From assembly GCF_008728635.1 (NCBI RefSeq), contig NZ_CP044285.1, positions 3,534,001 to 3,598,000 of the forward strand: DNA of 64,000 bases. Reading direction: 5' to 3'. Within the stretch, counting starts at the first letter, position 1. Every line of letters starts with the position of its first letter. A program made the translations under genes and the position numbers. The DNA comes from Hymenobacter baengnokdamensis. Its GTDB lineage: Bacteria; Bacteroidota; Bacteroidia; Cytophagales; Hymenobacteraceae. A model generated the notes under the pieces. That model did no database searches, had not been told where the DNA came from, and saw only the letters and a list, made by a program, of their open reading frames with translations. Below, in pieces: positions 1-64,000 of this stretch.

Positions 1-1
1 C

Positions 2-637
2 CAAACCCACAGCTTCGACCCGCTTACGCCCTGGGAAGAAACCCTGCGCGCCCTCGACGACCTCGTGCGCCAGGGCAAGGTGCGCTATATCGGGGCCAGC
101 AACGTGGCCGCCTGGCAGCTCCAGAAAGCCCTTGACACCTCGCACTACCAGCACCTCGAAAAATATGCGTCGCTGCAAGGCTACTATACCCTGGCCGGCC
201 GCGAGTTGGAGCGCGAGCTGGTGCCGCTGCTGCTGGCCGAAAAAGTGGGTCTGATGGTGTGGAGCCCGCTGGCCGGCGGCTTCCTGTCGGGCAAATACAC
301 CCGCGAAAACGAGAAAGGCGAAGGGCGCCGCAGCAACTTCGACTTCCCGCCCGTCAACAAAGACCGGGCCTTCGACATCCTCGACAAGCTCCGGCCGATG
401 GCCGAGGCCAAGGGCAGCACCGTGGCCGCGCTGGCCCTGGCCTGGCTGCTGCACCAGCCGGTGGTAAGCACCGCCATCATCGGCGCCAAGAAAATGGAGC
501 AGCTCGACGACAATCTCACGGCCGTCGACGTGCAGTTTACCCCCGAAGAGTTGAAGGAGCTGGACGAAGTAAGCAAGCTGCCCGCCGAGTACCCCGGCTG
601 GATGCTGGAGTTCACTAAGGGCGACCGGCAAGCGTAA
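2..637 (+). CDS. Aldo/keto reductase, C-terminal part (gene enters from the left edge)
   Basis: The last ~211 residues of an NADPH-dependent aldo/keto reductase. The frame is already open at position 2, so the N-terminus, with the usual catalytic Asp-Tyr-Lys part of the barrel, lies outside the window. Visible family marks are KVRYIGASN, the WSPLAGGFLSGKY segment and, near the C-terminus, AIIGAKKMEQLDDNL, which matches the cofactor-binding 'IGA...QL..N' motif of the family. The substrate cannot be told. The gene ends in TAA four bases before a perfect 30-bp inverted repeat. Confidence 0.9.
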   Translation, partial: QTHSFDPLTPWEETLRALDDLVRQGKVRYIGASNVAAWQLQKALDTSHYQHLEKYASLQGYYTLAGRELERELVPLLLAEKVGLMVWSPLAGGFLSGKYTRENEKGEGRRSNFDFPPVNKDRAFDILDKLRPMAEAKGSTVAALALAWLLHQPVVSTAIIGAKKMEQLDDNLTAVDVQFTPEELKELDEVSKLPAEYPGWMLEFTKGDRQA

Positions 638-640
638 GCC

Positions 641-721
641 GCGTAGCGTGGACGCTGCGAGTCCGCGCGTTAGAACGTTTTCAATGATACCACGCGCGGA
701 CTCGCAGCGTCCACGCTACGC
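641..721. repeat. Intergenic inverted repeat, family A (30-bp perfect arms)
   Basis: Arms 641-670 and 692-721 are perfect reverse complements around a 21-nt loop. The core reads GTAGCGTGGACGCTGCGAG. A diverged copy with the same GTAGCGTGGAC and GCGAGTCCGCG blocks lies at 18971-19038. The position just after a stop codon would allow a transcript-end hairpin, but there is no T-run. Confidence 0.9.
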
Positions 722-790
722 AAAAGGGCTCGTGGCACCGCTGCGGGCCCTTTCTCGTTTTCTTGCGCTGGCGCCTGCTACTTTCGTGCT

Positions 791-2242
791 ATGCGTTTTT
801 ACACTTTATTGGTGCTGCCGGCCCTGTTGGCGGGCACCCAGCCGGCGGCCGTCACTTCCACTCCTTCTACCAGCCGCCAGGTGCCGGCCGGCGCCTTCCC
901 CGAAACCTTCGAAACCGGCAGCAAAGGCGCCTACGAAACTGCGGACGTGGCGCTGAGCACCGGCCCCTGGCTGTTTACCAACGCCCTGATTGGCAGCACC
1001 GAGCAAGACCATAAGACGGGCGCCCATGCGGCCCGCCTGCGCGCCGGTGGTAAGCTGACGATGCAGTTCGACGCTCCGGCCGGCATCCGTAAAATCACCA
1101 TCCTGTCGGCCGCCTACGGCCAGGATGGCCCCAGCACCTGGGAGCTGTGGGTGAGCCGCGACCACGGCCGCACCTGGCAGCGCAACGGCCTGCCCCAGAC
1201 GGCCGTCGGCCCCACGCTGCTGGCGGCTACCTTCGCCGGCCTGGCCAACGAGCCGCTGCGGCTGGAAATCCGCAAGACCGACGCGGGCAAGAGCCGGCTC
1301 AACCTGGATGACATCAGCCTCGAAACGACCAGCGGGCCGGTGACGGCCGCCCCGGCCAGTCGCCCGGCCCCGGCTTCGCCGGCCGACGACTATTTCAAAA
1401 ACCGAAACAACCCGGCCGCGCCGGCCAACCCCACAGCGGCCCGGCCCGTACGCCAGTCCCCAATCCCCGGCACGGCCACCGACAACGACAACCTGCTGCT
1501 CGGCAACCCCAGCGGCGCCACCTCGGACCCGGCAAATACCACCAATTACCTATATATCCACCCCCAATACGTAACGGGCTATAACGCCCAGCGGGGCACG
1601 CCCATCTGGACGAGCTGGCACGTGGGGCGTACCGATATTACCAAAAACTTCCCGCGCCAGAACGACTTCCGGGCCGACCCCGGCCTGCCCCGGCAATTCT
1701 ACGCCGTATCGCCGCAGAGCTACAGCGGCTCGGGCTTCGACAAGGGTCACAATTGCCCCAGCGGCGACCGCACGGCTACGCTCGACGATAACTCGGCCAC
1801 CTTCCTGATGAGCAACATGGTGCCCCAGGCCCCGCAAAACAACCAGCAAACCTGGGCGCACTTGGAAGAATACACCCGCGCCCAGGTCGAAAACGGCCAA
1901 GAAGCCTACGTGATAATGGGCAGCTACGGCCGCGGCGGCACCGGCAAAAACGGCCCCGCCCAAACGCTCGACCAGGGCCGGGTAACCGTGCCCGCCCACA
2001 TCTGGAAAGTGGTGGTCTTCCTGCCCGAAGGCAGCAACGACATCCAACGCATCATCGCCGGCCAGGCCCGCGTGGTAGCCATCGACACGCCCAACGACAA
2101 CAGCATTGCCCCGCAGTGGAACCAGTACCTGACCTCGGTCGATGCCATTGAAGCCGCCTCGGGCCTCGATATTCTGAGCGCGCTGCCGGCCGCTACGCAG
2201 GCCCAGCTGCAAAAGGTGGTGGACAGCGGCCGGGCGCGCTAG
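791..2242 (+). CDS. Secreted DNA/RNA non-specific endonuclease (NucA/NUC1 family) with N-terminal beta-sandwich domain
   Basis: A 483-residue protein. Residues 1-20 look like a signal peptide. Residues ~30-175 resemble an extracellular MAM/choice-of-anchor beta-sandwich, followed by a Pro/Ala-rich linker and a beta-beta-alpha-metal nuclease domain from ~220. The active-site motif DKGHNCPSGDR (His320; the family usually has DRGH) is followed by Asn351 (metal ligand), Trp355, Glu359 and Arg363. Their spacing from the histidine (31, 35, 39, 43) equals that of Asn155, Trp159, Glu163 and Arg167 from His124 in Anabaena NucA, by memory of that family. The enzyme is expected to degrade extracellular DNA and RNA with Mg2+. 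A NuiA-type inhibitor domain is encoded nearby at 4893-5726. The stop overlaps the stop of the convergent hydrolase by 4 bp. Confidence 0.93.
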   Translation: MRFYTLLVLPALLAGTQPAAVTSTPSTSRQVPAGAFPETFETGSKGAYETADVALSTGPWLFTNALIGSTEQDHKTGAHAARLRAGGKLTMQFDAPAGIRKITILSAAYGQDGPSTWELWVSRDHGRTWQRNGLPQTAVGPTLLAATFAGLANEPLRLEIRKTDAGKSRLNLDDISLETTSGPVTAAPASRPAPASPADDYFKNRNNPAAPANPTAARPVRQSPIPGTATDNDNLLLGNPSGATSDPANTTNYLYIHPQYVTGYNAQRGTPIWTSWHVGRTDITKNFPRQNDFRADPGLPRQFYAVSPQSYSGSGFDKGHNCPSGDRTATLDDNSATFLMSNMVPQAPQNNQQTWAHLEEYTRAQVENGQEAYVIMGSYGRGGTGKNGPAQTLDQGRVTVPAHIWKVVVFLPEGSNDIQRIIAGQARVVAIDTPNDNSIAPQWNQYLTSVDAIEAASGLDILSALPAATQAQLQKVVDSGRAR

Positions 2243-3081
2243 CCTTTTTGAGCGGTAGGCTGGGCGGCCAGCAGGCGGCGCAACGCTTCCAGACAGCGCG
2301 GGGCTGTGTCATCTTCCACAAACGCTCCCATCGACTGCTGGTGGTCGCCGGGCACGGGCAGCACCTCGCGCCGCTGCCGGCGGCTAGCAGCCTGCGCAAC
2401 AGTCATGGTATCGGCTAGGGTCGTGGCCTTGTCGTCGGTGCCGGTGATGAACAGCCAGGGGCACTTCACCTTTGACGCTACGCGGCTGTAGGCGGCATCA
2501 GCGGGCAGAATAATGGGGCGCTCAGGGCGAATGCGCTGGTAGTAGCTCACCACGTTTTGGGGGTTAGCCGGGTAGGCCACGGTCACCAAAAAATCGCAGC
2601 GAGTGGTAGCCGCCGCTTCCGAGCCCACCAGCGAACCCATCGAGAAGCCCATAAGCCCCACGCGCTGGCCGGGGCTGCGCCGCCGGGCCTCGGTCAGGGC
2701 TGCGCGCGTGTCGGTGGCAAACTCGGGGTAATAAAGGTAATTTTGGTTGATGGTGAAGGCGTCACTGTGCCCAAAGCCACGGTAGTCGAAGAGTAGCACC
2801 CGGTAGCCGGCCCCGGCCAACGAGGCCGCCGTGTAGATATTGGAAGCCATGTTACCCATGTCGCCACCGGCCACTACTACGGTGGTGTGCTGGGTGGGTA
2901 CGCCGGCCGTGGGCTCAATCAGCCAGGCGGCCAGATGCACTTGGTCGGGCGTAGTGAGGGTTAGGTCCTGGTATTTCAAGCCCAGCGTGTCGGGTCGGGC
3001 CCAGTACTTAGCAAAAGGCTTGATAGCGAAAGCTGGCCCGGCGGCCAGCAGAGCGAGGCAAAAGAGTAAGACGCGGACCAT
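2239..3081 (-). CDS. Secreted alpha/beta hydrolase
   Basis: A 280-residue protein starting with a signal peptide (MVRVLLFCLALLAAGPAFA). The alpha/beta-hydrolase fold is shown by the oxyanion-side VVVAGGDMGN, the RVLLFDYRGFGHSD strand-turn and the nucleophile elbow GLMGFSMGS (Ser as nucleophile). ITGTDDKAT probably carries the acid, and PGDHQQSM the catalytic histidine. It resembles the serine aminopeptidase/prolyl-oligopeptidase-like hydrolases. The substrate is unknown. It lies downstream of the M28 peptidase on the same strand but is separated from it by a strong hairpin terminator at 3102-3130, so it is probably transcribed separately. Confidence 0.88.
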   Translation of the reverse strand: MVRVLLFCLALLAAGPAFAIKPFAKYWARPDTLGLKYQDLTLTTPDQVHLAAWLIEPTAGVPTQHTTVVVAGGDMGNMASNIYTAASLAGAGYRVLLFDYRGFGHSDAFTINQNYLYYPEFATDTRAALTEARRRSPGQRVGLMGFSMGSLVGSEAAATTRCDFLVTVAYPANPQNVVSYYQRIRPERPIILPADAAYSRVASKVKCPWLFITGTDDKATTLADTMTVAQAASRRQRREVLPVPGDHQQSMGAFVEDDTAPRCLEALRRLLAAQPTAQKG

Positions 3082-3101
3082 ACGACTGGAGCTAAAAAGC
3101 G

Positions 3102-3130
3102 AAAAGCCAGTGCATGATGCACTGGCTTTT
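3102..3130 (-). terminator. Rho-independent terminator after the M28 peptidase
   Basis: A perfect 14-bp palindrome (AAAAGCCAGTGCAT / its complement) with a single-base centre. Read on the minus strand it is followed by a T-rich run (CTTTTCGCTTTTT). It lies between the stop of the peptidase (3182) and the start of the hydrolase (3081). It is symmetric enough to act in both directions. Confidence 0.85.
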
Positions 3131-3181
3131 CTATAGACCTCTGCTTACCAGAAGCGTTGCATAACCTAAATGAGATAGACT

Positions 3182-4825
3182 TTACCTCCCAAACCGCGCG
3201 CCAAAAAAATCTCCCTTGTTCCAGCTTGGCCGCGCATCGGCCTGCGCCACTTGGTGGCCAATGAGGAAGTTGAGCCGGGCGTACTGCGCGCCGGCCGCCC
3301 AGTCGAAGGTGCCGCCCTCGAAGTTGTCCTGGGGCTTGTGGTAGGTCAGGGCGCGCCACTTCTGCACGGTTTCGCTGAGGTTGTTTTTGCCATCGGCCGT
3401 GCGGTTGCCGTATTTGATGTGCAGGGCTGGGATACCCTGCACCACGAAGCTGTACTGGTCGCTGCGGATAAAGCGGTTTTGCGTCGGCTCGGGGTCGGGC
3501 TCGATGGACAGCTTCAGGTAATCGGCGGCCGCCCGCACGGGCTGCATCAGCGACGAATGGTCGGCGCCCAGCGGCACCACGCTCAGCAGCGGCGCGATAA
3601 TAGTGGGCATGTCGGTATTGATGTCGGCCACCAGCGCTGATTTTGGCACCGTCGGGAATTTGGCAAAATACGTTGACCCAATCAGGCCCATCTCCTCGCC
3701 CGTTACCAGCACGAAGAGCACCGAGCGCCTGGGCTTGGTTTTGAGGCTGGCGTAGAGCTTGCTGATTTCGAGCACGCTGGCTACGCCGGTGGCATTGTCG
3801 TGCGCGCCATTGAAAATCGAGTCGCCGTTGATGGGCGCGCCTACGCCCAGGTGGTCGAGGTGGGCACTGTGCACCACGTACTCGTTCTTCAGCTTAGCAT
3901 CCGAGCCCGGGATTTTACCCACCACGTTGTAGCTGTCTACGTCCTGGTAGCGGCTGCGGTAGCGGGCGCTCAGGCGGCCGGGCAATACCAGAGAGGCCAC
4001 CTTGCCACCACGCAAAGCACTCAAGGTCTGCGCCGTGTCGTGAGCCGCGCCGGCAAATAGCTGCTGCAAGGTGGCCGGACTGATACTACCCACCAGCTGC
4101 GCCGAGCCGGGCGCGTAGCTACGCGATACGCCTACCTGGCCATCGGGCGAAAGCGCGCTCACGAGGCCTTTTGGGAACTCGGGCAGCCGGGCTTCGGCGT
4201 GGGCGGCGGCCAGCAGCACGCCCACCGCGCCGTGGCGAGCGGCCGTTTCGAGCACCGTACGCAGGTCGGTGAAGTACTGGCGCTCGTTGTCGGCAAATTG
4301 CCGGGGCATCTGACGCGTGATAACCACCACTTTGCCCTTCGCATCGAGGCCCGCGTAGTCATCATACTTCAGCTCGGGGGCCGAGATACCGTAGCCCGCA
4401 AACACCAGTGGCGCATTGGCTACGCTTACTTCGGCCTGGCCCGGATTGGGATACAGGGTCATGGCCGCACCATAGGCCAGTGGCTGTGCCGCGCCGGTGG
4501 CCGGCTGAAAGCTGAGCGTTGCGCCCGCCTCTACGAAGGCCCGGCGCAGGCGCACGGTCTGGGTGTAGCCGCCTTTATCGCCGGCCGGGAGCACGCCGTT
4601 CTGCTTAAGCTGGCTCACCACGTAGTCTACGGCCAGCTGGTAGCCGGGCGTGCCGGGCAGGCGGCCTCGCAGGCGGTCGTCGGCCAGGTAGCGCACGTGC
4701 GCTTCGAGGGCGGCGGGCTGCACGGTGGGCAGGGCCGCGATGGCAGCAGGGTCGATGCCCTGGGCAGCGGCCAGCCGGCTGGCAAGCAGGCTGGCGACCG
4801 CCAGGAGTTTAGTAGCTTGATGCAT
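3182..4825 (-). CDS. Secreted M28-family zinc metallopeptidase with PA domain
   Basis: A 547-residue aminopeptidase-like protein with an N-terminal signal peptide (MHQATKLLAVASLLASRLAA). A protease-associated (PA) insert is suggested around residues 120-230 (APLVFAGYGISAPELKYDDY...KGKVVVI). The M28 zinc-binding and catalytic motifs follow in order: HSAHLDHLGVG (first zinc His and nearby Asp), NGAHDNATGVA (bridging Asp), VTGEEMGLIGS (catalytic Glu-Glu), NTDMPT, and LHIKYGN (last zinc His). It should release amino acids from peptides outside the cytoplasm. The HIT-NuiA gene lies 67 bp upstream on the same strand. A terminator follows the gene. Confidence 0.93.
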   Translation of the reverse strand: MHQATKLLAVASLLASRLAAAQGIDPAAIAALPTVQPAALEAHVRYLADDRLRGRLPGTPGYQLAVDYVVSQLKQNGVLPAGDKGGYTQTVRLRRAFVEAGATLSFQPATGAAQPLAYGAAMTLYPNPGQAEVSVANAPLVFAGYGISAPELKYDDYAGLDAKGKVVVITRQMPRQFADNERQYFTDLRTVLETAARHGAVGVLLAAAHAEARLPEFPKGLVSALSPDGQVGVSRSYAPGSAQLVGSISPATLQQLFAGAAHDTAQTLSALRGGKVASLVLPGRLSARYRSRYQDVDSYNVVGKIPGSDAKLKNEYVVHSAHLDHLGVGAPINGDSIFNGAHDNATGVASVLEISKLYASLKTKPRRSVLFVLVTGEEMGLIGSTYFAKFPTVPKSALVADINTDMPTIIAPLLSVVPLGADHSSLMQPVRAAADYLKLSIEPDPEPTQNRFIRSDQYSFVVQGIPALHIKYGNRTADGKNNLSETVQKWRALTYHKPQDNFEGGTFDWAAGAQYARLNFLIGHQVAQADARPSWNKGDFFGARFGR

Positions 4826-4892
4826 ATCGAATTTTTTGCGGTGTTAAAGTGTCGGGTCTGGCCTTGAGCAGAAAGGCTTTTTCCCCTACCTG

Positions 4893-5726
4893 CTAGGTTT
4901 CCGTCAGCACCGTTTTGAAGCCGGCCAGGCGGCCGGCCGCATCGCGGCCCAGCGCGTAGGCGTGCACCTGCGGTCCGGAGCCGACCCGGTACACCTGCGT
5001 GCCGTCCAGTTCCTGTTTCAGGTATAGCTGCAAGGCTTTGAAGCGGTTGGCTATAGCTACATCGCCCGTCACGCCGTTGTCGGCGGTATGGTTGCGCAGA
5101 AACTCGGTTAGCTCCACTTGCTCCACTTTCGCGCCGGCTGGCTCGCCCACTACTTGCAGCAGCTTATCGACGGGCAGGTTGCCGGCCGGGGCAGCGTAGC
5201 TCACGGGCTCCAGCGGCGCATCCGATTCGCTGATGAAATTAAGGCCCTGCGTCAGCCTTTGCAGCTGAGCCAGGGTGGTATCGTCGGCGGCCGGTGCCGC
5301 CCCGGTAGCTGCCGCACCGAGTCCACTGCCGCCGTCCACCTTAGCCGCAATGGCGGCGGCCAGCGCCCGCATCCGGTCGTCGGCCACCTTTATTTTCGGG
5401 TTGGCGAAGTTCATATCCGCCACCTTGTTCAGCGGGATGAGGTGAATGTGCGCGTGCGGCACTTCCAGCCCAATCACGGCCACGCCGATGCGCTTGCAGG
5501 GCACGGCCGCCTGCACGCCCTTGGCCACGCGCTGCGCAAATACGTGCAGCGCCGCCAGCTCTTGCGGCGATAAATCGAATATATAGTCGATTTCTTTTTT
5601 CGGAATCACCAGCGTATGGCCTTCTACCAGCGGCGTGATATCAAGAAAGGCCAGGTGGTCGGCGTCTTCGGCGACCTTGTAGGCGGGCAGCTCGCCCGAA
5701 ACGATGCGGGAGAAAATAGAGGCCAT
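4893..5726 (-). CDS. HIT-family protein fused to a NuiA-type nuclease inhibitor domain
   Basis: A 277-residue two-domain protein without signal peptide. Residues 1-115 are a histidine-triad hydrolase: GHTLVIPKKEIDYIFDL and the triad HAHIHLIPL (His91, 93, 95). After an Ala/Gly linker (~125-150), residues ~150-277 match the NuiA inhibitor of Anabaena nuclease NucA: FISES (Glu167, corresponding to NuiA Glu24), VYRVG, the Ala-Gly-x-Leu-Ala-Gly stretch and a C-terminus ending in Glu-Thr (Thr277, corresponding to Thr135, which in the NucA complex reaches the active-site Mg2+). The distance from the Glu to the C-terminal Thr is 110 residues here and 111 in NuiA. The matching nuclease is encoded at 791-2242. 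The fusion would keep the inhibitor cytoplasmic. The NuiA assignment rests on recalled family sequence, not a search. Confidence 0.85.
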   Translation of the reverse strand: MASIFSRIVSGELPAYKVAEDADHLAFLDITPLVEGHTLVIPKKEIDYIFDLSPQELAALHVFAQRVAKGVQAAVPCKRIGVAVIGLEVPHAHIHLIPLNKVADMNFANPKIKVADDRMRALAAAIAAKVDGGSGLGAAATGAAPAADDTTLAQLQRLTQGLNFISESDAPLEPVSYAAPAGNLPVDKLLQVVGEPAGAKVEQVELTEFLRNHTADNGVTGDVAIANRFKALQLYLKQELDGTQVYRVGSGPQVHAYALGRDAAGRLAGFKTVLTET

Positions 5727-5730
5727 TTTT

Positions 5731-5874
5731 TAATGGTTAATGAAGCAATGGTCAATGGGTAATGACAAAGTAACTGCGCTGACCATTTCGAGAAGCAGTT
5801 CACAAAAAAAGCAGCGCCGGCGGCGCTGCTTTTTAAAGGCAATTAACCATTGACCAGTAATCAATTAACCATTA
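5731..5874. repeat. AT-rich inverted repeat flanking a terminator
   Basis: TAATGGTTAATGAAGCAATG (from 5731) and its near complement at 5842-5874 form imperfect arms around the terminator hairpin at 5806-5835. Such AT-rich arms are unlike the surrounding high-GC DNA. Confidence 0.6.
5806..5835. terminator. Strong bidirectional terminator hairpin between greA and the HIT-NuiA gene
   Basis: AAAAAGCAGCGCCG, a one-base centre, then the exact complement ending in TTTTT. The A-run and T-run on both sides make it usable on either strand. On the minus strand it would end transcripts from greA before the HIT-NuiA gene. Confidence 0.85.
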
Positions 5875-5895
5875 GACCTGTTCCTAAATCAGGAA

Positions 5896-6008
5896 AATCA
5901 AGAAAAACGTTGGTCATGCTGAGCTTGTCGAAGCATCCCTACCGAACGACACCCGACCGAAGCGGTAGAGATGCTTCGACAAGCTCAGCATGACGTTCTT
6001 TTGATTTT
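5896..6008. repeat. Intergenic inverted repeat, family B (GCTGAGCTTGTCGAAGCATC), copy 1
   Basis: Arms 5896-5943 and 5963-6008 are near-perfect complements centred on the block CATGCTGAGCTTGTCGAAGC, with A-rich and T-rich outer ends. The same element recurs at 13357-13458 and 19594-19709. It lies just after the greA stop. Confidence 0.9.
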
Positions 6009-6038
6009 TTATTTATTTAGAAAAAACTATATTAACTA

Positions 6039-6512
6039 CTAGCGCCCCACTTCCAGAATCTGAAACTGGAGCTTGCCGGCAGGCACCGTGATTTCGGCCA
6101 GGTCGCCGGCCGATTTACCCAGCAGGCCCTTGCCGATAGGCGATTTTACCGAGATTTTACCAGCTGCCAGGTTGGCCTCTTCCTCGGCTACCAGCAGGTA
6201 GTCGAGTATCATATTATTTTTAAGATTTTTCAGCTTCACTTTGCTCTGAATGAGCACCTTGCTGAAATCCATATTGGTTTCGTCCAGGATGCGGGCATTG
6301 CCCAGCACTTCTTCGAGCTTCGCTATTTTCAACTCAAGCAGGCCCTGGGCGTCTTTGGCGGCGTCGTACTCGGCGTTTTCGCTCAGGTCGCCTTTGTCGC
6401 GGGCTTCGCGCAGGTCTTCGGCGGCCTTGGCCCGGCCCCGGACTTTGAGGTCCTGGAGTTCGTCTTTCAGCTTTTGCAGGCCCTCGGCGGTGTAATAATT
6501 AATAGTAGCCAT
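6039..6512 (-). CDS. greA: Transcription elongation factor GreA
   Basis: A 157-residue GreA. It rescues backtracked RNA polymerase by stimulating cleavage of the nascent RNA. It starts MATINYYTAEGLQKLKDEL, giving the normal family length. A longer in-frame extension upstream (to 6635) is not GreA-like and was not used. The N-terminal coiled coil carries the acidic tip DLSENAEYDAAKD (residues ~40-52). The C-terminal FKBP-like domain contains the family's SPIGKGLLGKSAGD segment. It stands between repeat-rich spacers and is probably monocistronic. Confidence 0.97.
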   Translation of the reverse strand: MATINYYTAEGLQKLKDELQDLKVRGRAKAAEDLREARDKGDLSENAEYDAAKDAQGLLELKIAKLEEVLGNARILDETNMDFSKVLIQSKVKLKNLKNNMILDYLLVAEEEANLAAGKISVKSPIGKGLLGKSAGDLAEITVPAGKLQFQILEVGR

Positions 6513-6659
6513 AAGTTTAGGACTGTTTTCGCGTGGCGGGTGGGTCAGGTAAAAAAGAAAGAGAACGGCTGGCACATCGGCCAGCCGTTCTCCCCTATTG
6601 GTAACGCAAAGATAGGGCAAAAAGTGGGAAAGCAAGGCGCCTGTCCCCGCAACCCCGCG

Positions 6660-7595
6660 CTACCGCAGCGCGGCGATTTTAGCTACCAGCACCTCATTGA
6701 TGCGCTGATAGCTCTGGTGCGTCCAGCCACCAATATGAGGCGAGAGCACCACGTTGGGCGCCGTGCGCAGGTAGTCGAACGTAGCCTGCTGGGCGGGCGT
6801 GAGCGTAGCGAGCTTTTCGTTGTCTAGTACGTCGAGGGCGGCCCCACGCACCTGGCCGCTTTGCAGGCGCGCTACCAATGCCACCTGGTCCAGCACTTCG
6901 CCCCGCGCTGTGTTCATAAACCAGATGCGGTGCTGAAACCCGGCCAAGAATGTCTCATTCACAAACTGATGATTTGCTTCTGAGTAGGGAATGTGCAGGC
7001 TCAGCACCTCGGCCCGGGCTTGCAGCTCGGTCAGCGGCACCAGCTCGGCATTGCCGTCGCTGCCCACGGCCGGGTCAATATCGTGCGCCAGCACCGTGCA
7101 GCCGAAGCCGCGCAGGCGCCGGGCAAACGCCCGGCCCATGTGGCCATAGCCAAGCAGCCCCACCGTTTTGGTACCCAGCTCATCTCCCCGGTTGGCCTCG
7201 CGGTGCCACTCGCCGCGGCGCACTTCGGCATCGGCCGTGATGCTGTGGCGCAGCAGGGCCAGCAGCTGCCCGGTGGCAAACTCGCCTACCGCGTCGCGGT
7301 TGCCCTCGGGGGCATTCACCAGCGCTACGCCGGCCGCCGTCAGGGCTTCTTCGTCGATGTTATCGACGCCGGCCCCGGCGCGGGCCACGTAGCGCAGCTG
7401 CGGGCCGTGCGCCAACAGGTTGGCCGTGATGCGCATCTTGCTGCGCACCATGAGGCCCGTGTAGGGCCGGGCGGCCAGCGCGGCGGGTACGTCGGCCGGG
7501 GTGAGCTTGGGTTGGTAGTCGCCCTCGACGCCGATGCTCGTGAGCATGGGCAAAAGCGAGGGATGCATGTCGTCGATTATCAGGCAGAGGGACAT
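6660..7595 (-). CDS. D-isomer 2-hydroxyacid dehydrogenase (phosphoglycerate-dehydrogenase-like)
   Basis: A 311-residue NAD-dependent dehydrogenase. The substrate domain includes AGAGVDNIDEEALTAAGV. The Rossmann domain has the VGLLGYGHMGRAFARRL dinucleotide motif. Catalytic residues are visible as NTARGEVLD (Arg), LDVLDNEKL (Glu) and SPHIGGWT (His). It lacks the C-terminal ACT/ASB regulatory domains of long SerA proteins, so it is a short form. Phosphoglycerate, glyoxylate or another 2-keto acid are all possible substrates. The lipoprotein gene at 7608-8234 lies 12 bp upstream on the same strand, so rsmA, the lipoprotein and this gene could be co-transcribed. Confidence 0.9.
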   Translation of the reverse strand: MSLCLIIDDMHPSLLPMLTSIGVEGDYQPKLTPADVPAALAARPYTGLMVRSKMRITANLLAHGPQLRYVARAGAGVDNIDEEALTAAGVALVNAPEGNRDAVGEFATGQLLALLRHSITADAEVRRGEWHREANRGDELGTKTVGLLGYGHMGRAFARRLRGFGCTVLAHDIDPAVGSDGNAELVPLTELQARAEVLSLHIPYSEANHQFVNETFLAGFQHRIWFMNTARGEVLDQVALVARLQSGQVRGAALDVLDNEKLATLTPAQQATFDYLRTAPNVVLSPHIGGWTHQSYQRINEVLVAKIAALR

Positions 7596-7607
7596 ATTGT
7601 AAAGAAT

Positions 7608-8234
7608 CTACCGCGCCGGAGCGGTAGCAATAAACTCGTTGTTCAGCAGCATGGCTTGGACTGAGGTTGCTTCGCTCGTAGCAGTGAAGCCTTGGGCTGA
7701 ATTAACACTAATAATGCGTAGTGGCAATGCGCCGTTAGTGGCTTTTAGTAAGGCGTACCAATAACCATTCGTGTCTTTACTAAATCCTTTCGGATTGACG
7801 CGCAAGCCAGCCGAGAAGTACACTATAGTTGAAACACCGCCTTGTATTAACTGTATTGCCTGGCAGGGGTAACCAAGCACCGTACTGGTAGTTGGTAATC
7901 GTCGAATTACTACCGGCAGCTTATGCCCCTCCGCATCGTGTTGCGCTACAGGCTTACCATCCTTGAAAAACTGATACACACTGTTTTTACCAGCATAAAG
8001 GTCTAGTAGCTGCTTATCGGCACCGTACGTTTTGTATTTGTCTCCTTGAATATAAAACCGGTTTTCTGGTCCCAGATTAGAGTGAATAGTATCGCCGGCT
8101 AGCGTTACAAATACATTGCGGTACACAATGCGCCCGCTAAACCAAGGGGTACTTATGACGGGCACACAGCCCAGCAGCAAAGGCACGATGGCCAGCAGAA
8201 TTTTATTCACCGATAAGAACCGAATAGCAGCCAA
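7608..8234 (-). CDS. Hypothetical lipoprotein of lower GC
   Basis: A 208-residue protein with a hydrophobic N-terminus ending in the lipobox LLLGC (Cys near residue 23), so it is probably lipid-anchored. The rest is a beta-rich secreted domain without motifs I can name (for example FYIQGDKYKTYGADKQLLDL, VIRRLPTTSTVLGYPCQA). The general pattern of short beta strands recalls the GLPGLI/DUF4412-type envelope proteins of Bacteroidota, but I cannot confirm this. The base composition is clearly more AT-rich than its neighbours, which suggests separate acquisition. Only 3 bp separate it from rsmA. Confidence 0.75.
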   Translation of the reverse strand: MAAIRFLSVNKILLAIVPLLLGCVPVISTPWFSGRIVYRNVFVTLAGDTIHSNLGPENRFYIQGDKYKTYGADKQLLDLYAGKNSVYQFFKDGKPVAQHDAEGHKLPVVIRRLPTTSTVLGYPCQAIQLIQGGVSTIVYFSAGLRVNPKGFSKDTNGYWYALLKATNGALPLRIISVNSAQGFTATSEATSVQAMLLNNEFIATAPAR

Positions 8235-8237
8235 TAT

Positions 8238-9029
8238 TTATTGCTTAACCGTTGCCACCAAATTCGTCAGCAGTACAAAATCGGCCACGCCTAATTGCTC
8301 GGCGCGCTTGTCGAAAATCTCGGCGGCCATTGTCTCCGCCGACATGCCCAGCGGCTTCAGGGCGTTGCGCAGCGTTTTGCGGCGGGTTGAAAACGCCTGC
8401 TTCACCACCCGGAAAAACAGCTTTTCATCGCAATCCAGCTTCTCTGTCTGGTTGCGGGTGAGGCGCACCACGGCCGACTCGACCTTGGGCGGTGGCACAA
8501 ACACGTGAGCGGGCACCGTAAAGAGGTATTCGATATCGTAATAGGCCTGCAAGAGCACGCTCAGGATGCCGTAGGTTTTGGAGCCGGGCGGCTCGGCCAG
8601 GCGCTCGGCTACCTCCTTTTGCAGCATACCCACTACTTCGCGCACCTGCTGCCGGTTGGCCAGCACCTGAAAGAATATCTGGGTACTGATATTATAAGGA
8701 AAGTTGCCGATAATGGCCAGCGGCTCGTTTGGAAACAGCTCGGCCAGGTTTTGCTGCAAAAAATCGGTGGCGTAGATGCGCGGGGCCAGCGCCGGATAGT
8801 GCGCCGTGAGGTAGGCTACCGACTCGGTATCAATCTCCACCACGCTGGTCTGGTAGGCCTTGTTTTCTAGCAGATACTGCGTGAGTACGCCCATGCCGGG
8901 GCCGATTTCGAGCACCTCATGCACGCCCTCGGGCTGGCGCAGGCTTTCCACAATGCGGCGGGCAATATTGGGGTCGGCCAGAAAGTGCTGACCGAGGTGT
9001 TTTTTGGGGCGAACGGTATACTGAGCCAC
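8238..9029 (-). CDS. rsmA: 16S rRNA (adenine1518/1519-N6)-dimethyltransferase RsmA (KsgA)
   Basis: Dimethylates the two adjacent adenines of the 3' hairpin of 16S rRNA during late 30S assembly. With the chosen GTG start the protein has 263 residues and begins MAQYTVRPKKHLGQHFLAD, the usual family start. A longer in-frame extension to 9167 is possible but is not family-like. SAM-binding motif I is VLEIGPGMGVLT; motif IV is NFPYNISTQI, with the target-adenine clamp. The C-terminal helical domain has TRRKTLRNALKP. It is followed at once by the lipoprotein gene. Confidence 0.95.
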   Translation of the reverse strand: MAQYTVRPKKHLGQHFLADPNIARRIVESLRQPEGVHEVLEIGPGMGVLTQYLLENKAYQTSVVEIDTESVAYLTAHYPALAPRIYATDFLQQNLAELFPNEPLAIIGNFPYNISTQIFFQVLANRQQVREVVGMLQKEVAERLAEPPGSKTYGILSVLLQAYYDIEYLFTVPAHVFVPPPKVESAVVRLTRNQTEKLDCDEKLFFRVVKQAFSTRRKTLRNALKPLGMSAETMAAEIFDKRAEQLGVADFVLLTNLVATVKQ

Positions 9030-9330
9030 GGGTGCGATAGGCTGCGGCGACGGCGGCAGGGACCGGAAGCTACGCCCCACCCCTACTCTGGCCACCGCCA
9101 GGTGGGCAACTGCCTCCGGCCGACTAGCGGGAAGGTGGCCCAAATATCGGTACGCGGGCGGCAACAAGCGCTCGCAGGCCGGGCCCGCTGGACCTGGTTG
9201 CCGCAGCTCGGTACGAATGTGCCCTGCTATGCTTGTTAAAAGCGCTTTCTATTTCGCCTTGAAAAAGTTATTTCCCAGGCAGTAGCTTGCAGCATCACGG
9301 TCATAGTTTGCGTTTTTCAACTCCTACCTC

Positions 9331-10032
9331 ATGCCTGATTCTGCTACCGTCCGGCCCGATGCGGCTGGCGCTGCTTCTGCCTCCCCTATCTGGCTTTATA
9401 ACCGCCGCTATACCAAGCAGCTACGCGCCCGTGCCCTGAGCCACCTGGTGCCGGCACTGGTGTTAGTAGGAGGGGCCACAGCCGCAGTGGCCTCTCAGGA
9501 AGCGTTAACGCCGCTGCTGGGGCTGGAGTTTATTATCGGCGCTGCCTACCTGCTGCTGATGGCCCGCGAGCTGCTGCACCTCCGCCACGGCCACGGGCAC
9601 CCCGAGCCAGTAGCCTGGCTGGAGCTGGCCGCGGCGGGCATTCTGGGCCTCGAAGGCTACCATATCGGGCACCGCCATCACCTGGCCGAGTTGGCGGGCG
9701 CCCCGCACCGAGCGCACATTCTGCCCTGGCTATACGCTGCGCTAGCCGCTCTTTACGTAGTGCTGGCCTTTGGGCTGGCGCGCGTAGGTAAGCGACGCTA
9801 CCTACACCTGCATGCCGATGGCTTCAGCGTACGCACCCGCCTGCTGGGCAAGGAGCAGGCCGGGCGCTGGGCACATCTGGCCGCAGTTCAAGGCGTGGGG
9901 CCTGCTTTGGCAATATTCTCCTATACCAACGGCCAGCAGCAACAGCTGTCGTTCGAGCATCTGTACAACGGAGCTGAGCTGCGCAATCAACTGGTAGCTG
10001 AGGCCCAGCGCCAGCTTAGCCAAGCCGGCTAG
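9331..10032 (+). CDS. Hypothetical multi-pass membrane protein
   Basis: A 233-residue protein I do not recognise. After a ~35-residue hydrophilic N-terminus there are about three to four membrane helices: ~40-58 (SHLVPALVLVGGATAAV), ~68-80, ~97-110 and ~130-148 (LPWLYAALAALYVVLAF). A cytoplasmic or periplasmic C-terminal part of ~85 residues follows (KRRYLHLHADGFSVRTRLL...). The region between helices is rich in His (RELLHLRHGHGHP, YHIGHRHH). It is convergent with the M1 peptidase, with a 4-bp overlap of stop codons. Confidence 0.7.
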   Translation: MPDSATVRPDAAGAASASPIWLYNRRYTKQLRARALSHLVPALVLVGGATAAVASQEALTPLLGLEFIIGAAYLLLMARELLHLRHGHGHPEPVAWLELAAAGILGLEGYHIGHRHHLAELAGAPHRAHILPWLYAALAALYVVLAFGLARVGKRRYLHLHADGFSVRTRLLGKEQAGRWAHLAAVQGVGPALAIFSYTNGQQQQLSFEHLYNGAELRNQLVAEAQRQLSQAG

Positions 10033-11690
10033 TCCATCAGCACGCCCACGTAGTAGTTGAACGTATCGACCTCTACATTCTCCCTCGTGGCGCCGGGCAG
10101 AGCCAGCAGCTGCCACTTGGTAGTTGGCGTCACGAACTGATACTCGCCGCCCTTCACCCGCAGGCGCACCGGCAGGTCGAAACCGGGCACATTGGCTATC
10201 CAGCGCCCCAGCAGCTGGTTGTTCTCAACGCGCATTTCGAGTATCGGCAGGTTAGCGTATTGCAGATATTGGGCAAAAACAGGCCGAAAATCGTGGCCCG
10301 ACTCGCGGTTGATGTACTGGATAATCTGCTGGCCGGTCACGGTCTGGTGATAAAACGTGCGCGAGATGCCGCGTAAAATGCTGTGCCACTTCGCATCGTC
10401 GTTGATAGCCGTGCGCACCATGTTGAGCAGGTTGCTGCCCTTGTCATACATATCGCCCGAGCCCTCCTTGTTCACGCCGTAGGGACCGATGATGGGGCCA
10501 TCGTTCGAGATATTGCGGCGCTGACCGTGCAAATACGCCTGCCCCGCCTGCTTGCCAAACTGGCTTTCCACAAACAGCGCCTCCGAGTACGTGGTAAAGC
10601 TCTCGTGCACCCACATATCGGCGATATCCTTGCTGGTGATGTTGTTGCCAAACCACTCGTGGCCACTTTCGTGGATGATGATAAAGTCCCACTTCGTGCC
10701 CCAGCCCGTGGCCGAGCGGTCGCGGCCGAGGTAGCCGTTCTGGTACTTGTTGCCGTAGGCCACGGCGCTCTGGTGCTCCATGCCCAGGTGCGGCGCTTCT
10801 ATTAGCTTATAGCCATCTTTATAGAAGGGATACGGCCCAAACCAGCTTTCCATGCTTTTGAGCATGGGCTTTACGTTGGCCGTAAACTGCGCTTTGGCTT
10901 TCTCCAGGTTTTCGGGCAGCACCCAATAGTCGAGCGTCAGCGCGCCATTCTCGCCCTGGTACGTGTCGCCAAAATGCACGTAGTTGCCCACGTTCAGCGC
11001 CACGTCGTAGTTGTTGATGGGGTTGGTTACGGCCCAGTCGTAGCGGGTGTAGCCGCCCGGCAGCCTGGCCGTGCCGCGCAGGCGGCCGTTCGATACATCC
11101 TTAAGACCTTTGGGCACCGATATGCTGATGAGCATGCTATCTACCTCATCGGCCTGCTGGTCTTTGGTGGGCCACCAGATGCTGGCGCCCACGCCCTGGC
11201 AGGCCGTGGCCACCCAGGGCTGGCCGGAGGCATCCTGGGTGAAGACCATGCCGCCGTCCCAGGGCGCTTTTTTGGCAATTATAGGAAAACCCGAATATTC
11301 TACCGTAAACTCGTCGCGGCTGCCCTGCCTGATTACTTCGGGAAAGGTCACAAACACCGCATTGGCTTCGCGGGTGAAGGGCACCGACCGGCCCTTGTAC
11401 ACCACTTTGCCGATTTCCAGATTAGCAAAAAGGTCGAATTGAAGCCGGGTAAAATCGCGCGTGGCCGTGAAGCGAAACAGGTTGGAGCCGCTGATAAACC
11501 TGCGGGCCACGTCGAGCTTCACATCGAGGTGGTAGTAGTTGATGTCGTAGCAGGTGCGGGCCGCCGGCTGGCCGCCGCGCAGCGAGTCGGCGCGGGTAAA
11601 CGCTGTTTTGGGCTGCATGAGCTGGGCCGAGGCCAGCAGCGACGAGCCGAGCAATGGGAGCAGTAGACGCAGGGTTTTGCGAAGAATCAT
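10029..11690 (-). CDS. Secreted M1-family zinc aminopeptidase
   Basis: A 553-residue metallopeptidase starting MILRKTLRLLLPLLGSSLLA, a signal peptide. An in-frame start eight codons upstream is possible. The N-terminal saddle domain contains YDINYYHLDVKLDV. The zinc motif is HESGHEWFGNNITSKDIADM, followed by WVHESFTTYSEALF, giving HExxH and the downstream Glu. The substrate N-terminus motif GxMEN is replaced here by APHLGMEHQSAVAYG. It is shorter than full-size M1 enzymes and lacks the long ERAP-type C-terminal domain, as in many Bacteroidota members. It probably trims peptides in the periplasm. Confidence 0.92.
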   Translation of the reverse strand: MILRKTLRLLLPLLGSSLLASAQLMQPKTAFTRADSLRGGQPAARTCYDINYYHLDVKLDVARRFISGSNLFRFTATRDFTRLQFDLFANLEIGKVVYKGRSVPFTREANAVFVTFPEVIRQGSRDEFTVEYSGFPIIAKKAPWDGGMVFTQDASGQPWVATACQGVGASIWWPTKDQQADEVDSMLISISVPKGLKDVSNGRLRGTARLPGGYTRYDWAVTNPINNYDVALNVGNYVHFGDTYQGENGALTLDYWVLPENLEKAKAQFTANVKPMLKSMESWFGPYPFYKDGYKLIEAPHLGMEHQSAVAYGNKYQNGYLGRDRSATGWGTKWDFIIIHESGHEWFGNNITSKDIADMWVHESFTTYSEALFVESQFGKQAGQAYLHGQRRNISNDGPIIGPYGVNKEGSGDMYDKGSNLLNMVRTAINDDAKWHSILRGISRTFYHQTVTGQQIIQYINRESGHDFRPVFAQYLQYANLPILEMRVENNQLLGRWIANVPGFDLPVRLRVKGGEYQFVTPTTKWQLLALPGATRENVEVDTFNYYVGVLMD

Positions 11691-11695
11691 ACCTG

Positions 11696-11773
11696 ATGTA
11701 AAACGGCGTGGCACGCCGTTTCCGGCCGAGCCGCTGGTTTACTGACGAAACGAAGTGCCACCTCGTTTTACAT
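11696..11773. repeat. Inverted repeat between two divergent aminopeptidase genes
   Basis: ATGTAAAACGGCGTGGCAC (11696-11714) and GTGCCACCTCGTTTTACAT (11755-11773) are near-perfect complements. The left arm also contains its own small palindrome (AAACGGCGTGGCACGCCGTTT, centred near 11711). It sits between the divergent starts of the M1 and M17 genes and could influence both promoters. Confidence 0.7.
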
Positions 11774-11810
11774 ACCTTCACGCCAAAGTTACGTCTCTCC
11801 TACCCCTACT

Positions 11811-13268
11811 ATGTCCCTCACGCTTGCCCACGCCGCCACCGCGCCGGCCCACGCTACTCAGGTGTTCGTACTGCCTACCGGCGCTACTGCCCTCCCCCCG
11901 GCGGCCGGCACCGACCTGCCCGCCGAAGCCCGGCGCTACGTCGATGCCGCCCTCGTCGACGAGCAGAAGCTCGTGGCCCTCAATCATTTTTCGCATCAGC
12001 ACTATTTTGTAGTGCTCGAAAAAAAGCGCACCCCCGACCTTACCCTCGAAGCCCTGCGCAAGGCCGGCCACCAGCTGCAAGCCGCGCTGAAAAAGGAAAA
12101 AACCAGCGAAGTATTTATTCATAACTTAAGTGAAAATCCGGAGGCCGCGCTCACGCTGGCGGAGGGCCTCTTCCTTTCGGCCTATCAGTTCGAAGGGTAC
12201 AAGACCGACGAAAAGTCGCGTGAGGCCGCCCCACTCACGCAGCTTATGCTGGTAGGCGACGCCGCCACCGAAGCGCAGGTAACCACGCTGCAGCACGTGC
12301 TGGAAGGCGTAGCCTTCGCCCGCGACCTCGTCAACGCCCCGCTCAATAAGCTCAACGCCCAGCAGTTTGCCGAGCGCCTGGCCGAAGCCGGCGATGCGGC
12401 TGGCTACACCACCGACATCCTCGACATGGCCCGCATCGAGAGCCTGCGCATGGGCGGCCTGCTGGCCGTCAACCTGGGCTCGCCCGAGCCGCCCACTTTC
12501 AGCATTCTCGAATGGAAGCCCGAAGGCGCCCAAAACGAGAAGCCTTATGTGCTCGTCGGCAAAGGCGTGGTGTACGACACCGGCGGCCTCAGCCTCAAGC
12601 CCACGCCCAACAGCATGGACATGATGAAGTGCGACATGGCCGGCGGCGCGGCCGTGGGCGGCGTGCTGTATGCTCTGGCCAAAAACAACGTGCCGCTGCA
12701 CGTTATCGGCCTGGTGCCGGCTACCGACAACCGCCCCGGCGGCCTCGCCTACGTGCCCGGCGACGTGCTCACCATGCACTCGGGCCTTACGGTGGAGGTT
12801 AAAAACACCGACGCCGAAGGCCGCCTGCTGCTGGCCGACGCGCTCAGCTTTGCCAAAAAATACCACCCCGAATTAGTCATTGACCTGGCCACCCTCACCG
12901 GGGCGGCCGTGCGCGCCATCGGCACCGAAGCAGCCGCCGTGATGGGCACCGCTGAGGCCGATACTACGGCCCAGCTGCTGGCCGCCGCGCACCGCGTGCA
13001 CGAGCGCCTGGTCGAGTTTCCACTCTGGGACGACTACGCCGACCACATGAAATCCGATATTGCCGACCTGAGTAACCTCGGCAAAGCTGAAGCCGGCCAC
13101 ATCTCGGCCGCCAAGTTCCTGGAGCGCTTCATCGAAGGCACGCCCTGGCTGCACCTCGATATTGCCGGCCCGGCCTTCCTCACCGCGCCCGACTCGTATC
13201 GGGGCAAGGGCGGCACCGGCACCGGCGTGCGCCTGCTCTATGAGTTTCTGACCAGGCAGCTTGCGTAA
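11811..13268 (+). CDS. pepA: Leucyl aminopeptidase (M17 family)
   Basis: A 485-residue cytosolic M17 aminopeptidase. The catalytic domain shows the metal/carbonate motifs VGKGVVYDTGGLSLKP (Lys and Asp), DMAGGAAVGG and the family signature NTDAEGRLLLADAL. It releases N-terminal residues from peptides and helps peptide turnover. No signal peptide is seen (MSLTLAHAATAPAHA is not a typical one). The 28 bp at the very 3' end, including the stop, are duplicated imperfectly 67 bp downstream. Confidence 0.95.
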   Translation: MSLTLAHAATAPAHATQVFVLPTGATALPPAAGTDLPAEARRYVDAALVDEQKLVALNHFSHQHYFVVLEKKRTPDLTLEALRKAGHQLQAALKKEKTSEVFIHNLSENPEAALTLAEGLFLSAYQFEGYKTDEKSREAAPLTQLMLVGDAATEAQVTTLQHVLEGVAFARDLVNAPLNKLNAQQFAERLAEAGDAAGYTTDILDMARIESLRMGGLLAVNLGSPEPPTFSILEWKPEGAQNEKPYVLVGKGVVYDTGGLSLKPTPNSMDMMKCDMAGGAAVGGVLYALAKNNVPLHVIGLVPATDNRPGGLAYVPGDVLTMHSGLTVEVKNTDAEGRLLLADALSFAKKYHPELVIDLATLTGAAVRAIGTEAAAVMGTAEADTTAQLLAAAHRVHERLVEFPLWDDYADHMKSDIADLSNLGKAEAGHISAAKFLERFIEGTPWLHLDIAGPAFLTAPDSYRGKGGTGTGVRLLYEFLTRQLA

Positions 13269-13342
13269 TAAGCCGTACAAAAAAATGGGTTTCCTTCGTG
13301 TAGGCTTGCAGTCTCTGACCAAGCAGCCCGTTTAATAAGCCG
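13248..13342 (+). repeat. Imperfect direct repeat of the pepA 3' end
   Basis: 13248-13275 (ending in the pepA stop) and 13315-13342 match at 23 of 28 positions, both reading CTGACCA-GCAGC and then TAATAAGCCG. The second copy also reads Leu-Thr-Lys-Gln-Pro-Val-stop, against Leu-Thr-Arg-Gln-Leu-Ala-stop for pepA. The offset is 67 bp, so the copies are in different frames. Confidence 0.7.
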
Positions 13343-13356
13343 GTAGTTCACTAAAC

Positions 13357-13458
13357 CGTCTGTCATGTCGAGCTTGCCGAAGCATCCCGCGTGCAGCACT
13401 AACCTCAATCGTTCGACGATGCGGGCGAGATGCTTCGGCAAGCTCAGCATGACAGACG
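13357..13458. repeat. Intergenic inverted repeat, family B, copy 2
   Basis: Arms 13357-13390 and 13421-13458 share GAGCTTGCCGAAGCATC with the family B elements, with a few base changes (GCCGAAGC for GTCGAAGC). It lies between pepA and pdxA. The right arm runs through an open extension upstream of pdxA that is not coding. Confidence 0.85.
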
Positions 13459-13480
13459 ATTCGGAGCACCTTTATTCATC

Positions 13481-14518
13481 ATGCCCAAACACCTTCCCCG
13501 CCTCGGCTTTTCCGTGGGCGACCTCGCCGGCATCGGCCCCGAAGTCATTTATAAAACGCTGCGCGACGAGCGGCTGCTCCAGCAATGCACGCCCGTGGTG
13601 TACGGTACCGCCACCACGCTTTTCGACGATTTTCCGGTCGAGAAAAACGCTGAGCCACTCACCTTTCGGCAGCTGCGCGACGCCGCCGACATTGCGCCCG
13701 GCCGCCTCAATGCCGTTACGTGCTGGGACGAGGACTTTCACCTCACGCCCGGCCAGCCTTCGCCCGCCAGCGGCCAGGCCGCCCGCGAAAGCCTGCTCTG
13801 CGCCGCCCGCGACCTCAAGGCCGGCCTGCTCGACGCCCTCGTAACGGCGCCCATCAGCAAGGAGAATACCCAAAGCGACGACTTTCGCTTTCCCGGCCAT
13901 ACCGAGTTTCTGGCCAGCTACTTCGGCGCCGCCGACAACCTCATGTTCTTGGTTGATGAGGACCAGCAGCTGCGCGTGGCCACGGCCACCGGCCACATCG
14001 CCCTCAGAGATGTATCGACGCGCCTAACCAGCGACCTGCTGCGCACCAAAATCAAGCTTTTGCTGAAGTCGCTGCAGCAGGATTTCGGTATTCTCAAGCC
14101 CAAAATTGCCGTGCTGGGCCTCAACCCGCACGCCGGCGAAAACGGCCTGCTGGGCCGCGAGGAAGCCGACGTGGTGACGCCCGTCATCCGGCAGTTTGAG
14201 CACGACGGCCACCTCGTGTTCGGCCCTTACCCGGCCGACGGCTACTTCGGCACCGGCCAGTTCCGGCAGTTCGATGCTACGCTCTCGCTCTACCACGACC
14301 AGGGCCTGATTCCCTTCAAGCTCATGGCCTTCGAGCGGGGCGTCAACTTCACGGCCGGCTTGTCGGTCGTGCGTACCTCCCCCGACCACGGCACGGCCTA
14401 CGGCATCGCCGGCAAGTTTGTGGCCGATGCCTCATCGTTTCGGGCGGCCGTATACCTGGCCTGCGATGTAGTACGCGCCCGGCAGCTCAACGCGGCCGAC
14501 CCCCGCTCAATCCGGTAG
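13481..14518 (+). CDS. pdxA: 4-hydroxythreonine-4-phosphate dehydrogenase PdxA
   Basis: Oxidises 4-phosphohydroxy-threonine in pyridoxal 5'-phosphate synthesis (DXP-dependent route). A 345-residue protein starting MPKHLPRLGFSVGDLAGIGP. The open frame extends 17 codons further up into the family B repeat, but the ATG at 13481 gives the family N-terminus. Visible motifs are GDLAGIGPEV (substrate phosphate), VTAPISKE, FPGHTEFLA (metal-binding His), LGLNPHAGE (second His), YHDQGLIPFK (third His) and RTSPDHGTAYGIAG. It is followed by a HigBA module. Confidence 0.95.
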   Translation: MPKHLPRLGFSVGDLAGIGPEVIYKTLRDERLLQQCTPVVYGTATTLFDDFPVEKNAEPLTFRQLRDAADIAPGRLNAVTCWDEDFHLTPGQPSPASGQAARESLLCAARDLKAGLLDALVTAPISKENTQSDDFRFPGHTEFLASYFGAADNLMFLVDEDQQLRVATATGHIALRDVSTRLTSDLLRTKIKLLLKSLQQDFGILKPKIAVLGLNPHAGENGLLGREEADVVTPVIRQFEHDGHLVFGPYPADGYFGTGQFRQFDATLSLYHDQGLIPFKLMAFERGVNFTAGLSVVRTSPDHGTAYGIAGKFVADASSFRAAVYLACDVVRARQLNAADPRSIR

Positions 14519-14546
14519 AATTTTTCTAAAAACGAAATTTTCTTTC

Positions 14547-14554
14547 TACTTTTG
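14547..14554 (+). promoter_or_regulatory. Bacteroidota -7 element (TACTTTTG) before higB
   Basis: Matches TAnnTTTG exactly, 40 bp before the higB ATG and after the pdxA stop, in an AT-rich spacer. It would give the toxin-antitoxin pair its own promoter. Confidence 0.55.
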
Positions 14555-14594
14555 AAACTCGGCTGGCAACGGCCGCGTTCCTGTCTTGTTGCCT

Positions 14595-14903
14595 ATGGTA
14601 ATATTGAGTTGGCCCATTTTACGCGAATTTGGCAAACAACATCCTGATGCCGCCTCGGCATTAAAAGATTGGTATCAGGAAGTTAGCTTAGCCGAGTGGC
14701 GTAATCTGGCAGACGTACGACTATTTTCTAATTCGGTAGACTACGTTGGTAACTTTCGCTACGTCTTCAATATTTGGGGCAATCGCTACCGGCTCATCGC
14801 GGCCATTGTATTTTCTACTCGCACGGTGTTCGTAAAATTCGTCGGCACACACCAAGCGTATGACAAGATAAATGCAGCAACCATCGATTACAGCAAATTA
14901 TAG
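14595..14903 (+). CDS. higB: HigB-family toxin (mRNA interferase)
   Basis: A 102-residue RelE/HigB-fold protein with the layout of HigB toxins: REFGKQHPDAASALKDWYQE, then NSVDYVGNFRYVFNIWGNRYRLI, then FVKFVGTHQAYDKI. Such toxins cleave translated mRNA on the ribosome. The ATG at 14595 is chosen; a TTG three codons upstream is also possible. It lies toxin-first, 2 bp before the antitoxin, as in HigBA systems. GC is lower than in the flanking housekeeping genes. Confidence 0.88.
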   Translation: MVILSWPILREFGKQHPDAASALKDWYQEVSLAEWRNLADVRLFSNSVDYVGNFRYVFNIWGNRYRLIAAIVFSTRTVFVKFVGTHQAYDKINAATIDYSKL

Positions 14904-14905
14904 CT

Positions 14906-15277
14906 ATGTTAATTAATACGTCTCAGGAATACCGCGAAGCATTCCGTCAACTCGACGAGCTATTAGCGCAGGATATTGACGCTAATCCGGATTTACAAGG
15001 CCCCGCCCGCATTTTAGCAGAAGCTATTCAGTCATACGAAATCAGGGTCGAAGGTGCTCCCTTTGCTCTTCCTAAGCCCACCACCCTGCCCGCCATGATT
15101 GAGCTGAAGCGCCAGCAGCGTCAGCTCAAGCAGAAAGACCTGGCTCAACTGCTCGAAGTACCGGCCGGCCGCCTCTCCCAGATACTAAGCGGCAAGCGCC
15201 GCGTAACCATGGACCTGGCCAAGAAGCTCTACGAGCGGCTCGATATCAGCCCCGAGTTTATCTTAAAAACCGCCTGA
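14906..15277 (+). CDS. higA: HigA-family antitoxin (XRE helix-turn-helix)
   Basis: A 123-residue protein. A helical N-terminal half is followed by an HTH domain (~residues 65-120: LKRQQRQLKQKDLAQLLEV then PAGRLSQILSGKRRVTMDLA). It should neutralise the HigB toxin encoded 2 bp upstream and repress the shared promoter. The DNA-binding half is GC-rich while the first half is AT-richer. The order toxin then antitoxin and the lengths fit the HigBA type. Confidence 0.88.
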   Translation: MLINTSQEYREAFRQLDELLAQDIDANPDLQGPARILAEAIQSYEIRVEGAPFALPKPTTLPAMIELKRQQRQLKQKDLAQLLEVPAGRLSQILSGKRRVTMDLAKKLYERLDISPEFILKTA

Positions 15278-15303
15278 AGCTGAAGCAATAGCCCCGCTTT
15301 AGC

Positions 15304-15334
15304 TTGATAAAGCCAGGAAAAAGCCTTACCTTTG
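15304..15334 (+). promoter_or_regulatory. Promoter for the DUF177-rpmF(-plsX) unit
   Basis: TTG at 15304-15306 and TACCTTTG at 15327-15334, separated by 20 bp, match the Bacteroidota primary-sigma consensus (TTG-N~19-TAnnTTTG). The expected transcript start (~15340) lies downstream of a TTG codon at 15332, which rules that codon out as the start of the next gene. Confidence 0.75.
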
Positions 15335-15355
15335 CCCCCCGTTATTCGGCTTACT

Positions 15356-15892
15356 GTGAAAAAGGACCCGCAATTTGATTTGCCTATCGCCAGGCTTTCG
15401 CTTAAGACGCACCAGTTTGCGTTTGAGCTCGGTCGCGCCTTCTTCGAGGAGTTCGACCCCAAGGGCGAATTTATTGCCGACGGCAACCTGCACGCCGAGG
15501 TAACGCTCGACAAAACCGAGCGCGTAATTACCATCGACTCGCACATCACCGGCACCGTGCGCCTCACCTGCGACCGCAGCCTCGATGAGTATGACCAGCC
15601 GCTGGATATTGAGAATCAGCTGCTGGTGCGCTACGGCGACGAGCCCAAGGAGCTGGACGACGACGTGCTGCAAGTGACACCCGAGACGCAGACGCTAAAC
15701 ATATCGCAACACCTATATGACTACATCGGGCTGGCGTTGCCCATGAAGAAGCTGCACCCGCGCTTCCAGAACGAGGCCGACGACGACCCCGATGCCGCCA
15801 CCAAGCTTATTTTTTCGACCCGGCCCGCTGGTGAGAATCCTGACGACGAGCCCGACGACCCCCGTTGGGCCGCCCTCAAAAACCTGAATTAG
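15356..15892 (+). CDS. DUF177 (YceD-like) domain protein
   Basis: A 178-residue acidic protein of the YceD/DUF177 family, which is almost always encoded just before rpmF and is linked to 23S rRNA processing or assembly. Visible are ITGTVRLTCDRSLDEYDQPL (the conserved Cys region, here one Cys) and the Asp/Glu-rich tail. The GTG at 15356 is chosen because an in-frame TTG at 15332 lies inside the promoter -7 element. The neighbour rpmF begins 59 bp downstream. Confidence 0.9.
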   Translation: MKKDPQFDLPIARLSLKTHQFAFELGRAFFEEFDPKGEFIADGNLHAEVTLDKTERVITIDSHITGTVRLTCDRSLDEYDQPLDIENQLLVRYGDEPKELDDDVLQVTPETQTLNISQHLYDYIGLALPMKKLHPRFQNEADDDPDAATKLIFSTRPAGENPDDEPDDPRWAALKNLN

Positions 15893-15951
15893 GACCCTGT
15901 ACTAATTCATCACTCCTAATTCCTAACTCTTAATTTCCCCTTACCAAGACC

Positions 15952-16185
15952 ATGGCACATCCTAAGCGCCGGACCTCCACCGCCACCCGCGACAAACGCC
16001 GCAGCCACTACAAGCTGACCCCTAAGGCCGTGACCATCTGCCCAAATACGGGTGAGTTGCACCTGCGTCACAAAGCCTACGTGGTAGATGGTGATTTGTA
16101 CCACAATGGCCAGCTGGCTATCAAGAATTACACCTCGGTAGCGGCTCCGGCAGCAGCCGGCAACACGGGCTCGGACGAAGAATAG
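15952..16185 (+). CDS. rpmF: 50S ribosomal protein L32
   Basis: A 77-residue L32: MAHPKRRTSTATRDKRRSH, then KAVTICPNTGELHLRHKAY. The zinc-ribbon cysteines of the classical form are mostly lost (one Cys in TICPNTG), so this is a Cys-poor variant. It has a ~15-residue Ala/Gly/acidic C-terminal extension. It is co-oriented with DUF177 upstream and plsX downstream, the standard order. Confidence 0.97.
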   Translation: MAHPKRRTSTATRDKRRSHYKLTPKAVTICPNTGELHLRHKAYVVDGDLYHNGQLAIKNYTSVAAPAAAGNTGSDEE

Positions 16186-16214
16186 CCGAAAGCGTTGTTA
16201 TTTCGCGGTACCAT

Positions 16215-16253
16215 CGGGCCGGACTGCTCTTTTGAGATGCGCAGTCCGGCCCG
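16215..16253 (+). terminator. Strong GC-rich hairpin between rpmF and plsX
   Basis: CGGGCCGGACTGC (16215-16227) pairs perfectly with 16241-16253 across a 13-nt loop. It is followed by GTTTGGTTT instead of a clean T-run, so it could be a partial terminator or a processing stem that lowers expression of plsX relative to rpmF. Confidence 0.6.
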
Positions 16254-16307
16254 GTTTGGTTTCGCGCCTTTGCGCTCTATGGCTGACTCTCTACTTTATC
16301 CGCGTTC

Positions 16308-17249
16308 ATGAAAATTGCCCTCGACGCTATGGGCGGCGACTTTGCCCCCCAGGTTGCCGTGGCCGGTGCCGTGCTGGCTGCCCAGCGCCTGGCCGGCAAA
16401 GCCCAGATACTACTCATCGGTTCCGATGCGGAAGTACAGCCGCTGCTCCAGACATATGGCCCCGGTGCCGCCGCCCTGGAAGTGGTGCACGCCTCCCAGG
16501 TTATCGAGATGGGCGAGCATCCCACCAAAGCTTTCCAGCAAAAGCAGGACAGCAGCATTGCCGTGGGCTACCGGATGCTGCACAGCGGCCAGGTAGACGC
16601 TTTTTGCTCGGCCGGCAATACCGGAGCGATGCTCGTGGGAGCCATGTTTACGGTAAAAGCCGTGCCCGGCGTGCTGCGCCCGGCCATCGCTAACTTTGTA
16701 CCCAAGCTGGCCGGCGGCTACGGTATTCTGGTCGATGTAGGCGCCAACGCCGACTGCAAGCCCGAAATGCTGGAGCAGTTTGGCGAGTTGGGTTCGCTGT
16801 ACGCGCAGTACGTGCTGGGCATTGCCCACCCCAAGGTGGGCCTCATGAGCCTGGGCGAGGAAGAAGGCAAGGGCACCGTGACTACGCAGGCGGCCCACCA
16901 GCTGTTTAAGGTAAACCCCCACGTACATTTTATCGGCAATATTGAGGGCCGCGACTTGTTCAACGACAAGGCCGACGTGATTGTGTGCGACGGCTACGTG
17001 GGCAACGTGATGCTCAAAATGGCCGAGTCGATGTACGACATTATGGTGGCGCGCAACCTGAACGATGAGTTCTTTGAGAAGGTTAACTACGAAACCATTG
17101 GCGGCTCGCCCATTCTGGGCATCAACGACAATGCCATTATTGGCCACGGGGTGAGCACGCCGTTGGCTATTTGCAATATGCTTATGCAAGGCTACCAGAT
17201 GGCGCAGTCGGGCATCGTCGATAAGATTAAAGACAATTTCAAATCCTAG
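16308..17249 (+). CDS. plsX: Phosphate acyltransferase PlsX
   Basis: Makes acyl-phosphate from acyl-ACP for phosphatidic acid synthesis (PlsX/PlsY route). A 313-residue protein starting MKIALDAMGGDFAP, the family hallmark. Further motifs are SAGNTGAMLVGA, ILVDVGANADCKP, LMSLGEEEGKGT and VCDGYVGNVMLK. It precedes fabH by 58 bp and probably shares transcripts with it. Confidence 0.97.
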   Translation: MKIALDAMGGDFAPQVAVAGAVLAAQRLAGKAQILLIGSDAEVQPLLQTYGPGAAALEVVHASQVIEMGEHPTKAFQQKQDSSIAVGYRMLHSGQVDAFCSAGNTGAMLVGAMFTVKAVPGVLRPAIANFVPKLAGGYGILVDVGANADCKPEMLEQFGELGSLYAQYVLGIAHPKVGLMSLGEEEGKGTVTTQAAHQLFKVNPHVHFIGNIEGRDLFNDKADVIVCDGYVGNVMLKMAESMYDIMVARNLNDEFFEKVNYETIGGSPILGINDNAIIGHGVSTPLAICNMLMQGYQMAQSGIVDKIKDNFKS

Positions 17250-17307
17250 CCTTGACCGGTCTGGCTTAGGGCTGGACAGTTGAGGTTGGGGCCGCACCTT
17301 TGCGCTC

Positions 17308-18300
17308 ATGAAGATTACCGCCGCCATTACCGGAGTCGGAGGCTACGTGCCCGACTACGTGCTCACCAACCAGGAGCTCGAGCAACTGGTCGATACCACC
17401 GACGAATGGATTACCTCGCGAACCGGCATTAAGGAGCGCCGGCTTTTAAAAGGGAAAGACCAGGGCTCGTCGGTAATGGGGATTAAGGCGGTGAAGCAGC
17501 TGCTCGAAAAGACCAACACCCGCCCCGAGGAGATTGACCTGCTTATCTGCGCCACCGTGACGCCCGATATGCTGTTTCCGGCCACAGCCAACATTATTTC
17601 GGCCGGGGCAGGCATCAATAAAGCCTTCAGCTACGATATGAATGCCGCCTGCTCGGGCTTTTTGTATGCGTTGGCCACCGGGGCCCAGTTTATCCAGGGC
17701 GGTATGTACAAGAAAGTTATCGTGGTCGGGGCCGATAAAATGTCGGCCATCGTGGACTACACCGACCGCGCCAACTGCATTCTGTTTGGTGACGGGGCCG
17801 GCGCGGTGCTGCTGGAGCCCAGCACCGAGGGCTACGGTATTCTCGACCAGGTACTGTGCAGCGATGGACACGGCGAGCAATACCTAAACCAGAAGGCCGG
17901 CGGCAGCCGCCGCCCCCCAACGGCGGAAACCGTGGCCAACCACGAGCACTACATTTTTCAGGAAGGCGCCACGGTATTCAAGTTTGCCGTGAAAAGTATG
18001 GCCGATGTAGCCGCGCAGGTAATGGCGCGCCAGAACCTCAGCCACGACGATATTGCCTGGCTGGTGCCGCACCAGGCCAACAAGCGCATCATCGACGCTA
18101 CCGCCAACCGCATGGGCGTAGGGCCCGAGAAAGTAATGCTCAATATTCAGCGCTATGGCAATACCACCAACGCTACTATTCCGCTCTGTCTCTGGGATTA
18201 CGAAAAGCAGCTTCACAAGGGCGATAACCTGATATTTGCCGCTTTCGGAGGGGGCTTTACCTGGGGTGCCATTCATGTGAAATGGGCATACAATTCTTAA
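17308..18300 (+). CDS. fabH: Beta-ketoacyl-ACP synthase III FabH
   Basis: Starts fatty acid synthesis by condensing acyl-CoA with malonyl-ACP. A 330-residue protein with the catalytic triad in order: [13 protein letters not shown] (Cys), VPHQANKRI (His) and [12 protein letters not shown] (Asn). The N-terminus is [27 protein letters not shown] sits just before the ATG (17294-17301), close to the TAnnTTTG promoter element, so it may also have its own promoter. Confidence 0.97.
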
Positions 18301-18403
18301 TTATGAATGGAGAAATCAGGAATTAGAGATTGCCGATTTAGCAACGACCGAATTCCTTTAGCCTGATTCATAATTTGTAAGTTATAATTTTTAATTCAAC
18401 AAA

Positions 18404-18967
18404 ATGGCTACCACCGCCGACTTCCGCAACGGTCTTGTCTTGATGTACAACAACGACCTGCACGTTATCACTGAGTTTCAACACGTGAAGCCGGGCAAAG
18501 GCCCGGCGTTTGTGCGCACTAAAATGCGCAACATCAAGACGGGCAAGGTGCTGGATAATACCTTTAACGCCGGGGTGAAGATTGAAACGGCCCGCGTAGA
18601 GCAGCGCCCGCACCAGTACCTGTTTAAGGACGATTACGGCTTCACCTTTATGGATAATGACACCTTCGAGCAGATTGTGCTGCCCGAGGCGATGGTGCCC
18701 TTCGCCGACCTCATGAAGGAAGGCCAGGCGGTGACTATCCTTATGCACGCCGAAACCGAGCAGCCGCTTACCGCCGAGCTCCCCACCACCGTTGACCTGG
18801 TAGTAACCTATACTGAGCCGGGCCTGCGCGGCGATACTGCCACTAACACCCTGAAGCCGGCCATAGTCGAGACGGGAGCCCGCATTCAGGTTCCGCTGTT
18901 TATTGACACGGATACCAAGATTCGCATTAAAACCAGCGATTACTCCTACGTAGAGCGCGTTAAGTAG
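18404..18967 (+). CDS. efp: Translation elongation factor P
   Basis: A 187-residue EF-P, which relieves ribosome stalling at proline stretches. The N-terminal KOW-like domain has the loop FQHVKPGKGPAFVRTKMRN, with Lys at the usual modified position (KPGKGPA). OB domains 2 and 3 follow, ending TKIRIKTSDYSYVERVK. Spacing to fabH is ~100 bp of AT-rich sequence holding an imperfect inverted repeat (ATTATGAAT...ATTCATAAT), and a family A inverted repeat follows the gene. Confidence 0.97.
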   Translation: MATTADFRNGLVLMYNNDLHVITEFQHVKPGKGPAFVRTKMRNIKTGKVLDNTFNAGVKIETARVEQRPHQYLFKDDYGFTFMDNDTFEQIVLPEAMVPFADLMKEGQAVTILMHAETEQPLTAELPTTVDLVVTYTEPGLRGDTATNTLKPAIVETGARIQVPLFIDTDTKIRIKTSDYSYVERVK

Positions 18968-18970
18968 CCC

Positions 18971-19038
18971 GGTAGCGTGGACTCGGCGAGTCCGCGCCTC
19001 GTACTGATATACCAGCGGACCTGCCGAGGCCACGCTAC
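18971..19038. repeat. Intergenic inverted repeat, family A, copy 2 (imperfect)
   Basis: GGTAGCGTGGACTCGGCGAG (from 18971) and the complementary arm ending at 19038 form a hairpin with mismatches. It shares the GTAGCGTGGAC and GCGAGTCCGCG blocks with the element at 641-721. It fills nearly all of the efp-accB spacer. Confidence 0.8.
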
Positions 19039-19047
19039 TCCCTTCCG

Positions 19048-19572
19048 ATGTCGAAAGAACATTCCAAAACCCCGCCCAAAAAAGACGCTGCCATGAAAGC
19101 CAAAGAACTCCAGGAACTGCTCGACTTCATCGCCAAGTCGGGCCTCAATAAAGTAAATATTGAAACCGAAGAGTTTAAAATCTCGGTGCAGCGCGAGCCC
19201 AACACCAAGCAGATTGTGAGCATGAGCGCCGCGCCTGCGCCGGCGGCTCCGCAGCAAGCCCCTGCCGCGCCAACGCTTGCCCCGGCGGCTGCTACCACAC
19301 CGGCGGCCCCGGCCGCCGAGCCCGCCAGCAGCGCCAGCTACACGCCGCTGAAATCGCCGATGATTGGTACCTTTTACCGCAGCAGCGGTCCCGACGCGCC
19401 CGTATTTGTGCAGGTAGGCGACACGGTAGAGAAAGGCCAGGTTATCTGCATCATCGAGGCCATGAAGCTGTTCAACGAGATTGAGGCCGAGCAGGCCGGC
19501 CGCATCGTGAAGGTGCTCGTCGAAAATGCCACGCCGGTTGAGTACGACCAGCCGCTGTTCCTGATTGAGTAG
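19048..19572 (+). CDS. accB: Acetyl-CoA carboxylase biotin carboxyl carrier protein
   Basis: Carries biotin between AccC and the carboxyltransferase in malonyl-CoA synthesis. A 174-residue protein; a second start at 19093 ([17 protein letters not shown]) gives the more usual family N-terminus, so the first 15 residues are uncertain. A Pro/Ala-rich swinging linker (~residues 68-105) precedes the biotinyl domain, with the attachment motif IEAMKLFNE (Lys in AMK-L). It is followed by accC after a family B repeat. Confidence 0.95.
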
Positions 19573-19593
19573 CCTTTTGCTACGTTGGCTTCC

Positions 19594-19709
19594 AAAAAGA
19601 AGAACGTCATGCTGAGCTTGTCGAAGCATCTCTACCGCTTCGTTGCACATGTACAAGCGGCGCGGTAGAGATGCTTCGACAAGCTCAGCATGACGTTCTT
19701 TTGATTTTT
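19594..19709. repeat. Intergenic inverted repeat, family B, copy 3
   Basis: Arms 19594-19637 and 19663-19709 are nearly perfect (core ACGTCATGCTGAGCTTGTCG). The right arm, ending TTCTTTTGATTTTT, is almost identical to the right arm of the copy at 5896-6008, so the two copies are recent relatives. It lies between accB and accC. Confidence 0.9.
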
Positions 19710-19742
19710 ATTTCCTTCCCATAGACTTCGCCATTCCTGGCC

Positions 19743-21086
19743 ATGTTCAACAAAATTCTGATTGCCAACCGGGGCGAAATTGCCCTGCGCGTTATTCGTA
19801 CCTGCCGCGAGATGGGCATCAAAACGGTAGCCGTGTATTCGACTGCCGACAAGGAAAGCCTGCACGTACGCTTTGCCGACGAGGCCGTGTGCATCGGGCC
19901 GCCCAGCAGCAGCCAGAGCTACTTGAATATTCCGACGCTCATTGCGGCGGCCGAGATTACCAACGCCGATGCTATTCACCCCGGCTACGGCTTTTTGAGC
20001 GAGAACGCGGAATTTTCGCGCATCTGCCAGGAAAACGGCATCAAGTTTATCGGGGCCACGCCCGAAATGATAAACCAGATGGGCGACAAGGCCACCGCCA
20101 AAGCAACCATGATTAAGGCTGGCGTGCCAGTAGTGCCGGGCTCGGTAGGCCTGCTGGAATCGGTGGAGCAAGGCAAAAAAATTGCGCATGAGATAAAATA
20201 CCCCGTTATTCTGAAGGCCACGGCGGGCGGCGGCGGGCGCGGCATGCGCATCATCAACAGCGACGACGAGTTTCAGAAAGCCTGGGACGATGCGCGCACC
20301 GAGTCGAAGGCTGCCTTCGGCAACGATGGCATGTACCTGGAGAAATTTGTGGTAGAACCCCGCCACATTGAGATTCAGATTGTTGGCGACCAGTTCGGCC
20401 ACGTCTGCCACCTTTCGGAGCGCGACTGCTCCATCCAGCGCCGCCACCAGAAGCTGGTAGAAGAGGCTCCTTCGCCGTTTATGACCGACGACCTGCGCGA
20501 GCGCATGGGCGCGGCGGCCATCGCAGGCGCTTCGGCCATCGGCTACGAGGGCGTGGGTACCATCGAGTTTCTGGTCGATGCCAACCGCGACTTTTACTTC
20601 ATGGAAATGAATACCCGCATCCAGGTCGAGCACCCAGTAACCGAGGAAATCATTAACTATGACCTCATTAAGGAGCAGATTAAGGTCGCGGCGGGCATCC
20701 CGATTTCGGGCAAGAACTACTACCCCAAAATGCACGCCATGGAGTGCCGCATCAACGCCGAAGACCCGCGCAACGGTTTCCGCCCGGCGCCCGGCCGCAT
20801 CACCACACTGCACATCCCCGGCGGCCACGGTGTGCGCGTCGATACCCACGTGTATGCGGGCTACCAGATTCCGCCCAATTACGACTCCATGATTGCCAAG
20901 CTCATCACTGTGGCCCAAACCCGCGAGGAGTGCATCGTCAAGATGAAGCGCGCCCTGAGCGAATTTGTGGTAGAAGGCGTGAAAACGACCATTCCGTTTC
21001 ACCTGGCGCTGATGGACAGCGAGGATTTTAAGGCCGGTAATTTCACGACCAAGTTTCTGGAGTCGTTCGATTTTTCGGTGGTGTAG
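19743..21086 (+). CDS. accC: Acetyl-CoA carboxylase, biotin carboxylase subunit
   Basis: Carboxylates the biotin of AccB with ATP and bicarbonate. A 447-residue protein: [20 protein letters not shown], the [13 protein letters not shown] segment, the ATP-grasp glycine loop [12 protein letters not shown], and [19 protein letters not shown]. The substrate/biotin site is [14 protein letters not shown]. Length and motifs are complete. It ends the plsX-accC block; an AT-rich, gene-poor stretch follows. Confidence 0.97.
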
Positions 21087-21205
21087 TGTATGGATGAACG
21101 CACTAGATTATTTGCCCGCAAATCAACTGGGCTATTCCGATTGTCTACCGTTTTTAATGCACCTCAGTAGGCGGTTAGTTTCTTCTATTATTATTCGAGA
21201 AGTCA

Positions 21206-21334
21206 ATGGATTTTGGCGAACGAATTGGTTTGTTTTTTATAGGAACTATCATCATAATAATTGGCTCTTGGCTTGTTTTAAGAACTTGTCTGTGGATTTT
21301 TGACGGTTTCGAATCTTCCAAGAGACAGCAATAA
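21206..21334 (+). CDS. Possible 42-residue single-pass membrane protein
   Basis: A short open frame in an AT-rich spacer: an acidic/basic start (MDFGERIG), one strong membrane helix (LFFIGTIIIIIGSWLVL), then a hydrophilic tail (FDGFESSKRQQ). The amphiphilic layout looks more protein-like than a 69-codon frame that overlaps it in another phase (21094-21303). I recognise no family and see no ribosome-binding site, which is normal for this phylum. It may be a remnant. Confidence 0.3.
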   Translation: MDFGERIGLFFIGTIIIIIGSWLVLRTCLWIFDGFESSKRQQ

Positions 21335-21344
21335 TTCCTCAATT

Positions 21345-21974
21345 ATGTCCGCCGTCCAATCCATCTACCAGCGCAGCTACACCGTCGAGGAGTACTTCGC
21401 CTTTGAGGAGCAGTCGGCTATTCGCCATGAATATTACCACGGCGAGATATTTCCGCTTGACGGGCCAGATAGCCCCGAGTCGCCGGAAGCTAAGTCGGGC
21501 GCTACGAAAGGGCATAATAAGCTGATTAATAACGTAGTTTTTGGGCTACGGCAGCAGTTGGGCGAGCGGGAATGCGAGGTGTTTTCGGAGAGCGTGCGGC
21601 TAGCCGTGGAAGCTGGGCAGTATTACAATTATCCAGATATTGTCGTGAGCTGCGACCCTAGCGACGATGACCCCCACACGGTGCACCGGCCGGTATTTAT
21701 CGTGGAGGTACTATCGCGCAGCACCGAAGCCCACGACCGGGGCTGGAAAGCCGAGCAGTACCGGCAGCTTCCATCCTTGCAGCAGTACGTGTTGATTACG
21801 CAAACCCGGTTGCTGGTGGAAAACTACACGCGCTTTTCTCACGATACCTGGACGCTGACATCCTATCGCCAACTTACTGATGTACTGCCGGTACCAGCAT
21901 TAGGGTTAGCCTTATCGCTGGCTGACATTTACAAGAATCTGCACATTCCACCTCTGCGATTAGCCGACCAATAA
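21345..21974 (+). CDS. Uma2-family (DUF820) PD-(D/E)XK-like protein
   Basis: A 209-residue protein starting MSAVQSIYQRSYTVEEYFAF. Uma2 features are the EYYHGEI strand, the YNYPDIVVSCDPSDDD segment (catalytic-type Asp), VFIVEVLSRSTEAHDRGWK (Glu-x-Leu, then the Lys of the K-region) and LQQYVLI. These proteins have a restriction-endonuclease fold and are abundant in mobile or accessory DNA; their roles are mostly unknown. An upstream extension to 21300 was not used. A second, shorter Uma2 gene lies at 63201-63677. Confidence 0.85.
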   Translation: MSAVQSIYQRSYTVEEYFAFEEQSAIRHEYYHGEIFPLDGPDSPESPEAKSGATKGHNKLINNVVFGLRQQLGERECEVFSESVRLAVEAGQYYNYPDIVVSCDPSDDDPHTVHRPVFIVEVLSRSTEAHDRGWKAEQYRQLPSLQQYVLITQTRLLVENYTRFSHDTWTLTSYRQLTDVLPVPALGLALSLADIYKNLHIPPLRLADQ

Positions 21975-21990
21975 GTTAATCTCTATACTC

Positions 21991-22335
21991 ATGCGCAAGC
22001 TGCCATTTTTTTATTTGTTTGGACTAGTACTAGCTGGCTGCTCCGATGCCTGCAATGGACATATCGAGAGCAAGGTGCTTTACTTCAAGCAAGCACCACA
22101 AGGCGAGCTGGTGTACGCTAACGTGGTAAATAACCCCGGCCTCGGCAGCCAGCAAACGCTGATGCGGGAAGACAAGGAATACGGCACGTTTCCGCACGTT
22201 ATTATTATTAATGACCCGGAAATGAAATTTAAAGGTCGTAGCAAAATCTGCTTCGATGAGTTTACCAAGCAGCCTTTGCCCGCAGATATTGATTTGCGAG
22301 AAAAAGATATTCCGCGCATTTTAATTACCAAATAA
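21991..22335 (+). CDS. Small hypothetical lipoprotein
   Basis: A 114-residue protein with a signal sequence ending in the lipobox VLAGC (Cys 17). The mature part has three further cysteines (SDACNG, KICFDEF) and no known motif. It follows the Uma2 gene by 16 bp and ends at the shared terminator 22334-22375. Its AT content is above the window average. I cannot assign a function. Confidence 0.7.
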   Translation: MRKLPFFYLFGLVLAGCSDACNGHIESKVLYFKQAPQGELVYANVVNNPGLGSQQTLMREDKEYGTFPHVIIINDPEMKFKGRSKICFDEFTKQPLPADIDLREKDIPRILITK

Positions 22336-22375
22336 AAAGAAACCCCGACTGAGATTTCAGCCGGGGTTTCTTTTT
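22334..22375. terminator. Bidirectional terminator between the lipoprotein gene and ffh
   Basis: AAAAAGAAACCCCG-A-CTGA pairs with TCAG-C-CGGGGTTTCTTTTT across a short loop. A-run and T-run on both sides serve the two convergent genes; the left A-run overlaps the stop codon of the lipoprotein gene. Confidence 0.9.
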
Positions 22376-22391
22376 ATTTGATAGGCGGAAA

Positions 22392-23759
22392 CTACCGGCG
22401 GCCCATGCCAGGCATTCCGCCTTTCATGCCGCCCATCATTTTGGCCATTTGGGCCATGCCGCCTTTGGTCTGGCTCAGCTTATTCATCTGGCGCATCATC
22501 TTGCGCATGTCCTCAAACTGTTTCATCAGGGCATTTACCTGCTGAATATCAGTGCCCGAGCCAGCGGCGAGGCGGCGGCGGCGCGAGCCGTTGATGAGGT
22601 CGGGCTGGGCGCGCTCCTGCTTGGTCATGCTTTTGATGATGCTTTCGACCGGCTTGAAGGCATCGTCGTCGATTTCGACGTCTTTCATCATCTTCGACGC
22701 GCCCGGAATCATGCCTACCAGGTCTTTGAGGTTGCCCATCTTCTTGATTTGCTCGAGCTGACCGAGGAAGTCGTTGAAGTCGAACTGGTTTTTGCGAATC
22801 TTGGCGTTGATGCGCTTGGCCTCGTCCTCGTCGAACTGCTGCTGGGCGCGCTCCACGAGCGAGATTACGTCGCCCATGCCCAGGATACGCTGGGCCATAC
22901 GGTCTGGGTAGAAGAGGTCAAGCGCCTCCATCTTCTCGCCCGTCGAGATGAACTTGATAGGCTTTTCGACCACCGCGCGAATCGAGAGGGCCGCCCCGCC
23001 GCGGCTGTCGCCATCAAGCTTGGTGAGCACCACCCCGTCGAAATTGAGGCGGTCGTTGAAGGTTTTGGCGGTGTTCACGGCATCCTGGCCAGTCATCGAA
23101 TCCACCACGAACAGCGTTTCGCTGGGGTTGATGGCTTTTTTGACGGCTTCGATTTCGCGCATCATCTGCTCATCCACGGCCAGGCGGCCGGCGGTGTCGA
23201 TGATGACTACCTTCTTGTTGTTTTTCTTGGCGTAGGCGATGGCATTCTGCGAAATCTCGACCGGATTCTTGTTTTCCGGCTCCGAGTACACTTCCACGCC
23301 AATCTGCTCGCCGAGCACCTTGAGCTGGTCGATGGCGGCGGGGCGGTACACGTCGCAGGCCACCAGCAGCACGTTGCGGTTCTGCTTCTTGATAAAGCTG
23401 GCCAGCTTGCCAGCGAAGGTCGTTTTGCCCGAGCCTTGCAGCCCCGAAAGCAGTACCACGGCCGGGTCACCCTTAATAACGATGTCCTGCTTTTCGCCAC
23501 CCATGAGCAGCGTCAGCTCATCGTAGACGATTTTGACCATGAGCTGACCCGGCGACACCGTCGTGAGCACGTCGCGGCCCATTGCCTCGTCCTTAATCTT
23601 GTCGGTTACCTCTTTGGCAACCTTATAGTTTACGTCGGCATCGACCAGCGCCCGGCGAATCTCCTTCACGGTAGCCGCGACGTTGATTTCGGAGATGCTG
23701 CCCTGCCCCTTGAGCGTTTTAATAGCCCGGTCGAGCTTGGAAGAGAGATTATCGAACAT
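22392..23759 (-). CDS. ffh: Signal recognition particle protein Ffh
   Basis: A 455-residue SRP54 GTPase that, with SRP RNA (encoded in this window at 48865-48956), targets nascent inner-membrane proteins. The N domain starts MFDNLSSKLDRAIKTLKGQG. The G domain has GLQGSGKTTFAGKLA (P-loop), DTAGRLAVD and TKLDGDSRGG. The M domain has INGSRRRRLAAGSGT and a Met-rich C-terminus (KGGMAQMAKMMGGMKGGMPG). Confidence 0.97.
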   Translation of the reverse strand: MFDNLSSKLDRAIKTLKGQGSISEINVAATVKEIRRALVDADVNYKVAKEVTDKIKDEAMGRDVLTTVSPGQLMVKIVYDELTLLMGGEKQDIVIKGDPAVVLLSGLQGSGKTTFAGKLASFIKKQNRNVLLVACDVYRPAAIDQLKVLGEQIGVEVYSEPENKNPVEISQNAIAYAKKNNKKVVIIDTAGRLAVDEQMMREIEAVKKAINPSETLFVVDSMTGQDAVNTAKTFNDRLNFDGVVLTKLDGDSRGGAALSIRAVVEKPIKFISTGEKMEALDLFYPDRMAQRILGMGDVISLVERAQQQFDEDEAKRINAKIRKNQFDFNDFLGQLEQIKKMGNLKDLVGMIPGASKMMKDVEIDDDAFKPVESIIKSMTKQERAQPDLINGSRRRRLAAGSGTDIQQVNALMKQFEDMRKMMRQMNKLSQTKGGMAQMAKMMGGMKGGMPGMGRR

Positions 23760-23782
23760 GCTAAAAGATTATTGTAGCTAAA

Positions 23783-23808
23783 GCAAACCGCCTGATTGTG
23801 CGGTTTGC
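23783..23808 (-). terminator. Hairpin terminator after the coiled-coil gene
   Basis: GCAAACCGC (23783-23791) pairs perfectly with 23800-23808 across an 8-nt loop. On the minus strand it is followed by TTTAG. It lies between the coiled-coil gene stop (23817) and the ffh start (23759). Confidence 0.65.
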
Positions 23809-23816
23809 CGGGCGGC

Positions 23817-24326
23817 CTAAGATGCTTGGTTTAATTTGGTTTCGAGGGCTAGTACCCGCTGGTGTAGCTCAGCGTTGGTAGGCACCTGCGCCTGTTCTAC
23901 GTGGCTGACCCGCAAGGCCGTAGTCCCGATCTGCTCGGTCAGATGCCCCGCCTGGTCGAAGGTGGCGCTCAGGCGGCGATTGGTAGTTTGGGCCTCTGCT
24001 TTGATATCACGAATGTCGCTTTTCACCTCACGCACTTCCTCCGTGAGGTGGTCTACACGCTCGGTGAGGTGGTCTACACGCTCGGTGAGGTGGTCTACAC
24101 GCTCGGTGAGGTGGTCTACGCGCTCGGTGAGGTGGTCTACGCGCTCGGTGAGGTGGTCTACGCGCTCGGTGAGCGTGTCAAATTTATCTTCCATCCGCAC
24201 AAAGCCACTCAACATCGTTTCATTGAGTTGCGTGAAACGTTTTTCAAATGTTTCACTTAGGCGGTCCGTGGCTTTAATCTGGTCTGCCATCAAGGCCAGC
24301 AGCTCGGTTGCTTGCTCGTTGGTCAT
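23817..24326 (-). CDS. Coiled-coil protein with six tandem LTERVDH heptads
   Basis: A 169-residue, wholly helical, charged protein without signal peptide or membrane segment. Residues ~52-93 are six exact copies of the heptad LTERVDH, then a diverged seventh (LTEEVRE); the DNA is a 21-bp tandem repeat. Leu and Val at a/d spacing predict a long parallel coiled coil. The N-terminal part (MTNEQATELLALMADQIKAT) and the C-terminal part (HQRVLALETKLNQAS) are also helical. It may be a scaffold or spacer. I recognise no family beyond generic coiled coils. Confidence 0.75.
   Translation of the reverse strand: MTNEQATELLALMADQIKATDRLSETFEKRFTQLNETMLSGFVRMEDKFDTLTERVDHLTERVDHLTERVDHLTERVDHLTERVDHLTERVDHLTEEVREVKSDIRDIKAEAQTTNRRLSATFDQAGHLTEQIGTTALRVSHVEQAQVPTNAELHQRVLALETKLNQAS
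24043..24173. repeat. 21-bp tandem repeat (about 6.3 copies) inside the coiled-coil gene
   Basis: Unit GTGAGGTGGTCTACACGCTCG. Three units carry TACACG and the next three TACGCG, a synonymous change that marks two blocks and suggests expansion by duplication. Each unit is exactly one heptad, so copy-number change would keep the frame. Confidence 0.9.
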
Positions 24327-24385
24327 GGGAAAGGAAGGAAGGCGGGAGTCACAAAGTTACAACCGGGGTGCCGGTGCGAAGCACG

Positions 24386-24393
24386 TAGCTTTG
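24386..24393 (+). promoter_or_regulatory. -7 element (TAGCTTTG) before the glycan locus
   Basis: Exact TAnnTTTG match, 24 bp before the GTG start of the first glycosyltransferase. It suggests that transcription of the locus begins near 24400 and excludes further upstream starts. No clear TTG -33 box is seen. Confidence 0.5.
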
Positions 24394-24416
24394 TCAATAA
24401 AAACCTGCTGCCCATC

Positions 24417-25748
24417 GTGCCCACTGCTCCGCTCCGCCTGCTCGTTATTACGTACTACTGGCCGCCATCGGGCGGGGCCGGGGTGCAGCGCTGCCTGAAG
24501 TGGGTGAAATACCTGCCCGAGCTGGGCATTGAGCCTACGGTGATTACTGTGGATGCCGACCAGGCAACGTACCCGGTGCGCGACGAAAGTCTGCTGCGCG
24601 AGGTGCCGCCGGGAGTGCGCGTTATTCGCACGGCCACGCTGGAACCGTTTGGGTCTTATCAGAAGCTGACGGGCCGGGCCGTGCCCTACGGCGGTTTTGC
24701 CAACGAAGGGGCACCGAGCCTGACGCAGAAAATGATGCGCTTCGTGCGCGGCAACCTCTTCATTCCGGACCCGCGCCGGGGCTGGAACGCCTACGCCCTG
24801 GCAGCGGTGGAAAAATTACTGGCAGAAGGCGCCACGTTTGACGCGGTGCTCACTTCTTCACCCCCGCACTCGACGCAGCTTATTGGCCTGGAGCTGCAAA
24901 AGAAGCACGGCCTGCGCTGGCTGGCCGACCTGCGCGACCCCTGGACCGACATTTATTATACCAAAGACCTGCACCGCACGGCCGCCGCCGCCTGGCTCGA
25001 CGCGCACTACGAGCAGCAGGTATTACGCCGGGCCGATGCCGTGCTGGTGACCTCGCCCGAAACCGAGCGACTGTTCCGACGCAAGCTGCCCGACCTGGCC
25101 AAAGGTAAAATCGTGGTGCTGCCCAATGGCTACGATGAAGCTGATTTTCAAGGTGTATCGACCCCACCCACCGATTGCCTGCGCATCACGCACGCGGGCA
25201 CCATTACGGCCCGCTACCGCATTGATACACTACTAAAAGCCATCGCCGAATGCCAGCAGCGCTATCCGCTGGTGCCCTGGCGGCTGCGCTTTGTGGGGCA
25301 GGTTGATGCCGGAGTACGCGAGCAGATTGAGGTAGCAAAACTGGCGGCGGTCACGGAGTTTATTCCCTTTGTGCCGCACGAGCAATCAATAGCTTATTTA
25401 TTGAGCAGCAGCATTCTGCTGATGGCCATTCCGGATGTAGCGCTTAACCGGGGAATTTTGCCAGGTAAGATTTTTGAATACCTCGCTACGGCCAAGCCGG
25501 TGCTGTGCGTGGGTCCGGCGGGCTCCGATGCCGACCAGGTGCTGCGCGAGGCCGGGGCGGGCCAGGCCTTGCCCTACGACGACTACGACCTCATGCTCAG
25601 CGCCCTGGAGCAGCTGGCCCGGGATTGGCAGCAAAACCCCAACCTGGACCTACCCCACGCCCGGCCCACGCTGTACTCGCGGCGGGGCCAGGCCGCTCGG
25701 TTGGCCGAGCTGGTGCGGGCGCTGGCTGGCGAAGGCGCAGCTGCGTAA
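24417..25748 (+). CDS. GT4-type glycosyltransferase
   Basis: A 443-residue GT-B-fold glycosyltransferase starting VPTAPLRLLVITYYWPPSG (GTG start). Features are the N-terminal GGAGVQRCLKWVKYLPELG loop, the ADLRDPWTDIYY segment, VLVTSPETERLFRR, the linker KIVVLPNGYDEADF, and a C-terminal nucleotide-sugar site with ILPGKIFEYLATAKPVLCVG. It probably adds a sugar in surface polysaccharide synthesis. It is the first gene of the nonulosonate/glycan locus. The GTG was chosen because a -7 element lies just upstream. The acceptor and donor are unknown. Confidence 0.85.
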   Translation: MPTAPLRLLVITYYWPPSGGAGVQRCLKWVKYLPELGIEPTVITVDADQATYPVRDESLLREVPPGVRVIRTATLEPFGSYQKLTGRAVPYGGFANEGAPSLTQKMMRFVRGNLFIPDPRRGWNAYALAAVEKLLAEGATFDAVLTSSPPHSTQLIGLELQKKHGLRWLADLRDPWTDIYYTKDLHRTAAAAWLDAHYEQQVLRRADAVLVTSPETERLFRRKLPDLAKGKIVVLPNGYDEADFQGVSTPPTDCLRITHAGTITARYRIDTLLKAIAECQQRYPLVPWRLRFVGQVDAGVREQIEVAKLAAVTEFIPFVPHEQSIAYLLSSSILLMAIPDVALNRGILPGKIFEYLATAKPVLCVGPAGSDADQVLREAGAGQALPYDDYDLMLSALEQLARDWQQNPNLDLPHARPTLYSRRGQAARLAELVRALAGEGAAA

Positions 25749-25766
25749 CCCTAAGCCAGGAGCACC

Positions 25767-25774
25767 TATTTTTG
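25767..25774 (+). promoter_or_regulatory. -7 element (TATTTTTG) before pseB
   Basis: Exact TAnnTTTG match 21 bp before the pseB ATG and after the stop of the glycosyltransferase. It could give the Pse genes their own promoter. No convincing -33 TTG at the right distance. Confidence 0.5.
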
Positions 25775-25794
25775 TGGTTTCCTATTCCAGTTTC

Positions 25795-26817
25795 ATGGCT
25801 CTCGACCTCAACGGCAAGTCTTTGCTCATTACCGGCGGCACCGGCTCCTTCGGCAAGCAGTTTGTGCGCACCGTATTTAAGCTGTACCCCGACGTGCGGC
25901 GGCTCATTGTGTTCTCGCGCGATGAGCTGAAGCAATATGAGATGAGCCAGGAGTTTCCGCACAGCAGCTACCCGGCTATCCGCTTTTTTATCGGCGATGT
26001 GCGCGATGCCGAGCGTCTGCACCGGGCTTGCGAAGGCGTAGACATTATCATTCACGCCGCAGCCCTGAAGCAGGTGCCGGCCGCCGAATACAATCCGATG
26101 GAATGTATTAAAACTAATATATTCGGTGCCGAGAATGTTATTAATGCCTCGCTCGACTGCGGCGTAAAGCACGTAGTGGCCCTGAGTACCGACAAGGCTG
26201 CCGCGCCCATCAACCTCTACGGCGCCACCAAGCTGTGTTCGGACAAGCTGTTTGTGGCAGCCAATAACATGAAGGGCTCCAGAGACTTGCGCTTGTCGGT
26301 GGTGCGCTATGGCAACGTAATTGGCTCGCGCGGCTCGGTGGTGCCGTTCTTTTTGCAGCAGCGCCACACGGGCGTGCTCCCCATCACGCACCCCGACATG
26401 ACGCGCTTCAACATCTCGCTCGAAGAAGGTGTGGACCTGGTGCTGTATGCCCTGGAGCACTCCTGGGGCGGTGAGATTTTCGTGCCCAAGATTCCTTCCT
26501 ATAAAATTACGGAAGTGGCTCGCGCCATCGGCCCCGACTGCGAGCAGCGCATTGTGGGCATCCGGCCTGGGGAAAAGTTACACGAAGAAATGATAACCCA
26601 GACTGATGCCCTGAGCACGGTGGAGCTGGACCGCTACTACGTCATTCTGCCCACCACTTCGCCCGGCTGGAAGGAGGAAAGCTTCATTCAGCACTTCGGG
26701 GCCAGGCGCGTGCCCACCGACTTTCACTACGATTCGGCCAATAACAATGAGTGGCTGTCGGCCGAGCAGATTCGGGAGGAAATCCGGCTGCACGTTGACG
26801 CTACTTTTGAAGTATAG
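25795..26817 (+). CDS. pseB: UDP-N-acetylglucosamine 4,6-dehydratase (inverting), PseB
   Basis: First step of pseudaminic acid synthesis: 4,6-dehydration with C5 inversion of UDP-GlcNAc. A 340-residue extended SDR starting MALDLNGKSLLITGGTGSFG (NADP loop TGGTGSFG). Further motifs are LIVFSRDELKQYEM, AAALKQVPAAEYNPMECI and the catalytic STDKAAAPINLYGATKL (Tyr-x3-Lys). Most PseB proteins read DKAANPINLYGATK; here Asn is Ala. The C-terminus has RPGEKLHEEM. An upstream in-frame extension is not coding-like. pseC follows after 35 bp. Confidence 0.94.
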   Translation: MALDLNGKSLLITGGTGSFGKQFVRTVFKLYPDVRRLIVFSRDELKQYEMSQEFPHSSYPAIRFFIGDVRDAERLHRACEGVDIIIHAAALKQVPAAEYNPMECIKTNIFGAENVINASLDCGVKHVVALSTDKAAAPINLYGATKLCSDKLFVAANNMKGSRDLRLSVVRYGNVIGSRGSVVPFFLQQRHTGVLPITHPDMTRFNISLEEGVDLVLYALEHSWGGEIFVPKIPSYKITEVARAIGPDCEQRIVGIRPGEKLHEEMITQTDALSTVELDRYYVILPTTSPGWKEESFIQHFGARRVPTDFHYDSANNNEWLSAEQIREEIRLHVDATFEV

Positions 26818-26852
26818 CTTAACTTACGGTTTACTGTTCTTTCCTGTTCAGG

Positions 26853-28034
26853 TTGAAAACTATCCCTACTCACCCGCTGCCCTACGGCCGCCAGCATATC
26901 ACTGACGAGGACGTGGCCGCCGTCGTGGCTACGCTCCGCTCCGACTTTCTTACGCAGGGGCCACGCGTGGCGGAGTTTGAGGAGAAATTTGCGGCCTATG
27001 TAGGCGCGAAGTTTGCCGTGGCGGTCAGCAACGGCACGGCCGCCCTGCACCTGTGTGCGCTGGCCTTGCAAGTGCAGCCGGGTCAGCGCGTTATCACTAC
27101 GCCTATCACCTTCGCGGCCTCGGCCAACTGCGTGCGCTACTGCGGCGGCGAAGTGTATTTTGCCGATATCGACCCAGCCACTGGTCTGCTCGACCTGCAA
27201 AAGGTGCGGCAGCTGCTCGAAGCCCATCCCAAAGGCTTTTTTACCGGGCTCATACCCGTCGATTTTGCCGGGCTGGCCGTGAACATGGAAGAAGCCCGGG
27301 CGCTGGCCGACGAGTATGACCTCTGGATAATTGAGGATGCCTGCCACGCGCCGGGAGGCTTTTTTATTGATAGTCAAGGCATTGAACGCCGCTGCGGCAG
27401 CGGACAGCTGGCCGAGCTGGCCATCTTCAGCTTCCACCCCGTGAAGCACATTGCCACCGGCGAGGGCGGCATGATAACCACCAACGACGAGCAGCTGTAC
27501 CGCCACCTGCGCCGGCTGCGCACCCACGGCATCGAGCGCGAAGCCAGCGGCCTGCTGCGGCAGGACGAGGGCGGCTGGTACATGGAGATGCAGGAGCTGG
27601 GCTACAACTATCGCATTTCTGATATATTGTGCGCGCTGGGTATCAGCCAGCTGGCGAGGGCCGATGCCGGGCTGGCCCGCCGCCGCGAGCTGGCCCGCGC
27701 CTACGATGCCGCCTTTGCCGCCACGCCGGGCGTGGAGGTGCTGGCGCCCGGCCAGCCCGGCCACGCCTACCATCTCTACGTGATTCAGGTAGCCGACCGG
27801 CGCGGGCTTTATGAGTTCTTACGCGGCAAGAACATTCTGGCGCAGGTACATTACGTACCCGTACACCGCATGCCCTACTACGAGAAGCTGGGTTGGAAAG
27901 CCGGGGATTTTCCGGCTGCCGAAGCCTACTACGCCCGTTGTCTGAGCCTGCCCCTCTACCCCACCCTCACCGATGACGAGCAGGCGTACGTTATCGACTG
28001 CGTGCAGGAATTTTTAGCCCGAAACCCAGCGTGA
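26853..28034 (+). CDS. pseC: UDP-4-keto-6-deoxy-sugar aminotransferase PseC
   Basis: PLP-dependent DegT/DnrJ family enzyme forming UDP-4-amino-4,6-dideoxy-L-AltNAc from the PseB product. 393 residues, TTG start (MKTIPTHPLPYGRQHITDED is the usual PseC N-terminus, and no ATG is nearby). Key motifs are SNGTAALHLCALAL, PVDFAGLAV, IIEDACHAPGG and the PLP lysine in FSFHPVKHIATGEGGM. Its stop overlaps the GTG start of the next gene by 4 bp (GTGA), showing translational coupling. Confidence 0.93.
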   Translation: MKTIPTHPLPYGRQHITDEDVAAVVATLRSDFLTQGPRVAEFEEKFAAYVGAKFAVAVSNGTAALHLCALALQVQPGQRVITTPITFAASANCVRYCGGEVYFADIDPATGLLDLQKVRQLLEAHPKGFFTGLIPVDFAGLAVNMEEARALADEYDLWIIEDACHAPGGFFIDSQGIERRCGSGQLAELAIFSFHPVKHIATGEGGMITTNDEQLYRHLRRLRTHGIEREASGLLRQDEGGWYMEMQELGYNYRISDILCALGISQLARADAGLARRRELARAYDAAFAATPGVEVLAPGQPGHAYHLYVIQVADRRGLYEFLRGKNILAQVHYVPVHRMPYYEKLGWKAGDFPAAEAYYARCLSLPLYPTLTDDEQAYVIDCVQEFLARNPA

Positions 28035-28933
28035 GCACGGTGGCTACGCCCGAACTGCAGGCCTTAACCCAGCGCCTGGCACTGGGTACGGCCCAGTTTG
28101 GGCTGGCCTACGGCATAAACAACCACGGCGGCCAGCCAACTGCCGCCGCCGTGGCCGAGGTGCTGGCCGCGGCCCAGGCCGCTGGCCTCACGCTGCTCGA
28201 CACTGCGGCCGCCTACGGCAACAGCGAGGTGCGGCTGGGTGAGCTGGCGGGACAATATTCAATTTTCTCTATAATCACCAAAATTCCGGCCGGGCCGGCG
28301 GCGCAGGTAACGCAGCACCTCGCGGCCTCGCTGGCGCGGCTGCGACGGCAACGGCTCTACGGCGTATTATTTCACGCTTTTGGCCCCCTGCAGGCCGAGC
28401 CGGGGGCCTGGTCGGCGCTGCGGGCCGCCCGGGCGGCCGGGCAGGTGGGCCACATCGGCGTGTCGCTCTACCATCCGCACGAAGCCGAGTGGCTGCTGGC
28501 TGAAGGCTGGGATATCGACCTCGTGCAAGTGCCTTATAGTGTGTTCGACCAGCGCTTTGCGGCGGTGTTGCCCCGGCTGGCTGCGCAAGGCGTGGAGGTA
28601 CACGTGCGGTCGGCTTTTTTACAGGGCCTGCTGCTGCGCGACCCAACCGACTTACCCGACTTTTTCCGACCACTAGCCCCGAAGCTGACCCAGCTGCGGG
28701 CACTCATCGCCGCAGCCGGCGTGCCACTGCCAGCCGCCCTACTGCTGTTTGCAGCCTACGCGCCGGGGGTGGCGCGGGCCGTGATTGGCGTCGATTCGGT
28801 AGAGAACCTGCGCGAAAACCTGACTGCCGCTGCTTATGCTCACGCCGTGGAAGCCCTGCGGCCAGCCCTGACCGGGCTGGCCGAAACTACCGACACTTTT
28901 ATTCTTCCCTACGCATGGCCGCCGCGCCCCTGA
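28031..28933 (+). CDS. Aldo/keto reductase of the nonulosonate locus
   Basis: A 300-residue AKR-type protein: LALGTAQFGLAYGINNHGG, then LLDTAAAYGNSEVRLGELAG (catalytic Asp and Tyr), then IITKIPAG (Lys) and VLFHAFGP (His). It has the short barrel seen in AKRs of NDP-sugar loci. It is tied to pseC by a GTGA overlap and overlaps the next SDR gene by 19 bp, so it belongs to the pathway operon. It is not one of the six classical Pse enzymes. It may reduce a keto group on the sugar or on a modified nonulosonate, which is an inference from context only. Confidence 0.82.
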   Translation: MSTVATPELQALTQRLALGTAQFGLAYGINNHGGQPTAAAVAEVLAAAQAAGLTLLDTAAAYGNSEVRLGELAGQYSIFSIITKIPAGPAAQVTQHLAASLARLRRQRLYGVLFHAFGPLQAEPGAWSALRAARAAGQVGHIGVSLYHPHEAEWLLAEGWDIDLVQVPYSVFDQRFAAVLPRLAAQGVEVHVRSAFLQGLLLRDPTDLPDFFRPLAPKLTQLRALIAAAGVPLPAALLLFAAYAPGVARAVIGVDSVENLRENLTAAAYAHAVEALRPALTGLAETTDTFILPYAWPPRP

Positions 28934-29721
28934 CCGATTCGTTTTACCGCACGATGTTCGACCTGCGCAGCCAGACTGTGCTGCTGACCGGGGCATATGG
29001 CCACCTCGGCCAAGCCATTGTGGGCGGTTTGCTGGCTCACGGGGCGCAGGTTATTGCCTTGGGGCGTAGTGCCGAAACATTTGCCAAAACTTTCGGAGCG
29101 CCTACCGACAACCTGCATTTCGTTTTCTGCGACGTGGCCGAAACGGCTTCGGTGCAGGCAGCTTTCCGTCAGAGCTTCGACCTCTACGGGCCGCCCAGCG
29201 TGCTCATCAACAACGCTTACTACAGCCGCGGCCAGCAGCCCGATGCGCTGCCCGACGCCGATTTTGCGCTCGGCCTCGACGGCTCGGTGGGCAGCGCCTA
29301 CCGCTGCCTGCGCGAGGTGCTGCCCTACCTGCGCGAAACCGGCAGCGGCAAAATCATCAACGTGGCTTCCATGTACGGCCTGGTGGCCCCCGATTTCGAG
29401 GCCTACGCCGACGCGCCGCAGTTTCTGAATCCGCCGCACTATGGCGCGGGCAAGGCAGCGATGATTCAGCTAACCAAGTACTTCGCCTCGTACCTGGGAC
29501 CGGAGAATATTCAGGTAAACTGCGTGTCGCCTGGAGCCTTTCCTTCTGACAAGGTGCGGCAGAACACCAATTTTGAGGGCGAGCTGCGGCGGCGCATTCC
29601 GCTGGGCCGCGTGGGCGAGCCCCAGGATATAGCGGGCGCGTTTGTGTTTCTCAGTTCGCCCGCGTCGAATTTTGTCACCGGCCACAACCTGGTAGTAGAT
29701 GGCGGCTGGACTATCCGCTAA
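28915..29721 (+). CDS. Short-chain dehydrogenase/reductase of the nonulosonate locus
   Basis: A 268-residue classical SDR. The nucleotide loop is VLLTGAYGHLGQAIVGG, then the NNA-type motif VLINNAYYSRG, the Ser of NVASMYG, and the catalytic PPHYGAGKAAMIQL (Tyr-x3-Lys), ending NLVVDGGWTIR. A second start at 28954 (MFDLRSQTVLLTG) is possible. It overlaps the AKR gene and lies 12 bp before the cytidylyltransferase. Comparable SDRs (PtmA-like) occur in flagellin-glycan loci, but the reaction here is not known. Confidence 0.85.
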   Translation: MAAAPLTDSFYRTMFDLRSQTVLLTGAYGHLGQAIVGGLLAHGAQVIALGRSAETFAKTFGAPTDNLHFVFCDVAETASVQAAFRQSFDLYGPPSVLINNAYYSRGQQPDALPDADFALGLDGSVGSAYRCLREVLPYLRETGSGKIINVASMYGLVAPDFEAYADAPQFLNPPHYGAGKAAMIQLTKYFASYLGPENIQVNCVSPGAFPSDKVRQNTNFEGELRRRIPLGRVGEPQDIAGAFVFLSSPASNFVTGHNLVVDGGWTIR

Positions 29722-29733
29722 AAGCAGGCCTAT

Positions 29734-30489
29734 ATGCTGGAGTCGCCGCAGGTTATTGTTATTATTCAGGCCCGGCTAGGGTCGTCGCGCCTGCCCGGCA
29801 AGTCGCGCCTGCCGCTGCCGCTCGGCGCGGTGGGCAATGCCGCTACTATTCTGGGGCACGTGGTAAGGCGGGCGCAACGCGCTGCTTCGACGAAAACGAT
29901 AATGGTTGCAACGACTACCCAGCCGCTTGATGATGAGCTGGCGACGCTGGCTATTAGTCTGGGCGCAACGGTATTTCGGGGCGATGAGCAGGATGTGCTC
30001 GGCCGCTTTGCCGGCGCGCTGGCGCAGGCTGGCCCGGCCGATACTGTCGTGCGCCTCACGGCCGACAACCCGGCGCTCGACCCGGTTTTTCTGGATAAGG
30101 CCGTAGCGCATCACCTGGTCTCCGGGGCCGATTATACCCATACTACCGGGCTGCCGCTGGGCACTAATATTGAGGTAATGCAAACTTCTGCGCTCCGGCG
30201 CGCCCACGCCGAGGCCCGCCAGTCCGATGAGCGCGAACACGTAACGCCCTACCTGCGCCGCCACCCCGAGCTGTTTCGAGTTGAAACGCTGGCGCTGACG
30301 GTATCTCCCGCCGTGGCGGCATTGCGCCTGACCGTTGACTACCCCAGCGACTATGCGCTGCTAAGCTTGCTTTTTACGGAGCTGGGACCAGCTTTTTCGC
30401 TGACCGACCCGGCCGGACTGCCGGCTCTGGTGGGCCGCTACCCGTGGCTGGCCGATATTAACCGGCATAATGAGCAGGTGCGGGCGTAG
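29734..30489 (+). CDS. SpsF-type cytidylyltransferase (probable CMP-nonulosonate synthetase)
   Basis: A 251-residue protein of the SpsF/COG1861 family: VIIQARLGSSRLPGKSRLPL, MVATTTQPLDDEL, FRGDEQDVLGRFAGAL, VRLTADNPALDP, and LRLTVDYPSDYALL. In Bacillus sps and other nonulosonate loci this family takes the place of PseF/NeuA, so CMP activation of the nonulosonate is the likely role. The classical PseF signature (IPARGGSKRIPRKN) is absent here. The gene lies within the tight run pseC-AKR-SDR-this-pseGH-pseI. Confidence 0.85.
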   Translation: MLESPQVIVIIQARLGSSRLPGKSRLPLPLGAVGNAATILGHVVRRAQRAASTKTIMVATTTQPLDDELATLAISLGATVFRGDEQDVLGRFAGALAQAGPADTVVRLTADNPALDPVFLDKAVAHHLVSGADYTHTTGLPLGTNIEVMQTSALRRAHAEARQSDEREHVTPYLRRHPELFRVETLALTVSPAVAALRLTVDYPSDYALLSLLFTELGPAFSLTDPAGLPALVGRYPWLADINRHNEQVRA

Positions 30490-30511
30490 CCGGGCCGCCT
30501 TTATTTGCAGA

Positions 30512-32053
30512 ATGGTTGACACTTTCGCGGTTAATGATACCCCCCAACAGGCGTTGCCCCGGCTCGTGCTGCGAGCCGATGGGAACAGTCGTATCGGGCT
30601 GGGCCACCTCATGCGGCTGCTGGCGCTGGCCGAAATTCTGCGGGCTGATTTTGGGGAAATCCACTTCCTCATTCAGGCACCCGATGAGAACGTACAAGCG
30701 CTCTTGCGCAACGCGGGCCTCGCGCTGACGGAGCTGCCGCCCGCTGCGCCAGCCACCGAAGCGGCCGAAAGTATGCCCGCCCTGCTTCAGCCAACCGATG
30801 TGCTGGTGCTCGACGGATACAGCTTTGACTATGCGTATCAGCAGCTGGTGCGCCCACTGGCAGCCCGCCTGGTGTGCCTCGACGACCTGCACGCGTTTCC
30901 TTTTGCCGCCGACCTGGTGCTGAATCCGGCAGGCGGCGTGGCCGCTTCGGCCTACCTGCGCCCGCCCACCTGCCGCCTGCTAACCGGTCCGGGCTACGCC
31001 CCGCTGCGCGCTGATTTTCAGTCAGCTGAGCAGCACACTGCAAGCCCTTCGGCCACGCAGGTGCTGGTATGCCTGGGCGGAGCCGACCCGCGCCAGCTCA
31101 CCCGTGCTACAGCCGAGGTTCTGCTGGCTCTGCCAGCCGTGGCGCTGGTTCACGTGGTGGTGGGCAGCGCCTACACTGCCCCGGACGAGCTATACCAGTG
31201 GGCTGCTACCTACCCCGGCCGTCTGCGGCTGCACCGCGCCCTTTCTGCCGCCGAGCTGGCGGCGCTGATGCGCACCTGCGGAGCGGCCGTGCTGTCGCCC
31301 AGCACCATCAGCTACGAGTACTGCGCCGTAAGCGGCGGCTTGCTGCTGCTGCGCCCCACTGCCGAAAACCAGCAGGACCTTGACCATTTTATGCGGAGCG
31401 CTGGCCTGGCGCTGCCTTATACTACGGCGGCCAACGTGCTGACCGCCGACGAGGCCCCGCGCCTGGCCGCCCAGCTACGTCAAGTACAGCGCCGCTATTT
31501 CGACGGGCTGGCCCCCCGGCGACTCCGGCAGGAGTTTACGGCCCTGCGCCTACCAATGGCTCCGCTGCGCCTGCGGCCCGTGCAGCCCGAAGACTCCGCG
31601 CAGCTGCTGGCCTGGACCAATGACCCCGCCACGCGTCGGCAGTCATTTGCGCCCGAGCCGGTGCTGCCAGACCGCCACGAAGCCTGGCTGGCTGGCCAGT
31701 TGGCCGCGCCCGACCGCCACCTGCTGCTGCTGGCCGAAACAACCGATACCGGGGCAGCAGCGGGCCTTATTCGCTTTTCAATTTCGACGGCTAACGAAGC
31801 CGAAATAACGGCTACGCTTAGCTACTCGCTCGGCCCTGACTACCGGGGACGGGGCTGGGCCGCTCCCCTCCTGGTAGCCGGTACGCGCGCTGTGCTGGCG
31901 CAGTTTCCGCGGGTGCAGCGCGTGCTGGGGGAGGTTAAAGCAGATAATGAAGCTTCCGTCCGGGCTTTCCGGCGGGCGGGGTTTGCGCAGGCCGAGGCGG
32001 CAGGCCCGGCGGGCGGCCTTACCTTCGTGTGGATAGCTGCTCCGGCAGCCTAG
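30512..32053 (+). CDS. Fused PseG (UDP-sugar hydrolase) and PseH (N-acetyltransferase)
   Basis: A 513-residue bifunctional protein. Residues ~15-345 are PseG, which removes UDP from UDP-2,4-diacetamido-trideoxy-altrose: LRADGNSRIGLGHLMRLLAL (catalytic-type His32), VLDGYSFDY, LVCLDDLHAFPF, VLVCLGGADPRQLT, and the GT-B-like C-terminal half. Residues 349-513 are a GNAT acetyltransferase (PseH: PLRLRPVQPEDSAQLLAWTN, acetyl-CoA loop YRGRGWAAPLL, VKADNEASVRAFRRAGF). A Met at the junction (residue 349) could allow a free PseH. The ATG at 30512 is chosen over a longer frame. PseH acts before PseG in the pathway, so the fusion joins consecutive steps. Confidence 0.9.
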   Translation: MVDTFAVNDTPQQALPRLVLRADGNSRIGLGHLMRLLALAEILRADFGEIHFLIQAPDENVQALLRNAGLALTELPPAAPATEAAESMPALLQPTDVLVLDGYSFDYAYQQLVRPLAARLVCLDDLHAFPFAADLVLNPAGGVAASAYLRPPTCRLLTGPGYAPLRADFQSAEQHTASPSATQVLVCLGGADPRQLTRATAEVLLALPAVALVHVVVGSAYTAPDELYQWAATYPGRLRLHRALSAAELAALMRTCGAAVLSPSTISYEYCAVSGGLLLLRPTAENQQDLDHFMRSAGLALPYTTAANVLTADEAPRLAAQLRQVQRRYFDGLAPRRLRQEFTALRLPMAPLRLRPVQPEDSAQLLAWTNDPATRRQSFAPEPVLPDRHEAWLAGQLAAPDRHLLLLAETTDTGAAAGLIRFSISTANEAEITATLSYSLGPDYRGRGWAAPLLVAGTRAVLAQFPRVQRVLGEVKADNEASVRAFRRAGFAQAEAAGPAGGLTFVWIAAPAA

Positions 32054-32068
32054 TCCTGGTTTTTGCTC

Positions 32069-33133
32069 ATGGAAATTACGATTGGTAGCCGCCCCGTTGG
32101 GCCGGCGCATTTGCCGTTTATTATTGCCGAGATGTCGGGCAATCATAACCAGCGCCTCGACCGGGCGCTGGCCCTCGTGGATGCCGCCGCTGCCGCCGGG
32201 GTCCACGCCCTCAAGCTTCAGACCTACACTGCCGATACCATCAGCATGGATACCGGCTTCGTTATTCGCGAAGATGGGCAATCGCTGTGGGAGGGCAAAA
32301 GCCTGTACCAGCTATATAAAGAAGCCTATACTCCGTGGGAGTGGCACGCGCCCATTTTTGAGCGGGCGCGCCAGCACGGCCTGCTGGCCTTCAGCTCGCC
32401 GTTTGATGAGTCGGCGGTCGACTTTCTGGAAACTCTCGACGTGCCCGCTTACAAGATTGCCTCCTTCGAAAATGCTCACTGGCCGCTGCTGCGCCGCGTA
32501 GCTGCTACCGGCAAACCCGTGATTGTGAGCACCGGAGCCGCTACGCTCAGCGAAATCGACGAGGCCGTGCGGGTGCTGCGCCAGGCTGGCTGCCGCGAGC
32601 TGGTGCTGTTAAAATGTACCAGCACGTATCCAGCCTCTCCCCTTACTACCAACTTACGCACCATCCCGGTGCTGGCCGAAACCTTTGGCTGCCCGGTGGG
32701 CCTGAGCGACCATACGATGGGCGTGGGGGCCAGCGTGGCCGCCGTGGCGCTGGGTGCCTGCGTTATTGAAAAGCACTTTACCCTACGCCGCGCCGACGGC
32801 GGCGTCGATTCGGCCTTTTCGCTGGAGCCCGAGGAGCTAAAGCTATTGGTCGATGAAACCACTCGCGCCCACCAGGCTTTGGGCACGGTGCAGCTTTGCG
32901 TGCAGCCCAGTGAGGAGAAAAGCCGCGTCTTCAAACGAAGCATCTACGTGGCCCGGCCCGTAGCTGCCGGCGAGGTATTCACTGCTGATAACCTGCGCAT
33001 TATCCGGCCCGGCGACGGCCTGCTGCCCCGGCACTGGGACGTGGTGCTGGGCCGCCGCGCCACTCGCGACCTCACGCCCGGCACCCCCCTTACCTGGGAC
33101 GCCCTGCTTGGCGAACCGGTGTCCCGGTCGTGA
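32069..33133 (+). CDS. pseI: Pseudaminic acid synthase PseI
   Basis: Condenses phosphoenolpyruvate with 2,4-diacetamido-2,4,6-trideoxy-L-altrose. A 354-residue NeuB-family protein: IIAEMSGNHNQRLDRAL, ALKLQTYTADTIS, FSSPFDESAVDFLE, KIASFENAHWPLL, LLKCTSTYPASP, LSDHTMGV and VIEKHFTLRRADGGVDSAFS. The last ~70 residues are an antifreeze/SAF domain (RSIYVARPVAAGEVF). The AltNAc-type motif and the pseB/pseC context favour pseudaminic over sialic acid. The stop overlaps the next GTG start by 4 bp. Confidence 0.93.
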   Translation: MEITIGSRPVGPAHLPFIIAEMSGNHNQRLDRALALVDAAAAAGVHALKLQTYTADTISMDTGFVIREDGQSLWEGKSLYQLYKEAYTPWEWHAPIFERARQHGLLAFSSPFDESAVDFLETLDVPAYKIASFENAHWPLLRRVAATGKPVIVSTGAATLSEIDEAVRVLRQAGCRELVLLKCTSTYPASPLTTNLRTIPVLAETFGCPVGLSDHTMGVGASVAAVALGACVIEKHFTLRRADGGVDSAFSLEPEELKLLVDETTRAHQALGTVQLCVQPSEEKSRVFKRSIYVARPVAAGEVFTADNLRIIRPGDGLLPRHWDVVLGRRATRDLTPGTPLTWDALLGEPVSRS

Positions 33134-34425
33134 GCGCCCTGGCCAGCCGGCTGCGCGATATTCTTCAGCTGCGCTTTACCGACTTGTTTGCGGCCCTGCC
33201 GGCCTCTGTGCTGGCCGGCATTTCCCCAGCCAATCCGCTGAAGCGCCTGGGGCGGGTGGCGGGCTACACCGTGCTGCGGCTGCTTGGGCATCTTTTTCAG
33301 CCTGTTCGAAACCCCGACCGGCTGGCTGGTGCCGTGTGGCTCTACGTGGTGAGCGCCAACAACTACGAGGCGCTGAGATTTATCCGGGAAGCCCGCCCCG
33401 ATGCCGTGCTGCTGGCGGGCCAGGGCAAAAACATTGGGCGCTATGGCAAAGACGTAAACCGGCTGTCGCTGCGGCGCAAAATCTTGTACTACTGGCAGTA
33501 CCCAGCCGCGCTGCGGGGCTTGCACCAGCTGGTGGGCGGCCGGGCGCTGCGGTTTTTCGACTTGATTTTTTACGCCATTGGCTACTACGAAGTGTACCGC
33601 CGGGCCCTGCGGCACTACCGGCCGCGGGCCGTGGTCTTTGCCAACGACCACAACGACGACGCCCGCGCCCTGCTGCTGGCCTGCCAGGCCGAGGGCGTGC
33701 CCACGGCCTACGTGCAGCACGCCAGCGTGAGCACTAACTTCCCGCCCCTGGGCTTCGATTTGAGCTTATTGGAAGGTCAGGACGCACTGGATAAATACCG
33801 GCAGTGCGGCCCCGTGCGCGGCCGCGTCGGGCTGGTGGGCATGCCCAAGGCCGATAACTTTCTTAAGCAGCGTAATACTGCGCCGCAGGTGCGCCGCGTG
33901 GCCGTAGCCTGCAACCTGCTCGACGACCTGCCTGACCTCACCACAACCCTTATTTACTTAGTGCGTGAGCTACCGGAGCTAACGTTTACTCTGCGCGCCC
34001 ATCCTGCCGACCGCCGCGATTTCAGCGCTCTGCGCCAGGCGCTGCCGGCTTTGCAGTGGAGCAACCCGCAGCAGGAAAACGTGTTCCAGTTTCTGCAAAC
34101 CCACGATGCCCTGGTTGCCGCCGATACCAGCACCCACCTCGAAGCCACGCTGCTCAACGTGGCCAGCGTGTATTACCGGTTTTCGCCCACGCCCACCCTG
34201 GCCGATTACTACGGCTACGCCGCCCACGGCCTCAGCGAGTGGGCGCATACACTGCCCGAGCTTGCCGCCGCGCTGCGCCGCCTCGCCCAGCATAAGCCAG
34301 CCGCTATATATCGCCGGGCTAGTTATTACAATGCCAGCCTGGGCACGCCTGATGAGGGCCATAGCCGTGAGCTGGCCCTGCGCCGACTGGGCGAGTGGCT
34401 GACGGTCCCGGTCGGCGCGGCGTAA
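33130..34425 (+). CDS. Putative glycosyltransferase, candidate nonulosonate transferase
   Basis: A 431-residue soluble protein that I place only loosely in the GT-B fold. Features are VWLYVVSANNYEALRFI, VFANDHNDDARALLLACQAE, VPTAYVQHASVS (the conserved QHG/QHA-type acceptor-side motif of capsule and CDP-glycerol transferases), VGMPKADNFL, FTLRAHPADRRDF (the HP segment common in such transferases) and DALVAADTSTHLEATLLN. GTGA overlap with pseI makes it the best candidate in the locus for transfer of the CMP-nonulosonate. This is context inference; the family was not confirmed. Confidence 0.65.
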   Translation: MSALASRLRDILQLRFTDLFAALPASVLAGISPANPLKRLGRVAGYTVLRLLGHLFQPVRNPDRLAGAVWLYVVSANNYEALRFIREARPDAVLLAGQGKNIGRYGKDVNRLSLRRKILYYWQYPAALRGLHQLVGGRALRFFDLIFYAIGYYEVYRRALRHYRPRAVVFANDHNDDARALLLACQAEGVPTAYVQHASVSTNFPPLGFDLSLLEGQDALDKYRQCGPVRGRVGLVGMPKADNFLKQRNTAPQVRRVAVACNLLDDLPDLTTTLIYLVRELPELTFTLRAHPADRRDFSALRQALPALQWSNPQQENVFQFLQTHDALVAADTSTHLEATLLNVASVYYRFSPTPTLADYYGYAAHGLSEWAHTLPELAAALRRLAQHKPAAIYRRASYYNASLGTPDEGHSRELALRRLGEWLTVPVGAA

Positions 34426-34438
34426 TTTCGCGGCTGCC

Positions 34439-35830
34439 ATGCCCCCTCCTACCCTTCCACCCGCCTCGCCCGCGCCCGTTTCGGCCGAAGTGCGTCTGGC
34501 TTACGTGCTGCGGCATTTCCGGCTGGCTTATCCCGGCGGGCCGGACGTGGCAATTGGCTACGCCAGCCAGCAGCCGCGGGTGGCAATAGCCGACCTGAGC
34601 GCGGGGTTTTTCGACGGCAACGCACCTTACCCGGCCGCCCCGCACTGGCGCGACTGGCAGGGTCGCCAGGTGCCTTTTTTCTTCGATAATGCGACGGCGG
34701 AATCGTTGCTTATTTTTCAGGAAAATAAGGCGATTATTGCGGCCGATATTATTTCGGGCGCGTTTTATTTGTTGAGCGGCTGGCAGGAATATTTTTCGTC
34801 GGAGCGCGACCGGCACGGGCGCTTTCCTTATGGCGCCAGCGTGCAGCAGCAGTATAATTTCGTGACGCTGCCGGTCGTCAATTATTATTTCGACGTGCTG
34901 AAAACGGCCGTTGAGCACGTAAGCGGCCAGCCGCTGCACCCGCGCCGCTGGGGCAGCCAGCAGGCCGAATTTGCCGCCTTTATCTCGCACGACGTTGATA
35001 ATTTACGCAGCGCCTGGAAAGCACCGGCCAAGGCGGCGCTAAAGCAGCGAAAATTCGGCTTATTCGGCAAATTGCTATGGCAGCACCTCACCCAGCCCGA
35101 TGCCTGGGACAACCTGGAAGCGGTGGCTGCCAGTACGGCGCATCATGGCGCGAAGTCTACGTTCTTTATGTTACCGAGCGCCAAAAAAGCGCCAAATGGC
35201 ACTCCCAATGCCGATTACGAGCTAACTCTTGATTTAGAGCGGCGGCTCCAAAATTTAAGAGCCGCGGGATGCGAGCAGGCCCTTCACACCCCTCTGGGCA
35301 CGGCCGGCAGCTACGAAGCGTTGCGAAATACGTGGCGGCATCATTGGTCGCTGGCTATGCGCGGCAATCGTTTTCACTACCTTAGCTGGGAACCGCGCCA
35401 AACAATCACGCTCGTAAACAAAGCAGGTTTCCCTTTCGATTCTACGCTTGGGTTTGCCGAATATTTTGGCTTTCGAAATTCTTACTGCCAGCCATTTTAC
35501 CCGTTCGATTTCACCAGTAGTCAGGCGGCGGAGTTTCTGGAAATTCCCCTGAACGTCATGGACGCCACGCTGCACCACCCGAACTATTTGCAGCTAAAAC
35601 CAGCCGAGATTCTGCCCGCGCTCCAACCCATTTTTGCCGAAATAAAACGCTTCGGCGGCGTGGCCTCTGTACTGTGGCATAACGAAAATTTCGACCCGGC
35701 CAATACGAAAAACGGCCCGCAGCAATTCCACGAAATTATGGCGCACCTACGCCAGCAGGGGGCGGCATTTTTGACGGGCCACGAAATATCGCAGGCGTTT
35801 GCGAGCGAAGATTCCGCTCCCAATTTCTAG
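34439..35830 (+). CDS. DUF7033/polysaccharide-deacetylase-like protein
   Basis: A 463-residue protein without a signal peptide. The N-terminal ~180 residues (RLAYVLRHFRLAYPGGPD, LLSGWQEYFSSERDRHGRFP) resemble the DUF7033 domain found before polysaccharide deacetylases in Bacteroidota. The C-terminal part has the NodB-type metal motif start FISHDVDNLRSAW (His-Asp), ALHTPLGTAGSYEAL, FPFDSTLGFAEYFGFRNSY and VLWHNENFD. The canonical HxxxH is not obvious. Deacetylation or trimming of a glycan is likely. It has a lower-GC 3' half and lies between the glycosyltransferase and the flippase. Confidence 0.75.
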   Translation: MPPPTLPPASPAPVSAEVRLAYVLRHFRLAYPGGPDVAIGYASQQPRVAIADLSAGFFDGNAPYPAAPHWRDWQGRQVPFFFDNATAESLLIFQENKAIIAADIISGAFYLLSGWQEYFSSERDRHGRFPYGASVQQQYNFVTLPVVNYYFDVLKTAVEHVSGQPLHPRRWGSQQAEFAAFISHDVDNLRSAWKAPAKAALKQRKFGLFGKLLWQHLTQPDAWDNLEAVAASTAHHGAKSTFFMLPSAKKAPNGTPNADYELTLDLERRLQNLRAAGCEQALHTPLGTAGSYEALRNTWRHHWSLAMRGNRFHYLSWEPRQTITLVNKAGFPFDSTLGFAEYFGFRNSYCQPFYPFDFTSSQAAEFLEIPLNVMDATLHHPNYLQLKPAEILPALQPIFAEIKRFGGVASVLWHNENFDPANTKNGPQQFHEIMAHLRQQGAAFLTGHEISQAFASEDSAPNF

Positions 35831-35860
35831 TTTTTAATTCTTAATTTCTAATTCACCGAG

Positions 35861-37342
35861 TTGGGTATCGTTCAGCGCCAGGGTCTGCGCAACACCGTCA
35901 TTTCTTACGTGGGGCTGGGCATTGGCTTCGTCAACACTACGCTGGTGCTGCCGCGCCTGCTGGCGCCGGCGCAGCTGGGCCTCCTATCGGTGCTGGTGTC
36001 GCTGGCCACGATGGGCGCGCTGGTATCGGCGCTGGGCTTTACCAATACAACGCTGCGCTATTTTCCGTACTTCCGCAACCGGGAGGCGGGGCATTCGGGG
36101 TTTTTGCCGCTGCTACTGGGGCTGCCGCTGGCCGTATTTGTGCTGGTGGCGGCGGTGCTGTGGCTGGGCCGGCCGCTGGTGCTGCGCTGGTACGCCCACG
36201 ATGCCGCTATGCTGGGGCCGCACTACGCGGTCATGCTCGGCATCGCGCTTTGCATTCTGGTCTACAACCTGCTCGAAGCCTATACCAAGTCGCTGTTTCA
36301 CACCTCGTTCTCTTCTTTCCTTACTGACGTGCTCCAGCGGCTGCTCATTGTGGGCGCCGCGCTGCTTTACGGCATGGGCCTGCTCTCATTTGATGGCTTC
36401 GTGCTGGCTTACCTCGGGTCATACGCGAGTATATCGGTGCTGCTGCTGGGGTATCTGGCCGTAATTGGTGAGCTGCACCTGCGGCCTACGCGGGCAGTGC
36501 TGCGGGTGCGGCCCATGAGCGAGCTACTACGTTTCGGCAGCTTTGCGTTGCTGGGCAACATTTCGGGCACGCTACTCATTACCATCGACTCGCTGATGCT
36601 GGGCTCGCACAGTTTCGCCGATGCGGGTATCTACAACATTGCGCTCAATATCAGTACTGCACTGGCGGTGCCATTTCGGGCTTTGTACAAAACGGCTTAT
36701 CCGCTTATTGCTGAATACTGGAAGGAAGGGGCCACTGCGAAAATGCTCGATTTCTATCGCCGCACCACCCGCCTCACTACTGCGCTCGGCGCTTACCTGG
36801 CGCTGGGGATTGCCCTCAACTTACCTTTTATTTACTCGCTTATTCACCGGCCCGAATATGCGGCGGGCACCGTGGCCGTGCTGTTGCTGCTGGCGGGCCG
36901 CCTCACCGACGGCATCACGGGCGTCAACGGTATTATCGTGGTTACGTCGCCGCGCTACCGCTACGACCTGCTCTTCAATGTGGGCCTGTCGGTGGGTATT
37001 ATCGGGCTCAACTACCTGCTTATTCCGCGCCTGGGCCTCACCGGGGCAGCTATCTCGAATGCTCTGGCACTGGCCGGCATCAACCTGGCCCGCACCTGGT
37101 TTGTGTGGCACAGCTTTGGCTGGCAGCCGTTCGATTTGCGCATTCTCTACATTTTGCTGCTGGCCAGCGGTGCGGCGGCCGGAGCGTGGGCGTTGCCCGC
37201 ACCGGATAATATATACCTTACTCTATGCTTAAGGGGCGGCGTGCTCACCCTGCTCTACGGAGCGGGGCTGCTGGCCACGGGGGTAGTGCCCGAAGTATCG
37301 GCGCTGTGGCAGCAGGCGCTGCGCAGGCTACCTAGGCGCTAA
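35861..37342 (+). CDS. Polysaccharide/oligosaccharide flippase (Wzx-like, MOP superfamily)
   Basis: A 493-residue polytopic membrane protein with about 12-14 helices, starting with TTG at 35861 (MGIVQRQGLRNTVISYVGLG). The N-terminus and the segment SGTLLITIDSLMLGSHSFAD are typical of lipid-linked oligosaccharide flippases, which move undecaprenyl-linked units to the periplasm. It is the last gene of the co-directional glycan locus and is convergent with kaiB (10 bp between stops). Confidence 0.88.
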   Translation: MGIVQRQGLRNTVISYVGLGIGFVNTTLVLPRLLAPAQLGLLSVLVSLATMGALVSALGFTNTTLRYFPYFRNREAGHSGFLPLLLGLPLAVFVLVAAVLWLGRPLVLRWYAHDAAMLGPHYAVMLGIALCILVYNLLEAYTKSLFHTSFSSFLTDVLQRLLIVGAALLYGMGLLSFDGFVLAYLGSYASISVLLLGYLAVIGELHLRPTRAVLRVRPMSELLRFGSFALLGNISGTLLITIDSLMLGSHSFADAGIYNIALNISTALAVPFRALYKTAYPLIAEYWKEGATAKMLDFYRRTTRLTTALGAYLALGIALNLPFIYSLIHRPEYAAGTVAVLLLLAGRLTDGITGVNGIIVVTSPRYRYDLLFNVGLSVGIIGLNYLLIPRLGLTGAAISNALALAGINLARTWFVWHSFGWQPFDLRILYILLLASGAAAGAWALPAPDNIYLTLCLRGGVLTLLYGAGLLATGVVPEVSALWQQALRRLPRR

Positions 37343-37352
37343 AGCCGCTACC

Positions 37353-37637
37353 CTACATTGCTTCGAGGCTGGAAAGGCCCAGCCCGGCCAGTACGCGCGA
37401 GCGCACGGTGAGCGCCCCAATAATGCGCGTGACGGGCAGCGGCCACTTCCTGATTAAGGTCGGAATGGCCAGAATGCCCGCTTCTTCGGCCCGGTCGGGA
37501 TGCTTCTGAATATCGATAACCTCGAGCTCATACTGCCCATCGAGGCGCTCCCGGCAGATGGTGCTCAGGATGTCAATGGCCTGCACCGAAGTGTGACTCT
37601 TGCCGTTGACGAAAAGCTGCAAATTAAATTCACTCAT
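37353..37637 (-). CDS. kaiB: KaiB-domain protein
   Basis: A 94-residue thioredoxin-like KaiB: FNLQLFVNGKSHTSVQAIDIL, YELEVIDIQKHPDRAEEAGI, and LAIPTLIRKWPLPVTRIIGA (the cis-Pro and the C-terminal half that changes fold in cyanobacterial KaiB). The length is near that of clock KaiB (~100). In cyanobacteria KaiB binds the CI ring of KaiC at night; in other bacteria KaiBC pairs are linked to stress or light responses. The gene follows kaiC on the same strand after 70 bp. No kaiA is seen. Confidence 0.92.
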   Translation of the reverse strand: MSEFNLQLFVNGKSHTSVQAIDILSTICRERLDGQYELEVIDIQKHPDRAEEAGILAIPTLIRKWPLPVTRIIGALTVRSRVLAGLGLSSLEAM

Positions 37638-37707
37638 AATAGATGCGAAAACTATAACGCCGGATTAACGGTGCTTATTAAATGGGATGGTGCCCGCTCG
37701 GCGCCGA

Positions 37708-39159
37708 CTAGCTCCGAATTGGGATACCCGTCAGGATGCCGCTGACACCAATAAACGGCTTACCAATATTGATACCTTTATCGTTGATAGTGAAGCCTCT
37801 AATCGACGAGTCGTGCTTGGAGCCGCGCATTTTGAGCACCGACAGGCTGCGCTGCATCTCGCCCGACATCTCCACGTAGCGTAGCAGAATAATGGTATCG
37901 GTGAGCGGCGAAATATTGCCTTCCGTGTCGGAAGTACCGCCCGAAAGCAGGGTGGTAGTGACCGTGAACATACCCGTAATTTCCTGGTGCTTCAGAAACG
38001 ACGTGAGGGCAATAATAAACTCCCGAAAAGCTTTATCGGTGGAGGTACGGGAGAGCGCCGACAAGCTGTCGATGGCAATGCGGTCGGGCCTGAAATCCTT
38101 TACAATCGCTTGTATATTAAGCAGGTGGTCTTCCAGCGAAGATACTTCGGGGTAGATGCATACTACTTTCAGAAAGCCATCGTCTTCGAGCTTAGCAAAG
38201 TCGTGGCCCCAGCCGCTGGCATTGCGAAAAAGCTGCTCGCGGCTTTCCTCAAAGGCCAGCAGCAGGCAACGCTCCTGCTTGGCCTTTATACCGTTAATAA
38301 AATCGGCAACCAGCAGCGTTTTACCCGCGCCAATGGAGCCCGAAACCAGGATAATAGAGTCGCGGTAAAAGCCGCCGCCGCACATATCATCGAGCTTGGC
38401 AATGCCCGAAGTGACGCGCACGCTCGACGAGCGGTACTTCAAATCCATGGCCGACAGTGGGATAATCACAATCGCCTGCTCGGGGTGAATGGTGAACAGG
38501 TTTTCGCCTTTTTCGTGCGTACTGCCCCGAAATTTCAGGATTTCGATGGTGCGCCGGCGTTTTTCGTCGCTCAGCACATTGCGCAGAATGATTACGTTAT
38601 CGGTCAAAAATTCCTCCACGCCCAGCCGCGATACTTTGCCGTATTCTTCGGTGCGCTCGGTGGTAATAATAGACGTCGTATCGAGGCGGCCCAGCTCCAG
38701 CGTCACTTTAAACAACTCGTGCCGAATGGTATTCATTTCCTGAAACTCGGTGAACACGCTCCCGATAGAGTCGAGCACCACGCGCTTGGCATTGCACTTG
38801 GTAATTGCATATTCCAGACGCACCTGAAAGCCACTGAGGTCGTAGTCGCCCACCAGCATCGTATCGTCATCCTTCTGCGAGGCATCGACAAATACCCATT
38901 TGCCGTCGCGCTCCCACCCGTCGATGTCCCAGTTGAGCGTGCGCAGGTTGATACGAATATCCTCGACCTGCTCTTCGAATGTGACAAATACCCCCGCCTG
39001 GTTGAAAAGTTGAATACCCATGGCCAGGAATTGCGCCCCGAATAGCGTTTTGCCGCAGCCCGAGCTACCCGAAATAAGCGTGGTGCGGCCGTAGGGCAGG
39101 CCACCGGCCGAAATGTGGTCGAAGGCCGTGATGCCGGTCAGAAGTTTTTTGATGCTCAT
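37708..39159 (-). CDS. kaiC: KaiC-family double RecA ATPase
   Basis: A 483-residue protein with two RecA domains. CI: Walker A SGSSGCGKTLF (Lys37) and the Glu pair in FEEQ (62-63). CII: Walker A SGSIGAGKTLL (Lys280) and FEES (304-305). The autophosphorylation region reads DTEGNISPLTDT: Ser417 corresponds to Ser431 and Thr412 to Thr426 of Synechococcus KaiC, but Pro418 stands where Thr432 would be. Numbering differs by a constant 14, so the protein ends near cyanobacterial residue 497 and lacks the C-terminal tail that binds KaiA. The start MSIKKLLTGITAFDHIS is chosen; a 23-codon extension upstream is not family-like. Confidence 0.93.
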   Translation of the reverse strand: MSIKKLLTGITAFDHISAGGLPYGRTTLISGSSGCGKTLFGAQFLAMGIQLFNQAGVFVTFEEQVEDIRINLRTLNWDIDGWERDGKWVFVDASQKDDDTMLVGDYDLSGFQVRLEYAITKCNAKRVVLDSIGSVFTEFQEMNTIRHELFKVTLELGRLDTTSIITTERTEEYGKVSRLGVEEFLTDNVIILRNVLSDEKRRRTIEILKFRGSTHEKGENLFTIHPEQAIVIIPLSAMDLKYRSSSVRVTSGIAKLDDMCGGGFYRDSIILVSGSIGAGKTLLVADFINGIKAKQERCLLLAFEESREQLFRNASGWGHDFAKLEDDGFLKVVCIYPEVSSLEDHLLNIQAIVKDFRPDRIAIDSLSALSRTSTDKAFREFIIALTSFLKHQEITGMFTVTTTLLSGGTSDTEGNISPLTDTIILLRYVEMSGEMQRSLSVLKMRGSKHDSSIRGFTINDKGINIGKPFIGVSGILTGIPIRS

Positions 39160-39478
39160 AAAACGGCCGCGATGCTGCGGAAAAGGATAAATAGACCTGC
39201 GCCCGAACTGGGGAAGCCTTGTAAACACCCAAGCGAACGAGGGCAGCAGCTAGCCGCAGCTGGTAGTCAGCTGCAAACCCAGCCGCCACACTACCTGACT
39301 TTTAACTGCCTGAGAGCAGAATGGAATACCGGGCCGTATCACGGCGAGAAAACCCCGACTAAATACCAGTAGCAGCTATGCTGGCGCTCTGGCAAAAAAC
39401 ATGCCCCCTCTTACCTTAACCTACTATAAATCAGGTTATTTTTTTAGAAACCGAGGGGCTTGCCTGACTGTCATGCCA
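39160..39478. other. Gene-free spacer upstream of kaiC
   Basis: About 320 bp with no convincing coding frame. It must hold the kaiC promoter on the minus strand, but no clean TAnnTTTG is seen near the start. A weak nested hairpin (GCCCC-TC / GAGGGGC around TAACCT/AGGTTA) lies at about 39402-39462, followed on the plus strand by a T-run inside the loop region. Nothing else recognised. Confidence 0.5.
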
Positions 39479-39754
39479 TTACGGGCGCTTCGAAATTTTA
39501 TTTTTCGAAATTACCCGCTGCAGATTTGACTTAAAGCGCGCATCATCGACCAGGCTCTTAGCCCGGTGCTTAGTTGCCCGGCCTTGCACGCGGGCCCGCC
39601 ACAAACGCCAGGAAGCCGGCTTCAGCTCCCGGCGCATTAGCCGGATTACTTCCCCTTCGCCGAGGCCAAACTGCGCGGCTATTGCCTCAAAAGGCGTGCG
39701 GTCTTCCCACGCCATCTCAATAATGCGGTCGATATGCGGCGCTGTCAGCGGCAT
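39479..39754 (-). CDS. DUF2805 (TIGR03643-type) small protein
   Basis: A 91-residue protein: MPLTAPHIDRIIEMAWEDRT, then PFEAIAAQFGLGEGEVIRLM (a helix-turn-helix-like stretch) and a basic C-terminus with WRLWRARVQGRATKH. This matches the small DUF2805 family widespread in Bacteroidota and Proteobacteria; its role is unknown, though the HTH-like helices and positive charge suggest nucleic acid binding. The ATG at 39754 is preferred over one five codons upstream. Confidence 0.8.
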   Translation of the reverse strand: MPLTAPHIDRIIEMAWEDRTPFEAIAAQFGLGEGEVIRLMRRELKPASWRLWRARVQGRATKHRAKSLVDDARFKSNLQRVISKNKISKRP

Positions 39755-39770
39755 TTTTATAGGTAGCAAA

Positions 39771-39803
39771 AAAGCCGCTCCGGTAAGTTACCGAAGCGGC
39801 TTC
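39771..39803 (-). terminator. Terminator after the APC permease
   Basis: GCCGCTCCGGTAA (39774-39786) pairs, with one mismatch, with TTACCGAAGCGGC (39788-39800). On the minus strand it is followed by TTTTTTG. It lies 50 bp after the permease stop and 17 bp before the DUF2805 start. Confidence 0.85.
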
Positions 39804-39849
39804 TTTATAAGCGCGGGAGGCCGAAAAGTGTTTACGGAATAGCGGCCGG

Positions 39850-41304
39850 CTACTCGTTGTGGGCGGCTTGCCGGCGCAATTTGCTATGCTTGCGGCCGTA
39901 GCCGTAGTAGATGGCCAATCCAATTGCCAGCCACACAATTAGTCGCAGCCAGGTTTCCCAGGGTAATGACACCATCATGAGCACGCAGGTGGCGATGCCC
40001 AGAAGGGGCACCAGCGGCACCCACGGCGTGCGGAAGCTGCGCGGGGCATCGGGGTTGGTGCGGCGCATGATGATGACGCCCAGGCACACCATTACGAAGG
40101 CCAGCAGCGTGCCGATACTCGTCATCTCACCCACCACTGAGATAGGAACAAAGCCCGCAAACAAGCTGATAAACAAGCCTAAGAGCAGACTTGAATGCAT
40201 GGGCGTGCGAAACGTGGGATGCACCCGCGAGAAGACGGGCGGCAGCAGCCCATCTTTCGACATGGAGAAAAATACCCGCGACTGCCCCAGCAAATCAACC
40301 AGAATTACCGACGTGTAGCCCACCAGAATGGCCAGAATCACGGCTGAAGTCAGCCAGGCGTAGGGGGTTTTGTCGATGGCGATGGCCACGGGCGCGGCGC
40401 TGTTTTTAAATTCGGTGTAATTGGCCAGGCCCGTGAGTACGTGTCCGAACAGCACAAACAGGACGGTACACACCAGCAGCGAGCCGATAATGCCGATGGG
40501 CATATTGCGCTGCGGATTTTTCGTTTCCTGCGCCATGGTGGCTACGATGTCGAACCCAATGAACACGAAGAAGATAACCCCGGCCCCGCGCAAGATGCCG
40601 CTCAGACCAAACTCGCCAAACTTGCCGGTGTTGGCCGGGATGTAGGGATGGTAGTTGGCGGGGTCAATGTATTTCCAGCCTAAAGCGATAAAAACCAGCA
40701 CCACCGCCACCTTCAGCGCCACTACCAGCGCATTAAACCACGCCGAGCCCTTGGTGCCGCGCACCACGATAGCCGTGATAGCCAGCACGATAAACATGGC
40801 CGGAAAGTTGGCGTAGCCGTGCACCACCGAGCCGTTGGCCAGGGTAGCCGTTTCGAAGGGCGACAGCACCAGCTGGGCAGGCAGGTGCAGGCCGTATTTC
40901 CCCAGAAACTTGAGCAGGTATTGCGACCAGCTGATGGCGACCGTGGCGGCCCCCACCGAGTATTCGAGCACGAGGTCCCAGCCGATAATCCAGGCAAATA
41001 ATTCGCCCATCGTGGCGTAGGAATAGGTGTAGGCCGAGCCCGCCACGGGCACCAGCGCGGCAAACTCGGCGTAGCACAGCGCCGAGAAGGCGCAGCCCAC
41101 GGCCGCCACGATAAAGGAAAGCGTAACGGCCGGCCCCGCGTTGTTGGCCGCCGCAATGCCGGTGAGCGAAAACAGCCCCGCTCCGATAATAACCCCGATA
41201 CCCAGGGCAATGAGGCTCACGCCGTTCAGACTGCGCTTCAGCGTACCCGTGCCCGATTCGGCGGCTTCCTGCCGCAGCAGCTCCAGAGATTTTTTCAGCA
41301 TCAT
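39850..41304 (-). CDS. APC-family amino acid permease under a SAM-I riboswitch
   Basis: A 484-residue transporter with ~12-14 membrane helices. The first helix region, LIALGIGVIIGAGLFSLTGI, has the unwound GAG substrate motif of the amino acid-polyamine-cation (CAT-like) family; further landmarks are FVFIGFDIVATMAQETKNP and the C-terminal region TPWVPLVPLLGIATCVLMMV. Two adjacent ATGs at 41304 and 41301 are possible. A SAM-I riboswitch lies ~230 nt upstream on the same strand with no other good gene between, which makes methionine or a related sulfur compound the most plausible substrate; sequence alone does not show this. Confidence 0.9.
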   Translation of the reverse strand: MMLKKSLELLRQEAAESGTGTLKRSLNGVSLIALGIGVIIGAGLFSLTGIAAANNAGPAVTLSFIVAAVGCAFSALCYAEFAALVPVAGSAYTYSYATMGELFAWIIGWDLVLEYSVGAATVAISWSQYLLKFLGKYGLHLPAQLVLSPFETATLANGSVVHGYANFPAMFIVLAITAIVVRGTKGSAWFNALVVALKVAVVLVFIALGWKYIDPANYHPYIPANTGKFGEFGLSGILRGAGVIFFVFIGFDIVATMAQETKNPQRNMPIGIIGSLLVCTVLFVLFGHVLTGLANYTEFKNSAAPVAIAIDKTPYAWLTSAVILAILVGYTSVILVDLLGQSRVFFSMSKDGLLPPVFSRVHPTFRTPMHSSLLLGLFISLFAGFVPISVVGEMTSIGTLLAFVMVCLGVIIMRRTNPDAPRSFRTPWVPLVPLLGIATCVLMMVSLPWETWLRLIVWLAIGLAIYYGYGRKHSKLRRQAAHNE

Positions 41305-41312
41305 AACATAGC

Positions 41313-41332
41313 GCAAAATCTATATTTTGCGT
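41313..41332. promoter_or_regulatory. Near-perfect palindrome just before the permease start
   Basis: CGCAAAATCTATATTTTGCG: 8-bp arms around CTAT, ending 9 bp before the ATG at 41304. It could be an operator for a dimeric regulator or a hairpin hiding the translation start. The two are not distinguishable from sequence. Confidence 0.5.
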
Positions 41333-41534
41333 TTAAACAGACCCGCCCGCCGCAACGCAGTCGCGCCCGGCCGGTCGTAGTCAACCCACTAAAAAGTTAA
41401 AACCGGCTTTTTGACAAGCTTACGCTTACACTACTCAACAACAACAACCGCCTGTGATGGGCCGGGCAGCGCACAGCGATACGCCAAAAGTTGAGCAGCA
41501 GGAACCAGAACGCAAAACAGAAAAGGCCACGGGC

Positions 41535-41645
41535 TTTTATAGGGGCGACCATAGTTTGGCCGCCGTTCGGTTGGCACCGTTCCGCCACGGGGCGGGGGTT
41601 GCCGGCGCGTCGCAGAGCCTATCTCTCAGCGCCTCGGTATAAAAA
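41535..41645 (-). ncRNA. SAM-I (S-box) riboswitch
   Basis: Read on the minus strand, 111 nt fold into the S-box four-way junction. P1 is TTTTATA (5' end) with TATAAAA (3' end). P2 is GGCGC/GCGCC, enclosing the conserved GAGAGATAGGCTC and TGCGAC stretches. The core CGGCAACC precedes P3 (CCGCC-ccgt-GGCGG), followed by GGTGCCAA. P4 is GGCGGCC/GGTCGCC. The order CGGCAACC-hairpin-GGTGCCAA is the family hallmark. The 3' strand of P1 runs into a second hairpin (AAAAGCC...GGCCTTTT, then TCTGTTTT), a plausible terminator that competes with an antiterminator. A -7 element lies 30 nt upstream. Confidence 0.85.
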
Positions 41646-41676
41646 CAAGCAGGGCCGTAAGCCAGACTTGACAGGG

Positions 41677-41684
41677 CAAAGGTA
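41677..41684 (-). promoter_or_regulatory. -7 element (TACCTTTG) for the riboswitch transcript
   Basis: Exact TAnnTTTG on the minus strand, placing the transcript start ~25 nt before P1 of the SAM-I riboswitch. No clear -33 TTG. Confidence 0.6.
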
Positions 41685-41697
41685 GCTACAAGTTTGG

Positions 41698-43179
41698 CTA
41701 ATGCAGGTTCACATTGGCTGGCTCTAGGCCCGGCCGGCTGAGCCGCAGGGAGTCGAGGCCGTACCACCGGGCGGCGTCCTGGTTGTAGCGGGCGCGGGCA
41801 TCCGGGCTGAGCGTTTCACCGATAATGAGCACATTCTGGGGATGAATGCCGCGTAACGGCTCCACGCTCACCTCGCGGGCACCGGCCTGCTTTGCCGCTT
41901 CGATAGCCGCCGTGCGCGCCGCTTGCTGGCGCTGCCAGGCGGGGGCATTTTCGAGTAATTCGCGCCAGGCCGCACGCTCGGTACCGCCGCCCGCCAGCAG
42001 CGCCGCATAGAGCAGCACCGGGAGCCGCAGGCGGCGCAGCAGCGGGCCAGGCCGGCGCGGCCCTTCGGCCGGCAGCGTGGCCCACCCTACCAACAGCCAG
42101 CTGGCCAACAAACTAAACCACAAAAAATTAAGCGTGCGAGCGGCCGGGTAGCCCCAGGCCGTGAAGCTCAGAAACAGCATTTGCAGCCCTAGCCCCCCGA
42201 GCACAAACAGCACGCCCTGACCTGCCGACAGCCGCAGGCCGGCGGGGCGCAGGTGCCGGTAGCGATATGCCGGTTGGGCCAGCAATACGGGCAGTACCAG
42301 CAGCGCCGTGAGTTGCCGGGGCTCGGTGAGGAAAAGCAGTGTTTGGGCCAGAGCCCGGCCGGCAACCTTGTAGAGCGGAATAGCCAGGCCGGGGTTTTCG
42401 TGCTGTAAGCGAATAGCATTGCCGGGGGCCAGCACCACTACCAGCGCGCCCGCCAGCGCCACGGCCGCCAGCCCCAGCCAGCGGCGAAGGGCCGGGTAGC
42501 TGGCGCGGCGGTAGCTAAGCCAGCAGCACCAGCCCAGAAACCAGGCCGCCAGCAGCAACGCCAGCTCGTTACTCCCTACCATGCCCAGCAGGGCCAGCGC
42601 GGCCACGGCGTACCAGGCGGCCCGCCCGGCGAAATGCGGCGCACGCCCTGCCTGCAGGGCCGCCACCGGAAACAGCATCGCCAGAATAACCGGCACCTGA
42701 TACACTACGGCACTCGAAAACCAGTAGAATGCCCCGTATGGGCTGGGCATCACGTAGAGCTGCGCCAATACCAGCGCCCCCGACCAGCCGGCCGCCGCGC
42801 GCCAACTCAGGCGCTGCCGCGCCAACACCCGCAGCGCCAGGGCCTGCACCACAAGCGTAGCACCCAGCCAGCCCAAAGACAACCACTTAAACCCAGGCAG
42901 CCAGCCATACGCAAGCGGATTAAGCCGCGTGAGCAGCAGGGTGAAATAGCGGCCCGTGAAATGCATATACAGGTAGCGCTGGGCGGGCCACTGCCCCACG
43001 CGCCGCGCCAGCGCCGCGTAGTCGTAGTCGTCCCAATAAGGCTGGCTATACAGGCACAGCGCCACATAAGGCAGTAGTAATAAGGCCAGCAGCCCACCCA
43101 GCAGCCAGCGCCGCCAGGGCCACACGCGGCGCAGCAGCCGGCGCCAACTAGCAGCTTGAGGAGTCTGGGCAATAGACAT
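41698..43179 (-). CDS. Multi-pass membrane protein (GT-C/DUF6056-like)
   Basis: A 493-residue protein with about 11-13 membrane helices. After the first helix a periplasmic loop has YSQPYWDDYDYAALARRVGQW; an acidic DD(Y) motif in this place is typical of GT-C lipid-sugar-dependent transferases and of the DUF6056 family. The C-terminal ~90 residues are soluble (SVEPLRGIHPQNVLIIGETL). It is the third gene of a tight minus-strand operon with the DegT aminotransferase and the Gfo/Idh dehydrogenase (4-bp gap to the latter). It probably acts in glycan export or transfer; substrate unknown. Confidence 0.72.
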   Translation of the reverse strand: MSIAQTPQAASWRRLLRRVWPWRRWLLGGLLALLLLPYVALCLYSQPYWDDYDYAALARRVGQWPAQRYLYMHFTGRYFTLLLTRLNPLAYGWLPGFKWLSLGWLGATLVVQALALRVLARQRLSWRAAAGWSGALVLAQLYVMPSPYGAFYWFSSAVVYQVPVILAMLFPVAALQAGRAPHFAGRAAWYAVAALALLGMVGSNELALLLAAWFLGWCCWLSYRRASYPALRRWLGLAAVALAGALVVVLAPGNAIRLQHENPGLAIPLYKVAGRALAQTLLFLTEPRQLTALLVLPVLLAQPAYRYRHLRPAGLRLSAGQGVLFVLGGLGLQMLFLSFTAWGYPAARTLNFLWFSLLASWLLVGWATLPAEGPRRPGPLLRRLRLPVLLYAALLAGGGTERAAWRELLENAPAWQRQQAARTAAIEAAKQAGAREVSVEPLRGIHPQNVLIIGETLSPDARARYNQDAARWYGLDSLRLSRPGLEPANVNLH

Positions 43180-43183
43180 TCTT

Positions 43184-44209
43184 TCAACGCAGGGCGTAAA
43201 TCCGCTCGATTATTTCCACCACTTTCAGGCCTTCGAGCGCGTTGGTGGTGGCAAAGCTGCGCTTTTGCACGGTAGCGACCACGTTTTCAATCACCTGCAC
43301 GTGGTTGGCCGCCGAGCCCTGGTACGGGCCATAGTCGTTGGATGGATTGGTCGGCGGCAGCGCGGGCATGGCGTACCCTTGCAAGTGGCAATAGTCAACT
43401 TTATCCATATACTGGCCGCCGATTCTCAGCGCCCCGCGCTCGGCTACCACCGTCAGGGAGCTTTCCAGATTGCGGTCCCACACGGCGGTGCTGTAGCTGA
43501 GCGTGCCGCTGCCGCCGCGCACAAGGTCGAAGGTGACCAGGCCGCTGTCCTCAAACTCGGTAATTCCCTGGTGCGTGAAGTCGCGGAAGCGGGCCGAAAT
43601 GTTGGTAATATCACCAAACACCCAATAAAGCAAATCTACGAAGTGACTGAACTGCGTGAAAAGCGTGCCTCCATCGAGCGCCTGCGTGCCCTTCCAGCCG
43701 CCGGCCTGATAATAGCGGGCATCACGGTTCCAGAAGCAGTTGAGCTGCACCAGAAACACCTGACCCAGCCGGCCCTCTCCTACCACCTGCTTGAGCCAGG
43801 CGGCGGGCGGCGAGTAGCGGTTTTGCATCACCCCAAACACCAGGCGGCCGGTTTGCAAAGCCGTATGCACAATACTTTCGGCGTCCGTTTTATGGAGCGC
43901 AATGGGTTTTTCAACAACGACGTGCAGGCCGTGCCGGAGGGCGGCAATGGCTTGCGGGGCGTGCAGGCCATTGGGCGTAGCTACGGTGAGCACGTCGGCG
44001 GCGGGTCCGCTTTGCAGGTATTCTTGGAGTGAAGAGTAGAATGGTACGCCGGGGAATTCGGCCGCCAGACCGGCGCGCAAGTCCTCGCGCACGTCTATGA
44101 GGGCCGCTAGCACCGCTCCGTCATGGCGCGCTACTAAAGCTGCGTGCCGCCGGCCGATGTGGCCCACGCCGCAGATAACGAAGCGTACGGGAGATAGGTA
44201 GTCGCTCAC
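43184..44209 (-). CDS. Gfo/Idh/MocA-family sugar dehydrogenase (WbpB/WlbA-like)
   Basis: A 341-residue NAD(P)-dependent oxidoreductase. The Rossmann loop is VRFVICGVGHIGRRHAALV, the family signature VVVEKPIALHKTDAE holds the EKP Lys, and the substrate domain has LNCFWNRDARYYQAGGWKG and LFTQFSHFVDLLYWVFGD. Together with the DegT aminotransferase 9 bp upstream it makes the pair (3-dehydrogenase plus aminotransferase) used to make UDP-3-amino-3-deoxy-GlcNAcA-type sugars (WbpB/WbpE, WlbA/WlbC). Whether the substrate is a uronate is not shown here. Confidence 0.86.
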   Translation of the reverse strand: MSDYLSPVRFVICGVGHIGRRHAALVARHDGAVLAALIDVREDLRAGLAAEFPGVPFYSSLQEYLQSGPAADVLTVATPNGLHAPQAIAALRHGLHVVVEKPIALHKTDAESIVHTALQTGRLVFGVMQNRYSPPAAWLKQVVGEGRLGQVFLVQLNCFWNRDARYYQAGGWKGTQALDGGTLFTQFSHFVDLLYWVFGDITNISARFRDFTHQGITEFEDSGLVTFDLVRGGSGTLSYSTAVWDRNLESSLTVVAERGALRIGGQYMDKVDYCHLQGYAMPALPPTNPSNDYGPYQGSAANHVQVIENVVATVQKRSFATTNALEGLKVVEIIERIYALR

Positions 44210-44218
44210 AAGACTGAA

Positions 44219-45361
44219 TCAAACATCAAAGAATGTATGCAGGCTGGCAATAATGTATTCCTGCTGATTCAGCGTCAGGCACGGATGCACGGGCAGCGAC
44301 AAAGCCTGCCCGCATAAGTTCTCCGCCACCGGAAACTGACCCAGCTTATAGTACAAATAAGTATAAGCTGGCTGCTGATGCACCGGTAATGGGTAATAAA
44401 CCGCACTAGCTATACTGCGCTGTTGCAGATGCACTTGCAGAGCGTCGCGGCGGTCGGCTCCAGTCATTTTAATCGTGTACTGGTGAAAAACGTGGCTACT
44501 GCGCGCGTCGCGGGCTGGTAGCTGTAGGCCGATAATACCGCCGAGCGCCGCGTCGTAGCGGGCGGCTATGGCCTGGCGGGCGGCCTGGGCGGCGGGCAGG
44601 TGCCGCAGCTTCACGCGTAGCAGGGCGGCTTGCAGGGTATCGAGGCGCGAGTTGAGGCCAATGCGCTGATGATAGTATTTCCGGCTCTGGCCGTGATTGG
44701 CCAGCTGTTTGAGTAGAGCAGCGCGGCCCGCATCGCGGGTAAGAAGCGCACCGCCATCACCCAGGCAACCCAGGTTTTTGCTCGGGAAGAAGGAGGTCGT
44801 GCCTACCTCACCTACCGTACCGGCGTAGCGGGTTTCGCCGCCGGCGAAGGTAAACGTGGCACCCAGCGCCTGGGCATTGTCTTCGACAAGGGCCACGCCC
44901 GATTCCTGGCAGATAGCGTTTAATTCTTCTAAATCAGCGCATTGCCCGAATAGATGCACCGCTACCACGGCCCCGGTACGCGGCGTAAGCGCGGCCCGCA
45001 CCGCTGCGGGGTCTATGTTGAACGTATCGGGCAACACATCAACCAATACCGGCCGTAGCCCCAGCAGGGCGGCAGCCTCCAGCGTAGCCACGTAGGTGAA
45101 CGCCGGTACGATAACTTCGGTGCCGGGCGGCAGTTCCAGCGCCATGAGGGCCAGGGTCAGGGCATCGGTGCCGTTGGCGCAGGGCACCACGTGGGCATTG
45201 CCCAGGTAGGCGCCCAGCTCGGCGGCAAACTGCCCCACGGCCGGACCCTGAATAAACGCCGCTTCGCGCAGCACTGCCTGCCAGGCCGCATCCAGCTCGG
45301 GTTGGTAAGGGGCATGCTCGGCGGCCAAATCGAGCAAATGAATGGGTAGTAACTCAGGCAA
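44219..45361 (-). CDS. DegT/DnrJ/EryC1/StrS-family sugar aminotransferase (WbpE/WlbC-like)
   Basis: A 380-residue PLP enzyme: PIHLLDLAAEHAPYQPELDA, VPCANGTDALTLALMAL, VIVPAFTYVATLEAAALLG, VHLFGQCADLEEL, LVEDNAQALGATF and the PLP lysine in TSFFPSKNLGCLGDGG. The start is uncertain. An open extension reaches 45406, but a -7 promoter element (TATCTTTG) lies inside it at 45392-45399, so the TTG at 45361 is preferred. It pairs with the Gfo/Idh enzyme downstream. Confidence 0.85.
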   Translation of the reverse strand: MPELLPIHLLDLAAEHAPYQPELDAAWQAVLREAAFIQGPAVGQFAAELGAYLGNAHVVPCANGTDALTLALMALELPPGTEVIVPAFTYVATLEAAALLGLRPVLVDVLPDTFNIDPAAVRAALTPRTGAVVAVHLFGQCADLEELNAICQESGVALVEDNAQALGATFTFAGGETRYAGTVGEVGTTSFFPSKNLGCLGDGGALLTRDAGRAALLKQLANHGQSRKYYHQRIGLNSRLDTLQAALLRVKLRHLPAAQAARQAIAARYDAALGGIIGLQLPARDARSSHVFHQYTIKMTGADRRDALQVHLQQRSIASAVYYPLPVHQQPAYTYLYYKLGQFPVAENLCGQALSLPVHPCLTLNQQEYIIASLHTFFDV

Positions 45362-45391
45362 GCTAGCTGTTTTTAAGGATTCGCCGAAGAC

Positions 45392-45399
45392 CAAAGATA
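45392..45399 (-). promoter_or_regulatory. -7 element (TATCTTTG) of the minus-strand sugar operon
   Basis: Exact TAnnTTTG on the minus strand, 15 bp after the GT2 stop and 31 bp before the chosen start of the aminotransferase. Confidence 0.55.
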
Positions 45400-45413
45400 C
45401 TGGCACCGGCCAG

Positions 45414-46319
45414 CTAACCCAGCTCTTGCAGCAGCCAGCGCAGCTTCAAGGCGTCGAGGGCGCGCAAATCGGGCCGGGGCGACAGTAAATTGCGCTGCAA
45501 AGCCGGCTCCAGCTTAGCCAGGGCGGCCAGCGCGGCACGCGCCAGCCCCAGCCGGCGCAGCCGGCGGGCGGTGCGCGCCAGGCGCGTGTCGGCGCCCAGT
45601 CCATCGGTGCGGAGCACCTGCGCCAGATTATGCACCGCCTGCCGGCTTTTTTCCAGAAAAACCGTGGCCGACTCCAGGCCATCGTGCAGCACGGGGTTAT
45701 CGAGGTGCTGCACGACTACGCCGGCTTGCGCCAGCGCCAGACCAAAGCGGGTGTCTTCGTGGCCATAGCCGCTCAGCCGCTCATCAAGCGGAAATCGATA
45801 TAGCAATTGCCGCTTTATCAGGGCATTATTAATAGTCAGCTGCCCGCCGGGGTCACGCTGCCTCGCGGCCGCCGGGCGCATCTCGCGGGCGCGGCCGTAG
45901 AGCCAGCGCAGCTGCAGCGCCGGGTCGGCGGGGGGCGTGGCTTCGTAAGTAGTGCCACCAATAAAAAGGCCGGCCCCGCGCTGGTCCTGCACAGCCTGGG
46001 CATAACGCGCCAGAAACGGCGCCCCGGCGGGCAGCAGGCTGTCGTTGTCGAGCAGCAGCAGCCACTCCTGGCGGGCGCGGACGGCCAGGCGATTGCGAAT
46101 GGCAGCGCGGCCTACATTGGCAGGCAGCTCTTCGTAGCGCACGCTCGGCAGCTGCGCCAGCAGTCGGTTTTGGCGCTGAAATTCGGCGGCCGAGCCATCA
46201 TCAAGCAGCACGATTTCAAAGCCTCCGAGCCAGCCCGGAGCTTGCCGCAGCAAACTCTCGACCAGCACCTTAACGCTGCGGTTGTAAACGGGAATCAGAA
46301 TAGATAAGCCGGCCAGCAT
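45414..46319 (-). CDS. GT2-family glycosyltransferase
   Basis: A 301-residue GT-A enzyme starting MLAGLSILIPVYNRSVKVLV (a 19-codon upstream extension is not used). Motifs are FEIVLLDDGSAAEFQRQN, NVGRAAIRNRLA, LLLLDNDSLLPAG (metal-binding DxD as DND) and LSGYGHEDTRFGLAL (the ED catalytic-type motif). It has no membrane helices. It probably adds one sugar in the second glycan pathway. It lies 17 bp after ftsE on the same strand. Confidence 0.86.
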   Translation of the reverse strand: MLAGLSILIPVYNRSVKVLVESLLRQAPGWLGGFEIVLLDDGSAAEFQRQNRLLAQLPSVRYEELPANVGRAAIRNRLAVRARQEWLLLLDNDSLLPAGAPFLARYAQAVQDQRGAGLFIGGTTYEATPPADPALQLRWLYGRAREMRPAAARQRDPGGQLTINNALIKRQLLYRFPLDERLSGYGHEDTRFGLALAQAGVVVQHLDNPVLHDGLESATVFLEKSRQAVHNLAQVLRTDGLGADTRLARTARRLRRLGLARAALAALAKLEPALQRNLLSPRPDLRALDALKLRWLLQELG

Positions 46320-46336
46320 CGGTAGCGACGAGTATG

Positions 46337-47014
46337 CTAGCGCCGGCCCGAATCCAGCAGCGCCCCATCTTTGCACGTCAGCACCCGGTGCGGGTATTTT
46401 TCGAGCAGCTGAAAATTGTGCGTCGCCATCAATATCGCCGTGCCGGCGTGGTTGATTTCCCGAAACAGCTCCATGATGCCGTCGGCCACTTCGGGGTCGA
46501 GGTTGCCCGTGGGCTCATCGGCCAGCAGCAGCACGGGCTCGTTGAGCAGGGCGCGCGCAATCACCACGCGCTGCTGCTCGCCACCCGAGAGGCGGTGCGG
46601 CATGCGGGCACCCACGCCGCTCAGCCCCACTTGCGTGAGCACCTCCTGCACGCGCTGCTGCTTGCGAGCCTTGCCCTTCCAACCAGTTGCATTTAGCACA
46701 AACAACAGATTTTCACTCACTGTACGGTCGCTCAGCAGCTGAAAATCCTGGAACACGATACCCAGCCGGCGGCGCAGGTAAGGCACTTTGCCCGCTGGCA
46801 GGCTCGCCAGGTCGAAGCCCGCCACAGTACCGCTACCCACTAGCAGCGGCAGGTCAGCATATAGCGTTTTTAAAATAGATGATTTGCCCGACCCGGTACG
46901 CCCTACCAGGTAAGCAAATTCGCTTTTGCCCAGCTCAAACGATACATTTTCCAGCACCGCCCGCTCTTCCTGCGTAATGGTGGCTCCGTGCAGCTCAATT
47001 ATCGGCTCGGTCAA
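46337..47014 (-). CDS. ftsE: FtsE-like ABC transporter ATP-binding protein
   Basis: A 225-residue ABC ATPase of the FtsE type: Walker A GRTGSGKSSILKTL, Q-loop GIVFQDFQLL, signature LSGGEQQRVVIARALL, Walker B VLLLADEPTGNLDPE and H-loop MATHNF. With FtsX it controls cell-wall hydrolases at the septum. No ftsX is adjacent, so the partner must lie elsewhere. It is followed by a GT2 gene in the same direction. LolD-like lipoprotein exporters are the alternative, but FtsE fits better by length and neighbours. Confidence 0.85.
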   Translation of the reverse strand: MTEPIIELHGATITQEERAVLENVSFELGKSEFAYLVGRTGSGKSSILKTLYADLPLLVGSGTVAGFDLASLPAGKVPYLRRRLGIVFQDFQLLSDRTVSENLLFVLNATGWKGKARKQQRVQEVLTQVGLSGVGARMPHRLSGGEQQRVVIARALLNEPVLLLADEPTGNLDPEVADGIMELFREINHAGTAILMATHNFQLLEKYPHRVLTCKDGALLDSGRR

Positions 47015-47056
47015 GTTTCAAAGTTAGTTAGTGGGAAGTATATAAGCCATCGCTAC

Positions 47057-47518
47057 TTAATTTTTAAACTTACTATTATAAGCCTCAATGGCTTTGCCAT
47101 AATGCGCATTGCTTACCGCAATAATAATACTCCCCAGCCAAGCGCTCAGCCCAATTGAATAGGGAACCGGCGCCTTGCTAAACCGGGAGCCTGGGTCGTA
47201 CGGGTGTTTATCCGACTGCACACCACCTATAATTATACCAGCCAGAAATAGGGGCAACAACCCAATCGCTAATCGCTGCTGGGCGTGGTACTTACGCAGC
47301 TCAACAGCAGATTTTGGATACGATTTTAACAGCCGTTTAATAGTAGCGTTGGTAACTGGCTCATTATTAACTGTATAGAATGCTCTTGAGTACCGTCCAT
47401 ACCCAGCTACGTTGAGTTTGATGGCACTGTCTTGCCGGCTGGCAGTGCCTGGTATTTGCGCCTGCGCCAAGCAGGCACAAAAGAGAAACGCCAACAGTAA
47501 GAAAGGGGGCTTTTTCAT
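47057..47518 (-). CDS. Hypothetical exported membrane protein
   Basis: A 153-residue protein with a signal peptide (MKKPPFLLLAFLFCACLAQA) and two later hydrophobic segments (~LAIGLLPLFLAGIIIGGV and ~YSIGLSAWLGSIIIAVSN). Between them is a polar stretch with DKHPYDPGSRFS. There is no recognised domain. It is AT-richer than its neighbours and is followed upstream by a gene-free AT-rich spacer (47519-47703), as expected for an accessory insertion. Confidence 0.65.
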   Translation of the reverse strand: MKKPPFLLLAFLFCACLAQAQIPGTASRQDSAIKLNVAGYGRYSRAFYTVNNEPVTNATIKRLLKSYPKSAVELRKYHAQQRLAIGLLPLFLAGIIIGGVQSDKHPYDPGSRFSKAPVPYSIGLSAWLGSIIIAVSNAHYGKAIEAYNSKFKN

Positions 47519-47703
47519 ACTTTTTACAGGTATCTGGTTAACGTATTAGCCTGACCCTCTCCGCAGAATAAGCTCTTACTACGGAACGTGGTCAAGCATA
47601 ATCAAAGCAATAACCAAACTCATGAGCAGCATATGAACTATTAAATCTTTCTATTTTTTTCTCTTGCTAAATATGAAATAATATACTTATAGCAATTAAT
47701 CAA
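47519..47703. other. AT-rich spacer, no gene seen
   Basis: 185 bp of unusually AT-rich DNA (for example TAAATCTTTCTATTTTTTTC and AAATATGAAATAATATACTT). The minus strand has only a 17-codon hydrophobic frame. It may be a remnant of an acquired segment. Confidence 0.4.
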
Positions 47704-47907
47704 TTACAGCTCCAGCTTGCGAAGCTTGCCAAACTCCAGCTCCGCTATAACGGATGCCAGTGGTACCTCCTGCCCTTCCAGTCCGTAGCGGTGCAGGTCT
47801 TTGAGCGGCCGGTCGGCCCGGAAATAGGCAATCAGCACGAAGCTCTCATCGCGCAGCTGGATGTAGTCCGGAATTTTGGCCTTGCCCTTTACTTTGATGA
47901 TGTACAC
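47704..47907 (-). CDS. Small conserved-looking hypothetical protein
   Basis: A 67-residue protein, MYIIKVKGKAKIPDYIQLRD, then SFVLIAYFRADRPLKDLHRY and a Leu-rich end. Codon use and amino-acid balance look like a real gene, and it lies between repeats without overlapping another gene. I recognise no family. It could be a small regulatory or adaptor protein. Confidence 0.6.
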   Translation of the reverse strand: MYIIKVKGKAKIPDYIQLRDESFVLIAYFRADRPLKDLHRYGLEGQEVPLASVIAELEFGKLRKLEL

Positions 47908-47912
47908 TGAAA

Positions 47913-48024
47913 GAATGTGGTAAATGTGGAAGATGTGGAAATGTGTTAATGCAAGCTGAAAATGCTGACTACACCTGGCATAGCCATTTTTCTACATTCT
48001 CCCCTCTTCCACATTTGCCACATT
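47913..48024. repeat. Inverted repeat between fsa and the small hypothetical gene
   Basis: AATGTGGTAAATGTGGAAGA (47913-47932) and TCTTCCACATTTGCCACATT (48005-48024) are complements with one mismatch. It has a ~70-nt centre and lies in the spacer just after the fsa stop. Confidence 0.8.
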
Positions 48025-48028
48025 AAAA

Positions 48029-48685
48029 CTACGAGTTTACTTTCTTATGGTCGGCCAGGAAAGTGGCCAGCCCTTTATCGGTCAGCGGGTGGTTGAGCAG
48101 GCCGGTGATAACATTGAGCGGGCAGGTAACTACGTCGGCGCCCAGCTCGGCGCACTGAATGAGGTGCGGTACGTGGCGCACGCTGGCAGCCAGCACTTCG
48201 GTGGCGTAGCCGTAGTTGGCAAAAATCTCGATAATCTGGGCAACCAGGCCCAGGCCGTCGGCCCCGATGTCATCGAGGCGGCCTACGAAGGGCGATACGT
48301 AGGTAGCCCCGGCTTTGGCAGCCAGCAGGGCCTGCCCGGCCGAGAAAATGAGCGTGCAGTTGGTCCGGATACCCTTGTCGCTGAAGTATTTGATGGCTTT
48401 TACGCCTTCCTTAATCATGGGCACTTTTACTACGATGTTGGGGTGCAGCTCGGCCAGGGCCTCGCCCTCCCGGATAATGCCCTCGTAGTCGGTAGCAATG
48501 ACCTCGGCCGACACGTCGCCGTCCACTATGTCGCAGATAGCGCGGTAGTGCGCCATCACCGCGTCGGTACCCCGGATGCCTTCTTTGGCCATCAGCGAGG
48601 GGTTGGTAGTTACGCCGTCAAGCACGCCGAGGTCAACGGCTTCCTGAATTTCGGCCAGGTTGGCCGTATCAATGAAGAACTTCAT
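48029..48685 (-). CDS. fsa: Fructose-6-phosphate aldolase / small transaldolase
   Basis: A 218-residue class I aldolase of the short transaldolase family: [33 protein letters not shown], the Schiff-base lysine in [12 protein letters not shown] (Lys87), [19 protein letters not shown], and [13 protein letters not shown]. Length and motifs fit both fructose-6-phosphate aldolase and small (TalC-type) transaldolases, which sequence inspection cannot separate. The 5' leader holds a hairpin at 48701-48749. Confidence 0.9.
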
Positions 48686-48700
48686 TTGGTAGATGTCTGG

Positions 48701-48749
48701 TAAAACCGCTTGTCCTTGCTTCGCGGTGCTCGCAAGAACAAGCGGTTTA
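48701..48749. repeat. Hairpin in the fsa leader
   Basis: TAAAACCGCTTGTCCTTGC (48701-48719) pairs with GCAAGAACAAGCGGTTTA (48732-48749). It lies 16 bp before the fsa start. On the minus strand there is no T-run, so it is more a leader stem than a terminator. Confidence 0.6.
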
Positions 48750-48772
48750 GTAAGATAGGCAGCTTATAAAAA

Positions 48773-48837
48773 AGCCGGCCCAAAGCTACGCGCTGGCTAC
48801 CTAAACACGGCAGACAAAACGCGGCTCAGGGCCGGCT
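48773..48837 (-). terminator. Long-loop hairpin with T-run after the SRP RNA gene
   Basis: GGGCCGGCT/AGCCGGCCC arms (48829-48837 and 48773-48781) enclose ~47 nt. On the minus strand the second arm is followed by TTTTTTAT, so it may be a second terminator behind the SRP RNA. The loop contains TAGCTTTG (48788 to 48781), a possible -7 element for fsa. Confidence 0.5.
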
Positions 48838-48864
48838 GGAAACCAGAGGAAAAGACAAAAAAAA

Positions 48865-48956
48865 GCGAGCCAAAATCGCACCGCTCAACCACCTACCCTT
48901 GCTGCCTTCCGGCCCTGGGGGAGTTCAGCAGGAGCTGGTCGTTCTGACTCGCCGGT
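48865..48956 (-). ncRNA. ffs: Small SRP RNA (4.5S type)
   Basis: On the minus strand the conserved apical part reads CCAGGGCCGGAAGGCAGCAA followed by GGGTAGG, the SRP domain IV signature that binds Ffh (ffh is at 22392-23759). The basal stem closes with GCGAG near the 5' end and CTCGC at the 3' end, and a run of eight T follows. A -7 element TATCTTTG lies immediately upstream. The ends are estimated to within a few nucleotides. Confidence 0.93.
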
Positions 48957-48957
48957 G

Positions 48958-48965
48958 CAAAGATA
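48958..48965 (-). promoter_or_regulatory. -7 element (TATCTTTG) of the SRP RNA gene
   Basis: Exact TAnnTTTG on the minus strand, placed right for a start within a few nucleotides of the RNA 5' end. It touches the left arm of the family D repeat. Confidence 0.75.
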
Positions 48966-49283
48966 GACCGCAGATTTAACGGATTAAACAGATTTCGCGG
49001 ATACGCCTGCCTACGGCAGGCTGACTGGCTTGTCTATTAGGGATTTAGTGGGTAAAAATAATTCCTGAGGTCTGTTACGTGGCAAGAAAAAGCTGGGCTG
49101 GCCGTGCCATTGAGGGTAAAATGGGGGTAATTTTGCAGCCTCTTTCACCCAGCCCGGTTGGAAAAGCTACTGCTATCCTGACCAAGCTGCCCGAGCACTA
49201 AAGAAACGTCAGCTCATCAGCGTAATCAGCCTGCGAAGCAGGCGTATCCACGCAATCCGTTAAATCCGTTAAATCTGCGGTCT
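48965..49283. repeat. Family D repeat arms (CCGCAGATTTAACGGATT) flanking the guaA promoter region
   Basis: Left arm 48965-49020 (CCGCAGATTTAACGGATTAA, then CGGATACGCCTGC) and right arm 49230-49283 (GCAGGCGTATCC, then AATCCGTTAAATCTGCGG) are inverted copies ~210 bp apart. The right arm ends 2 bp before the guaA ATG. No coding frame lies inside the 320-bp spacer. The guaA promoter element lies between the arms, so these are more likely two separate repeat units than one mobile element. Confidence 0.75.
49110..49135 (+). promoter_or_regulatory. Probable guaA promoter
   Basis: TTG at 49110-49112 and TAATTTTG at 49128-49135 (exact TAnnTTTG), spaced 15 bp, somewhat short for the consensus. A ~145-nt leader follows that contains the right family D arm. 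Confidence 0.5.
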
Positions 49284-49284
49284 T

Positions 49285-50832
49285 ATGCAGCAAATTCTCA
49301 TTCTTGACTTCGGCTCGCAGTACACCCAGCTCATTGCCCGGCGCATTCGCGAGCTGCACGTCTTCTGCGAAATTCACCCCTATACCCACGCCTCTCAGCT
49401 GGCCGAGCGCATTAGCGCCGGCGACCTGCGGGGCGTCATTCTTTCCGGCTCGCCCTGCTCGGTGCGCGACGCCGACTCGCCCAACCCCGACCTGAGCGGG
49501 ATTCTGGGCCGGGTGCCGGTGCTGGGCATCTGCTACGGCGCGCAGCTGCTGGCCCAGCAGGGCGGCGGCGAAGTGCTGCCCGCGACCATCCGCGAATACG
49601 GCCGGGCGCGGCTTACCAGCCTCAACGAGGCGTCGCCGCTGCTACGCGGCCTGCACCTGGATACGCAGGTCTGGATGTCGCACGGCGATACGATTAAGAC
49701 ACTGCCGGCCGGGTACCGTATCATCGCCGGCACCCCCGAGGTAGCAGTAGCGGCTTACCAGCTGCCGGGACAGGAAACCTACGGCATCCAGTTTCACCCC
49801 GAGGTAACGCACTCGACCGAAGGCCGGCAGCTACTGGAAAACTTTGTGGTTGGGATTTGCGGCTGCGACCAGAGCTGGACGCCCGAGCACTTCGTGGATT
49901 CGATGGTGGAAGCGCTGCAAACTACCATCGGCCCCCACGACCAGGTGATTCTGGGCCTCTCGGGCGGTGTCGATAGCAGCGTAGCGGCGCTGCTGCTGCA
50001 CCGGGCCATCGGCCCGCGCCTGCACGGCATTTTCGTGGATAACGGCCTGCTGCGGCAGGACGAGTTTGCCTCCGTGTTGAAAGCCTACGAGGGCCTGGGC
50101 CTGAACGTGACCGGCGTGCGCGCCGCGCCCGAGTTTTACCAGGCGCTCGAAGGGCTGAGCGACCCCGAGCAGAAGCGCAAGGCCATCGGCCGCACGTTTA
50201 TTGAGGTATTCGACCGCGAGGCGCAGAAGGTGAATGGCGCGCGCTGGCTGGCCCAGGGCACGATTTACCCCGACGTGATTGAGTCGGTTTCGGTGCACGG
50301 CGGCCCGGCCGTAACCATCAAGAGCCACCACAACGTGGGCGGCCTGCCCGAGAAGATGAACCTCAAAATCGTGGAGCCGCTGCGCATGCTCTTCAAGGAT
50401 GAGGTGCGCGAGGTGGGCGCCGCGCTGGGCCTGCCGGGTGAGATTCTCCACCGCCACCCCTTCCCCGGCCCCGGCCTGGGCATCCGCATACTGGGCGACA
50501 TCACGCCGGAGAAAGTGGACCTGCTGCAACGCGCCGATGGGGTATTCATCAACCTGCTGAAAGAGCGCGGCCTCTACGAGCAGGTGTGGCAGGCCGGCGC
50601 CATGCTACTGCCCGTGCAAAGCGTAGGCGTGATGGGCGACGAGCGCACCTATGAGCGCGTGGTGGCCCTGCGCGCCGTAACCAGCGTGGACGGCATGACC
50701 GCCGACTGGGCGCACCTCCCCTACGATTTCCTGGCCGACGTGAGCAACCGCATTATCAACCAGGTGCGCGGCATTAACCGCGTGGTGTATGATATCAGCA
50801 GCAAGCCGCCGGCGACGATTGAATGGGAATAG
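49285..50832 (+). CDS. guaA: GMP synthase (glutamine-hydrolysing)
   Basis: Converts XMP to GMP with ATP and glutamine. A 515-residue two-domain enzyme: the class I amidotransferase domain has [13 protein letters not shown] (nucleophile Cys83) and FHPEVTHS; the ATP pyrophosphatase domain has [15 protein letters not shown] (P-loop), [12 protein letters not shown] and [20 protein letters not shown]; the C-terminal dimerisation part ends [14 protein letters not shown]. All motifs are intact. Confidence 0.98.
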
Positions 50833-50860
50833 AAACTGTAATTTCATACTGAGGGGCTGA

Positions 50861-50904
50861 ATAAACGAAAGTCGCGTTGGGTTACCAGGGCGACTTTCGT
50901 TTAT
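50861..50904 (+). terminator. Long hairpin between guaA and a small membrane gene
   Basis: ATAAACGAAAGTCGC (50861-50875) pairs perfectly with 50890-50904 across a 14-nt loop. It probably ends guaA transcripts, although no T-run follows. It lies only 9 bp before the ATG of the next gene, so it may also act as an attenuator or block that gene's start. Confidence 0.6.
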
Positions 50905-50913
50905 GAACAGGTT

Positions 50914-51144
50914 ATGGACTGGCTACGCCTCTTGTTCTCCTCATGTGAATTTTATGCCTTTGGGATTCCCTATTTGGTTTATGGTGCGTGGGCTTATCGC
51001 GCACTCGGCCAGAAGCAATACAGTAGTATATGGTCGATTTTCTGGGCAGGCATTTCATTTTTATTTATTTTCTTATTAGGATTTTTTGTAATAGCAATGG
51101 CAGCAACAATTTTCATCATGTTTAATCACGCGGAAAAATTATAG
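50914..51144 (+). CDS. Small hypothetical membrane protein
   Basis: A 76-residue protein with two membrane helices (~12-30, FYAFGIPYLVYGAWAY; ~42-68, IFWAGISFLFIFLLGFFVIA) and a short polar loop with Gln/Ser/Tyr between them. AT-rich at its 3' end. No family recognised. It lies 10 bp before the amidotransferase gene and may be co-transcribed with it. Confidence 0.6.
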   Translation: MDWLRLLFSSCEFYAFGIPYLVYGAWAYRALGQKQYSSIWSIFWAGISFLFIFLLGFFVIAMAATIFIMFNHAEKL

Positions 51145-51154
51145 CTGTTAACTT

Positions 51155-51865
51155 ATGCGCTTTCACTGCCTCCAACACTTACCCGACGAAGGCCCTGGCT
51201 ACGCCGCCGAGTGGCTGGCCGCACACGGCTACACGCTTAACTACACGCGGCTGTTTGAACCAAATCCAATTTTTCCGGCGCTGGCGGAGTTCGATGTGCT
51301 GCTGATTCTAGGCGGGGCAATGAGTGTGCACGACGAGACTGAATTTCCCTGGTTGGTGCCGGAGAAAGCGTTTTTACGCACGGTACTACGAGCGGGCAAA
51401 ATCACGCTGGCTGTTTGCCTGGGGGCACAGCTGGTGGCGCAGGCGCTGGGTGGGGAGGTGCATCGCAATCCGGCGCCGGAAATTGGCTTCTGGCCAGTGC
51501 GCTTCGCCAGCAAAGCCCTTACCCACCCGCTGCTGCGCGGCTGGCCCGACAAAGCCACCGTACTGCACTGGCACGTCGATACCTTCACGGTGCCGCCGGG
51601 GGCGGTGCGGGTGGGTATGTCGGCGGGCTGCGCCGCGCAGGGCTACGTGTGGGGCGACGGCATCATTGGCCTCCAGTTTCACCCCGAAATGACGGAGGAG
51701 ATGGTGGAGAAACTCATACAGTTTGAAGGCCACGAAACGGCGGAAGAACAGGAATTTGTGCAAACGGCCGCGCAGATTCGCAGCAAGTTAAAATCGGTGT
51801 GGAAAGGCCGAATACTAATTGAGCAACTGCTGAAAAATATGGTGGCGCTGCATACCGCAGATTAA
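51155..51865 (+). CDS. Class I glutamine amidotransferase-like protein
   Basis: A 236-residue stand-alone GATase1 domain: LLILGGAMSVHDE, nucleophile region LAVCLGAQLVAQALGG (Cys88), VLHWHVDTFTVP and the His/Glu of LQFHPEMTEEM. It resembles the GMP-synthase-like amidotransferases (YfeJ/GuaA-like, gamma-glutamyl hydrolases of peptides or polyamines). Its substrate is unknown. The last residues (His-Thr-Ala-Asp) and the stop are encoded inside a family D repeat, so the C-terminus may have been altered by its arrival. Confidence 0.87.
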   Translation: MRFHCLQHLPDEGPGYAAEWLAAHGYTLNYTRLFEPNPIFPALAEFDVLLILGGAMSVHDETEFPWLVPEKAFLRTVLRAGKITLAVCLGAQLVAQALGGEVHRNPAPEIGFWPVRFASKALTHPLLRGWPDKATVLHWHVDTFTVPPGAVRVGMSAGCAAQGYVWGDGIIGLQFHPEMTEEMVEKLIQFEGHETAEEQEFVQTAAQIRSKLKSVWKGRILIEQLLKNMVALHTAD

Positions 51866-52011
51866 ACGGATTAAACGGATTTCACAGATACGGCGCTGGC
51901 ACGCCTGACTACTCGTACTGCTTATTTATAACTTAAACAAGGCGCAGCAGGGTTAGTCAGGCGCGCCAGCGCCGTATCCGTTTAATCCGTTTAATCCGTT
52001 TAATCTGCGGT
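51854..52011. repeat. Family D inverted repeat filling the whole gap between two convergent genes
   Basis: Arms 51854-51910 and 51955-52011 are long near-perfect complements: ACCGCAGATTAAACGGATTA at the outside and GCGCTGGC...GCCAGCGC, GCCTGACT/AGTCAGGC further in. The element begins in the last codons of the amidotransferase and ends exactly one base before the dgt stop codon complement. Confidence 0.9.
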
Positions 52012-53385
52012 CTAGAAGCCCTTTGGTAACTCAATCCCTTTAATCGTTTTATATAAGCTCAGCGCATGCTGGTCGGTCATGCCGGAAATATAGTCAGTAA
52101 GCAATATAATCTGCTCATACGCCGAGGCGCCGGCTTGCGGGCCAATGGCCCGAAACTGGTTCGGCAATAAATCGAGCAGCTTGCGTGAGCGGTGATTTTC
52201 TTTCTTGTCAAAAATGGCGCACAGGAACGCGTCGAGCAGGCCGCCGAGTACCTCGAAGCCGGCGGCTTCAATTTCGAGCACCGGGCGCGAGCGGTAAAGC
52301 TTGTCGATGCTCAGGCGCTGGATTTCCTGCAAAAACGAGTAGCCGGTAAGCTCTTTAACTAAAGAAGAGTCGTAGGTACCAGTCAGGATGGCGGGCGCGT
52401 GATAAGCAAAGCGGGTGGCGGTTTCATCCACGAGCTGGCCGATGAGCGTGGCGCGCAGGTAGCCCAGCTCCTCCTGCCAGTCGCGCCACTCCAGGCCGCT
52501 GCTGGCACCTTTAGGGCGGGCATTGGGCGCGGCGGCGCGCAAGTCGCGCATAAGCGTGAGGCCTTTTTCGTGGTCGATGAGGCCCAGCTTGAGGCCGTCC
52601 TCGAAGTCGATAATGCGGTAGCAAATGTCGTCGGCCGCCTCGACCAGAAAGGCCAGCGGATGGCGGTGGTAGAAGCCGGCCGGGGCGTCTTTGGCTTGCA
52701 GGCCCAGCTCTTCGGCCACCGCTTTAAAGCGGGCGTTTTCGGCTTGAAAGTGGCCGTATTTCTTCTCGCTGGCGCCGTTATGCTTTTTACTCGGGTCGAT
52801 AACCGACGGGCGCGGGTACTTGGTAAACGCGCCGAGCGTGGCATACGTCAGCCCCAGGCCACCCGAGCCGCTGCTGAGCGCCGGGTACGTATGGGTAAGA
52901 ATGCGGAAGCCGGCCGCGTTGCCCTCAAAGTGCTGCAAGTCGGCCTGCTCGGCGGCGCTCAGGCCGGTGATAAAGCGCTCGGCCGCCCGGCTGGCGAAGT
53001 AGGCCGAGATGGCATCTTCGCCCGAATGGCCGAAGGGCGGGTTGCCGATGTCGTGGGCCAGGCAGGCAGCGGCCACGATGTCGCCGCAGTCCTGGGCAAA
53101 ATCGGGCAGCTCGCGCGCCAAATCGGCGTCAGTTTCGAGCACGCGGCGGGCCGAGAGGCGACCCAGCGAGCGGCCCACGCAGGCCGTTTCGAGCGAGTGC
53201 GTGAGGCGGGTGTGCACGAAGTCGGTTTCGGGCAGCGGCATCACCTGGGTTTTGCGCTGCAAGCGCCGGAAAGCCGACGAGAAGACCACGCGGTCGTAAT
53301 CGGCCAGGTAGGGCGAGCGGCCGGGCATGGGCACCTCGGCGGGGCGGTCGGGGTAGCGGCGGATAGAAAGCAGGCGGGACCACAT
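52012..53385 (-). CDS. dgt: Deoxyguanosinetriphosphate triphosphohydrolase (dGTPase)
   Basis: Hydrolyses dGTP to deoxyguanosine and triphosphate. A 457-residue HD-domain protein starting MWSRLLSIRRYPDRPAEVPM; the upstream extension runs into an inverted repeat and is not used. HD motif: FVHTRLTHSLETACVGRSLG and AACLAHDIGNPPFGHSGEDA. Further typical parts are HFEGNAAGFRILTHTY, LGLTYATLGAFTKYPR and VEAADDICYRIIDFEDG. Length and motifs match the type 2 bacterial dGTPases. Probably a housekeeping dNTP-pool enzyme. Confidence 0.94.
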   Translation of the reverse strand: MWSRLLSIRRYPDRPAEVPMPGRSPYLADYDRVVFSSAFRRLQRKTQVMPLPETDFVHTRLTHSLETACVGRSLGRLSARRVLETDADLARELPDFAQDCGDIVAAACLAHDIGNPPFGHSGEDAISAYFASRAAERFITGLSAAEQADLQHFEGNAAGFRILTHTYPALSSGSGGLGLTYATLGAFTKYPRPSVIDPSKKHNGASEKKYGHFQAENARFKAVAEELGLQAKDAPAGFYHRHPLAFLVEAADDICYRIIDFEDGLKLGLIDHEKGLTLMRDLRAAAPNARPKGASSGLEWRDWQEELGYLRATLIGQLVDETATRFAYHAPAILTGTYDSSLVKELTGYSFLQEIQRLSIDKLYRSRPVLEIEAAGFEVLGGLLDAFLCAIFDKKENHRSRKLLDLLPNQFRAIGPQAGASAYEQIILLTDYISGMTDQHALSLYKTIKGIELPKGF

Positions 53386-53388
53386 GGG

Positions 53389-53549
53389 CAGTGAGCAGTA
53401 AGTAGTGAGCAAAGAACGCCATACTGAGCACAGCGCGGCATCTCGCTTGCGGCGCTGGGGTAACATTCTTCGGAGTGGCAGAGCTGTTTCCTTCGTCAGC
53501 ATGATGTTCTTTTGCTAACTGCTCTCTGTTCACTACTCACTGCTCACTG
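53389..53549. repeat. Imperfect inverted repeat between dgt and the GT39 gene
   Basis: CAGTGAGCAGTAAGTAGTGA (from 53389) and the complement of TCACTACTCACTGCTCACTG (to 53549), with inner arms sharing AAAGAACGCCAT/ATGATGTTCTTT, form a large stem with mismatches. It occupies the divergent promoter region of both genes. Confidence 0.65.
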
Positions 53550-53553
53550 AAGT

Positions 53554-55095
53554 ATGAAGCACCGCTTACCCCTATTATTCGCGCTCCTCAAGTTTGTTTC
53601 GGGGCTATTGCTGGCCGGCTACGGCACCTACGAGCTGCACCGCGACGAATACCTGTACCTCGACTACGGCCGGCACCTGGCCTGGGGCTACATCGAAGTG
53701 CCGCCCCTCACTGCCCTGCAAAGCTGGGTATCGCTGGCGCTGGGCGGCGGGTTTTTCTGGGTGAAAGCGTGGCCGCTGCTCTGGGGCAGCCTTACTATTT
53801 ATATCGTGGTGCGGCTGGCGCAGCGGCTGGGTGGCGGGCCGTGGGCGCAGGCGCTGGCCGGCGTGTGCTACCTCACTACGGCCTACGGCCGGGTTAATCT
53901 GCTGTTTCAACCCAATGCGTTTGAAATATTCAGCTTTACACTCGGAATTTATTTACTGGTGCGCCACGCCCAGCCCGACGGCCAGCCCCGGCACCTTTAT
54001 TGGCTGGGTTTGGTGCTGGGGCTGGGCATTCTCAACAAATACACCACCTTCTTTTTTGGTGCCGCCGTGCTGGCGGCGCTCCTGCTCACCACCCCGCGCC
54101 TATTTGCCCGGCGGCCCGTCTGGCTGGCGGGTGGCCTGGCGCTGCTGGTAGCGGCACCCACGCTATGGTGGCAGCTGCGCCACGGCTTACCCTTTCGCCA
54201 CCATATGGCCCTGCTGCACGACACGCAGCTGGTGCACGTAACGCTAGCCAGCTTCTGGAGCGCCCAGCTCCTGCTGTGCTTTGCGGCGCTGCTGGTGTGG
54301 GTGCCGGGGCTATGGGCGGCCCTGCGCGGGCAGCCCGCGCCGGCGGTCCGCGTAGCCGGACTCGTATTCGTGGTCGGGCTGCTTATTCTGACCATCCTGC
54401 ATGGCAAAAGCTACTATAGCTTAGGCTATTACCCGGCATTGTTTGCGATTGGGGCCGTGTGGTGGCAAACCCGGCTGGCCGGCCGGTCAGGCCTGCGAAT
54501 AGCCTTGCTGGCCCTGCCGCTGTTATTGTGGGTGCCCATCGTGCGCGACATCTTTCCCATTCTGCCGCCAGCGGCCATGGCGCGTCTCAGCCAGCGGCCT
54601 TTGCACCAGAAGCTGGGTCTCAACCGCTGGGAAGATGGCCAGGTGCACCCGCTGCCCCAGGATTTTGCCGATATGCTGGGCTGGCACGAGCTGGCCGACA
54701 AAACCTGGCTGGCCTACCAGGCCCTGCCCGACTCCACGCGCGCCCGCACGCTCATCAAGTGCGACGACTATGGTCAGGCCGGGGCCCTCAACTACTACAA
54801 TCGCGGCCGGGCAATGCCCGCCGCTACCAGCTTCAATGGCAGCTACTTGTATTGGTTTCCGGCGCTGCCGGCCCGGCCCTGGCGCAACCTGCTGCTCGTG
54901 GGTGAAGGCCACCCCGATGAACTCGTGCCTTATTTCCAGGAGTTTCGTAAAGTGGGCGAAATGACCACGCCCTACGCCCGCGAGCGCGGGGTTACTATTT
55001 ACCTCGGCATAAACCCCAGCCCGGCCCTGCTGGCCCGCGCCTACGGCGAGCGGCGCACCGAATTAGCGGCCTGGGAAGGCAACCTGAAGTACTAG
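53554..55095 (+). CDS. GT39/ArnT-like membrane glycosyltransferase
   Basis: A 513-residue GT-C protein with ~10-12 membrane helices, then a soluble C-terminal domain from ~350 (KWHELADKTWLAYQ-type region, YNRGRAMPAATSFNGSYLYW). The first periplasmic loop carries the acidic ELHRDEYLYLDYGRHLAWG, with the catalytic-type Asp-Glu pair of PMT/ArnT-like enzymes, followed by GYIEVPPLTALQSWV. It should transfer a sugar from a polyprenyl carrier to lipid or protein in the envelope. It is convergent with the DUF1361 gene (1-bp gap). Confidence 0.88.
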   Translation: MKHRLPLLFALLKFVSGLLLAGYGTYELHRDEYLYLDYGRHLAWGYIEVPPLTALQSWVSLALGGGFFWVKAWPLLWGSLTIYIVVRLAQRLGGGPWAQALAGVCYLTTAYGRVNLLFQPNAFEIFSFTLGIYLLVRHAQPDGQPRHLYWLGLVLGLGILNKYTTFFFGAAVLAALLLTTPRLFARRPVWLAGGLALLVAAPTLWWQLRHGLPFRHHMALLHDTQLVHVTLASFWSAQLLLCFAALLVWVPGLWAALRGQPAPAVRVAGLVFVVGLLILTILHGKSYYSLGYYPALFAIGAVWWQTRLAGRSGLRIALLALPLLLWVPIVRDIFPILPPAAMARLSQRPLHQKLGLNRWEDGQVHPLPQDFADMLGWHELADKTWLAYQALPDSTRARTLIKCDDYGQAGALNYYNRGRAMPAATSFNGSYLYWFPALPARPWRNLLLVGEGHPDELVPYFQEFRKVGEMTTPYARERGVTIYLGINPSPALLARAYGERRTELAAWEGNLKY

Positions 55096-55096
55096 C

Positions 55097-55783
55097 TCAC
55101 CTGGTATCGGTCGCTCCCGGCTCCCGGCCCGGCCCCAGCAACCGCACGGTAGCGTAGGCAATGAGCAAAAAAGCCCAGAAAACGACCGTGACGCCCCAGG
55201 TGCGCGGGTAAGTGAAAGGGTGCTGAATCCGGTTCAGGATATCGTAGAATAGCGTAAACGGGTTGCTGAGCACATCCCAGGAATTATACCTCAGAAAACG
55301 TCCGAGATACACACCAAACGCGCTTAGGCCCAGGGCGGCCGTCGCAAACCCCCAGCCCGCCCAGAAGCCCAGGCGCTGGCGCACCAGCGTGTGCATGTCG
55401 AGCAGCGAGGCGAAGGCCAGCATCAGCCCGTTCCAGGCGCAGGACATGATGAGGGCCAGGTCGTACCAGTAGGGTACGCCGGGCCGGGGCTCCAGGTGAA
55501 AGAGGTCGGTAATGAGGTAAGGCGCATTGGGGAAAAACAGCAGCCATACCAGGCCGATGGGGAGCAGCAGCCGCGCGCCGGGCGGCCGGGTGGCCAGGTG
55601 CAGCGCGGCGCTCAGCCCAAACGGTATAGCGGCCAGAAACAGGTTCCAGAGCAGAAAAACGAACAGCAGCTGCCGGGTGATAACTAGTCGCGCCGCAATA
55701 AGCGTGAAGCTCAGGGCCAGCGACAGCCCCAATACCAGCAGCAGCGGCAGCCGGCGCCGCAGCGCCGCAACAGAAAGTGGCAT
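55097..55783 (-). CDS. DUF1361 membrane protein
   Basis: A 228-residue protein with ~6-7 membrane helices, starting MPLSVAALRRRLPLLLVLGL (a 50-codon upstream extension is not coding-like). It has the DUF1361 pattern: LLWNLFLAAIPFGLS, WLLFFPNAPYLITDLFHL (the highly conserved PNAPY), WYDLALIMSCAWNGLMLAFASL, and LGRFLRYNSWDVLSNP. Function unknown. Its promoter region is shared with the divergent gene at 55932. Confidence 0.88.
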   Translation of the reverse strand: MPLSVAALRRRLPLLLVLGLSLALSFTLIAARLVITRQLLFVFLLWNLFLAAIPFGLSAALHLATRPPGARLLLPIGLVWLLFFPNAPYLITDLFHLEPRPGVPYWYDLALIMSCAWNGLMLAFASLLDMHTLVRQRLGFWAGWGFATAALGLSAFGVYLGRFLRYNSWDVLSNPFTLFYDILNRIQHPFTYPRTWGVTVVFWAFLLIAYATVRLLGPGREPGATDTR

Positions 55784-55893
55784 AAGCAGCAAGCCTGGCG
55801 AAGGCGCTAAGGTAAGCAGCGGGCCGGATAGCGACCCCAGCCAGGTAGCTGGCCCGCCGCTTGAGCTTTTTACATCTCCCTGCTCCCCTCCCG

Positions 55894-55901
55894 TACCTTT
55901 G
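55894..55901 (+). promoter_or_regulatory. -7 element (TACCTTTG)
   Basis: Exact TAnnTTTG 30 bp before the ATG at 55932. No TTG at the proper -33 distance. Confidence 0.55.
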
Positions 55902-55931
55902 CGCTGGCCAACGCCGGCCCTTCCCTTCCGC

Positions 55932-57665
55932 ATGACCCACTTGTATCGTGCTGCCGCCTGCCGGTTCTGGCGGCAGCTGCTTCTACTGCCACTTGTGCTG
56001 CTGAGCCTGAGCGCAACCGCCCAGGGCCAGCTGGCGCGCTACCGCACCGGCAAAATGCAGCTCGACCAGGGCCACTACGCCACGGCCATGCAGGAGCTGG
56101 AGCCGCTGGCCCAGCCCATCAATAAGTTTGCCCAGGCCGGCGATGCCGCCTACCTCTACGCGGTAGCGGCCACCCGCCTGGGTCAGTGGGCCGAGGCCGA
56201 GCAGATGCTCAATCTTATTCGCAACCAATATCCTACCTACGCCAACCTCAACGAGGCACTGTACCTGCAAGGCCAGGTATCGTTTGAGCAGGGCGACTAC
56301 GATACTGCTCTGCGCACGCTGGGGCAACTGCCCGCCGAGCAGTACGGCCCCCTGCGCGAAGCCATGCAGGCCACTTACCTGGCCAAGCTGAAAGACCGCA
56401 CCACCTGGCAGCGCCTCCAGAAGCGCTACCCGCAAAGCAAGCTCATCGGCCGGTATTATGCCGACTATCTGCTAGCCGGTGGCTCACTCAACGAGGCCGA
56501 CCGCCAGCAGCTGGAGGCGCTCGTTGGTCAGTTTAAGCTCGACCGTAGCCGCTACGCGGCGGCCCTTACCGCCACCGGACCGGCCGTGCCGAAGGCCCTG
56601 CCGCGCAAGGGAAGTTATAACATAGGAGTTTTACTACCTTTCGAGCTTCAGGATAATACCTGGCAGACCCAGCGCAATAATCAGTTCGTAACCGACCTCT
56701 ACGCTGGCCTGCGCCTGGCCCAGGACTCGCTGCAGCGCACCGGGCACCCGGTGCAGCTCTATGCCTACGATACCGGGGCCGATACACTGACGCTCAAGAG
56801 CATACTGGCCCTGCCCGAGCTGGCGGGCATGGATTTGCTCATCGGGCCGGTGTATAAGTCGGGCGCCAAGCTGCTGGCCCGCTATGCCCGCGAGCACCAG
56901 ATTATATGCATCAATCCGCTTTCGCAGGATGCTGACCTAGTGCAGGATAATGCCTATCACTACCTCTATTCGCCCAGTGCCGCTACCCAGGGCCGCGTGG
57001 CCGCGCAGTTTGCCGCCAGCGCGTTTGGTACGGGCCGGCCAGCCGTGCTGCTGCACGAGGACAGCAAGGATGAGAATGACTTTGCCGCGGCCTACCAGGC
57101 AGCTTACGAGGCGGCCGGCGGCCACCTGACGGCCACCCACACCTTTCGGCCCGACGACCCCGGCAGCCTGGCTGCCGCCTTCGTGCCGGCCGAGCTGGCC
57201 GGAGCCAGCCACCTCGTAGTAGCTACCGATGCCCGCAAGGCTGGGCCGGCGGCCTTTACGGCGCTAGCCGCGGTGCCGGCGGCCAGTCGCCCGGCGCTAC
57301 TGGTGCCCGGCACCTGGCTCGACAATCCCGGCCTGGGCGCTGGCCAGCTGGGCAGCGCGGGCGTGTACTATTATCACCCCAAGTATTTTGATGCGCAGCG
57401 GCCCGGCTACCGGCGCTTCCGCCAGCTTTACCTGGCGAAGCAAAAGCTGCCGCCCTCCGTGTTTGCCAGCCAGGGCTTCGAGCTGCTGCTGTTTTTTGGC
57501 AATGCCTTACTCCAGTACGGGCCGGCCTTTCAGAGTGGCCTGGCCAGCGCTCCGCCGCAGCCCGGCGCCATCTTTGAAGGCCTCGCCTACCCTGGCACGG
57601 CGCACGACAACCAAACCGTGCCGCTGCTCAAGCTCAGCAACCTGGAGCCGCAGCTGGTGCGGTAG
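55932..57665 (+). CDS. Exported TPR plus periplasmic-binding-fold protein (LppC/LpoA- or amino-acid-binding-like)
   Basis: A 577-residue protein with a signal peptide (FWRQLLLLPLVLLSLSATAQ). Residues ~30-210 are TPR-like helical repeats (ALYLQGQVSFEQGDYDTALRTL). Residues ~225-577 are a type I periplasmic binding fold: YNIGVLLPFELQDNTWQTQR, LRLAQDSLQRTGHPVQLYAYD, LLIGPVYKSGAKLLARYARE, YLYSPSAATQGRVAAQF and ASQGFELLLFFGNAL. This architecture resembles LppC/LpoA, activators of penicillin-binding proteins, and Bacteroidota proteins labelled amino-acid ABC binding proteins. No transporter genes are nearby. A long in-frame upstream extension (to 55527) is antisense to DUF1361 and is rejected. Confidence 0.8.
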   Translation: MTHLYRAAACRFWRQLLLLPLVLLSLSATAQGQLARYRTGKMQLDQGHYATAMQELEPLAQPINKFAQAGDAAYLYAVAATRLGQWAEAEQMLNLIRNQYPTYANLNEALYLQGQVSFEQGDYDTALRTLGQLPAEQYGPLREAMQATYLAKLKDRTTWQRLQKRYPQSKLIGRYYADYLLAGGSLNEADRQQLEALVGQFKLDRSRYAAALTATGPAVPKALPRKGSYNIGVLLPFELQDNTWQTQRNNQFVTDLYAGLRLAQDSLQRTGHPVQLYAYDTGADTLTLKSILALPELAGMDLLIGPVYKSGAKLLARYAREHQIICINPLSQDADLVQDNAYHYLYSPSAATQGRVAAQFAASAFGTGRPAVLLHEDSKDENDFAAAYQAAYEAAGGHLTATHTFRPDDPGSLAAAFVPAELAGASHLVVATDARKAGPAAFTALAAVPAASRPALLVPGTWLDNPGLGAGQLGSAGVYYYHPKYFDAQRPGYRRFRQLYLAKQKLPPSVFASQGFELLLFFGNALLQYGPAFQSGLASAPPQPGAIFEGLAYPGTAHDNQTVPLLKLSNLEPQLVR

Positions 57666-57680
57666 GGCGCGGGCTCTTCG

Positions 57681-57789
57681 CGTTTGTCATTACGAGCAAA
57701 GCGAAGCCATGGCACTAAAAACGACCCTGGCGCGAGTCGTACGCTCATCGTTCTTATTTCATTGCTTCGCAGACTCTCAATGACAGACG
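57681..57789. repeat. Intergenic inverted repeat, family C (GCGAAGCAATCGC type), degenerate copy
   Basis: TTGTCATTACGAGCAAAGCG (from 57684) and ATTGCTTCGCAGACTCTCAA (to 57780) form an imperfect stem. It is a diverged relative of the perfect element at 61854-61947. Confidence 0.65.
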
Positions 57790-57822
57790 TTATTATATTT
57801 AAAAAGCAAGCAGACTTTTAGC

Positions 57823-59109
57823 ATGACCACTTCCGAAACCTTATTTGCCCGCGCCCAGGAGCTGATTCCGGGCGGAGTTAACTCGCCGGTCCGGGCGTTT
57901 CGCTCGGTGGGCGGCGTTCCCGTATTTATGCAATCGGCCCAGGGCGCCTGGCTTACCGATGTTGATGGCAAGCAGTACGTTGATTTCATTAACTCCTGGG
58001 GCCCGATGATACTCGGCCACGCACCCGCCGTGGTGCTAGATGCCCTCACCAAAGCCCTGCCCGATTCGCTTTCCTTTGGCGCACCCACCCGGCGCGAAGT
58101 CGAGCTGGCGGAGCTGCTTATCGAGCTAGTACCCAGCCTGGAGAAAGTACGCTTGGTAAACTCCGGCACGGAGGCCACGATGTCGGCCATTCGGGTGGCG
58201 CGCGGCTACACGGGCCGGCCCAAAATTCTTAAGTTCGAGGGTTGCTACCACGGCCACGGCGACTCCTTTCTGATTGCCGCCGGCTCGGGGGCCCTCACGC
58301 TGGGCGCACCCGACTCGCCGGGCGTAACCGAGGGGGTGGCCCGCGATACCCTCACCGTGCCCTACAACGACCTTGCCGCCGTTGAGGCCGCCATTGCGGC
58401 CAACCCCGACCAGCTGGCTGCTATTATCATCGAGCCGGTGGTGGGCAACATGGGGCTCGTGGAGCCGGCGCCGGGCTTCCTGGCCGGGCTGCGGGCCCTC
58501 TGCACCAAACATAGTATAGTACTAATATTCGACGAAGTCATGACGGGCTTCCGCCTGGCGCCGGGCGGCGCGCAGGAGCGCTACGGCGTGGTGCCCGATA
58601 TGACCACGCTCGGCAAGATTATCGGGGGTGGCCTGCCCGTTGGGGCCTACGGAGGCCGCGCCGACATCATGAACCAGGTGGCGCCGGCCGGCAAGGTGTA
58701 CCAGGCCGGTACGCTTTCGGGCAATCCGCTGGCTACGGCGGCCGGCATGGCCCAGCTGCGCTACCTGCACGAGCACCCCGAAGTATATCAGCAGCTGGAA
58801 ACTATCGGCACCCGCCTGGCCGATGGTACCCGGCAGATTGCCAAGGAGCTGGGTCTCCATTATACCGTTAATCAGGTGGGCTCAATGTTCAGCCTGTTTT
58901 TCACGCCGGAGCCGGTTACTAACCTCGAAGATGCCAAGAAAGCCAACCTGCCGGCTTTCGGGCGCTATTTCCACGCCATGCTCAACCGGGGTATCTACCT
59001 GGCTCCGTCGCAGTTTGAGGCGCTTTTTATCTCAACGGCCATCACCGACGAGCTGGTAGAAAAGTACCTCACTGCCTGCCGCGAGTCGCTTATCGAAGCG
59101 CACCACTAG
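57823..59109 (+). CDS. hemL: Glutamate-1-semialdehyde 2,1-aminomutase
   Basis: Makes 5-aminolevulinate in the C5 route of tetrapyrrole synthesis. A 428-residue PLP enzyme: LIPGGVNSPVRAFRSVGGVP, DFINSWGPMILGHAP, VNSGTEATMSAIRVARG, FEGCYHGHGDSFL, FDEVMTGFRLAPGGAQE, and the PLP lysine in TTLGKIIGGGLPVGAYGG. Complete and typical. It is not in a visible hem operon. Confidence 0.97.
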   Translation: MTTSETLFARAQELIPGGVNSPVRAFRSVGGVPVFMQSAQGAWLTDVDGKQYVDFINSWGPMILGHAPAVVLDALTKALPDSLSFGAPTRREVELAELLIELVPSLEKVRLVNSGTEATMSAIRVARGYTGRPKILKFEGCYHGHGDSFLIAAGSGALTLGAPDSPGVTEGVARDTLTVPYNDLAAVEAAIAANPDQLAAIIIEPVVGNMGLVEPAPGFLAGLRALCTKHSIVLIFDEVMTGFRLAPGGAQERYGVVPDMTTLGKIIGGGLPVGAYGGRADIMNQVAPAGKVYQAGTLSGNPLATAAGMAQLRYLHEHPEVYQQLETIGTRLADGTRQIAKELGLHYTVNQVGSMFSLFFTPEPVTNLEDAKKANLPAFGRYFHAMLNRGIYLAPSQFEALFISTAITDELVEKYLTACRESLIEAHH

Positions 59110-59199
59110 ACTTTTTGGCGCAGCGTCTGGCAGGAGGCTTCCGCCTCAATACTTTGCGCTCCCCTGCCAACTTTGCGAAACTCTGCGCTAAACACTCTT

Positions 59200-60099
59200 A
59201 TGCGTTACCTGCTGCCCCTCTTTTTTGCCCTGCTGCTGGCGGGCTCCGCCAGCGCCCAAACGCCCGCCGAAGCCAACAAGCAGCTCTTCGACCGCACCAT
59301 CGACGAGCTGAACTTCCGCACCTTCGAAACGGTGTACGACAAGCACTTTACGCGGCAGAAATTTCCCGAGAGCCTGCGCACGGCTGCAGCCCGGCGGCAG
59401 TTTACCAACTTTGAAAATAATGCCGAGCTGCAAAAGCTGTTTCTGAACTACAACGGCGTGGCTGAGCGCTACAAAACGCGTTTCGGCAACGGCCCGCTCA
59501 CGCTGGCTGAGTTTGAGAAGCAGCTGAACGGCGTACTGCTCGACCGCAATTTCGAGTTCTTTATCCGGGGCCTGCCGCACGATGAAAAGTCGGCCCTGGT
59601 ACGCGCCGAGCAACGCGTTATCAAGCAAGCCACCGCGCAGTTCAACGCCAGCGCCAGCCCCGCCGCCAAACCCGCCCCCGAGCCCGAGGAGCCGCTGGCG
59701 GCAGCCGCGCCGCTTACTACCAACGGCCCGGCTCCCAGCGACGAGACCCCACCGGCGGTAGCGGAGCCGGAAATCCGGCCGGCGGCCTACTCCTCCGCAA
59801 GCACCGCGCCCACCAGCGGCCCCGGCTGGGTAGGCTACACCACACTGCTGCTCAGCCTGGGCTCGTTTGGCCTGCTGCTGTACTCGGCCGCCAGCCTGCT
59901 GCCCGAGCTGCGGCGCCTGCGCGCCCGCGTACGGGCCCTGGAGGCCGAGCAGGCGTACTATACGGCCCCACCCGAAGGCGAGGAAGAAGCCCCCGACGAG
60001 CCGGGCGCGGCGACTGGCACTAACGCCGGCTTTTTCAGCCGCTTCCGCCCCCAGTCTACCGGCGAGCTGCCCGCCGACAGCTACGACGACTCCGAATAA
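59200..60099 (+). CDS. Hypothetical exported protein with C-terminal membrane anchor
   Basis: A 299-residue protein starting MRYLLPLFFALLLAGSASAQ (signal peptide). A helical periplasmic domain with TIDELNFRTFETVYDKHFTR and FENNAELQKLFLNYNGVAER follows to ~150, then a Pro/Ala/Glu-rich linker (~150-205), one membrane helix (~212-232, YTTLLLSLGSFGLLLYSA), and a cytoplasmic tail with a short coiled coil (LPELRRLRARVRALEAEQ) and acidic end. No family recognised. The layout suggests an envelope-spanning sensor or scaffold. It lies 78 bp before dcd. Confidence 0.65.
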   Translation: MRYLLPLFFALLLAGSASAQTPAEANKQLFDRTIDELNFRTFETVYDKHFTRQKFPESLRTAAARRQFTNFENNAELQKLFLNYNGVAERYKTRFGNGPLTLAEFEKQLNGVLLDRNFEFFIRGLPHDEKSALVRAEQRVIKQATAQFNASASPAAKPAPEPEEPLAAAAPLTTNGPAPSDETPPAVAEPEIRPAAYSSASTAPTSGPGWVGYTTLLLSLGSFGLLLYSAASLLPELRRLRARVRALEAEQAYYTAPPEGEEEAPDEPGAATGTNAGFFSRFRPQSTGELPADSYDDSE

Positions 60100-60177
60100 G
60101 CGCCTGCTTTTGCGGCCTTTGCCTCAGCCGGAGCCGTCTCTAACAACCCTGAAACTCGCTAAACTCCTCGTTAACCT

Positions 60178-60717
60178 GTGATTCTGACCGACCAGCAAAT
60201 CCGCGCCGAAATGGAGCGCGGTACCATTGTAGTGCAGCCCTACGACCCGAGCTGCCTGGGTACCAACTCCTACGACGTGCACCTGGGCCGCTACCTGGCT
60301 ACCTACAACGACGCGGTGCTCGATGCCCGCCGCCACAACCAAATCACCACCTTCGAGCTGTCGGCCGAAGAAGGCTTCGTGCTTCAGCCGGGCACGCTTT
60401 ACCTGGGCGTAACGCAGGAATATACCGAAACTCACGCCCACGTTCCCTTCCTGGAGGGCAAAAGCAGCGTGGGTCGCCTGGGCATCGACATTCACGCCAC
60501 CGCCGGGAAGGGCGACGTGGGCTTTTGCAACCACTGGACCCTGGAAATCAGCGTTTCGATGCCGGTGCGCGTGTATCCGGGCATGCCTATCGGCCAGCTG
60601 ATTTATTTCAGCCTGCAAGGCGATGTGCAAACGTTTTACAACCGCAAGCAGTCGGCCAAGTACAACGACCGCACCGACCGGCCGGTGGAGAGCATGATGT
60701 GGAAAAACCAGTTTTAG
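60178..60717 (+). CDS. dcd: dCTP deaminase
   Basis: Converts dCTP to dUTP for dTMP synthesis. A 179-residue protein with GTG start: MILTDQQIRAEMERGTIVVQ, TNSYDVHLGRYLATYND, the active-site motif EGKSSVGRLGIDIHATAG, then CNHWTLEISVSMPVRVYPGM (catalytic Glu in TLE) and GQLIYFSLQGDV. The C-terminal segment YNDRTDRPVESMMWKNQF closes the trimer active site. Typical Bacteroidota dCTP deaminase. Confidence 0.95.
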   Translation: MILTDQQIRAEMERGTIVVQPYDPSCLGTNSYDVHLGRYLATYNDAVLDARRHNQITTFELSAEEGFVLQPGTLYLGVTQEYTETHAHVPFLEGKSSVGRLGIDIHATAGKGDVGFCNHWTLEISVSMPVRVYPGMPIGQLIYFSLQGDVQTFYNRKQSAKYNDRTDRPVESMMWKNQF

Positions 60718-60844
60718 GCTGGGCCGGGCGGGCAGGGGCATCAACTTCGCGGGCGGCTTTTGCGTTAGCAGCAGCAGCCGCACGCCGCCCGCTACTGGCG
60801 CGATAGTTGGCTACCAGTCATTCTAACCCATGCTTTGCCCGCCA

Positions 60845-61408
60845 ATGAAATCTGCTTTTGCCTTTCTATTGCTGGCTGCTACCCTTACTGCCCGGGCGCA
60901 GCAGGCATCGCCCTCGCAAGGGCCGGCCTCGCCAATGCCGCAGGATAAAACCCAGTCTACTCCGCGCCTGAATCCGGCCGTATCGGCACGGGCGGAATAC
61001 CTGACCGAACGGATGACGCGCGACCTACGCCTGAACGGCTACCAGGCCTCGCGCATGCGCGATATCAACAACGATAAAATTGCCAAGCTGGCCGCCGCCG
61101 AACACCTGTACGCCAAAGACCCCGATATGCTGGACAAGCAGTCGAAGGCCATCAGCCACGAGCGCGATGCGGAAGTGCAGGCCGTTCTCTCGACCGACCA
61201 GTACACCGATTATTTCGACGCCCGCAAGCGCTACGCGCAGGCCGACCACGACTACGCCCACAATGCCTCGGCTTCGCTGCTCGTCAACTCAGTCCAGAAC
61301 CCAGTACCGGCCCGGGCCAACGATGCGGTTATCCGGCCCTCCACGCCGGCCAGGAGCGCCGGCGGCACGAACACCCGGCCGGCTTCGCCGGGCCGCTCCA
61401 CGCGCTAA
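60845..61408 (+). CDS. Hypothetical exported protein, CpxP/Spy-like
   Basis: A 187-residue protein with signal peptide (MKSAFAFLLLAATLTARAQQ). The central helical part RMTRDLRLNGYQASRMRDIN, then LAAAEHLYAKDPDML and VQAVLSTDQYTDYFDARKRY, follows the pattern of LTXXQ/CpxP-Spy-like periplasmic chaperones (Leu-x-Leu...Q, then ..LT..Q). The C-terminus is a low-complexity Ser/Pro/Arg-rich tail. A start five codons upstream is possible. A strong terminator follows at 61431-61465. Confidence 0.65.
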   Translation: MKSAFAFLLLAATLTARAQQASPSQGPASPMPQDKTQSTPRLNPAVSARAEYLTERMTRDLRLNGYQASRMRDINNDKIAKLAAAEHLYAKDPDMLDKQSKAISHERDAEVQAVLSTDQYTDYFDARKRYAQADHDYAHNASASLLVNSVQNPVPARANDAVIRPSTPARSAGGTNTRPASPGRSTR

Positions 61409-61430
61409 AAGGATTGTCCAGGTATAAGCT

Positions 61431-61465
61431 AAAAAGGCCTGCCGCATGATGCGGCAGGCCTTTTT
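61431..61465. terminator. Perfect bidirectional terminator before gldC
   Basis: AAAAAGGCCTGCCGCAT, one-base centre, and its exact complement ending TTTTT. It serves the CpxP-like gene on the plus strand and gldC on the minus strand. Confidence 0.93.
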
Positions 61466-61486
61466 AGTATTAAATATATATTATAT

Positions 61487-61825
61487 TTACTGATTAGTCT
61501 GACCCTGCTCTTCGAGGTAATCGCTGAGCTCTTTGCAGAGGGTACGCATCATTTCGGCCATTTTCTTGTCGCCGGTGGCCGTCACGATAGTTTCGGCCAT
61601 TGAGCCGATGTTATCGACTACAAAAAACTTCATGGCATCGGTGGGCATATCCTTGGTCCAGAGGTCGATTTTCATCGTCGCATCGGCGTTGCGGTCCCAG
61701 ATGGCCACGTTGATAGCTTTAGCAAAATGAATATCCTTGCCGGCATCGGTAGCCTGCCAGCTGATAGCCTCAGGCACCTTCTGGTCGTCGAGCGCAATGC
61801 TGAAGTGAATTTCTGATTTTTTCAT
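61487..61825 (-). CDS. gldC: Gliding motility protein GldC
   Basis: A 112-residue protein that matches GldC, a soluble accessory of Bacteroidota gliding/type IX secretion: MKKSEIHFSIALDDQKVPEA, ISWQATDAGKDIHFAKAINV, IDLWTKDMPTDAMKFF and MAEMMRTLCKELSDYLEE. In gliding flavobacteria gldB and gldC are adjacent; no gldB is seen here. The family is a good phylum marker. Confidence 0.92.
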   Translation of the reverse strand: MKKSEIHFSIALDDQKVPEAISWQATDAGKDIHFAKAINVAIWDRNADATMKIDLWTKDMPTDAMKFFVVDNIGSMAETIVTATGDKKMAEMMRTLCKELSDYLEEQGQTNQ

Positions 61826-61853
61826 AAGAAGGATTGGGCAGGATTCTAAAAAA

Positions 61854-61947
61854 GTTTGTCATTGCGAGCCTGCGAAGCAATCGCACCTGAACGAAACTCA
61901 AGCGGCTCGTTCTAGTGCGATTGCTTCGCAGGCTCGCAATGACAAAC
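61854..61947. repeat. Intergenic inverted repeat, family C, perfect copy
   Basis: 33-bp arms 61854-61886 and 61915-61947 (outer block GTTTGTCATTGCGAGCCTGC) are exact complements around a 28-nt loop. It lies between gldC and dnaN and would form a very stable hairpin in RNA or extruded DNA. Confidence 0.93.
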
Positions 61948-61967
61948 GTGTTTTAATAGGCTGGCAG

Positions 61968-63092
61968 CTACACGTAGTTATTGAGCATCACCGGCATTAC
62001 CAGCATCAGGATGCTTTCGTTCTCATCGGCCAGGGTAGGCATGAGCAGGCCGGCCCGGTTGGGCGTGCTCAGCTCCAGGGTGATTTCTTCGGAGTCAATG
62101 TTCGAGAGCATTTCCTGCAGGAAGCGGGCGTTGAAGCCGATTTCCATGTCTTCGCCGTCGTACTGGCAAGCCAGGGTTTCCTTGGCCTCGTTGCTGAAAT
62201 CCAGGTCTTCGGCCGAAATCACCAGCTCCGAGCCGGTGAGGCGCAGGCGCACCTGGTGGGTGGTCTTGTTGGAGTAGATGCTGATGCGGCGCACCGAGTT
62301 CAGCAGCTCCTGGCGATTGATAATGAGCTTATTCGGATTGCTGACGGGAATTACGTTCTCGTAGTCGGGGTAGCGCTCGTCGATGAGGCGGCACACCAGG
62401 CGCATCTGGTTGAACGAGAAGAACGCGTTGCTTTGGTTGAACTCGATGCGTACCGGCGTCGCCTCGCTGGGCAGCGAGCTTTTCAGCAGGTTGAAGGCTT
62501 TGCGCGGAATGATGAGGTTGGCGGTCTGGCCGGCGCCCACGTCCTGGCGGCGGTAGCGCAGCAGGCGGTGGCCGTCGGTGGCCACAAACGTTACCTGGGC
62601 TTCGCCCAGCTGCACCAGAATGCCGGTCATGGCCGGGCGCAGCTCATCGGTGCTCACGGCAAAGATGGTTTTGTTGATGGCCCGCGCCAGCGACGACGAC
62701 GGGATTTCGACCGGCGCCGAGCCCTTCACCACCGGCACGCGCGGGAAGTCGGCGGCATTTTCGCCGGCCAGCTTGTAGCGGCCGTTGGCCGAGCTGATTT
62801 CGATGGTATAGGTTTCCTCGTCCAGGGTGAAGGTCACCGGCTGGTCGGGCAGGTTCTTGAGCGTATCGAGCAGGATGCGGGCCGGCGCGGCAATGCGCCC
62901 CGACTCGCGGGCTTCGATGGGCAGCTCGGTTATCATGCTCGTCTCCAGGTCGGAGGCGGTGATGGTGAGCTTGCCGGGCTCAATCTCAAACAGGAAGTTC
63001 TCCAGGATGGGCACCACGGGGTTGTTCGTGACCACGCCGTTGATGCTCTGGAGCTGCTTGAGCAGGGCCGAGGACGAAACAATGAACTTCAT
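61968..63092 (-). CDS. dnaN: DNA polymerase III beta subunit (sliding clamp)
   Basis: A 374-residue clamp: MKFIVSSSALLKQLQSINGV, ASDLETSMITELPI, APARILLDTLKNLPDQPV, NGRYKLAGENAADFPRVP (the hydrophobic-cleft region), VATDGHRLLRYRRQDV and the C-terminal LVMPVMLNNYV (the protein-docking cleft end). Three repeated domains of ~120 residues. dnaA is not in the window, so dnaN is not in the classical dnaA-dnaN pair. A -7 element lies ~34 bp upstream. Confidence 0.97.
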   Translation of the reverse strand: MKFIVSSSALLKQLQSINGVVTNNPVVPILENFLFEIEPGKLTITASDLETSMITELPIEARESGRIAAPARILLDTLKNLPDQPVTFTLDEETYTIEISSANGRYKLAGENAADFPRVPVVKGSAPVEIPSSSLARAINKTIFAVSTDELRPAMTGILVQLGEAQVTFVATDGHRLLRYRRQDVGAGQTANLIIPRKAFNLLKSSLPSEATPVRIEFNQSNAFFSFNQMRLVCRLIDERYPDYENVIPVSNPNKLIINRQELLNSVRRISIYSNKTTHQVRLRLTGSELVISAEDLDFSNEAKETLACQYDGEDMEIGFNARFLQEMLSNIDSEEITLELSTPNRAGLLMPTLADENESILMLVMPVMLNNYV

Positions 63093-63125
63093 AAAGGTGG
63101 GGTTGGGCTAGGTTTTGGCAGGGGG

Positions 63126-63133
63126 CAAAGATA
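63126..63133 (-). promoter_or_regulatory. -7 element (TATCTTTG) of dnaN
   Basis: Exact TAnnTTTG on the minus strand, 34 bp before the dnaN ATG. It lies 42 bp from the divergent -7 element at 63176-63183, so both genes start from one compact promoter region. Confidence 0.65.
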
Positions 63134-63175
63134 CTTCCGGGCGGGCTTTGTCACTAACTTTATAAGCCGTCAACC

Positions 63176-63183
63176 TACCTTTG
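63176..63183 (+). promoter_or_regulatory. -7 element (TACCTTTG) of the Uma2 gene
   Basis: Exact TAnnTTTG 17 bp before the ATG at 63201. A TTG at 63148-63150 is 25 bp upstream, slightly far for the -33 box. Confidence 0.6.
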
Positions 63184-63200
63184 AAAAAACCCTTTTTGCT

Positions 63201-63677
63201 ATGCAAACGCAGGCCATCGAAGTTATCGAAACCGAGGTTGTGCTCGAAGAAGCTATGTCGCTTAATCACTCCCGGCTTATCAGCCGCCTTACCTGGCAAT
63301 TGTCCGCCGCCTACGAGCAACAGTACGATATTTTAGCTGAATTGGAATTTGAGCTGAACACGGGCAATTTCAAGCCCGACGTAGCTATTATTTCTAAATG
63401 GGCTTATAATTGGCAGGAAGACCTTATTCGATTTCCGCATCCCCCCATCACGGCCATCGAGGTCTTATCGCCTACTCAGGCGTTTGATGCTGTTGCCTCA
63501 AAAATCGTTAAGTATTACCTGCCGGCGGGCGTGCGGTCGGCCTGGCTGATTGTACCCTTTATTAAAACCGTTTATATCTTCTCTGCCGACGGTGCCATTA
63601 CCGCTTTTGCGCCCGGCAGCACCCTGCAAGACCCCGCCAGCGGCATTGAGCTAACAATTAACAATTTATTTCAATAA
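63201..63677 (+). CDS. Uma2-family (DUF820) protein, short form
   Basis: A 158-residue Uma2-type protein: MQTQAIEVIETEVVLEEAMS, SRLTWQLSAAYEQQYDILAE, FKPDVAIISKW (catalytic-type Asp), TAIEVLSPTQAFDAVASKIV (Glu-x-Leu and Lys) and YLPAGVRSAWLIVPF. It is shorter than the ~200-residue relative at 21345-21974 and lacks the N-terminal EYYxGEI strand in recognisable form. The long frame running upstream to 62256 is antisense to dnaN and not part of the gene. Role unknown. Confidence 0.82.
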   Translation: MQTQAIEVIETEVVLEEAMSLNHSRLISRLTWQLSAAYEQQYDILAELEFELNTGNFKPDVAIISKWAYNWQEDLIRFPHPPITAIEVLSPTQAFDAVASKIVKYYLPAGVRSAWLIVPFIKTVYIFSADGAITAFAPGSTLQDPASGIELTINNLFQ

Positions 63678-63696
63678 TATATATTATATATTATTT

Positions 63697-63750
63697 CATT
63701 TATATAGAAAAAGACTGACGTGGTTGCGTCAGCCTTTTTCTATATAAATG
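63697..63750. terminator. Long terminator hairpin between the Uma2 gene and ychF
   Basis: CATTTATATAGAAAAAG-A-CTGACG pairs with CGTCAG-C-CTTTTTCTATATAAATG across a 6-nt loop; only one mismatch in 24 bp. A and T runs on both arms allow use from both sides. Confidence 0.88.
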
Positions 63751-63767
63751 AAGAATGCGTCCCCAAA

Positions 63768-63804
63768 ATCCGTGAAATCCGTTAAAACCCGCGCTAATCA
63801 GTGG
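63768..63804. repeat. Partial family D repeat
   Basis: AATCCGTGAAATCCGTTAAA and CTAATCAGTGG resemble the right arm of the family D elements at 49230-49283 and 51955-52011. It is a single arm that ends 2 bp before the ychF stop codon. Confidence 0.55.
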
Positions 63805-63806
63805 TC

Positions 63807-64000
63807 CTAGACGTTAAATCGGAAGTGCATGATGTCGCCGTCCTGCACCACGTAGTCTTTGCCCTCGACGGCCATCTTGCCGGCTTCCTTGATTTTCACC
63901 TCGGTTTTGTATTCCTGGTAATCGGCCAGCTTGATAACTTCGGCGCGAATGAAACCCTTCTCGAAATCGGAGTGAATGACACCGGCGGCGGCGGGCGCCT
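63807..64000 (-). CDS. ychF: Redox-regulated ATPase YchF, C-terminal part (runs off the right edge)
   Basis: The last 64 codons of an Obg-like ATPase. The minus strand reads [20 protein letters not shown], then ...[18 protein letters not shown] and stop (TAG). This is the conserved TGS-domain C-terminus of YchF/OLA1. The GTPase domain and start lie outside the window. A partial family D repeat and a terminator lie downstream. Confidence 0.93.

What the first reader, a model, noticed from the sequence alone, without database searches (positions are those of the whole stretch)
791..5726. HIT hydrolase fused to a NuiA-type nuclease inhibitor, next to its likely NucA-type target
Seen: the protein at 4893-5726 has a full histidine triad (His91/93/95) and then a ~128-residue domain matching Anabaena NuiA, keeping the Glu (167) and C-terminal Thr (277) that contact NucA. 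The secreted nuclease at 791-2242 keeps, at identical spacing from the catalytic His, the Asn, Trp, Glu and Arg that in NucA form the active site and inhibitor contact. Known: in Anabaena the nuclease is exported and NuiA protects the cytoplasm. Inference: this is a self-protection pair in which the inhibitor is carried by a nucleotide-binding HIT domain, perhaps to sense or clean up nucleotide products. I do not know of a described HIT-NuiA fusion.
Basis: partly seen in the sequence, partly recalled or inferred. Interest (0 to 1): 0.82.

Follow-up and report, generated by a model that had tools for sequence, protein, structure and literature searches.

The report
Nuclease inhibitor fused to HIT enzyme
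In Hymenobacter bacteria the likely antidote to a neighbouring exported DNA/RNA-cutting enzyme is not a separate protein but the tail of an everyday nucleotide-handling (HIT) enzyme, and a similar join seems to have arisen independently in relatives of green sulfur bacteria.

The parts
4893..5726 (-). HIT-NuiA fusion protein, 277 aa
5349..5726 (-). HIT domain (residues 1-126); His triad 91/93/95 at 5442-5456; best PDB relatives 7mqw and 3p0t (HIT proteins; 3p0t is mycobacterial)
5283..5348 (-). variable linker (residues 127-148), Ala/Gly/Pro-rich, 18-55 aa in 41 fusions
   Evidence: residues 138-147 have pLDDT below 50
4896..5282 (-). NuiA domain (residues 149-277); Glu167 (5226-5228) = NuiA Glu24; C-terminal Thr277 (4896-4898) = NuiA Thr135
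791..2242 (+). NucA-type DNA/RNA non-specific endonuclease with an export-signal-like N-terminus, 483 aa; catalytic His320 at 1748-1750; likely target of the NuiA domain
   Evidence: Pfam Endonuclease_NS 2.5e-44; NucA 3.5e-57; active-site residues
1490..2224 (+). nuclease domain of the endonuclease (residues 234-478)
   Evidence: alignment to NucA
791..850 (+). signal-peptide-like N-terminus; most relatives have a lipobox Cys at this position 15 (LLAC[S/T]Q in the closest), this copy has Gly15
6039..6635 (-). greA, upstream neighbour of HIT; the greA-HIT pair is also found in sister genera where HIT is separate
   Evidence: Pfam GreA/GreB

Best explanation
The protein at 5726-4893 is a cytoplasmic inhibitor of the NucA-type nuclease encoded 2.7 kb away. 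Its C-terminal NuiA domain is expected to plug the nuclease active site as Anabaena NuiA does: the hydroxyl of the very last residue (Thr277) on the catalytic Mg2+, and Glu167 in place of a phosphate. This would protect the cell from nuclease that folds before export or re-enters. The N-terminal HIT domain is the organism's ordinary, still constrained greA-linked HIT enzyme, and serves as a constantly made, probably dimeric carrier. Shown here: the two domains, their folds, the conserved key residues, the conserved neighbourhood and the co-occurrence with the nuclease family. Inferred: binding, inhibition, location in the cytoplasm, dimerisation, steady expression, and the carrier role.
For: Domains and fold. 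Glu24 equivalent: E in 51 of 52 fused rows (D in one) and 37 of 38 standalone rows (the other is a partial remnant in L034). Thr135 equivalent: 46 Thr and 6 Ser of 52 fused rows, so a hydroxyl is kept in all, at the exact C-terminus in 51 of 52 (one row, L044, has three extra residues). A NucA-type nuclease lies downstream and convergent in 30 of 30 loci with >=9.5 kb on both sides (in one, L002, the gene is split), and in 38 of all 43 loci; the five misses have 0-5.8 kb of downstream sequence (loci were fetched with the fusion, not the nuclease, as query). In sister genera standalone nuiA is within 1.5 kb of nucA in 16 of 21 loci, taken from the 30 best-scoring NuiA matches, and cyanobacterial plasmids show the convergent pair (2 of 2 regions read). 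In 200 Hymenobacteraceae genomes: 192 with both, 5 NuiA only, 3 neither, 0 nuclease only, Fisher 4.3e-5; in 395 phylum genomes 23 of 23 NuiA genomes have the nuclease family against 144 of 395 overall, Fisher 2.5e-11 (neither test corrects for relatedness). NuiA is the C-terminal part in every fusion seen, as a mechanism needing a free C-terminus requires. Anabaena NuiA binds NucA with pKd 11.49 (passage of PMC5374557) and has been expressed as a safeguard against leaky NucA in a kill switch (passages of PMC4890671).
Against: No inhibition or complex was tested. NuiA's second contact pair Asp75-Trp76 is mostly Gly-Val in the fused clade, so affinity or partner may differ. Five of 197 NuiA-positive Hymenobacteraceae genomes have no member of the nuclease family; in two of them (G091, G101) NuiA is intact and 20 kb around it holds no nuclease remnant (positive control). 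In other lineages NuiA is often not next to a nuclease: 0 of 12 loci with about 6-10 kb flanks outside Hymenobacteraceae (L121-L132), 0 of 9 (L253-L261). 121 of 144 phylum genomes with the nuclease family do without NuiA. A distance-matrix correlation NuiA-nuclease (r 0.76) is no better than with other neighbouring genes (up to 0.79), so it adds nothing. Nothing shows that the carrier role, rather than catalysis, is why the HIT part is fused. A hairpin-and-T-tract lies between greA and the fusion (seen by eye), so co-transcription with greA is not assured.
Confidence: 0.72

Rival explanations
1. The HIT part is functional in the pairing: nucleotide binding or hydrolysis (nuclease products, dinucleoside polyphosphates or other adenylylated compounds) changes the inhibitor's hold on the nuclease or clears its products.
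For: HIT-NuiA fusion arose at least twice with two distant HIT subfamilies: the Hymenobacter HIT and an Ap4A-phosphorylase-like HIT (3ano/6af2-like) in genus g104, with the same two genes overlapping by 4 bp in sister genus g107 (L124) and a HIT gene 1.9 kb from nuiA in L128. The triad is invariant in the aligned Hymenobacter fusions.
Against: NuiA is also joined to chorismate synthase in one draft genome, and of the 17 standalone nuiA loci with about 6-10 kb flanks (L124-L140) only L124 and L128 have a HIT gene nearby, and none of the 8 standalone ones L254-L261. The linker is long and variable (18-55 aa), which does not favour tight coupling. Triad conservation is equally expected from housekeeping duty.
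Confidence: 0.15
2. The fusion is a passive by-product: nuiA came to lie behind greA-HIT together with nucA and read-through fixed a neutral fusion; the two halves work independently.
For: HIT and NuiA lie more than 1 Mb apart where both sit on one large contig (G012, G017, G052). In the fused clade nuiA and nucA keep a convergent order also seen in other genomes. The halves evolve at different rates (mean pairwise identity 0.87 and 0.66).
Against: Fused-length frames in all 92 genomes of the window's genus whose frames are listed, of 116, and the join was reinvented elsewhere with another HIT.
Confidence: 0.25
3. The NuiA domain has been re-purposed and no longer inhibits the neighbouring nuclease.
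For: Loss of the Asp75-Trp76 site; NuiA without any nuclease of the family in 5 of 197 genomes; no nuclease within about 10 kb in the second fused lineage.
Against: Glu24 and the C-terminal hydroxyl residue remain nearly invariant; conserved neighbourhood; none of the 200 family genomes has the nuclease family without NuiA. The Trp76 equivalent is Trp in only 15 of 38 standalone rows, and rows next to nucA lack it too, so that site is not a mark of function in this family. The second fused lineage still encodes a PF01223 nuclease elsewhere (3 of 3 genomes).
Confidence: 0.1

Closest known systems
Anabaena NucA-NuiA (PDB 2O3B), PF01223/PF07924
   Same: Nuclease with NucA active-site residues at the same spacing; inhibitor with NuiA fold, Glu24 and C-terminal Thr; convergent gene pair in two cyanobacterial plasmids read here.
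   Different: The inhibitor is the C-terminal half of a HIT enzyme; no Asp75-Trp76; KGH in place of RGH; the nuclease has an extra N-terminal domain and lies 2.7 kb away with two genes between.
Bacteroidota greA-linked HIT proteins (129-143 aa)
   Same: Same HIT subfamily (up to 62% identity among L045-L065), usually the same greA neighbour (18 of 21), same triad.
   Different: No NuiA domain in these 21 loci.
C. elegans NitFhit (1ems), a natural HIT fusion
   Same: A HIT enzyme joined to another protein in one chain; also found by fold.
   Different: Partner (a nitrilase, recalled) is not an inhibitor, and HIT is the C-terminal part there (chain residues 300-440).
Polymorphic toxin Tox-NucA with Imm36, SUKH or NTF2-type immunity (PMC3482391, passages seen)
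   Same: NucA-type nuclease next to a protein that may neutralise it.
   Different: Immunity family here is NuiA, a word absent from the held text of that paper (first 300,000 of 357,715 characters); Pfam finds no trafficking module in this nuclease.

Membership tests
NuiA (PF07924) | profile match over the whole domain | tested here: met
   6.6e-31, positions 3-130 of 130
NuiA (PF07924) | NuiA fold | tested here: met
NuiA (PF07924) | Glu24 and free C-terminal Thr135 (roles recalled from Ghosh et al. 2007, which was not readable here) | tested here: met
   Glu167 and Thr277
NuiA (PF07924) | Asp75-Trp76 second NucA contact (recalled; a feature of Anabaena NuiA, not family-wide) | tested here: not met
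   Gly-Val in the window protein; Trp in 15 of 38 standalone rows
NuiA (PF07924) | inhibits a NucA-type nuclease | not testable with these tools
   needs an assay; no complex prediction was available
HIT superfamily (PF01230) | profile match, fold and HxHxHxx triad | tested here: met
HIT superfamily (PF01230) | nucleotidyl hydrolase or transferase activity | not testable with these tools
   not measured
DNA/RNA non-specific endonuclease (PF01223), NucA type | profile match and catalytic His, Asn, Glu | tested here: met
   2.5e-44; His320, Asn342, Glu359
DNA/RNA non-specific endonuclease (PF01223), NucA type | Arg of the DRGH-type motif as in NucA (a variable position, not required by the Pfam family) | tested here: not met
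   Lys here; Lys in 28 and Arg in 9 of 37 fusion-linked nucleases
Polymorphic toxin-immunity system | toxin domain behind a known trafficking module | tested here: inconclusive
   Pfam finds none in the N-terminal half; the fold of that half was not obtained

The most novel reading that the evidence does not exclude
A nucleotide-gated antidote: the HIT domain reads a stress or damage nucleotide (for instance an adenylylated compound such as Ap4A) and thereby releases or tightens the NuiA domain, so that an exported DNA/RNA nuclease is under metabolic control from inside the cell. The same wiring was invented twice, with a Hint/HIT-type enzyme in Hymenobacter and an Ap4A-phosphorylase-type enzyme in green-sulfur relatives.
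Probability: 0.12. Interest if true: 0.85.

Novelty: new variant of a known kind. Interest (0 to 1): 0.6.

Why it matters
Bacteria that export broad DNA/RNA nucleases must keep them off their own nucleic acids. Here the antidote is welded to a housekeeping enzyme, which could prevent its loss and secure its supply. Recurrent joining of NuiA to HIT enzymes makes a long-open question, what the near-universal HIT hydrolases do in bacteria, testable through a partner with a clear read-out (nuclease inhibition).

Tried and rejected
Mirror-tree test: NuiA-nuclease distances correlate (r 0.76; partial 0.685 after HIT and GreA, 0 of 2000 permutations as high), but control genes near the locus give r up to 0.79 with NuiA and up to 0.93 with the nuclease, and the partial value falls to 0.25 with one of them (10 controls, one of which, window 1550-2212, is only an antisense frame of the nuclease). 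Rejected as evidence. One search used 35 of 43 candidates (L003-L044 and the window; L002, with its split nuclease gene, was not a candidate).

PADLOC: only a weak HIT match (ThsC, 17.8 bits) and nothing for the nuclease; a defence-system reading was not pursued. NCBIfam has no model over its cut-off for either window protein. Phage records searched with the second fusion type: 14 records, HIT-part matches only, bar one weak 24% match across both parts (H46). Plasmid records: none covers 80% or more of either query; the NuiA matches listed are cyanobacterial and separate from HIT (3 of 3 records; 40 of 89 records are listed). The terminator/promoter scan of 5700-6060 found nothing, though a GC-rich hairpin followed by T's is visible by eye at about 5830-5804 on the minus strand. 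In one search most rows cover only the HIT half. Loss of the nuclease is rarer in the fused clade (1 of 124 genomes against 7 of 76), but this is a single clade and was not used as evidence.

Rows dropped: one search left out L026 (cut by contig end), duplicate sequences, and loci that repeat others (L001, L098, L121-L140). Alignment A1 used 40 of the 43 Hymenobacter loci plus the window (without L002, L026, L040) and 10 of 21 HIT-only loci. Alignment A2 used 22 of the fusion-linked nucleases plus the window. The tree used 72 HIT sequences, a part of those on hand.
Full report

KEY RESIDUES. Aligned to 2o3b_B, Glu167 is NuiA Glu24 and Thr277 is NuiA Thr135. From recall (Ghosh et al. 2007; the paper could not be read here), in the crystal the Thr135 hydroxyl coordinates the nuclease's Mg2+, Glu24 enters the active site, and Asp75-Trp76 form a second contact. 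Among 52 fused rows of the Hymenobacter kind the Glu24 column is Glu in 51 and Asp in one, and the Thr135 column is Thr in 46 and Ser in 6; it is the exact C-terminus in 51 of 52 (L044 has three more residues). Of 38 standalone rows 37 have both; the other is a partial remnant in L034. All three rows of the second fusion kind have both. A Thr-to-Ser-only change at the last residue is what a hydroxyl-to-metal contact predicts. Asp75-Trp76 is not kept in the fused clade (Gly in 50 of 52, Val in 48 of 52), and the Trp is kept in only 15 of 38 standalone rows, so this contact is not general.

THE NUCLEASE. Its best PDB relative is NucA (3.5e-57). The His, the Asn, both Asn of the NN pair, the Trp, the Glu and three Arg compared are conserved in all 37 fusion-linked nucleases that could be aligned, the window's included; the Arg of the RGH motif is Lys in 28 and Arg in 9 of them, and Arg in all 16 nucleases next to standalone NuiA. 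Most relatives begin with a lipoprotein-type signal: a strict lipobox pattern in 25 of 35 fusion-linked and 12 of 16 standalone-linked nucleases; the misses include several near-lipobox ends and uncertain starts. In the window the Cys is Gly15, in a column that is Cys in at least 90% of 23 aligned nucleases, so this copy may be soluble rather than anchored. The genome has a second Endonuclease_NS gene at C1:4162936-4163577, which also keeps the NucA residues and may be a second target.

CONSERVED NEIGHBOURHOOD. 43 Hymenobacter or Hymenobacteraceae loci (L002-L044) were found with the fusion as query. In all 30 loci that have at least 9.5 kb on both sides, a NucA-type nuclease lies 324-6487 bp downstream, on the other strand; in one of them (L002) the nuclease gene is split. 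Of the 13 loci with shorter flanks 8 show it; the five without (L007, L012, L020, L026, L034) hold 0-5.8 kb downstream. greA was found upstream in 42 of 43 (L007 has only 331 bp there). With two such genes here and mostly two to six per genome in the genus, chance proximity would be a few per cent per locus at most (my estimate). The search for NuiA, made without regard to nucleases, gave loci for its 30 best-scoring matches; 9 are fused and in 16 of the 21 standalone ones a nucA lies within 1.5 kb, in same-strand and convergent layouts. Of the other five, two come from genomes without any nuclease of the family (G091, G101) and three from genomes with it on another contig. Two cyanobacterial plasmids read in detail show the convergent nuiA-nucA pair. 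Outside these groups adjacency is not the rule: none of the 12 non-Hymenobacteraceae loci L121-L132 and none of the 9 loci L253-L261 has a nuclease within the 6-10 kb held on either side; L099 does.

CO-OCCURRENCE. In the same 200 Hymenobacteraceae genomes NuiA occurs in 197 and PF01223 in 192. All three genomes without NuiA (G007, G032, G063) also lack the nuclease family; five have NuiA without it (G046, G091, G101, G131, G187); none has the nuclease without NuiA (Fisher 4.3e-5). In 20 kb around NuiA in G091 and G101 no nuclease remnant is seen, while a control finds the gene in three other loci. In 395 genomes of the phylum NuiA occurs in 23 and PF01223 in 144; all 23 are among the 144 (Fisher 2.5e-11; by genus 12 of 12 against 80 of 170, 7e-5). 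These tests ignore shared ancestry, and 121 of the 144 nuclease genomes manage without NuiA, so outside this family the dependence is one-sided: NuiA implies the nuclease, not the reverse.

ORIGIN OF THE FUSION. In the 13 Hymenobacteraceae genomes with a separate greA-linked HIT that were examined (L182-L187, L190, L191, L193, L194, L196-L198), HIT directly follows greA, 13 of 13; greA lies upstream of HIT in 18 of 21 HIT-only loci from other Bacteroidota, in two of them about 1 kb away. In three genomes with standalone NuiA where both genes lie on one large contig (G012, G017, G052), HIT and NuiA are more than 1 Mb apart. So a nuiA-nucA pair probably came to lie behind greA-HIT and nuiA was joined to HIT (inference). 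In the order-level search fused-length frames (274-389 aa) are seen in 47 of 47 genomes of the window's genus and 4 of 4 of genus g5; joined, 92 of 92 listed genomes of the window's genus have frames of at least 254 aa, 24 further ones not being listed. Frame length alone does not show HIT; both domains in one frame were checked in the named loci (all but L040, whose HIT half is split, and L026, cut by the contig end). In this genome the fused HIT is the only PF01230 match. The HIT half is the more constrained (mean pairwise identity 0.87 against 0.66 for the NuiA half and 0.42 for the linker in 41 fusions), as expected of a working enzyme.

A SECOND, INDEPENDENT FUSION, AND A THIRD PARTNER. 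Genomes G323, G469 and G586 (genus g104) encode 300-351 aa proteins with a HIT domain of the Ap4A-phosphorylase type (for L104: 3ano, E 1e-40) and a C-terminal NuiA (2o3b_B, 3.5e-29). Their family has the chlorosome protein family PF02043 in 6 of 6 members tested, hence probably green-sulfur-related; 3 of 9 genomes of that family are fused. In sister genus g107 (G331, L124) the same HIT gene overlaps a separate nuiA gene by 4 bp, the likely precursor state. A HIT tree places the two fused kinds on distant branches, so the fusion arose at least twice. No nuclease lies within about 10 kb of these, but each genome has at least one PF01223 gene. One draft genome (G717) joins NuiA to chorismate synthase; a single case in a 570-contig assembly. 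In several other Cytophagales, standalone nuiA sits near what look to me like housekeeping genes (for example a ribosomal L20-like gene, named by eye).

MECHANISM. The parsimonious reading is inhibition of the neighbouring nuclease in the cytoplasm by active-site plugging, with the HIT enzyme as carrier. HIT proteins are usually homodimers (recalled), so the fusion would present two inhibitor arms on flexible linkers. That NuiA is the C-terminal partner in every fusion seen follows if the last residue must be free. Whether HIT chemistry matters is open: two independent HIT partners argue for it, a chorismate synthase partner and the loose linker argue against it. Nothing here demonstrates inhibition.

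NOVELTY. The NucA-NuiA pair is known. Searches of the held papers gave: 'NuiA' with 'nuclease' 9 papers, 'nuclease A inhibitor' 2, 'NucA' with 'NuiA' 9, 'histidine triad' with 'nuclease inhibitor' 0, 'HIT domain' with 'NuiA' 0, 'Hymenobacter' with 'HIT family' 0; none of what was seen describes a NuiA-HIT fusion, but most hits were seen as listings only and subscription papers are not held. Of the papers cited, only passages were seen (PMC5758888, PMC4890671, PMC3482391, PMC5374557). I rate it a new variant of a known kind.

Noticed in passing
window 791-850 and loci L003-L044: The nuclease's signal has Gly15 where most relatives have the lipobox Cys (LLAC[S/T]Q in the closest), so this copy may have lost its lipid anchor.
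   Followed up: partly
L002:13877-15486: In the 97%-identical relative BRD67 the nuclease gene is split into separate ORFs while HIT-NuiA is intact; pseudogene or assembly error.
   Followed up: no
window 5917-5990, 13429-13449, 19610-19690: A 21-base motif occurs five times with up to 2 mismatches, four of them as two inverted pairs (0 expected); one pair forms a long palindrome between greA and HIT-NuiA, like a dispersed repeat or REP/MITE-type element.
   Followed up: partly
L231 (G717), 1498-2997 -: Chorismate synthase with a C-terminal NuiA domain in one 499-aa frame.
   Followed up: partly
L034:12536-13072 +: A second, partial NuiA-like remnant about 1.7 kb downstream of an intact HIT-NuiA gene.
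   Followed up: no
L260, L261, L258: Standalone nuiA in other Cytophagales lies near ribosomal-protein-like genes (named by eye) with no nuclease in the 19 kb held.
   Followed up: no
window 896-1330 (nuclease residues 36-180): Conserved N-terminal domain of the nuclease without a Pfam name; the genome's second nuclease (L096) starts with a similar stretch.
   Followed up: partly
L040:10001-10896: In H. qilianensis the HIT half is split over two overlapping frames while the NuiA half stays open.
   Followed up: no
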